Virus record (IMG/VR): IMGVR_UViG_3300037516_000092
Span: 1-25,093 of that record
DNA: 25,093 bases
Direction: 5' to 3' (one strand)
From: a virus
The translations under genes and the position numbers were made by a program. The notes beneath the pieces are model-generated. The model saw nothing but the letters and a program-made list of their open reading frames with translations, did no database searches and was not told the origin of the DNA. Positions 1 through 25,093 of this stretch are shown here, one piece after another. The stretch's first letter is position 1. Each line of letters starts with the position of its first letter.

Positions 1-21
1 CCGAACTGAGTTAACGGGCCT

Positions 22-261
22 TCACTCTGCCTTCCGATACAAGGTGTAGCTGCTTCCGTCCATGCTAAATGGCCTTTTTGTCAGCATCCCCTCGTTAGTC
101 ATCCTATTTAGTCTGGAGGATGCAGCAGCCCTTGAATCGCCTCCACCAGCCTTCATGAATTCAGCACAGGTGAACTCATCAGCGTGACGAGGCTCGCCAA
201 CAGTTTGAGCAATCGCCCATTCAATCCCGGTCAGTGCTTTTTCCGTTTTTGTGTTTTTCAT
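22..261 (-). CDS. Small winged-helix-like protein, 79 aa
   Basis: I do not recognise a named family. The ATG at 261 overlaps the TGA of the upstream phosphoesterase gene as ATGA, which favours this start over a TTG at 285 that would add eight residues. The protein is short and soluble. The middle (about residues 27-60, with DEFTCAEFMKAGG and then SRAAASSRLNRMTNEGML) reads like a helix-turn-helix with a recognition helix, and the end (KRPFSMDGSSYTLYRK) like a beta wing. That is the shape of small winged-helix DNA-binding proteins, in which a short recognition helix rich in Ser/Arg/Asn is followed by G-x-L and a beta hairpin. This is inference from pattern only. It is the last gene before the left edge. 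It could be a transcriptional regulator or a small phage protein of unrelated role. Confidence 0.7.
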   Translation of the reverse strand: MKNTKTEKALTGIEWAIAQTVGEPRHADEFTCAEFMKAGGGDSRAAASSRLNRMTNEGMLTKRPFSMDGSSYTLYRKAE

Positions 262-992
262 AAGATTCCCATTGGTGAGATCCAATCATCGCCCTCTTTG
301 ATGACGTGCCATGCGTGCCATGCGCCAGTCTTGTCGTTAATCATGCCGTAGATAAATCCTTGCCGCCAGCCCATCTTTGAGGAGTAGCGGTCTGCGTAGT
401 GCATCTTCTCGATGTCACCGATACACCCCGAGGACATTGACAGCCCGCCATCTGCATGGGTAGCAACGTAAGTATCCGGCTTGTGAACATGGCCGTGAAT
501 GCAACTCCCCCAGTCAGCATGATGCAACTTGGCGGGACTCACGTTCGACGAACGGAAACCGTGAATGAACTTGGGGCCACCTTCCGGCAGCTTTAGGTAT
601 TTGCCAATGACGTATGGAACCCAAGTGATCTTGCGGCGTTTGAACTCAATCTCCGTAGCCTTTACAAGATCCGCGCAATGCTCACGAAGGACTCCGTTGT
701 TGTTGTCCCGTGCAATCTGCCAGATGCGGTCATCGTGATTCCCTAGCGTGAGCAAGTTTGGTTTATACTCGTCTAAGAATCGAATCCCGGCGTTGTAGTC
801 CTCGGAGATGCCCCCGGCCTTGTCCTCTGGGCTAGCCCCGCCACGCAGCGGAGAGAAGTCCCACAAGTCGCCACCGTGGATTCGGTAATGCGGTTTGAAG
901 TCGTCAGCAAACTTCAGAAGTTTCTTTGCGGACTCGTTATGAATCAAATCTCCGTGAGAATCAGCACAATAGAGGAATCGTTTGAATGCCAT
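258..992 (-). CDS. Calcineurin-like metallophosphoesterase, 244 aa
   Basis: The protein carries the full set of metallophosphoesterase signatures in order: D-x-H at residues 11-13 (YCADSHGD), GD at 41-42 (HGGDLWD), GNHD at 84-87, a lone His at about 144 (KFIHGF) and G-H-V-H at 167-170. These residues bind the two metal ions that hydrolyse phosphomonoesters or phosphodiesters, so catalysis is expected. The substrate cannot be read from the sequence; nucleic acid, a nucleotide or a phosphoprotein are possible. There is no signal peptide, so it probably acts in the cytoplasm. It lies 11 bases downstream of the endolysin and overlaps the next gene by four bases. The start ATG at 992 follows an A-rich leader (CAAGAAAAC) without a Shine-Dalgarno sequence. 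Similar proteins are common in phages without a settled role. Confidence 0.9.
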   Translation of the reverse strand: MAFKRFLYCADSHGDLIHNESAKKLLKFADDFKPHYRIHGGDLWDFSPLRGGASPEDKAGGISEDYNAGIRFLDEYKPNLLTLGNHDDRIWQIARDNNNGVLREHCADLVKATEIEFKRRKITWVPYVIGKYLKLPEGGPKFIHGFRSSNVSPAKLHHADWGSCIHGHVHKPDTYVATHADGGLSMSSGCIGDIEKMHYADRYSSKMGWRQGFIYGMINDKTGAWHAWHVIKEGDDWISPMGIL

Positions 993-1003
993 GTTTTCTT
1001 GAG

Positions 1004-1576
1004 TTAGTCTAAGTAGCCCATGACTCCGTGAGCGATAGCCCTTGCAATGTCAAGTTTTTTACTCGTTATCAAGGACCAGTCTTTTGGGCTGCTTCCAAAA
1101 CCAACCTCGCAGATGACCGCTGGGCAGTGCGTTCCAGATAGGAACTCAGAACCACGATCACCTTGGAAGCGGGGCTTTGCACCTCTGGCTTTTATCTCGC
1201 CAACTCCCAAGCACATCTCATCGTGGATGCTTTTAGCCAACGCCTTTCCTTTACTGCTGCTGCTCCAATACAGCCACTCATGGCCGTTCGCCTTGGGGTC
1301 ATCAGCGGAGTTGAAATGCAGTTCGATAGCAAGAGTCGCCCCGTAGTCCTTGAGCGTCTTAGCCAGCCACCTTTGAGCCGATCCGTAGCTCGCCCCGTTG
1401 TATTTGGATATCTCAACCGTGTCGATCGCTCGTTCTCCAAGCTCGTCCACGATCATCTCACCTAGTTGGCGATTGTAGCTCCACTCAGACTCTCCTCCAA
1501 CGGATACGGCCCCGCCTTCGATGCGCCCCTTGACGCTGCGAGAGTGACCGATGCAAATAGCTACAAGTTGTCCCAT
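1004..1576 (-). CDS. Endolysin: N-acetylmuramoyl-L-alanine amidase (Amidase_3), 190 aa
   Basis: This is the phage endolysin, which cuts the amide bond between N-acetylmuramic acid and the stem peptide of peptidoglycan at the end of infection. It is a single catalytic domain of the zinc amidase type 3 family. Visible hallmarks are GH at 10-11 near the N-terminus (zinc His11), a Glu at about 29-31 in GGESEWSYN (second ligand), His87 in AIELHFNS (third ligand) and the catalytic Glu157 in PAVICEVGF. There is no cell-wall-binding domain and no signal peptide, so release would depend on a holin. It sits directly behind four tiny membrane or lipoprotein genes, with one base between their last stop and its ATG (TGACATG). 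The domain assignment is secure. The length is typical for a single-domain lysin. Confidence 0.93.
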   Translation of the reverse strand: MGQLVAICIGHSRSVKGRIEGGAVSVGGESEWSYNRQLGEMIVDELGERAIDTVEISKYNGASYGSAQRWLAKTLKDYGATLAIELHFNSADDPKANGHEWLYWSSSSKGKALAKSIHDEMCLGVGEIKARGAKPRFQGDRGSEFLSGTHCPAVICEVGFGSSPKDWSLITSKKLDIARAIAHGVMGYLD

Positions 1577-1577
1577 G

Positions 1578-1673
1578 TCAGTATCGTATTAGAATGTAAA
1601 TAACCCACACCAATGTGAGGACTATTAAGGCAAGAAGCCCGGACCAGCATGAAGGAGTGCGAGGCTGCTCCAT
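1578..1673 (-). CDS. Tiny single-span membrane protein in lysis cassette, 31 aa
   Basis: I read this gene directly from the bases; it is too short for usual ORF cut-offs. It begins with ATG at 1673 (MEQPRTPSCW) and ends with TGA at 1580-1578, one base before the endolysin ATG. Residues 12-29 form one strongly hydrophobic helix (LLALIVLTLVWVIYILI), preceded by a short Pro/Arg-containing head and followed by Arg-Tyr. The size, the single span and the position against the lysin suggest a lysis helper such as a mini-holin, an antiholin or a lysis regulator, but none is proven. The leader contains CCTCCTTAC and has no Shine-Dalgarno sequence. It could be a chance ORF, but tight packing on both sides argues for a real gene. 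Confidence 0.6.
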   Translation of the reverse strand: MEQPRTPSCWSGLLALIVLTLVWVIYILIRY

Positions 1674-1686
1674 GCTAGTAAGGAGG

Positions 1687-1833
1687 TTACTTGGAGGAGT
1701 GGATCGTGATGGCCCGTGCAGCCTCTTCCGCATTCAGCGCGAAAGTCTTTGTCCCGTCTGGCAAGATGCTCATGGAGCAACCAGCAAGGAAACAAGTTGA
1801 GATCAGGATTACAATCGTTGCAGTGATTTTCAT
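1687..1833 (-). CDS. Small lipoprotein, candidate outer-membrane spanin, 48 aa
   Basis: I read this gene directly from the bases. It starts with ATG at 1833 (MKITATIVIL) and stops with TAA at 1689-1687. The N-terminus has a Lys, a hydrophobic stretch at residues 3-16 and then the lipobox L-A-G-C at 16-19, so signal peptidase II would leave a lipid-anchored peptide of about 30 residues beginning at Cys19. The mature part is short (CSMSILPDGTKTFALNAEEA) and ends in HSSK. A small lipoprotein next to a phage endolysin is the usual form of an o-spanin (Rz1-type), which helps disrupt the outer membrane. However, the peptide is not Pro-rich, and no obvious i-spanin with a periplasmic coiled coil is seen beside it. 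It may be a unimolecular variant, or another lipoprotein. The lipobox is seen; the spanin role is inferred. Confidence 0.75.
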   Translation of the reverse strand: MKITATIVILISTCFLAGCSMSILPDGTKTFALNAEEAARAITIHSSK

Positions 1834-1849
1834 AGGTTGGTATTTGCGT

Positions 1850-2026
1850 TCAAGACTTCTTAATCAATTTGAGCAAAGAAAGCAAGCCCACAATTATTCC
1901 CAGAGAAAGCGAGGTCAACCGCATCCCAAACTCCAGTTGTTCTTGAAACGATGTAACAAGCCCCAGAGCGGGTGCAGCAGTGCCAACGACGCCGTGCAGG
2001 AAGTCCCTGCCTTGATCCGCTGTCAC
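1850..2026 (-). CDS. Small membrane protein, candidate holin, 58 aa
   Basis: I read this gene directly from the bases. It starts with GTG at 2026, overlapping the upstream TGA as GTGA, and ends with TGA at 1852-1850. The first 35 residues are mixed (TADQGRDFLHGVVG, then SFQEQLEFGMR). The C-terminal part is one hydrophobic helix (LTSLSLGIIVGLLSLLKLI, about 38-56) ending in Lys-Lys-Ser. A central moderately hydrophobic stretch (VVGTAAPALGLVTSF, about 13-27) may insert or lie on the membrane. Proteins of this form, with a Gln/Glu-containing helix before one C-terminal span and a basic tail, are frequent beside phage endolysins and often labelled holin-like. The lysis role rests on topology and position, not on a family match I can prove. 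No ATG start is available upstream in frame without running far into the neighbouring gene. Confidence 0.7.
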   Translation of the reverse strand: MTADQGRDFLHGVVGTAAPALGLVTSFQEQLEFGMRLTSLSLGIIVGLLSLLKLIKKS

Positions 2027-2175
2027 TTGTCGTCCCCAGCTTTGATTAGGCCAACTCCTGCGGTCACGGCGGCAAATGCGCCAATAAAGTCAGGTGTGCT
2101 ACCATTAAGTAGCTGAATGCCAACATTAGACAATGTGGCGACGATAGTAAGGATTCCTAGTGCTGTAGTTTTCAT
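2023..2175 (-). CDS. Small hydrophobic phage membrane protein, 50 aa
   Basis: I read this gene directly from the bases. The ATG at 2175 follows an A-rich leader (CAACAAAATAACATT) and the TGA at 2025-2023 overlaps the next GTG. The protein starts MKTTALGILTIVATLSNVG, has a short polar turn (LLNGSTPDF, 23-31), then a small-residue hydrophobic stretch (IGAFAAVTAGVGLIKAG, 31-47) and ends in DDK. It could form one or two short transmembrane helices. The ending A-G-x-G-L-I-K-A is a pattern I recall from small unassigned phage proteins in lysis regions. It is the first gene of the lysis cassette, 24 bases downstream of the SGNH spike gene. It may be a holin or antiholin partner of the following 58-aa protein. 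The function is inferred from context only. Confidence 0.7.
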   Translation of the reverse strand: MKTTALGILTIVATLSNVGIQLLNGSTPDFIGAFAAVTAGVGLIKAGDDK

Positions 2176-2199
2176 AATGTTATTTTGTTGAATTAATAT

Positions 2200-3369
2200 T
2201 TAATACCAAGTAGCTAATCTGCGTATTCTAAAATCGGCGGTTCCGCTAAAAAATACATCACAATAGGCAAGACTTGTTGTTGCGTTTCCTGTGGTGAATG
2301 GAGTTCTTAAAACAACAGTTCCATCGCTTGATGTAATCTGCGGTCCCAATATTGCGCTATCAACCTGATTTAAACAAATTGCAGTTGTGCCTCCACCTTG
2401 TAGGTATTGATTTGTCCTTATAGATTGAAGCGACCCAGACAATACTTGGACTTCAATAAGCGAAGCAAATCTCACATTGTTGTAGTCGCTTATTGTATCC
2501 GCGAATGTAATTATCTGCGATAAATTGTTACCACCTTGAGTATGAGGAATTCTCCACCATTTGGATGGATCGCTTGCAGCCTCGTATGTTTGAGTTCCAA
2601 CTGAGTTGGATGCTCCAATTGAAAATGACCAAGATGTTGGAGGTGGTCCACCAGTCATGCTTGGATTTGGACTTGCATTTAATAATCCATTGAAGGGATC
2701 TCTAGACTGAACAACATACGGGTTAAGAGTTGCCGCTAAAACCCTTCCCATCCTAGATGCTCCAAGTGAGTTGGGGTGAATTGAGTCAATTGCATATTGT
2801 GGATCAAGTATGCCATCATCAATGCCGTTAGGACTTAAAATAGATGCCCAATCGCAAAGAGTAATGCCATCAATCGCGGCATAGGTTCTAATGTAGCTAT
2901 TAAACTCTACGTTCCACGTTTGCTGTATTGTTGGAGTTGTTACCCCACACAATGTTGTAGCAATAGGACGTATCTTCGCGGCTTTGATTGTAGCCCAAAC
3001 GGCTCGCATGTTGTTTGCTGCTTGCAATGCAGTTAGTCCACCTGTTGCCCTGTCATTTTGCCCAGTGTGCCAGACAATCGTATCAGCACCACTAGCCAAT
3101 GCTGCGGACATTTGATTGGTTATAATTGTTGCGGTTGATGCCCCAGATGTAGCAAATTGAAGTCTACTGGCTGATGTTTTTGGAACAATGTCCCACTTTT
3201 GCCTATTAAATGCCTGCGCCCACGGGAAATACCCCCTAGCAGCTGTTGAGAATAATGATGTCGATCCAGCATCTGTAATGGAATCGCCAACAAACGCTAT
3301 TTGCGTCATGGGTCGGTATCGTTTAATTGCGCCCGAATCGCCAAGCATATTTCCAAGTGAGTAATTCAT
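2200..3369 (-). CDS. Tail spike/fibre-like protein with SGNH (GDSL) esterase domain, 389 aa
   Basis: The N-terminal two thirds form an SGNH hydrolase. Block I is FVGDSITD with nucleophile Ser30, block II is a Gly in ATSGAST (about 76), block III is GQND (103-106) and block V is D-S-I-H at 195-198, giving the Asp-His of the triad. Such enzymes remove acyl groups from lipids or sugars. On a phage spike the likely substrate is O-acetylated surface polysaccharide. Residues from about 215 to the end are rich in Ser, Thr, Asn and Gly with beta-strand character and may be a carbohydrate-binding or trimerisation domain. The gene starts at 3369, overlapping the upstream stop as TAATG. A second Met at residue 21 (MTQIAFVGDS) is a possible alternative start. 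It stands between the adaptor gene and the lysis genes. By eye it is more A+T-rich than the head genes, which fits a host-range module that is exchanged between phages. Confidence 0.85.
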   Translation of the reverse strand: MNYSLGNMLGDSGAIKRYRPMTQIAFVGDSITDAGSTSLFSTAARGYFPWAQAFNRQKWDIVPKTSASRLQFATSGASTATIITNQMSAALASGADTIVWHTGQNDRATGGLTALQAANNMRAVWATIKAAKIRPIATTLCGVTTPTIQQTWNVEFNSYIRTYAAIDGITLCDWASILSPNGIDDGILDPQYAIDSIHPNSLGASRMGRVLAATLNPYVVQSRDPFNGLLNASPNPSMTGGPPPTSWSFSIGASNSVGTQTYEAASDPSKWWRIPHTQGGNNLSQIITFADTISDYNNVRFASLIEVQVLSGSLQSIRTNQYLQGGGTTAICLNQVDSAILGPQITSSDGTVVLRTPFTTGNATTSLAYCDVFFSGTADFRIRRLATWY

Positions 3370-3983
3370 TAGTAGCGCATTTGCATGTTCGCGTTAGTAA
3401 AGATGCGGCTGGAAACTAGTCCGCTTGTATGGTTCTCGTCAAGTCGGATCAATTCGTCCTGAAGCAGCATATCTGCTTCTTGATCGGCAAGCGCAGACTT
3501 CTCTTGTTGTCCTTCAGCGCGTAGGTAATCAGAGTATGTCCCATGAGCCATGTATTGATACCACTCAGAAGGAATGGTGGATACTTCCGCGCCTGTGTCA
3601 CCGTAAGTGTCAACAAGTTGTGCTTTGTAAGTAACAAACGCCTCAGTTGGATTCAAGTCACCGCACACAAGCGTTGCCCCGCTGGACGTGACCATGATGT
3701 CATACTCTTGAACCGAGGTTGAGATATACGGAGCTTGTTTGTAAACACGCAAGAACGTGTCAATCGAGGAAAGCCCAGCCTCCGAATACGGAATTACTGA
3801 ACTAGCAACAACACGCTCTTCGCCAATCTTCAAGAACCGTGTCCAGTAGTTGCTGGAACGGTAAGCCCTCAATGCGCGGCGGTTAATCAAAGCCTTGATT
3901 CGTGGAGTTTCAATAGACGCAAACACTACTCCGCAAAGTGCTTGGATAAGCGCAAACAATTCAGCGTATGTCTTGGTTTGCAT
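3369..3983 (-). CDS. Head-tail adaptor/connector-like structural protein, 204 aa
   Basis: The N-terminus (TYAELFALIQALCGVVF, then IETPRIKALINRRALRAYR and YWTRFLKIGEERV) matches my memory of a family of phage proteins of about 200 aa. These begin with a helix such as T-Y-x-E-L, followed by an INRR-type helix, and lie between the major capsid and tail genes. They are thought to act as adaptor or tail-tube-A-like proteins that join the portal to the tail. Later parts contain beta-strand segments (EYDIMVTSSGATLV) and a Gln/Glu-rich helical C-terminus (about 160-185). There is no signal peptide or membrane span. The start follows the previous stop by one base and its own stop overlaps the spike start, so it is in the same message. 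The adaptor role is an inference; a general virion protein is the safer label. Confidence 0.72.
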   Translation of the reverse strand: MQTKTYAELFALIQALCGVVFASIETPRIKALINRRALRAYRSSNYWTRFLKIGEERVVASSVIPYSEAGLSSIDTFLRVYKQAPYISTSVQEYDIMVTSSGATLVCGDLNPTEAFVTYKAQLVDTYGDTGAEVSTIPSEWYQYMAHGTYSDYLRAEGQQEKSALADQEADMLLQDELIRLDENHTSGLVSSRIFTNANMQMRY

Positions 3984-3984
3984 A

Positions 3985-4263
3985 TTAAATGTTTCCTGCT
4001 CTCAGGTGTGACTGGGACTTGAAAAAGTCGCGGACAAATGAACGGTCGTCCCAGCATTCGGAACCGTATTTGTTTGCAATGTTGAGATACTCGTATTGAG
4101 GGATGGCCCCGATTGGTTTGCCCAACGTGGACTTGGCTTCCCTCATAGCCCTTGCTTCAGCAGCCGCTTCAATCTCGCGCTTGTTCTGGAGTGCTTCTTT
4201 GAACTTGCGCCCAGAGCATAACTCTTTGACCAGAGCGTCGGTAATAGCGTCTTCGCAAATCAT
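3985..4263 (-). CDS. Conserved small phage protein, 92 aa
   Basis: This is a small, soluble, mostly helical protein with a charged middle (about residues 18-45, rich in Lys, Glu, Arg and Ala) and a distinctive second half (IPQYEYLNIANKYGSECWDD, then RSFVRDFFKSQ). The pattern I-P-x-x-x-Y followed by YGxxCWxDxxFVxxFxK is one I associate with small proteins between capsid and adaptor genes of phages. No function is known to me; it may help head completion or be non-structural. Its ATG at 4263 lies only a few bases after the U-tract of an intrinsic terminator, so expression depends on read-through or on a start inside the upstream gene. There is no Shine-Dalgarno sequence (leader CCCTTTTCTTTCCA). 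Confidence 0.8.
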   Translation of the reverse strand: MICEDAITDALVKELCSGRKFKEALQNKREIEAAAEARAMREAKSTLGKPIGAIPQYEYLNIANKYGSECWDDRSFVRDFFKSQSHLRAGNI

Positions 4264-4266
4264 TGG

Positions 4267-4307
4267 AAAGAAAAGGGAAGGGGCGACGTTTTAAGCCACC
4301 CCTCCCC
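4267..4307 (-). terminator. Intrinsic terminator downstream of capsid genes
   Basis: On the minus strand a 13-bp stem is formed by GGGGAGGGGTGGC (4307-4295) and GTCGCCCCTTCCC (4287-4275), with three G-U pairs and a seven-base loop. It is followed at once by TTTTCTTT (4274-4267). It begins ten bases after the stop of the capsid-associated gene and ends three bases before the ATG of the next gene. The high GC stem and U-rich tail are classical for Rho-independent termination. It should end or weaken transcription after the capsid block. Confidence 0.88.
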
Positions 4308-4316
4308 AATTAGGAT

Positions 4317-4775
4317 TTAAGCCAGATATTGGGCAAGATCAAGGATCTCAAGACCAACGATGATTTCACCAGCGGTGATGCTTGCAACAGCAGCGTCAGT
4401 CACTTTGATGTAAACTGGCGTAGATGCGGAAGCAGCAGCCTTTGGAAGATAACCGCCAGAGATGGTAGTATTTCCAGCCGTTTGCACGAACACTTCCCCA
4501 GTGTTGAACGATGGCAAGCCAGTGGTCATCGCGTCAACGTCAAGAGCGTCGATGAATTCATCTGGGTCTGCCAATGTGGTTCCGATGTTTACGACAAGGC
4601 TTGTGGAGCCTACGACGGCAACGGATTCAATCACAGCACACAGCGACACCGCACCACCAGCAGGGATTGTCGCAATTTGGCGGGTCCCACCATTGCCGAT
4701 AGCAATAAGGTCAGCCGCAGTGAGACGAATCACATCCGTGTATGGGGAACGCTCGTTATTAGTTAATTTAGCCAT
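4317..4775 (-). CDS. Capsid-associated (decoration-like) protein, 152 aa
   Basis: This is a small, beta-rich, Ala/Thr/Val-rich protein placed immediately after the major capsid gene. The start (SPYTDVIRLTAADLIAIG) is followed by repeated short hydrophobic strands (GGAVSLCAVIESVAVVGS, TSLVVNIGTTL) and a C-terminal strand pair (TAGEIIVGLEILDLAQYLA). Proteins of this form and place are common in phages and are usually called conserved virion or head-decoration proteins. No catalytic motif, signal peptide or membrane span is seen. The ATG at 4775 lies 22 bases after the capsid stop behind a leader of A and T (AGAAAAATAAAAAT) with no Shine-Dalgarno sequence. A strong terminator follows its stop. 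Decoration is an inference from position; the gene itself is secure. Confidence 0.85.
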   Translation of the reverse strand: MAKLTNNERSPYTDVIRLTAADLIAIGNGGTRQIATIPAGGAVSLCAVIESVAVVGSTSLVVNIGTTLADPDEFIDALDVDAMTTGLPSFNTGEVFVQTAGNTTISGGYLPKAAASASTPVYIKVTDAAVASITAGEIIVGLEILDLAQYLA

Positions 4776-4797
4776 ATTTTTATTTTTCTAGTTATAA

Positions 4798-5793
4798 TTA
4801 GTAAGCAATCTTGCCGTGTGCTTGCGGGTGCTTGACGCAGAGAGTGCCAGCAACGTCAACGTAGCCACGCTCGCCGCCACCTTGGTTCTCAAGACGAGTG
4901 CCGCCCATTGGGATCAGGGTGTTAAAGCCAAGATACTTAGGGTTAAGGACGTAACCGACGTTGGTCGATGCGGTTGGCATACAGCTTGGGTTGCCGTTGA
5001 CGATCTTCACGATACCGAAGTCGGAATCATAGAGGTTGACCGAAAGCGTGATTGCCTTGCTGGTCGCGTCTTGATTGACATGATAAACATTGTTCGTGCT
5101 GACGGATGGAGCGCGGGTGAAGCCACTGATGATTTGACGAAGCGCGGTATTCGCAACAAGCGTCAGGCTGTTCATTTCGCCATTCTTGCTGAAGATCGAA
5201 CCCAACATGGTGTTGAAGGTCGATTCGGTAACAGTGGTAGCAAGGATCGAACCGGAAGGGGTGCGATAGTCAAGCGGAACAGCGTTGGTGGCTTGGGCGG
5301 TGGACTGAATCCACTTGCCAAGGCCGCGCATACCGTAAGGAGTGCCAGCACCGTTTTCGACAGTCATTTCGTTGTCGGAAGCGATGGTTGCCTCGATATC
5401 ACGCTTAATTTCACGCATCGACTTTGCTTCAGCTTGAGCGACGTTGGCAGGACCAACGCTGGTAACAGCTTGTTGCAGGTTCGACACGAGGTAATCGCGG
5501 CGCATCAGTTGGATGTAGTTACCCAGACGAGCGCGGTCAGCAAACTTGTCGCTGAACGAGGTAACGTCGGAACCTTCGGAAATACCAGTCGTAACTGGGG
5601 ATGCGAGGGAATCAACGGTCCACTCGGTGAACGTCGAAGCTGCCTTGCCTTTGGAGCAAAGCGACAGGATTGGGGTTTCTTCTGGAGCAAGGATAGCAAG
5701 TTCGTTGCTGAGATCCTCACGGTTGGAGATTGCGGAACCCTTGACAGTTTTGGCTTGGGGCGCATTTGGTTGATAAGTAGCACTAATTGGCAT
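4798..5793 (-). CDS. Major capsid protein, SU10-like (DUF5309-type), 331 aa
   Basis: This is the main shell protein of the head. It resembles the SU10-type major capsid family. The N-terminal segment has REDLSNELAILAPEETPILS, in which a run of helix is followed by APE-x-TP. Then come a Trp-containing strand (FTEWTVDSLASP), a polar loop, the RLGNYIQLMRRDYLVSN region (about 90-106) and a long helix with EAKSMREIKRDIEATIAS (about 122-139). The second half has strands with a GIVKIV motif and LYDSDFG, and a C-terminal YVDVAGTLCVKHPQAHGKIA. A length near 330 aa fits that family. It lies directly after the scaffold gene and before the decoration-like gene. The ATG at 5793 follows an A/T leader (CTAAATATCAAATATC) without a Shine-Dalgarno sequence. 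Confidence 0.9.
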   Translation of the reverse strand: MPISATYQPNAPQAKTVKGSAISNREDLSNELAILAPEETPILSLCSKGKAASTFTEWTVDSLASPVTTGISEGSDVTSFSDKFADRARLGNYIQLMRRDYLVSNLQQAVTSVGPANVAQAEAKSMREIKRDIEATIASDNEMTVENGAGTPYGMRGLGKWIQSTAQATNAVPLDYRTPSGSILATTVTESTFNTMLGSIFSKNGEMNSLTLVANTALRQIISGFTRAPSVSTNNVYHVNQDATSKAITLSVNLYDSDFGIVKIVNGNPSCMPTASTNVGYVLNPKYLGFNTLIPMGGTRLENQGGGERGYVDVAGTLCVKHPQAHGKIAY

Positions 5794-5812
5794 GATATTT
5801 GATATTTAGAAG

Positions 5813-6847
5813 TTATTTGAATTTAGCGATTCTGGCAGCAATCCATTCTTCCGGGCTACCACTTCTTTCAAAGCGGTTATACGCATCTCCCACCTTAGCC
5901 TTTGCGGGGGAAGAAGACTTCGCTGCACCAGCACCGTATGGGGTTGAAGATGGATTTACCTTCAACTTACTTCCCATCGCTGATTGCGTCTTGATCTTCT
6001 TGTTTCCGTAAATGGAACGAGAGGCGTGAGCCAAGATATATTCAATTTGGAACCCGATTTCTGGGACTTGCGCTTTAATGCGGTCGATCAACGGGTCCGA
6101 CACCAGTGCCTTGTAGCTTTTCCCAATCTCGGACTCTTCGTCTTGGATCTCGGGAACTTCACTCTTAGCTGCCTCTGAATACTGCTTGGACATCTCCTCA
6201 TACTGAGCAATCTTGATAAGATGCTGTTGCTGGGCGGGGATGTATTTAGTCAGTGCTTCTCGGGCATTCCGGTTTGCTTTCCGAATTTGCTTTTTACTGA
6301 ACTCTTTGTCGCCAACTACGATGATATCGTCAGGACCATAATCTTCATGTTCCTCTAGGATTTCATCAGTAGTCTCAAGCGTCCGTTCAAGCTCGTCATA
6401 CTTTCCTTTGAGTGCTTCAAACGAAGCAACTTCTCGGAAAGGATTCTCGTCTTGAGGAACAACTTTGGCTTGCGACTGAGGCTGCGATTGAATCTTTTCC
6501 TCAAGGGCTTTTTTCTGCGCCGTCAATTCCCCAATTCGTTGGAGGAGGCGAGATTTACCCTTCTTGGCTAAAGATTGAATCTGCTCAGTTGTAAGAGACA
6601 GCAGGTCAATTTCGGACTCTTCTTCGGCTTCCTCCTCGGATTCATCTTCGGTTTCTTCTTCCGATTCTGGCGACTCCTCGTCTTCTAGACTGGCAGGCTC
6701 TTCGTCAGCTTCGGGAGATTCCTCAGGCTCTTCTTCAGGCTCTTCCTCTGGAGAGGTTTGGCGGGCCACACGTTGAGCTACAAGCTCCTCGAATGACAAA
6801 TTAGACACCGATTCAATAGCTTCGGCGGTAGCTTCTGGATTACTCAT
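5813..6847 (-). CDS. Scaffolding protein, 344 aa
   Basis: A scaffold guides assembly of capsid subunits and is then lost from the head. This protein has the typical build. A very acidic, Glu/Pro/Ser-rich low-complexity segment covers about residues 33-80. A coiled-coil-like stretch rich in Lys, Glu, Gln and Leu follows (about 85-125, for example RIGELTAQKKALEEKIQ). A helical middle comes next, and the C-terminal tail is basic, with Lys/Ser/Pro and then a short helix (SPEEWIAARIAKFK) of the type that binds capsid protein. It is immediately upstream of the major capsid gene, 19 bases away. The ATG at 6847 has an A-rich leader (AACAAACATT) and no Shine-Dalgarno sequence. The acidic tract gives the minus strand a purine-rich run of GAA/GAG codons. 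No protease domain is visible. Confidence 0.85.
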   Translation of the reverse strand: MSNPEATAEAIESVSNLSFEELVAQRVARQTSPEEEPEEEPEESPEADEEPASLEDEESPESEEETEDESEEEAEEESEIDLLSLTTEQIQSLAKKGKSRLLQRIGELTAQKKALEEKIQSQPQSQAKVVPQDENPFREVASFEALKGKYDELERTLETTDEILEEHEDYGPDDIIVVGDKEFSKKQIRKANRNAREALTKYIPAQQQHLIKIAQYEEMSKQYSEAAKSEVPEIQDEESEIGKSYKALVSDPLIDRIKAQVPEIGFQIEYILAHASRSIYGNKKIKTQSAMGSKLKVNPSSTPYGAGAAKSSSPAKAKVGDAYNRFERSGSPEEWIAARIAKFK

Positions 6848-6954
6848 AATGTTTGTTTAGAACGCCATTTACGCTCGGCGGTGCGTGTTCGTGAAGAATC
6901 AACACTATAATCATTAGTATGTCAAGCAGTTTAGTAAGGTATGGAAATTGACAC
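6848..6954 (-). promoter_or_regulatory. Probable promoter region for the capsid unit
   Basis: This gene-free stretch lies between a strong terminator (6995-6955) and the scaffold start (6847), so transcription of the scaffold-capsid block should begin here unless read-through is high. The minus strand contains TTGACA (6925-6920) and, ten bases later, TATAGT. The spacing is too short for a standard sigma-70 pair, and no good -10 hexamer sits 16-18 bases after the TTGACA. A phage-specific or unusual host promoter is possible. The location is argued from context; the exact promoter is not identified. Confidence 0.4.
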
Positions 6955-6995
6955 AAAAAAGAGGCCGCAGGGAAAACGAAAACCCTACGACCTCT
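6955..6995 (-). terminator. Intrinsic terminator upstream of capsid genes
   Basis: On the minus strand AGAGGTCGTAGGG (6995-6983) pairs with CCCTGCGGCCTCT (6972-6960) over 13 bp with two G-U pairs. The loop is TTTTCGTTTT, and a run of six T including the last stem base and its tail follows (6960-6955). This is a textbook Rho-independent terminator. It ends the message that comes through the portal and small-protein genes, about 65 bases after the last stop (7062). The genes downstream, scaffold and capsid, therefore need their own promoter or regulated read-through. Confidence 0.92.
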
Positions 6996-7045
6996 AGTAT
7001 GACACAAACCACAAAACACGCATTAGCGCACGGCAACTAAAACAC

Positions 7046-7079
7046 GAAGTTGAAAACTATGTCAACTATTTTCAACTTC
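7046..7079 (-). repeat. Perfect 11-bp inverted repeat across a stop codon
   Basis: GAAGTTGAAAA (7046-7056) is the exact reverse complement of TTTTCAACTTC (7069-7079), with a 12-base loop that contains the TGA stop of the 71-aa gene. On the minus-strand RNA the first arm encodes the last residues of that gene (E-V-E-N) and the loop contains TTGACATAG. An A/T-rich stem without a long U-tract is a weak terminator at best. It may protect the 3' end of the message or be a protein-binding dyad. Confidence 0.7.
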
Positions 7080-7277
7080 TAGCAACGACAGCAACTCGTC
7101 CAATGTGGAAACGCTTCCGACGATCTTCATAACTTCGTTAGGCTCAACGCATTGGCGAAGGTCAGCAAAGAAACGCTCACGCTCGTCTCGGACAAATTGC
7201 ACGATAGCCTTGAACTCGTCACGATCAGAGAGGGATTCAACGGCTTGTTGGATGGTTGGCTTAGGTAGTGGGGTCAT
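7062..7277 (-). CDS. Small helical phage protein, 71 aa
   Basis: No named family is recognised. The protein is acidic to neutral and predicted helical throughout: MTPLPKPTIQQAVESL, then DEFKAIVQFVRDERERFFAD, then LRQCVEPNEVMKIVG and a last helix (TLDELLSLLE). The central pattern, in which an aromatic/charged helix F-V-R-D-E-R-E-R-F-F is followed by D-L-R, recalls small proteins near phage capsid genes, but I know no function. It is the last gene of the message that carries the portal and small basic proteins. Its stop lies in the loop of an inverted repeat, and a strong terminator follows. The ATG at 7277 comes four bases after the stop of the upstream gene, so translation is probably coupled. 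No Shine-Dalgarno sequence is seen (GTAAGTAATAAT). Confidence 0.78.
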   Translation of the reverse strand: MTPLPKPTIQQAVESLSDRDEFKAIVQFVRDERERFFADLRQCVEPNEVMKIVGSVSTLDELLSLLEVENS

Positions 7278-7281
7278 ATTA

Positions 7282-7467
7282 TTACTTACGCTTCTTGATT
7301 CCAGCTTCGGACATTGCGATTGCGACCGCTTGTTTCCGATTTTTCGCCAATGGGGCTTTCTTTGGTCCTTTGGGATTCACTCCTGCATGAAGAGTCCCAG
7401 CCTTATATTCACCCATGACTTTCGCCACTTTGGCCTGTTTAGCGGCTTTTGTTTTTGGCTTTTTCAT
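7282..7467 (-). CDS. Small basic phage protein, DUF6496-like, 61 aa
   Basis: The sequence is strongly basic, with Lys/Ala repeats at the N-terminus (MKKPKTKAAKQAKVAK). The core V-M-G-E-Y-K-A-G-T-L-H-A-G is followed by a Lys/Pro/Gly linker and K-Q-A-V-A-I-A-M-S-E-A-G, ending in KKRK. The pair of motifs, VMxEYKxGTLHxG and RKQAxAIAxSEAG, matches my memory of the DUF6496 family. That family is widespread in phages and in some bacteria, and its role is unknown. The charge suggests nucleic-acid binding. It is one of four tiny basic genes in a row, all spaced by a few bases. The start ATG at 7467 follows the previous stop (7471) by three bases. Confidence 0.85.
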   Translation of the reverse strand: MKKPKTKAAKQAKVAKVMGEYKAGTLHAGVNPKGPKKAPLAKNRKQAVAIAMSEAGIKKRK

Positions 7468-7470
7468 AGA

Positions 7471-7602
7471 CTACTTGCGTTTAGCTTTTTTCTTAGGCAT
7501 GCGGCCCATCTTGATTTCAATCTCGACGTAGCCCTTGCCTTTTTTGCCTTTGCCGTATTCTTTTTCTTCCTTGTGGCCGCAGCCATTTGATTTGTTTTTC
7601 AT
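7471..7602 (-). CDS. Tiny Lys/Gly-rich basic protein, 43 aa
   Basis: I read this gene directly from the bases. It runs from ATG at 7602 (MKNKSNGCGHKEEKEYGKGK) to TAG at 7473-7471. It has an N-terminal part with Cys8 and His10, a Lys-Gly repeat at about 18-24, a short strand (YVEIEIKMG) and a Lys/Arg-rich tail. The gaps to the upstream stop (four bases) and downstream start (three bases) are what a real coupled gene would show. I know no named family. Lys-rich tiny proteins next to capsid genes may bind phage DNA or be packaged, but this is speculation. An ORF of this size could be chance, but the packing and codon pattern argue against that. Confidence 0.75.
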   Translation of the reverse strand: MKNKSNGCGHKEEKEYGKGKKGKGYVEIEIKMGRMPKKKAKRK

Positions 7603-7606
7603 AGAG

Positions 7607-7831
7607 TTACTTCATTGATTTGCTTCCGCTACACTTCCATTTACGCCTTGATAAATTGTTTGGCGAGTTGGGATCAGACTTCCATTCACCTTTGATCTTG
7701 GCACTGCGGGCGCAGTAGGAATCGCCACGGGACGAGCCGGGAGAAATCGTTGCTCCCTTTTGCCCATACTTAACGGTCTTCTTGCGTCCAGTGTCAGGAT
7801 TGGTAACGACTTTTTTGAACCGCTTCTCCAT
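7607..7831 (-). CDS. Small basic phage protein with Cys pair, 74 aa
   Basis: The protein is basic and rich in Lys, Ser and Gly. It starts MEKRFKKVVTNPDTGRKKTV, followed by K-Y-G-Q-K-G-A-T-I-S-P-G-S, then G-D-S-Y-C-A-R-S-A-K-I-K-G and P-N-S-P-N-N-L-S-R-R-K-W-K-C-S-G. The pattern of GDxYCARSAxIKG with a second Cys in RKWKCSGSKS is one I recall from many small phage proteins of unknown function. The two Cys (40 and 67 by my count) could form a disulfide or hold a metal, but only two are present. It overlaps the upstream stop by one base (TAATG), so it is probably translated by coupling. It belongs to the run of tiny basic genes between portal and capsid. A nucleic-acid-binding role is possible and unproven. 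Confidence 0.85.
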   Translation of the reverse strand: MEKRFKKVVTNPDTGRKKTVKYGQKGATISPGSSRGDSYCARSAKIKGEWKSDPNSPNNLSRRKWKCSGSKSMK

Positions 7832-7977
7832 TACTTTTTCTTTGCTGTTTTAGCAGACTGCTTGAAATCTTGGGTTGAAGGAGCCTTCTTTGAACCCACT
7901 TTATTCATCTTTTCGCCGCTACCAGCTTTGATGCGTGCTTTCTTGGCATTGATCGCACTATAAAGTCCTTGTTTCAT
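7831..7977 (-). CDS. Tiny basic phage protein, 48 aa
   Basis: The chosen start is ATG at 7977, giving MKQGLYSAINAKKARIKAG. A TTT-rich in-frame extension to 8013 would run into the previous gene, so it is rejected. The body is Lys/Ala/Gly-rich with S-G-E-K-M-N-K-V-G-S-K-K-A-P-S and a tail of Lys-Thr-Ala-Lys. The pattern K-x-G-L-Y-x-x-I-x-A-K-K-x-R-I followed by G-S-G-E-K-M-x-K-x-G-S-K-x-A-P is one I have often seen in short phage ORFs with no function assigned. Its stop TAA overlaps the start of the 74-aa gene by one base. It may be a DNA- or RNA-binding or internal capsid protein. There is no Shine-Dalgarno sequence in the leader (AAGCATAACCAT). Confidence 0.85.
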   Translation of the reverse strand: MKQGLYSAINAKKARIKAGSGEKMNKVGSKKAPSTQDFKQSAKTAKKK

Positions 7978-7987
7978 ATGGTTATGC

Positions 7988-8137
7988 TTATCGGAATTTA
8001 GAAATGCAAACAATTACTGCTAATGGAGCCATCACAGAATAGGCGACAGCAAAGCAAATGAGCTTCATTTTCTCAAGTCTGTCTAATTGAATATGCTTGC
8101 GATCCGAAAGTTCAGAAAAAAATTTAAATATTTTCAT
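7988..8137 (-). CDS. Tiny membrane protein, 49 aa
   Basis: I read this gene directly from the bases. The ATG at 8137 overlaps the TGA of the upstream 222-aa gene (ATGA) and the TAA is at 7990-7988. The N-terminal half is charged (MKIFKFFSELSDRKHIQLDR). The C-terminal half is one hydrophobic helix at about 25-46 (LICFAVAYSVMAPLAVIVCI) ending in S-K-F-R. The Lys/Arg distribution suggests the N-terminus is cytoplasmic. No family is recognised. It sits in the middle of the head genes, away from the lysis cassette, so a holin role is possible but not supported by position. It could modify the host envelope. The coupling overlap and the leader make it more likely real than random. Confidence 0.65.
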   Translation of the reverse strand: MKIFKFFSELSDRKHIQLDRLEKMKLICFAVAYSVMAPLAVIVCISKFR

Positions 8138-8802
8138 TTAAAGTATTTTAGTGCAGTTTTTATGGCTAGCGCGGAATTTATGTTGCTGGCCGAGTCCGAT
8201 GCGGCATCTTGATTTAGATACTTTGCCAAGTCAAGCAACTCTCTTTGTTTTTGTATTCTTGCGTTTTCAACCTTTAATTTTATTTCGGCTTTTTCTTTCT
8301 CATATTTATTTCTGTCTTGAATCGCGTCTTGGGCGTATCTTATTAAAGCCCCCCCGGTCGCCACTGGATGCTCGAAAGTTTGCAGGGCGGCGGTAGTATT
8401 GAAATACCGCCCATCAAGCTTTCTTTCGTCTTCGCCCTTCTCTAGTAGCCTGAGCGCATCGTGATGCCTCTTCCTGTAATCTTCGTCAGTCAACGATCTT
8501 GCTGCATCAATCGCCCACAAACCAGCTTGTATTGGCTCAAATTTTGACGCCGCCCCAGTCACAACTCTCCCTGCATAGGGGACAAGTGGAAGACCCGCCT
8601 TGGCTGCTCCCATTGCGGCAAGATTTGCGCTAGCCCCAACATTAGCAACACCTCCTTCGATTTTTTCAACAAGGTTGATCGCCTTGTCAAAACCAGATGT
8701 GAGCAAGACATTACTAGTGTCGCCGGGGTCAAACGTGACCCTTGCGTTATTGTCTGGATTTATGTTATCCAGCTTTCTTCTCAACCATCTAGAAAAACTC
8801 AT
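8134..8802 (-). CDS. Unknown phage protein downstream of portal, 222 aa
   Basis: No family is recognised. The start (MSFSRWLRRKLDNINP) is basic. Residues about 47-87 are rich in Ala, Gly and Val (EGGVANVGASANLAAMGAAK, then AGLPLVPYAGRVV) and could insert into or associate with a membrane. A charged helical region follows (DEDYRKRHHDALRLLEKGED). The C-terminal third is a Lys/Glu/Leu helix likely to form a coiled coil (NKYEKEKAEIKLKVENARIQ). The mix of a small-residue hydrophobic segment and long helices is like small ejection or internal virion proteins, and the portal gene lies immediately upstream with a TAATG overlap, so a role in the connector or the ejectosome is plausible. This is inference from composition and position. 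It ends by overlapping the start of a tiny membrane protein gene. Confidence 0.75.
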   Translation of the reverse strand: MSFSRWLRRKLDNINPDNNARVTFDPGDTSNVLLTSGFDKAINLVEKIEGGVANVGASANLAAMGAAKAGLPLVPYAGRVVTGAASKFEPIQAGLWAIDAARSLTDEDYRKRHHDALRLLEKGEDERKLDGRYFNTTAALQTFEHPVATGGALIRYAQDAIQDRNKYEKEKAEIKLKVENARIQKQRELLDLAKYLNQDAASDSASNINSALAIKTALKYFK

Positions 8803-10868
8803 TACTGTTGCATTCCTTGGGTTGTTACGCCGCCCATTTGAGCGGGATTTGTTCCGATTTTGCCGATCTCAGCGTTCTGCATCTGTTGCATTTGGAATTG
8901 ATACTGCTCCATGTATTTCTGGAGGCGACCTGCAAACACTTCGTCCATTTGCGCTCGTTCCGCAATATCCGGTTGCTGGACATACGCCTGCACCATCTGC
9001 ATTGCGATCTGTGCGCCGTTGGGTTGCGCGGGAACCTCGATACCAGCAAAGATCTTCGCAAGGTCATCAGTGACGCTCTTGGCGACCTTCTGTTGCGCCT
9101 CCTCAACGGGTTGCAGAACGTAGTCCGCAAAGATCGGGTTGATACTCGACGCGGTGAACTCAAGGAGCTTGTTGACATCTAGAACGCCATTGCGATCAAG
9201 TTGAACAAGCGACACCATGTTCTTGAGTTGCGTCTCCGCAGTCTCTGGGTCAGTGGTCAACGAGTCAAATGACACGGTAATGCTGAAGTTCTCGTCGGGG
9301 CTACCCTTGGTCATCGTCTGGGGGTTAGGGTTTCCGGTGACTTGGAAGAAAACCTCATCCGGCCCCATGCGCTGATACAGCTTCCACGCCATCGTCAATA
9401 CGTCGCGGACATGATCAAGGAACTTGCCAATGTAGAACTGTTGACGAGCAGCCGTGAGTGGGTTCGTAAGATCAAGCCCGACAGCGCGGTCTGCTTGCGC
9501 TCGCATAGACATCTCAGACTCAATGGAACCTTGGTCCATTTGAGGAACTGGCCCCCAAGCAATCTCGCCAAGACGACGATAAGGAACGCGACGGCCCGGA
9601 CCCCAATCGGAAGGAGGACGGCCAGCAGGGTGCATCAGCGGCGGCAAGGTGGCCAACGAAGCGCGGTCGATCCGGCTGTCACGCTCGGTCTTGATCTGCA
9701 TCTGCGGACCACGGAGAATGTCGGAGAACGTCTGCACTTCATACATCCGCTTCTGGTCATTCGCCAGTCGAGTCACAACAAACGGGTAGTCGTCATAGCC
9801 ATTGAGAAGCTCATGCTTTGCGTAGCCGTCCGTAGTTGGGTGGAATACGGTGCAGTAGATGCCCTCGCTGCCATCCTCTTCATCAATCAGGCGCTGGTAG
9901 CCATAGACCACCATAACAAGGTCATTGTCATCAGTGATAGGCAGACGCGTAACGGTTTTTACGCTCTCGCCGTCGAGATACATGGAGTCTTTCCCGCGAA
10001 GGTTGGAGATAGCGTGATCGACCCACTTCCTGTCCCATCCCTCATTGGTAACTTTTTTCTCAAGCTCCTGAGCAGTCAGGAACGTGCGCCAGAAGATGTA
10101 TGGAGCGCGTTGAGGGTCGGAAACATACGGAGGGAAGATGACCTCTCCATCCGGGGCGCACGAATAAACAATCGGGCAATCAACGGTTTGACGAGGGAGT
10201 GGGATTTCAGCCATCCCGGTCTTCCGCATATCTCGGATTGCCTTCTTAGCTCGTTTGTTCGACAGGTCGGGGAATCCTTGTTGGATCAATCCCGTGAGCA
10301 TCTCGTCATCGTTCCCATCAATAATAAGGTTCGCTAGATCAGGAGATTGTTGGGCAATTTGGTCGATGGTGACTTGTTGCAGATATGTTCTTTTTTCTCG
10401 CTTCCATCCAACATAGGATACCATAATCCCCTTCTCTAGCAAATAGTTCGCACCCAACTCCATTTGGTTTTTGAAGTCAGGAATGTAGGTCGAGCGCATC
10501 CACTTAAGGAACGACGACACAACAGAAGCTCGCGGCATTGATGCCATAGACGTTGGGAACGCCTTGATGTGGCTGCGCTGGAGGGCTTGGTCAAACAGAG
10601 ACACATACATGTCAATCCGCTCACCAACCACGTTAACTTCTTGATCTGAAGCACCTTGCCACGGAAATGCGTTTGCTCCGTTCTTGCGAAGATCGTCAGA
10701 CTTGCCGTCCCAGATATTGCGCCGATCATTATAAGAGCGCAGACATGACTCGAAATAGTATTCAAGATCAATTAGGCAGGTATCATACGCATCAGTTAAC
10801 GCATTAACGTCTGGCTCTTTGTCAGCGTAAATAAGGGATTCGTCCTCTAGTTCTAGTGATTCGATCAT
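8802..10868 (-). CDS. Portal protein (head-tail connector), 688 aa
   Basis: The portal is the dodecameric ring through which DNA is packaged and ejected. Recognition rests on size (about 690 aa), its place just after the terminase, and motifs such as N-A-F-P-W-Q-G-A-S-D-Q at about 66-76, IDMYVSLFDQAL, and a long helix-rich C-terminal region. The middle has beta-strand and loop segments (IVYSCAPDGEVIFPPYV, YIFWRTFLTAQELE). The last 50 residues are Gln/Met-rich (YQFQMQQMQNAEIG), probably a flexible crown or barrel tail. I chose ATG at 10868 because it overlaps the upstream TGA as ATGA; a GTG at 10913 would add 15 residues that are not portal-like. There are no membrane segments. The family resembles large P22-like portals, but I cannot assign the exact subgroup. 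Confidence 0.88.
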   Translation of the reverse strand: MIESLELEDESLIYADKEPDVNALTDAYDTCLIDLEYYFESCLRSYNDRRNIWDGKSDDLRKNGANAFPWQGASDQEVNVVGERIDMYVSLFDQALQRSHIKAFPTSMASMPRASVVSSFLKWMRSTYIPDFKNQMELGANYLLEKGIMVSYVGWKREKRTYLQQVTIDQIAQQSPDLANLIIDGNDDEMLTGLIQQGFPDLSNKRAKKAIRDMRKTGMAEIPLPRQTVDCPIVYSCAPDGEVIFPPYVSDPQRAPYIFWRTFLTAQELEKKVTNEGWDRKWVDHAISNLRGKDSMYLDGESVKTVTRLPITDDNDLVMVVYGYQRLIDEEDGSEGIYCTVFHPTTDGYAKHELLNGYDDYPFVVTRLANDQKRMYEVQTFSDILRGPQMQIKTERDSRIDRASLATLPPLMHPAGRPPSDWGPGRRVPYRRLGEIAWGPVPQMDQGSIESEMSMRAQADRAVGLDLTNPLTAARQQFYIGKFLDHVRDVLTMAWKLYQRMGPDEVFFQVTGNPNPQTMTKGSPDENFSITVSFDSLTTDPETAETQLKNMVSLVQLDRNGVLDVNKLLEFTASSINPIFADYVLQPVEEAQQKVAKSVTDDLAKIFAGIEVPAQPNGAQIAMQMVQAYVQQPDIAERAQMDEVFAGRLQKYMEQYQFQMQQMQNAEIGKIGTNPAQMGGVTTQGMQQ

Positions 10869-11152
10869 GATGCGTATTCGTAAAAGTCTTCGGGGTCGGC
10901 AGATACTAAGCACACTTTGATGCGTTTGCCAACAAGTTTATTTGATAGGCGGGAAGGGCATTTTACCGGAACCGCCAGCCCATCCATTCGGACGATGACC
11001 CAGCTTGGGTTGTTGCAAACACGCATAACAATGAAATCTTCATCAATTTGCTGCTCGATAAGGCTATCAAGACTGCATGGTGATTCGTCAATAATTAGCG
11101 TTTTCTTTGCAGGTCGCCCCCGTTTTGCTGCTTTAGCTGCTTGTTTTTTCAT
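10865..11152 (-). CDS. Small protein with AT-hook-like N-terminus, 95 aa
   Basis: The ATG at 11152 follows the terminase stop by one base, so the gene starts there; an in-frame reading back to 11275 would overlap the terminase and is not believed. The N-terminus (MKKQAAKAAKRGRPAKKTL) contains K-R-G-R-P-A-K-K, an AT-hook-like core (G-R-P flanked by Lys/Arg) that binds the minor groove of A/T-rich DNA. The rest looks like a small beta-barrel: FIVMRVCNNPSWVIVRMDGL, then VPVKCPSRLSNKLVGKRIKV. I recall small phage proteins near the portal gene with this type of N-P-x-W and R-V-x-x-x-L motif, but no role is known. It could help DNA handling during packaging. Its stop overlaps the portal start. The leader GGGGGATACTAGT is the nearest thing to a ribosome-binding site in the window. 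Confidence 0.8.
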   Translation of the reverse strand: MKKQAAKAAKRGRPAKKTLIIDESPCSLDSLIEQQIDEDFIVMRVCNNPSWVIVRMDGLAVPVKCPSRLSNKLVGKRIKVCLVSADPEDFYEYAS

Positions 11153-11153
11153 A

Positions 11154-12752
11154 CTAGTATCCCCCAGACCCGTGAGTTGTAACAAATGATTGGCTATTGT
11201 CAACGTGATCGAGATTTGCGATGGCTGCGTAGCGACAAACATCAATTGGATCTTTCCACGCTTCCTTAAGCCCACCTTCGCCAGTGTATTCAGAGAGTGC
11301 TTGAATGATGTTCTCGCAGTCGCTGCTGACGTAGAAATGCGGTCTGTTAACGGAATCCAAAGGTCGAGCGGTATCCCATGACATCTTGCCGATCAATGCT
11401 TGAAGCCCATCGTCGATATCCAGCCCCGGTGCAGGGATGCAAACCATTCCCGATTCGCTTAGGTCTTCAATGATTGAGGAAGAACCGTCTTGCACCTGAT
11501 ACTTTGCAGCCCCAAGGCGAGGGTCGATCAATCGCTCAAAGATTTCCTCGTCGCCCTCCATCTCTTGAATTGCCTCGATGTAGTCACGGATACCAAAGCC
11601 TTGCCCCTTAGCTCCCGGCCCCGGCATCCACTTCCCGCTTTTCCATTCAGCCCAGTCACCAACGTCAACTCCCGGCCACTCGCGGTAAACCCAGAACGTC
11701 CCGCTCTCGTCAATGGCAATCCAGCACATGAACCAGTTCTTCGCCCCAGCAGGGTCGATAACGTGATAGCGCGTGATATTCTTGGTCGGGATGGAGGCGG
11801 GAGGAACCACGTTGACGACCTTGTTAAACTTGGGGAACTTGGTTGCATGGGACTTCATTGGAACCCCGTAGGCGCGGATCAGAATCTCCTCCCGTGTGCG
11901 TCCTGACAGCGTTTCTTTAATGCGCTCGTATCCGCCAAAAGCATTGTCTTGAGAGTGGAAGTAATGAACTGATGCGTTTAGCTTTTTGGACCGCTGAACG
12001 TATGGAACCAACTCACCATTAAGGAGTTCCGCTGGTCTTGACTCGATAGTCGTCGCCCCATCAAGATACTCTTTGATGACCTCTGTCCAACCGTCAATCG
12101 GAGTGAACGTGACGAGCATCTTGGCATTTCGCGTAGCTAGCCGGAACCTGAGCGTGTTAATCAACTCTGGCCCCAAAAGGTATTCATCTGCCCATACACC
12201 GATGTTGTGCCAGACTGGATTCTTAGACCCAAGTTCTGCGCCTTCCAGAATTGTCGGGTTATTCTGATACTGGGAATACGTTTTGAAAATGATTTGAGAA
12301 CCGTTTGGAAGAATCAACGATGAGTCCGTGAAGCCAGTCTTCTTCTTGTAAGAGATGTAGGTGTTTGCGCTTGTCTGCTTGGTCTTGAGGTTCTCTGGCA
12401 ACCAGTCCCACACTGCGCTCTGCTGCTGGCGAATGCTGACCTCGGATGTTTGAGCAAAGCAGAAGATCTCAGACTTCGGGTTCTCGATGGCTGCACGGAC
12501 AACGGAGAACGCTCCCCACTGAGTTTTTCCACTGCGATTTCCACCTAGTGCCAAGATCTCGTTTACCTCAAATAGTTGTTCTTCAGCCTTACTCCAGTGA
12601 GGGAGCCTGAACCCGTAGTGATACGGGTCTTTTTCAGCGTTCTCAATCGCCTCATGGTAAACCGAATGAAGCCCGATTAGCTCATCAGGCTCCATTTGCA
12701 CCATCTCCTCATCGGTGGGTGGCGTTAGGATTGCGTGTTTCCGCCAAATCAT
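11154..12752 (-). CDS. terL: Terminase large subunit (packaging ATPase and nuclease), 532 aa
   Basis: This is the motor that pumps DNA into the prohead and cuts the concatemer. The N-terminal ATPase has Walker A GGNRSGKT at 70-77, Walker B with acidic pair at 184-190 (IGVWADE) and a coupling motif VTFTP at about 214-218. The C-terminal nuclease, of the RNase H-like fold, has acidic residues in YHVIDPAGAK (Asp333), RLIDPRLG (Asp410) and GLDIDDGLQ (Asp445-448). The length is within the usual range. The start ATG at 12752 overlaps the small-subunit TGA as ATGA, which fits the common order of small then large terminase. GAG just upstream (GAGATCCT) is a weak Shine-Dalgarno candidate. A one-base gap separates its stop from the next start. 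Confidence 0.93.
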   Translation of the reverse strand: MIWRKHAILTPPTDEEMVQMEPDELIGLHSVYHEAIENAEKDPYHYGFRLPHWSKAEEQLFEVNEILALGGNRSGKTQWGAFSVVRAAIENPKSEIFCFAQTSEVSIRQQQSAVWDWLPENLKTKQTSANTYISYKKKTGFTDSSLILPNGSQIIFKTYSQYQNNPTILEGAELGSKNPVWHNIGVWADEYLLGPELINTLRFRLATRNAKMLVTFTPIDGWTEVIKEYLDGATTIESRPAELLNGELVPYVQRSKKLNASVHYFHSQDNAFGGYERIKETLSGRTREEILIRAYGVPMKSHATKFPKFNKVVNVVPPASIPTKNITRYHVIDPAGAKNWFMCWIAIDESGTFWVYREWPGVDVGDWAEWKSGKWMPGPGAKGQGFGIRDYIEAIQEMEGDEEIFERLIDPRLGAAKYQVQDGSSSIIEDLSESGMVCIPAPGLDIDDGLQALIGKMSWDTARPLDSVNRPHFYVSSDCENIIQALSEYTGEGGLKEAWKDPIDVCRYAAIANLDHVDNSQSFVTTHGSGGY

Positions 12753-13315
12753 AGGATCTCGGCTTCGATTGCGTCTTCCTTGATCTTACTGGCAATGCGG
12801 GCCTTTGCGTCAAAGATCATCTTGGCAGCGTCATCGAGGCTAGCTCCCTTGCGATGCTCCACGATTGAGGATGCCATTCCCGTAAGTTGCGCCGCCTTGT
12901 CGGTTAAGATACCCACCGTTACCGCCAGCTTGTCCGGGCTGATCTTAGCAAGCTCCTCTGGATTATCAAACAGTTGTTGGGAACGCTCAAAGAGCAGGTC
13001 TGTGTAGTCTTGCGCTGCAATCGCGTATCGCATCGAGAACTCCTTGCGCTTTGTCTCCAGCGTGTCGTTATGCCGCCATTGGAGGCTCCTGATGGTCTCT
13101 CTGCCGAGTCCCGTCTTCTTTTGGATGTCGGTTATCCTCGCGCCTTGTGCGGCCAGCCACAGGGCCATTGCGGCCTTATTAGGGGCATAGTGTTCGACGC
13201 AGTTTGAAGGATTTAGCTTTGCACGTTCCTTGACTTCAAGAAACCACGCAGACTTGTCTTCTCGTTCGTCAACGTATTCCGCTTTCAGCTTCTCGTTTGG
13301 GTCTTCGGTGTCCAC
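12749..13315 (-). CDS. terS: Terminase small subunit, 188 aa
   Basis: The small terminase binds the packaging site and directs the large subunit. Its N-terminal DNA-binding region shows a helix-turn-helix at about residues 58-82 (ARITDIQKKTGLGRETIRSL, then QWRHNDTL). A long helix with N-P-E-E-L and a C-terminal helical region follow (DKAAQLTGMASSIVEHRKGA), the usual oligomerisation type. The position is directly upstream of the large subunit with a four-base overlap. The start is GTG at 13315, with no ATG nearby. The first Met codon after it is about residue 50, which would remove the front of the HTH region, so GTG is preferred. It lies eight bases after the stop of the giant polyvalent protein gene. 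Confidence 0.85.
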   Translation of the reverse strand: MDTEDPNEKLKAEYVDEREDKSAWFLEVKERAKLNPSNCVEHYAPNKAAMALWLAAQGARITDIQKKTGLGRETIRSLQWRHNDTLETKRKEFSMRYAIAAQDYTDLLFERSQQLFDNPEELAKISPDKLAVTVGILTDKAAQLTGMASSIVEHRKGASLDDAAKMIFDAKARIASKIKEDAIEAEIL

Positions 13316-13323
13316 AAATGTTT

Positions 13324-16300
13324 CTACTTCAGTTTTGCCGCAATAGCAATAGATTTTGCTGCGGGAAGTAACCTCTTGTCGGTTTTCACGAGTCCACTAG
13401 TTTTGATCTCAACGCCAATCTTCTCTAGCTCACGCCGCAGGGATGGTGTTACAACATTATCTTTAATGACAGTGCCTTTAGGTATTGACTTAGAAATGAG
13501 ACTGGCAACTTCGCTATCTGGGACAATCCGTTTGATCTTTGCGTAGCGAGACAGGTTCACCATTCTTCCACCAGCCCACTTATGCTCCCCAACTGCTCGT
13601 TTTGAGCCTTTTGCTTGGTATTCGTCATTAGCAGGGATCTCAACCTCAACCGTGACTAAGGGCTTCTTGTAGGCAGCGGAGAACTGATCGTTCAACGGGT
13701 TTGATGATGAGTGGAAATACGGAGCGTAGATCGCCCATACATCATCTCCATTTGGCCCCTTCAAGCGAAAGTTTCCAGCGTTCCTTCCTGTCGTTGGAAC
13801 AAGGTCTGGACGCTCTTCTGCCTTCATCCATTTACCAATCTCTTCTGGTGGTCTGCGACTCTTTCCGATAGACGTAGACATCGGTGGATACAGCTTCCCG
13901 TCGATCAACGCCATTGCACGATAACGTGTAAGTGTTGGCTCTTTGTCTAGCTTTTCTGCGGTAGCATTATCCACAGTAGTGTTGGTTTCACCACTCTCTG
14001 GCAAGTATCTCATCTGCCCAGTTTGCGAGAGCTTCCGCATCTCTGGGGTAATGTTGACACGCCAAATTGGGACGCTTCCAGTCTCAGCTTCCTCGCCGCT
14101 CATGATGTCAGCTTCTGTGGATTGCTCAAGATCAGTTTTCTCCACCTTGCCACCCCATTGTTTGACATACTTACCTACCTCCTTTGGCTGCATGGTGTCG
14201 TAGAACCCACGCATGCCGGAACCGCCAACTTTTAGGTCATTACCCTCAAAGTCTACAGGTGCTGTTGCAGCCATGATCTTATCAGCCATGTCTTTCCCTA
14301 TTACTTCGTCCAGCTTTTTGCCTGTGAACTGACCAGCAGACATCTGACCCTCAACCGTGCCATCGTTACGAACCATCAGCTTAAATGATGATCCACCTTT
14401 CTCGTCAATTCTGACAGATCGGGATTCGGCATTCACCATCGGGACTGAAATCTTATCAACGCTCTTGCTCAGATCGAACCGCTCATTCTGTGTGTCACCC
14501 ACAGTCCAGCCAACCCAGTCCTTGCCACTGTCCACTGCATCACGCAGCAAGCGTTTGAATAGCTGCAAAGGCCAAGTGGTGCGGAAGGGGGCGTCTGCGA
14601 TGCGACCAGATGCGTCCGTTGATATAGTTCGGGCCAATTCTGGAACTTCTGATTCTAACTTTTTGTATTGTTCAGAATTTGGATCAAGTTCATTTTGCAA
14701 TTTGCGGATTTCTTTGATCCTATTGCTTGCTGATTGCTTTTCGTTTTCTGTAGTTACATAACCCTTCTTCCTCCCCTCTTGATGCCTGTCGGACTGGAAC
14801 TCCTCAGCAAACAATCCTTCCATACCATCCGCATCCGTGCGCTCGTTCGTCCGCATGTGCGCGACGTAGTTTGGGATGTCTGGGAAGTGGGATGATGTGT
14901 ATTGAGACGCGCTCTTTGGATACTTGGTGTAGTAGTCACCCAACGCTTCTGCTTGACTATTCCCGACAGCTACCGATTTCCCTTCTTGGTTTTTGATAAA
15001 CCAGCGGGAGTTTCCATTGTTAATCTTCTCGTCGAACGAATGTCCAGTAGGAAGCCCCTGCTGTTGCGGCATCGCCAGCACCACCTCGCGGTAGTTCTCG
15101 CCGCCGGGGAGGACGTATTGGGCGAATTTGACTTCTCCTCGTCCGGCCAGATCGGGGTCGGTTGACAAGTATCCGCTATTGGGGTCATTCATCTCCGCCT
15201 CGGCTTGTTCTCGAGATTCAAATGGCCCAGCGTCTTCCGTGGGGGTGACGATAAACCATCCCTCGTCCGTTTGTTCAACTCGAACACCTGAATGAAACTT
15301 CTTGCTGCGAGGATCGCTAAGAGTAACCTCCTCAAACCGCACCGCACCCTCGTTACGAAGGTAGTTAAGCAGATCCTCCTTGGATACCTTACCGTCCTTC
15401 TCAAGACTCGTCAGTGCTTGCTCAATACCGCTCCACTTGATCTCGTCTGCCTTGACTCCACTTCCCCTCGTAGGGTCGATGGTAGCCATGATCTGGGCTA
15501 CTGTGGCGCGGTTCGGCACTTTGTCAGCGATAACCTTGTCAAGTTGGGAATAGAAACCATCCTCGTCCACGCCCTCTGGCATGAACCTCGTCTGCGATGA
15601 CGTGGGTGCTTCACCCTCTGGCATCTGGCGTTGCTCAGGCATCTTGACTTGGCTTGTGGCCTCGTAGCGAGGAGTGTTACGCAAATCTTTCGGCTCACCG
15701 TTAGCGTCCATGATCGGCTCTCCTTCTGGGAGGTAGTTGATCTTGATCATGTTGTTCTGGTAGGGCAACTGGGTTGAACCGACAAGCTGGGTTGCCTTAT
15801 TCATGCGATCCAGACGGTATGACTTCACCACAGCGTCGACACGATCTGAAGCCACCAATGGATTGATGTCTTTGTGACCCTTCCCTACATTGCCGAAGAC
15901 GGAGTTAATGAAACTCTTGTGGGTCTCCCACTTTCCTCCGTATTTTTCTTTGAAGTAAGCGTCAGTGGCTTGGTTTTTTCCATGAAGGTCAATGATGGCG
16001 TTTGCGTCCCGCAGGATCGTTTCCATGTTCCCATCATACAGCATCCTCCCGCGCTTGCTTGCCGCCTTCTCTGAGACGTTGGCGAACAGTTGGTTTGTGG
16101 ACATGACGCGGATAAGAATGTTGCCGTCCTTGGAGATTTCCACCCCATACGGAACAACGTCTCGCAACTGAGGCTTGATCTGGTCATACTTCCACTGTCC
16201 TTTCCTGTTCTTCTTGAGGGCAGACTGGTAGATCACGGAGAATCTGTGTCCGCGAGTGGCTGGATCGGCATTCGTATCGGACGTTTGCCTAGCCCCCTCG

Positions 16301-19300
16301 TTAAGCAGCTTTAATTGCTTTATTTGCTTGCTGTTGAACCTGCCCGAAAGGCTCAGTAGTTCGATCTGGCGATCATTAAGATACTGCCCACTCCAAGTGT
16401 TGTTTTCTGGGTTGTAGGCAAGCTCACCGTCAGGGATCGTCTCTCCCCTATTCTGCCTCGCCTTGAGATCATCAACCAGCAACAACCCGGCTTGGGAACG
16501 CAACTCGTCAGTCTCTTTCTTCAGTGGGACAAAATCTCCGTTGCCGTCAACCAGCGGACTGCCGTCAGAGTCGGATTCCCACAAGGAGTTTAGCTCGCCA
16601 AGGATCGGATCTGACTTACCTCGAATCGGTATCTCTACACCTTCTCTGGCTTTTCTTTTTGCAGCGTCAATTCCTCCACGGCGACCAACCGATTCGCTAA
16701 CCATCTTTTGGAACATCCTCCTGACCTCTGGGCTTTGATACAGCTTGCCTCCCAAGAACCCATTGCCAGTCACCATCTTTCCGCTGTTGTCAATCACTCC
16801 ACCAATGCGGAAGTGAAGGTCGCGCAGGATCGACGACTTGTTTAAGATTGAATCGCCAAGCGCACGGCCCTTGTCGTTGATAATCATGCGTCCAGCCATC
16901 TTGCCCAGCTTTCCGCTCTCCACCAACCCAAGCATGTCATCAACATTGGTTTCGATGAAGTATTCTTCTGCTAGATACTTTTCGTCGGGAGTCTTGAAAT
17001 CTCTTTCACTTTTCGTCATGGGGTCGCCAATAGCGTCCCGCAGCTTCACTTCCCGCTCATGTTGTTTCCGCAGCCTGCCGACATACTCTTCTTTGAAGTC
17101 AGAGTATTGAGCGTCGTAAGATCCATCCTTACCCCTTAGTAATCCGCCAGTCTGAAAGCCGTCCCCTACAAGCTGTGCGATAACCCCGTCTCCGATACCA
17201 TTGTTGAGCATGTGGTGCATGAACTCATGCGTCAGCAGAGGCTTCAATGGATTAGGAGCGTTGGGATTGATCATCACCGTTTTCGTGTTGCGATCATAAG
17301 CTCCAAGTCCTTGGTCAACGAATTGAATCTTTGCCCCCGGATTGCTCGCTGAGAAAGTCCCCACAACCCTCTTGAGGTCTGAAGGCATCCCGTTATACAT
17401 CAGTCGCTGGGCAGGGTCTGAGATCGAACTGTAGAAGTTAAGCGCGTCACCGTTCTGGAGTTGCTTGATGCGATTTGCGCTACCCATCGTGATGCCGCCC
17501 AGTGCCGCTCCCGTTCCTCCAAAGAACAAGGTTTCCACAGCGGCTTGCTTGAAAACATTCGGGTTAAGGTCGCCACCTTCCGAAACCCACTCGTAAGCGA
17601 GGTCCACTGGGTAGGATGCTAGTAAACCCTTGGTTATTCGACTGCCCATCCCTGTGACCAATCCTCCCGCTGTTGCCGTATCCATCAGGCCGGAAACCAT
17701 GCGGTGCGCTGGTCCCTTGTTTGGCATCTCGTAGATACGCTTCCAGAATCCAATTTGACCTCTAGCCTTGGATGCCTCCTTGCCCACCAGACTGACATAC
17801 TCGCCAGCGGCCTTGAGGTAAGGAGCCGTTGACCAAGCTAGCCTTGCTGCGGCAGGAATAAATGCAACGGGACCAAGCCCAAGAGCCGCGCCAGCACCAC
17901 CAAGACCGGACAATGACGATATCCTGTTCATCGCGTTGTATGCCTTGTCGGCTCCGACCTTCGCCGCAAAAGTGGAAAGACCTTTATCAATCCCGATCAT
18001 GCCTCGGCCCGTAAGCTCCAGCGTCTTGCCTATAGCTACTACTGGCAGGTATGGGATCTGTTTTGCCACTTGGCCCATTTGCAGAACCTTGTCAGCGACA
18101 CCTGCGCTTTGGGTTGCTTTCGCCAAATCATCAGATACTTTTGTTATTTCGTCAGTGAATCCACCAACTCGCGTTAATGCCTCTTGACCTTTCACCCGCG
18201 ATTGGTTGGCGAGCTTTAAGGCATTATTAGCCCTGTCTGTCAAACCCGCCTTGGAGAACTTTTCAGCCATGCTCTCCGCGATGACGGCTTGCCTCTCAGC
18301 GGCTTGCGCGGCGGCTTGGAACCCAGCGGTGCGCCTTTCTAGTGATGCTAGTTGCCTAGTGCGCTCCAGCACAAGCGCGGCTTTGGAATCTGCTTGCAAA
18401 AGGCTTCTTGATATCGGCCTAAACGCAACACCAAGACCCTTTCCTGCAACCCCAAAGGCCACCTTTCCAGTCATCGCGGCAGCACCATAAGGGTTTATCA
18501 TTCCGGCAAACTGCCCAGCCGACTCGCCTCTTTTTTCTATTGCCGCCGCCTCTTCTTTACCGACTAGTTCAACATTTTTTTCGCGGGCCTCAGTCAACCC
18601 TAGCTCCGCTCCTGCCATTTGGCCCATTGCGTCAATAACTTCAGACGCTCTCGATGCTTGTATGTCGCGGTCTATTTTTTCAAATCTCTGATCAAACGAC
18701 GAGAGTGCTTCACGCTCCTCTTCCTCGCTATCAGCCAATGCCTTAATTAGTCCAGTCCCCGCTATTTTGTATACCCCTGTAGCCAATTGCGCCCCAGACT
18801 TAACCAAGCCGCCAAGAGCCCCTTCAGCCTCCAAGTTAAGTGCCGCTTGTTCCTTTGCAGTGCGAGCGACGGGTGCATATGGCGAACCGCCAGTAATAGA
18901 GGATGTAGGAGTCGCAGTTGCTAAAAGAAGAGCAAGATTCTTAGCTCCTTCCTTCACCTCTTTTCCAAATTGGCTAAACGTATCTCCCCAAGATAACTCT
19001 TTACCTGACCCGTCTAGATCTAGTTCTTTCGCCTTGTTATAGAGAGGTAGGTTCTCCTCTTTAAGTAAGTCTGCGGGATTGGCCATCATAGCCTTCCCCG
19101 TATCGTTCAGAGTGTAGTCGTCGTTAAGCGCACCAGCTTTCTTTAGCGAAATCGCCATCTCCCCATTCTCGGTCGCCACACCTTCTGGTGTTGCATACCC
19201 AAGTTTAATCAAATCATCGGCAGATGTGATCTTAGGGAATAGTTGGTTGTCATATATCGGGCTAGCATTAGCACTGTATGAGGGGACTTGAAAGTCCTCT

Positions 19301-19401
19301 GGAAGTTGTTCGATGTCCTCTGGAGCCGCATCCTTGATGGACATGCGGAATGAGTGTTGGTCGAGGGCTTGCTTTAATGCTGTTTTTTGATCAGGAGTCA
19401 T
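13324..19401 (-). CDS. Giant polyvalent/ejection protein with gluzincin motif, 2025 aa
   Basis: This is one open frame of 6078 bases. Residues 1-700 are helical and Ala/Gly-rich with hydrophobic stretches (about 450-610, for example GLGPVAFIPAAARLAW), like internal virion proteins that cross the host envelope. A zincin site HEFMHH is at 725-730, with a likely third ligand Glu in AEEYFIE at 811-817, giving a gluzincin layout. From about 1283 (FYSQLDKVIADKVPN, then GVKADEIKWSGIE) comes a chain of modules I recognise from phage polyvalent proteins: N-E-R-T-D-A-D-G at 1519-1526, EEFQSDRHQEG at 1533-1543, TVGDTQNERFDLSK near 1633-1646, GSGMRGFYDTMQPKEVGKY near 1726, and VNITPEM near 1781. The last 220 residues form another domain of unknown role. 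Modules are joined by LPEG/MPEG-type linkers (1223, 1260, 1274, 1799). It is likely packaged and injected with DNA. The peptidase activity is inferred. Confidence 0.88.
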   Translation of the reverse strand: MTPDQKTALKQALDQHSFRMSIKDAAPEDIEQLPEDFQVPSYSANASPIYDNQLFPKITSADDLIKLGYATPEGVATENGEMAISLKKAGALNDDYTLNDTGKAMMANPADLLKEENLPLYNKAKELDLDGSGKELSWGDTFSQFGKEVKEGAKNLALLLATATPTSSITGGSPYAPVARTAKEQAALNLEAEGALGGLVKSGAQLATGVYKIAGTGLIKALADSEEEEREALSSFDQRFEKIDRDIQASRASEVIDAMGQMAGAELGLTEAREKNVELVGKEEAAAIEKRGESAGQFAGMINPYGAAAMTGKVAFGVAGKGLGVAFRPISRSLLQADSKAALVLERTRQLASLERRTAGFQAAAQAAERQAVIAESMAEKFSKAGLTDRANNALKLANQSRVKGQEALTRVGGFTDEITKVSDDLAKATQSAGVADKVLQMGQVAKQIPYLPVVAIGKTLELTGRGMIGIDKGLSTFAAKVGADKAYNAMNRISSLSGLGGAGAALGLGPVAFIPAAARLAWSTAPYLKAAGEYVSLVGKEASKARGQIGFWKRIYEMPNKGPAHRMVSGLMDTATAGGLVTGMGSRITKGLLASYPVDLAYEWVSEGGDLNPNVFKQAAVETLFFGGTGAALGGITMGSANRIKQLQNGDALNFYSSISDPAQRLMYNGMPSDLKRVVGTFSASNPGAKIQFVDQGLGAYDRNTKTVMINPNAPNPLKPLLTHEFMHHMLNNGIGDGVIAQLVGDGFQTGGLLRGKDGSYDAQYSDFKEEYVGRLRKQHEREVKLRDAIGDPMTKSERDFKTPDEKYLAEEYFIETNVDDMLGLVESGKLGKMAGRMIINDKGRALGDSILNKSSILRDLHFRIGGVIDNSGKMVTGNGFLGGKLYQSPEVRRMFQKMVSESVGRRGGIDAAKRKAREGVEIPIRGKSDPILGELNSLWESDSDGSPLVDGNGDFVPLKKETDELRSQAGLLLVDDLKARQNRGETIPDGELAYNPENNTWSGQYLNDRQIELLSLSGRFNSKQIKQLKLLNEGARQTSDTNADPATRGHRFSVIYQSALKKNRKGQWKYDQIKPQLRDVVPYGVEISKDGNILIRVMSTNQLFANVSEKAASKRGRMLYDGNMETILRDANAIIDLHGKNQATDAYFKEKYGGKWETHKSFINSVFGNVGKGHKDINPLVASDRVDAVVKSYRLDRMNKATQLVGSTQLPYQNNMIKINYLPEGEPIMDANGEPKDLRNTPRYEATSQVKMPEQRQMPEGEAPTSSQTRFMPEGVDEDGFYSQLDKVIADKVPNRATVAQIMATIDPTRGSGVKADEIKWSGIEQALTSLEKDGKVSKEDLLNYLRNEGAVRFEEVTLSDPRSKKFHSGVRVEQTDEGWFIVTPTEDAGPFESREQAEAEMNDPNSGYLSTDPDLAGRGEVKFAQYVLPGGENYREVVLAMPQQQGLPTGHSFDEKINNGNSRWFIKNQEGKSVAVGNSQAEALGDYYTKYPKSASQYTSSHFPDIPNYVAHMRTNERTDADGMEGLFAEEFQSDRHQEGRKKGYVTTENEKQSASNRIKEIRKLQNELDPNSEQYKKLESEVPELARTISTDASGRIADAPFRTTWPLQLFKRLLRDAVDSGKDWVGWTVGDTQNERFDLSKSVDKISVPMVNAESRSVRIDEKGGSSFKLMVRNDGTVEGQMSAGQFTGKKLDEVIGKDMADKIMAATAPVDFEGNDLKVGGSGMRGFYDTMQPKEVGKYVKQWGGKVEKTDLEQSTEADIMSGEEAETGSVPIWRVNITPEMRKLSQTGQMRYLPESGETNTTVDNATAEKLDKEPTLTRYRAMALIDGKLYPPMSTSIGKSRRPPEEIGKWMKAEERPDLVPTTGRNAGNFRLKGPNGDDVWAIYAPYFHSSSNPLNDQFSAAYKKPLVTVEVEIPANDEYQAKGSKRAVGEHKWAGGRMVNLSRYAKIKRIVPDSEVASLISKSIPKGTVIKDNVVTPSLRRELEKIGVEIKTSGLVKTDKRLLPAAKSIAIAAKLK

Positions 19402-19412
19402 TAATGAGACAG

Positions 19413-21401
19413 TTAAAGGCCGAATTGCTTATTCAGGTTGAAGCGAACATCTTCAGAACGACCACTAGTGGTTGGCGTTGCCACACCACTACCGCTGTTG
19501 CCTCCCTGTCTTGATTTAGCTCTCTCCAACTTTTCAAGGTATTCCATTTCGTCTCGGAACAATGGAGTGGATTCTGGATTATCCAAAATCTCAGCAGCCC
19601 TTGTCACTTGCCTTTTGGATGCTGACGTTGCTCCAGATGCTGGGGTCATTGGCATGACTTCAAAAATACTGTCGTCTAGTCCAAGTGCCTTACCAGCCCT
19701 CACAGATCCACTAGCAATTCGCATCAGGGTGCTTTGTGCCGACTTCCAGTCTTGCCCCAGATCGAGATCGTTAACTGCGCGTTGGAGTGCCATAGTTTCC
19801 TTTTCGGACATTCCGGCAGCGGTTCCGCTTTGGGCCTTAATATCCCGCATCGCCTGCACCAAGTCTTGTCCTTTTAGGTTGTTAAATAGTGCATATACAC
19901 CGCCTTGGCTTCTTGCCAGTTCGTCCAGCTTTTGTTGTGGTATTGACTGACCGAAAACCTTGTAACTCTCAGGGTGATTAGCTAGCTTTTGAGCGGTATC
20001 GAATCGGCTTAGTAAGGTGTATGCAGCAGACCTGTCACCAACTCGTTTCGCCGCCTTGTTGATGATGGCAGTATTGCGTTGACCGTATTCAGATTCAGAC
20101 ATGATCTGCGGACCCTTGGCTTCTGGCTGCATTAGCAATTGCTGCTTCATCTCGTCCACAACGTCTTGTGACGGAGCTAGCTTTGGATCTTGATACGCTT
20201 GATTCAACGCGGATTCATACAGCCTTGCCTTCCTTGGAGACAGTTGAGTCAGAGTCTCATCACTGACTTTTTGCATTTTAGCGGAGTCAGCTAGTGACTG
20301 TTTTGCCATCAGTCCTTGACGCGCACTTTGCTGCGGTGCTGGTGATTGCGTAGTATTGAACGCAAGAGAAGGCTCGGTGGGCAATGCGTTTTTAGGCATG
20401 TTCTGAGCCATTGCCGACGACCGACCCTCCTCGATCATCCTTGCTACCATTGCTTGCTCTTGTGGAGTTCCGACAGGTTGACTCATTGAGGTTTCTGGGG
20501 GGAGTTCAGGAAGCACACCCCCTCCATAGATAGCCCTATCAATAGCCTCTTGATCAAATTGGTTGTATTTTGGCGGATTGATTGGACGACCTTGACTATC
20601 AAGCACCTCTCCACCTTCGCCTATCAAACGTCCACCCTTTGTCTTGGTGTATCTAGTAATGTTTCCTGCCTCGTCTTCAGAAATTTGGACCAATGCTTGA
20701 CCGCTTTTGTCTTTTACTGGTTCAAATCCTTCTTCTGCGTCAGCAATTGCCTCTGCCAACTGGCTGCTGTAACGCTTTACAGTTTCTCCCATTTCTGGGG
20801 AGCCACTGATGATGGCGTTCTGGATTCCGCTGACGACTGGATTCACCTTGTCTACGGGAAGACCAATTTTTTGCGCCCGCTCCATCAGGCTATTCAAGTT
20901 CATCAGGTCCGCGCCAGCAGGTCCGGGGACAGAGGCCGGAGGGTATCCGCCTGTTGGGAGCGGCATTGGTTGCTCTGAATATTGCGCGGCTCCTCTCGCC
21001 CCTTGGCCTCCACCATAGCCCCCGCCCAAGTAGCTTGGCATCCTTCCAAGTTGTCCTTCTTGAACCGCCACCGCCCGCATATTTGTATTTTGCTTGAGCA
21101 AGTCTTGAATGCTAGCTCCAAGCTGACCGCGAACATCAACAGGAGTATTCTCGTCCTTGAGGCTGGAAATCAAATTGTCATAGTAAGATACTTGAGACGG
21201 GTCCATGATCTTTGCCGCTTCCGCGATTTTGATCCCCATCGTTGCCATGTTCTTACTTTCTTTTTGCTTCTTGAAGTAGTCAGCAGCTTGACCCACGGCT
21301 TGTCCAATAGCCTGCATCGGCAAACCAGCCGCTTCTACAGCACCAGCGTAATTTGGTTGCTGATACCCAGTAAATCCGATATTTCCGCCCGTAAGTGCCA
21401 T
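19413..21401 (-). CDS. Internal virion/ejection-like protein, 662 aa
   Basis: The family is not recognised with certainty. The N-terminus has a small-residue segment (YAGAVEAAGLPMQAIGQAVG), a Lys-rich helix (YFKKQKESKN) and then a helical body. A Gly/Tyr/Pro/Gln-rich low-complexity linker (about 124-165, for example YLGGGYGGGQGARGAAQYS) leads to a long Gln-, Ala-, Met-rich helical region. The C-terminus is again helical with Gly/Ser linkers. There is no enzyme motif, signal peptide or clear transmembrane helix. The gene lies between another internal-virion-like gene and the giant polyvalent gene, all within 20 bases of each other. That is the arrangement of internal core or ejection proteins in podoviruses. 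The role is inferred from order and composition. Confidence 0.8.
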   Translation of the reverse strand: MALTGGNIGFTGYQQPNYAGAVEAAGLPMQAIGQAVGQAADYFKKQKESKNMATMGIKIAEAAKIMDPSQVSYYDNLISSLKDENTPVDVRGQLGASIQDLLKQNTNMRAVAVQEGQLGRMPSYLGGGYGGGQGARGAAQYSEQPMPLPTGGYPPASVPGPAGADLMNLNSLMERAQKIGLPVDKVNPVVSGIQNAIISGSPEMGETVKRYSSQLAEAIADAEEGFEPVKDKSGQALVQISEDEAGNITRYTKTKGGRLIGEGGEVLDSQGRPINPPKYNQFDQEAIDRAIYGGGVLPELPPETSMSQPVGTPQEQAMVARMIEEGRSSAMAQNMPKNALPTEPSLAFNTTQSPAPQQSARQGLMAKQSLADSAKMQKVSDETLTQLSPRKARLYESALNQAYQDPKLAPSQDVVDEMKQQLLMQPEAKGPQIMSESEYGQRNTAIINKAAKRVGDRSAAYTLLSRFDTAQKLANHPESYKVFGQSIPQQKLDELARSQGGVYALFNNLKGQDLVQAMRDIKAQSGTAAGMSEKETMALQRAVNDLDLGQDWKSAQSTLMRIASGSVRAGKALGLDDSIFEVMPMTPASGATSASKRQVTRAAEILDNPESTPLFRDEMEYLEKLERAKSRQGGNSGSGVATPTTSGRSEDVRFNLNKQFGL

Positions 21402-21419
21402 GATTTTAATTATATGAAG

Positions 21420-22430
21420 TTAGTAAACTGGAGTAGCCTTGGGGATTCCTCCAAACAGGCCGCTTAACCCCATGCCCGCTGAGAGACCCATTCCGCTGAG
21501 TCCCGTCGCGCCAGCCGCTCCTCCAGCAAGTCCAGAAAGCCCAAGTCCCGCCGATAATCCGCCAGTGAATGGGGCGGCAGCAAGACCGATCCCCTTGGTG
21601 ATAAGCCCCATTGTTTGCGCTTTGCGTTGTTGGTCCGCTTGGAACTTGGCCATGTTATAAGCATCCAATGAAGAGGCCCGTTGCTGGGCAAATCCAAGTG
21701 GGGCGTTATAGTCAAATTCACCAGAAGACGCTGGGCCTCCAGTAAGTGCCATCCCAAGCGTTTGTTGCCCTGCTTGATACGAAAGTGGTGATTGCCCCAA
21801 CAAGTTCAATCCGGGCGCAGTATAAAATTGCTGTGCCGCATCGTATGATCGTCCACCAGCTTGTGCTGCTTCAGCTCGCTTGCGAGCCAGAACGTCCTCG
21901 CGGCCCATCGCCTCACTCACGATGCTGCGGTTTCCACCAAGTCTGCCTGCGGCTTGGAATCCCTCACGCGACTGCTGTTCGTAGCTTCGTTGTTCTTGCG
22001 GAGTAACTCCTTGTGCTGCGGCCCTAGCTCGTTCTGCCTCAGACGCAAATCCTTGAACAACGGCAGCTTGCTCTGGAGACATTGCCTCCATCAATCCTCG
22101 CGCAAGACCAGTCTGCCCGGTCATTTGTCCAATCTCCCCAGCACGAAGCTGCCCCAGAGTTTCGCCCGCCCGCTGACCTGTAGAAAGCTGTAACGCCTCT
22201 AGTCCGGGTTGGCCCCCAACACCACCAAGGAACTGTCCGGTCTGCCCAAACATTTGGGCCATAAACTCCGGGCCATACTTGGCACTTGTTTGAAGTGCTT
22301 TAGGGATTGCGGTCGAATAGTAATTATCAAAAAGATAACCTGCTTGTTCTCCAGCAAGGCTAATTCCTTTCTTATTTGGCTTTAATGGATCAATTGGTTT
22401 TGGAACCTCGGGTGAAGAAAATAATCCCAT
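21420..22430 (-). CDS. Internal virion/ejection-like protein, 336 aa
   Basis: The start MGLFSSPEVPKPIDPLKPNK gives a short Pro-rich head. A helical Gly/Gln/Ala-rich body follows, with SPEQAAVVQGFASEAERARA (about 116-136) and QEQRSYEQQSREGFQAAGRL. The C-terminal third is very rich in Gly, Ala and Leu (about 270-330, for example LAAAPFTGGLSAGLGLSGLA) and repeats GLSG/GLSAG motifs. It may form a membrane-active or flexible segment of the kind used in DNA ejection. No enzymatic motif is seen. It stands between the fibre gene and the two larger internal-virion-like genes. The leader is A-rich (GCCACTAAAAAT) with no Shine-Dalgarno sequence. The name is inferred from composition and context. A tail-associated adaptor is an alternative. 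Confidence 0.8.
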   Translation of the reverse strand: MGLFSSPEVPKPIDPLKPNKKGISLAGEQAGYLFDNYYSTAIPKALQTSAKYGPEFMAQMFGQTGQFLGGVGGQPGLEALQLSTGQRAGETLGQLRAGEIGQMTGQTGLARGLMEAMSPEQAAVVQGFASEAERARAAAQGVTPQEQRSYEQQSREGFQAAGRLGGNRSIVSEAMGREDVLARKRAEAAQAGGRSYDAAQQFYTAPGLNLLGQSPLSYQAGQQTLGMALTGGPASSGEFDYNAPLGFAQQRASSLDAYNMAKFQADQQRKAQTMGLITKGIGLAAAPFTGGLSAGLGLSGLAGGAAGATGLSGMGLSAGMGLSGLFGGIPKATPVY

Positions 22431-22441
22431 ATTTTTAGTGG

Positions 22442-22564
22442 CTAGATTTTTATTTTTGTTAAATTATTATGAGAAACGACAACGCCAAAGCATAAGTGCC
22501 AATACAAAAGTTTGTGAAAGTCTTCGCCATATATTTCTGTTGCTTTAGCTAGATGTTGGTTCAC
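22442..22564 (-). CDS. Tentative tiny gene upstream of the 336-aa gene, 40 aa
   Basis: The frame is open from about 22588 to the TAG at 22444-22442. The only usual start is GTG at 22564, giving a peptide with NQHLAKATEIYGEDFHKLLY, then WHLCFGVVVS and a C-terminal KIKI. In-frame bases upstream of the GTG would add a C-x-x-C pair (SCKVCQ), so the true start might be earlier with a non-standard codon. It ends 11 bases before the next ATG, as an operon gene would. The composition looks protein-like, but the stretch is short. An overlapping frame also offers an ATG ORF of 23 aa (22530-22459, MAKTFTNFCIGTYALALSFL) that is hydrophobic. At most one is likely to be real, and neither is proven. Confidence 0.35.
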   Translation of the reverse strand: MNQHLAKATEIYGEDFHKLLYWHLCFGVVVSHNNLTKIKI

Positions 22565-22618
22565 TTGGCAAACCTTACAAGAATAATAATGCTAATTATT
22601 TTTAACGATGTAATTATT
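22565..22618 (-). repeat. AT-rich intergenic stretch with TAATTATT repeats
   Basis: The 54 bases after the fibre stop are A/T-rich. The octamer TAATTATT occurs at 22593-22600, 22611-22618 and 22624-22631, the last inside the end of the fibre gene. A small AATAAT/ATTATT inverted repeat surrounds 22586-22600. No terminator with a GC stem and U-run is seen, and no clear promoter. The repeats may be only AT-rich sequence. Confidence 0.4.
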
Positions 22619-23305
22619 TTATCTAATTATTGCCACATAAGCAAAACTACAGTCTCCCGGGCCTGGGTCGCTTGTGTTTGATAGAATCGTTCTTACTTTT
22701 ACCTGCGTTGTTGTTTTCGTGAATGCGTAGTCAATGTCAAGAAAACCTCCTCTAGCAGTAACAGTTTCTCGTTGCACAGTACCCATAATAACGTAATCAG
22801 TATCTGGCATTGCCGTAGTCATAGTAATGGTGTAAACTCCAACGGAATTTTTAAAAACCGACGACACGTTTCCTGATTTTATAATGTTTCCGCTTGCATC
22901 AAACTTTACCCATGCTCTAATCCCGTAAATAGGAGCCGTGCCAGTCTGCGCTCCACTGAGCTTGGCGGCGGTGATGTTTGCATCAAGAATCTTGGCCGTT
23001 GTCACTACACCAGCATCAATAGTAGCAACTCCACTAGCTACCGTAAAGTCACCAAAGTCAGAGTTTGAGAGTTTGGCTGGAGTCACGTTTGCATCTAGGA
23101 TTGCAGTTGTCGTAACTGCATTTGCAGCTAGCTCGTTTGCTCTAATTCCACCAGCCGCAACGGAAAGTTTACCAGTAGTAACGGCAAGAGTCGTGCCAGT
23201 AATAGCAGTAGCCGTAATCGTGCTTTGATCGAGGATGTTGTTCATCTTCGTGCTAGTGATTACGTCAGTAGCTGTGAAGGTGGAAGTTGTATCAATTGCG
23301 CCCAT
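22619..23305 (-). CDS. Tail fibre-like protein with N-terminal repeat, 228 aa
   Basis: The first 125 residues are Thr/Ala/Ile-rich. They contain at least two copies of a unit like V-T-T-x-x-I-L-D-A-N-x-T-x-A-K-L-S (about 63-82 and 97-116), and less perfect copies before. Such repeats form thin trimeric rods in phage fibres. The C-terminal 100 residues (RAWVKFDASGNIIKSGNVSS, then TITMTTAMPDTDYVIMG) match the pattern of a widespread fibre-tip domain, in which R-A-W-V-x-F is followed by V-x-Y-T-x-x-M-x-T-A-M-P-D-x-x-Y, ending in a beta strand (SFAYVAIIR). It therefore probably binds the host surface or joins to another fibre. It follows the nozzle-like gene by three bases. The fibre call is strong; its receptor is unknown. 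Confidence 0.82.
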   Translation of the reverse strand: MGAIDTTSTFTATDVITSTKMNNILDQSTITATAITGTTLAVTTGKLSVAAGGIRANELAANAVTTTAILDANVTPAKLSNSDFGDFTVASGVATIDAGVVTTAKILDANITAAKLSGAQTGTAPIYGIRAWVKFDASGNIIKSGNVSSVFKNSVGVYTITMTTAMPDTDYVIMGTVQRETVTARGGFLDIDYAFTKTTTQVKVRTILSNTSDPGPGDCSFAYVAIIR

Positions 23306-23308
23306 GCT

Positions 23309-25093
23309 TTATCTTTGTGAAATGATTTGTCTGTTGGTGACTGAACCAGCTACTTTTACTGAGTTGACCTTAGGTGATCCGATAGTTCTTGTCAAGATCA
23401 TTGTTCCGGTGAAGCCCCTGATGCCACCCAACCTACACCGGATGCTTGCTGTTTCAGCTTCAGTAGCTGTAGTGGGAGTAAGCAATCCACCGAGCAAAGT
23501 TGTAGTTGTGCCTATAGATTTAGCGTCGTCAGGATCTTCCGCTGCAAATGCAATGTTATATTCCGAGTTTTGGCCGGGAAGAGACTGGATGTTTACCTGT
23601 GCGTCGGTAAACCGCTTGCGTTCCATTGTCCCGAGGTCGTATCCCCTAGTCGTAAGAGACGCATTGATTGTTGGGGACACAACAGCCGCAGAGTTGTCCA
23701 CGTTTAGAGTGTCATTGGAGCTTTCGGATGCTTCAATTTGATGCAGCCCGCCATTGGGTGTCACCGCATAGAGGTTGTTCCTCTCGCTAGCACTACCAAT
23801 CACGAAGTCTTTAATCAAGAACCTAGAATCACCAAAGGTATCCAGTGATTCCCACCCTTTATTTAGGAAGTTATACACCAAAATGGCGTTGTTCCCATAA
23901 GAATCACCCGCTCCCGGAACCGAATCAAGCGGAACAGCAAGATAATACCTGTTTTCAAACAAGACTCCCACTGCTCGGTCAGAGTAATCAGCATTAATCC
24001 GGTCGATATACGGCTGAATGTTCTTGGAAAGCGGCTCCTCAGTGCCTCGCAGGTTGTAATCGTTAAGGAACTCAATCCCATAAACGCCATCGTCAGATAA
24101 GAACAGCATTGCATTGCCGCGCATGACAACAGACTTGCGAGCGAGGCATCCAATCTCAGATGTAAGCTCCTTAACGGTAACATCCAGAAGGCTTCCCAGC
24201 GTCCCCTTAACAAGATGAAGGCTGTTCCGGTTTAGGACAACCAACCCGTCGTCATAGAAGCCGTGCATTGCCACAACAAAGTCTGCTGTCCCACCGCTTA
24301 CACGGAATTGGTTCTCAATCTGGTCAAATGTAGTAGTGTCTAGAATATCTGATACGGATATTTCATCGGTAATCTTGCGGCTAGTGTATGCTGGAACATT
24401 ATAAGCTCCTGATTGATCGTAGTAAAACGGAACCCACAGCCTGCGTTGGAAATGGATACCCCACGGTGCGCCGGGCTGGTGCATAAAGCCACCGCCTACG
24501 CTAAATCTGCCACCGAACTCAAAAATATCGGTGCTTGACGTGCTGTAATTCCCAACTGGCGCATACCATGCAATCGTCGTTGTGGTTGCCGACACAACTT
24601 GGTATTCTTTCCCAACCATTTCAGCAAAATCAACAGTTTCCGCTTGGCGCACAATAATAATGTCGCCTTGTTTGATTGTTACGTTACCAGTAACTGTCGC
24701 AGTTATCAATCCGCTTGCAATCTCGACATCTTTTGCCTGAATGTTGAAAGTTTGTGGCTGAGTATAAGCTCCACCGGGAGATAGCGTGAACCCGTCAGTG
24801 GCGATTGCAACACTTGTGCCAAACGTAACCGCCTGACTAGTGGTGAAAACATAAGTGAATGTATCTGCGTCAACAACGCTAGCGACGGCAAACGTCCCAT
24901 TTGCGGGTGTGCCACCAGTAAGCCCTGCAATTGTCACCATTGTTCCGACAACTAACCCATGATCTCGCACTGACATGGTGACGGTAGTCGTTCCAGCTTG
25001 TGATGCTGAAAGAATTTGCCTGCCATTGGGAAACCACTCAAGTGCTTGTTGTCCTTCACGGAAGATCATTACCTTGTCGAACACTTGGATCAT
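23309..25093 (-). CDS. Tail nozzle / tail-tube-B-like protein, partial, at least 594 aa
   Basis: The frame reaches the right edge of the window. An ATG happens to fall exactly on the edge, but the first visible residues (MIQVFDKVMIFREGQQALEW) read as the inside of a beta-propeller-like domain rather than a start, so the gene probably extends further. Similar proteins of short-tailed phages, such as nozzle or tubular B proteins, are longer. Motifs include LWVPFYYDQ, SDDGVYGIEFL, a Tyr-Leu-Ala-Val-Pro strand (YYLAVPLDSVPGAGDSYGNN), then AILVYNFLNKGWES, typical of the blades of such tail proteins. Residues about 30-110 contain a Thr/Gly/Val-rich insertion (VRDHGLVVGTMVTIAGLT), possibly an immunoglobulin-like decoration. 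It forms the tail channel below the adaptor. The assignment is by pattern and context. Confidence 0.78.
   Translation of the reverse strand: MIQVFDKVMIFREGQQALEWFPNGRQILSASQAGTTTVTMSVRDHGLVVGTMVTIAGLTGGTPANGTFAVASVVDADTFTYVFTTSQAVTFGTSVAIATDGFTLSPGGAYTQPQTFNIQAKDVEIASGLITATVTGNVTIKQGDIIIVRQAETVDFAEMVGKEYQVVSATTTTIAWYAPVGNYSTSSTDIFEFGGRFSVGGGFMHQPGAPWGIHFQRRLWVPFYYDQSGAYNVPAYTSRKITDEISVSDILDTTTFDQIENQFRVSGGTADFVVAMHGFYDDGLVVLNRNSLHLVKGTLGSLLDVTVKELTSEIGCLARKSVVMRGNAMLFLSDDGVYGIEFLNDYNLRGTEEPLSKNIQPYIDRINADYSDRAVGVLFENRYYLAVPLDSVPGAGDSYGNNAILVYNFLNKGWESLDTFGDSRFLIKDFVIGSASERNNLYAVTPNGGLHQIEASESSNDTLNVDNSAAVVSPTINASLTTRGYDLGTMERKRFTDAQVNIQSLPGQNSEYNIAFAAEDPDDAKSIGTTTTLLGGLLTPTTATEAETASIRCRLGGIRGFTGTMILTRTIGSPKVNSVKVAGSVTNRQIISQR

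Follow-up and report, generated by a model that had tools for sequence, protein, structure and literature searches.

A large cysteine-free phage polyvalent protein with a zincin-like domain and recurrent peptides at its module seams

What would a peptidase cut when it is built into a phage protein that probably enters the bacterium with the DNA and that ends in a chain of exchangeable modules? This question is raised by one gene in the window, a contig of 25,093 bases from IMG/VR, which is a fragment. The gene encodes the putative polyvalent ejection protein P0001 (13324..19401), with 2025 amino acids and zero cysteines. Its open reading frame begins with an ATG at 19401 and ends with a stop at 13324, so that the coordinates of the original prediction were right; the strand is minus, as for all the features given below. 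It had been suggested that the peptidase cuts envelope or host defence proteins, or processes the protein itself. The last of these options is the best supported, since a candidate site is found again at each of the module seams. With somewhat less than even confidence, we read the protein as a large ejection protein of a short-tailed phage, in which the zincin of the core would cut the chain at seams of the form R[FY][ML]PE. Ejected polyvalent proteins with a zincin are already known as a class, and Iyer et al. (2017) predicted that zincins process them, naming no sites (PMC5512222). As far as the literature was searched, most subscription journals lying outside that scope, there is no description of the seam peptides, of their specificity to lineages or of the absence of cysteine as a marker of the ejection cassette.

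The gene cassette and the absence of cysteine

The window phage encodes an SU10-type major capsid protein (4798..5793; Pfam PF17236, E 3.7e-50), a putative portal and a terminase, with the large subunit at 11154-12752 and a putative small subunit at 12749-13315, directly downstream of the polyvalent gene. On the other side lie the genes of a putative second ejection protein (662 aa, 19413..21401) and a putative first one (336 aa, 21420..22430), and upstream of this cassette are the tail genes (22619..25093), which include a 228-aa protein in the tail-fibre position and a 594-aa protein with weak Hc3/tail matches that is truncated by the contig end. None of these three adjoining genes (336, 662 and 2025 aa) behind the tail genes encodes a cysteine, and the polyvalent gene is both the largest and the last of them. 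Phage C75C1 (OQ984151), which has the closest capsid (57% identical), shares the order of the tail genes, with Hc3, the fibre and then three corresponding genes that are also cysteine-free. Its third ejection protein is different, with 1343 aa and neither HExxH nor seams.

The absence of cysteine was nearly complete in the proteins that carry module A, the first of the modules described below. In the 118 such proteins from viral contigs there were 24 cysteines in 280,274 aa (0.09 per 1000), whereas 503 other ORFs from these loci had 7.64 per 1000. Among the controls, N4 gp50 (3500 aa), gp51 and gp52 and T7 gp15 and gp16 had zero cysteines, and T7 gp14 had one; the Dar proteins of the myophage P1 are different in that they contain cysteines (two in DdrB, one in DarA and nine in DarB). 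As in the window, gp50 of N4 (Schitoviridae) is the last and largest of three consecutive ejection genes, together with gp51 and gp52, and it has an HExxH domain. It differs in that the N4 zincin lies behind the polymerase and the protein is packaged uncut, and no RNA polymerase domain was recognised in the window protein. T7 gp14-gp16 also form a three-gene ejection cassette, but without a zincin module array, and gp16 bears a transglycosylase (PMC8954989). A stray HExxH occurs in T7 gp16 at 559.

The predicted identity as an ejection protein is supported by where the gene lies and by the lack of cysteine, a trait in common with the ejection proteins of N4 and T7. Judged from the sequence, the 2025-aa protein is probably packaged and injected into the bacterium with the DNA, and the absence of cysteine is consistent with an unfolded passage through the oxidising periplasm. 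Cysteine as a trait of ejection proteins is not mentioned in three papers on these systems (PMC8954989, PMC12633501, PMC5512222), and the further literature searched, which covered few subscription journals, gave nothing relevant.

A constant core and its zincin-like domain

Residues 1-1262 (15616..19401) form a constant core that comprises a Gly/Ala-rich N-terminal half, the zincin and a C-terminal core part. We gathered relatives from IMG/VR with two queries, the whole protein and the downstream module only, and found that they share the core and diverge fully beyond residue 1262, where the tail is swapped. Their lengths range from 1341 to 2599 aa, and their tails consist of module A alone, of other modules including ART-PolyVal, or of nothing at all in the core-only protein L005. 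The core had no match, even at E = 1, in 50,697 phage records of GenBank. The N-terminal half had been thought to cross the envelope; hydropathy of the 2025-aa protein gave no segment at the transmembrane threshold, and features of the transmembrane type were not borne out in the first ~700 residues, which are Gly/Ala-rich.

The zincin-like metallopeptidase domain spans residues 640-832 (16906..17484), as placed by AlphaFold2 and hhalign. Its predicted zinc-peptidase signature, HEFMHH at residues 725-730 (17212..17229), held up in the alignment of 25 core homologues: His725, Glu726, His729 and Glu813 were invariant down to 22% identity, and residues 727 (F), 728 (M), 730 (H) and 812 (E) varied, so the motif is kept and its neighbours are not. 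Either Glu812 or Glu813 had been proposed to complete the site. Relatives have E, V or I at residue 812, whereas Glu813 (16963..16965) is invariant and is therefore the likely third zinc ligand; it stands in the sequence KYLAEEYFIET, in the helix at 168-189 of the model. The four putative zincin residues are among the 63 invariant columns out of 1262, as are N712, which lies in the strand before, and Y773. In shuffled sequence of the composition of the 2025-aa protein, the chance of HExxH or HExxxH was ~2%, and the motif is thus not readily explained as a chance occurrence. The HExxH of the deeper relatives is not a selection effect, because most of them were gathered via the downstream module and not via the motif.

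The AlphaFold2 model of residues 640-832 (mean pLDDT 80.7) had the order helix, three strands, HExxH helix and Glu813 helix, so that the structure predicted around residue 725 was zincin-like by its secondary-structure order. The same order, with a Glu helix at the end, was described for polyvalent zincins by Iyer et al. 2017 (PMC5512222). An earlier run on residues 600-980 had a mean pLDDT of 51 and was good over the zincin only. In a Foldseek search of the PDB, 27 of the 45 rows were zincin-type peptidases or relatives, including PprI/IrrE, jannalysin, abylysin, selecase, ArdC, lethal factor and MATCAP; these fold matches were weak (best E 0.32, none significant) and mostly gluzincin-like, and a profile search of the PDB gave no match. 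The zincin of the window family was aligned by hhalign with probability 93.9% to another set of zincins from polyvalent proteins (L066, L071, L080 and others), in which the equivalent N, H, E, H, Y and E are kept at ~20% identity. Direct homology to the N4 zincin was rejected (hhalign probability 0.5%, no confident alignment), as was that to the DdrB zincin (8.6%). The conserved residues and the predicted fold support a minimal zincin of the gluzincin type, which would bind zinc and be catalytically active.

It is very improbable that this fold is catalytically idle and kept as a structural or packaging element. There is a precedent in N4, where encapsidation depends on the region with the MPTase domain (PMC5512222). 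However, Glu726 and the three ligand positions are invariant over families that are ~22-30% identical, and a structural role is unlikely to demand this while the adjacent residues vary.

Exchanged modules and the peptides at their seams

The chain of polyvalent modules that had been predicted behind the core proved to be real, with module A at residues ~1277-1797 (14011..15573) and a last module at ~1803-2009 (13373..13995). The only match of the 2025-aa protein in PHROGs was PHROG 7348, at residues 1492-1721 within module A (E 5e-16). Module A is widespread among phage polyvalent proteins and has no match in Pfam or NCBIfam; the last module is common to the window protein and two relatives (L002, L036) and has no match in phage records. 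Searches of Pfam and NCBIfam with the whole protein also gave no match and found no named polyvalent-protein domain in it, which distinguishes it from the polyvalent proteins of Iyer et al. 2017. Sibling proteins do carry ART-PolyVal (PF18760), above the Pfam cut-off in L003 and L006 and below it in L014. Disparate domains are thus joined in one polypeptide and exchanged between the proteins of the family. The name polyvalent protein is right because the module block is swappable and the siblings carry ART-PolyVal. The ART-PolyVal of siblings, the large multidomain phage protein, the HExxH/HExxxH zincin, the Glu in a later helix and the proposal of zincin processing are all shared with the proteins of Iyer et al. 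(PMC5512222), in which a constant core with a swappable tail and family-specific seam peptides are not described.

The modules of the window protein are bordered by similar short peptides. Behind MPEQRQMPEG at the end of the core stands the first seam, RFMPE (residues 1272-1276, 15574..15588), and RYLPE (1798-1802, 13996..14010) lies between the two modules. A decayed third seam, RLLPA (2010-2014), is followed by the C-terminal tail SIAIAAKLK (together 13327..13372). At the site of the decayed peptide, L002 has RFLPE and then a further module, and a tail of the form (S)(A)IANAAKLK is common to many family members behind differing last modules. Throughout the family, R[FY][ML]PE (R[FY][ML]P[ED]) is found at each module boundary. 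Ninety-one of 101 copies lay within 20 aa of a homology breakpoint, and the median distance from breakpoint to motif was 8 aa, compared to 106 for random positions. The motif did not occur in the core of complete family proteins, and across 121,694 aa of other ORFs in the family loci the only copies were three in a split-off module ORF of L006. In this locus there is an in-frame stop directly before the seam, and the modules form a separate ORF beginning at the seam Met; this may be a protein that is 'pre-cut' in nature, or the stop may be an error of sequencing.

All six Arg codons were used at the seam, and Phe/Tyr and Met/Leu exchanges occurred. Because of the Arg codons, the seam is kept as protein sequence and not as a DNA site, and a mere repeat at the DNA level was rejected. 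We also rejected the seam Met as an internal translation start, since FAKARP, SFSIG and other seams of sister lineages have no Met; the Leu codons CTG/TTG in the window family also counter it. The Phe and Pro codons of the seam were biased, and the overall bias (CCA, TTC, ATG) partly reflects common descent. To that extent, it would agree with an explanation in which the seams are never cut and are flexible hinges between modules like beads on a string, letting the chain thread the tail, while the peptide is copied with each exchange and the exchanges happen in the seams. The N4 vRNAP, which is packaged uncut, has been proposed to traverse the tail as loosely linked subdomains (PMC12633501). 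However, a plain hinge has no need of the same five residues, kept through the changes of codon and residue seen here, and within a protein the two ends of a module are alike, while between lineages they differ. Hinges of this kind are conceivable but doubtful.

Seams in other lineages and their candidate cleavage

Module A was gathered from viral and bacterial genome contigs, and its flanks were compared for 83 cluster representatives. In other phages, the same module bears other seams (FAKARP, SFSIG, FMAGP), which are often alike at both ends, as in the flank pairs FAKARP/FAKARP, SFSIGA/SFSIGT, LYSPAD/LFSPAD, FMPERP/FMPERP, VKFAGE/ARFAGE and RFSMAP/RFSLAP. The best shared 6-mer of upstream and downstream flanks scored 19.8 within a protein (self) and 15.3 between proteins (foreign); 0 of 10,000 shuffles reached the observed value (permutation p=1e-4). 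By a strict criterion, seams matched in 28 of 60 complete cluster representatives, the other 32 having no clear match, and the rule of matching seams beyond the window family is common, not universal. HExxH or HExxxH, the latter a zincin variant described by Iyer et al. (PMC5512222), was present in 26 of the 28, compared to ~7% expected by chance. Four RFMPE proteins (L071, L072, L075 and L081) taken for zincin-less have HExxxH. The association between zincin and seam match (Fisher p=0.025) was rejected as evidence, being nominal and confounded with protein length. With module similarity corrected for, seam similarity tracked zincin similarity (partial rho 0.24, p=5e-4), which can be due to recognition or to shared lineage, both being in one gene.

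From these sequence comparisons, we suggest that each lineage has its own cleavage sites at the seams and that the enzyme cutting them is most likely the built-in zincin. Module release cannot be the sole role of the zincin, because the complete core-only protein L005 (1341 aa) keeps HEFMHH without any modules. This protein would suit an explanation in which the zincin is an effector whose target early in infection is a protein of the envelope or of host defence, with the seams incidental, and regulators and effectors that act freely (PprI/IrrE, lethal factor) are indeed among the weak fold matches. We consider it unlikely, since it leaves the seam rule and its correlation with the zincin type unexplained, and since the zincin sits in the constant core whereas the modules that look like effectors are swapped.

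Two representatives with matching seams (L192, L213) lack both HExxH and HExxxH, and they count against cleavage by the zincin. They would agree with the processing of the seams by another protease, for example a prohead protease at head maturation or a host enzyme, the zincin having some other job. The (L/M)-x-E of the seam is similar to the sites of T4-type prohead proteases. In P1, DarA is a substrate of the prohead protease Pro, which cuts it (PMC12810830). However, several of the family loci hold capsid and scaffold-region genes, and the motif is absent from their other ORFs, so that sites common to capsid or scaffold and the seams were rejected. No prohead protease was recognised among the scanned proteins of the window, a contig that is a fragment, and the seam Glu is replaced by A, S, D, K or Q in sister lineages. 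Another protease is thus an improbable explanation. Known packaged proteins give precedents on both sides. Of the P1 Dar proteins, DarA and DdrB are packaged and proteolytically processed, the processing of DdrB, which contains HELGH, being a reported one, while the nearest functional analogue, the N4 vRNAP, has a zincin domain and yet is packaged unprocessed (PMC5512222). We rejected DdrB as a model case of seam cleavage, as no R[FY][ML]PE-like peptide was seen in it.

In the mechanism that we favour, cleavage by the zincin, a short-tailed phage would make the polyvalent protein as a single cysteine-free chain, which would be packaged and ejected with the DNA as the last of the three proteins. 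In this chain the constant core, with its Gly/Ala-rich half and gluzincin-type peptidase, would precede the swappable effector modules, joined by the family-specific R[FY][ML]PE peptide. Acting in cis or in trans, the zincin would cut at the seams or beside them, and the freed modules would act separately inside the host. More tentatively, there may be a general seam code, in which every module boundary of a lineage is marked by its own peptide and recognised by its own zincin; a module that moves would adopt the seam of the new lineage, and the modules of freely exchanged libraries would still be excised in the right cell.

The general suggestion of zincin processing can now be turned into named candidate cut sites. 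The seams mark module borders without the need of known domains, and the near-total absence of cysteine is a simple marker of the ejection cassette. Should the seams be cut, one injected chain would yield several early effectors, swappable like cartridges.

Module A and the conserved C-terminal tail

Module A of the 2025-aa polyvalent protein (window 13984-15576) is very common among phages, being confirmed in at least 548 of the 600 candidate stretches listed from viral contigs, and there is no model for it in Pfam or NCBIfam. Because its invariant residues include H, N, E, Q, S, W and K, the sequence suggests that module A may be an enzyme. In the window (13327-13362) and in many relatives, the last modules differ and are followed by the same C-terminal tail, SIANAAKLK or SIAIAAKLK, which is possibly a packaging signal or an exchange anchor.

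Relatives with altered layout

In the related contig L006 (9964-9998), one in-frame TAA lies directly 5' of the seam, the short peptide found at module boundaries, and the module ORF 3' of it encodes 911 aa and begins at the seam Met. Either a split gene or a sequencing error would account for this TAA. A complete core-only protein of 1341 aa was found in another contig (L005:2456-6481), with an intact zincin motif and a single remaining seam; the small terminase gene follows directly. In L071, L072, L075 and L081, HExxxH replaces HExxH at the same position along the chain, and these proteins carry RFMP seams.

Neighboring genes and cysteine content

Elsewhere in the window, structural genes surround a GDSL-type esterase/lipase gene (2200-3369; Pfam Lipase_GDSL_2, E 1.8e-16), whose product may be a tail-borne polysaccharide deacetylase. 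Genes for a metallophosphoesterase (258-992) and an endolysin-type amidase (1004-1576) are located at the contig end.

Module-A proteins of Bacteroidales genome contigs (e.g. L150, L157, L161) contain cysteines, up to 29, and in this they differ from those of most other sources.

Cysteine is nearly missing from the polyvalent proteins and the 2-6 preceding genes, both in the window (13324-22430) and for 118 module-A proteins on viral contigs. It is likewise near-absent in N4 gp50-52 and T7 gp15/16. A near-complete lack of cysteine appears to mark podophage ejection proteins in general.
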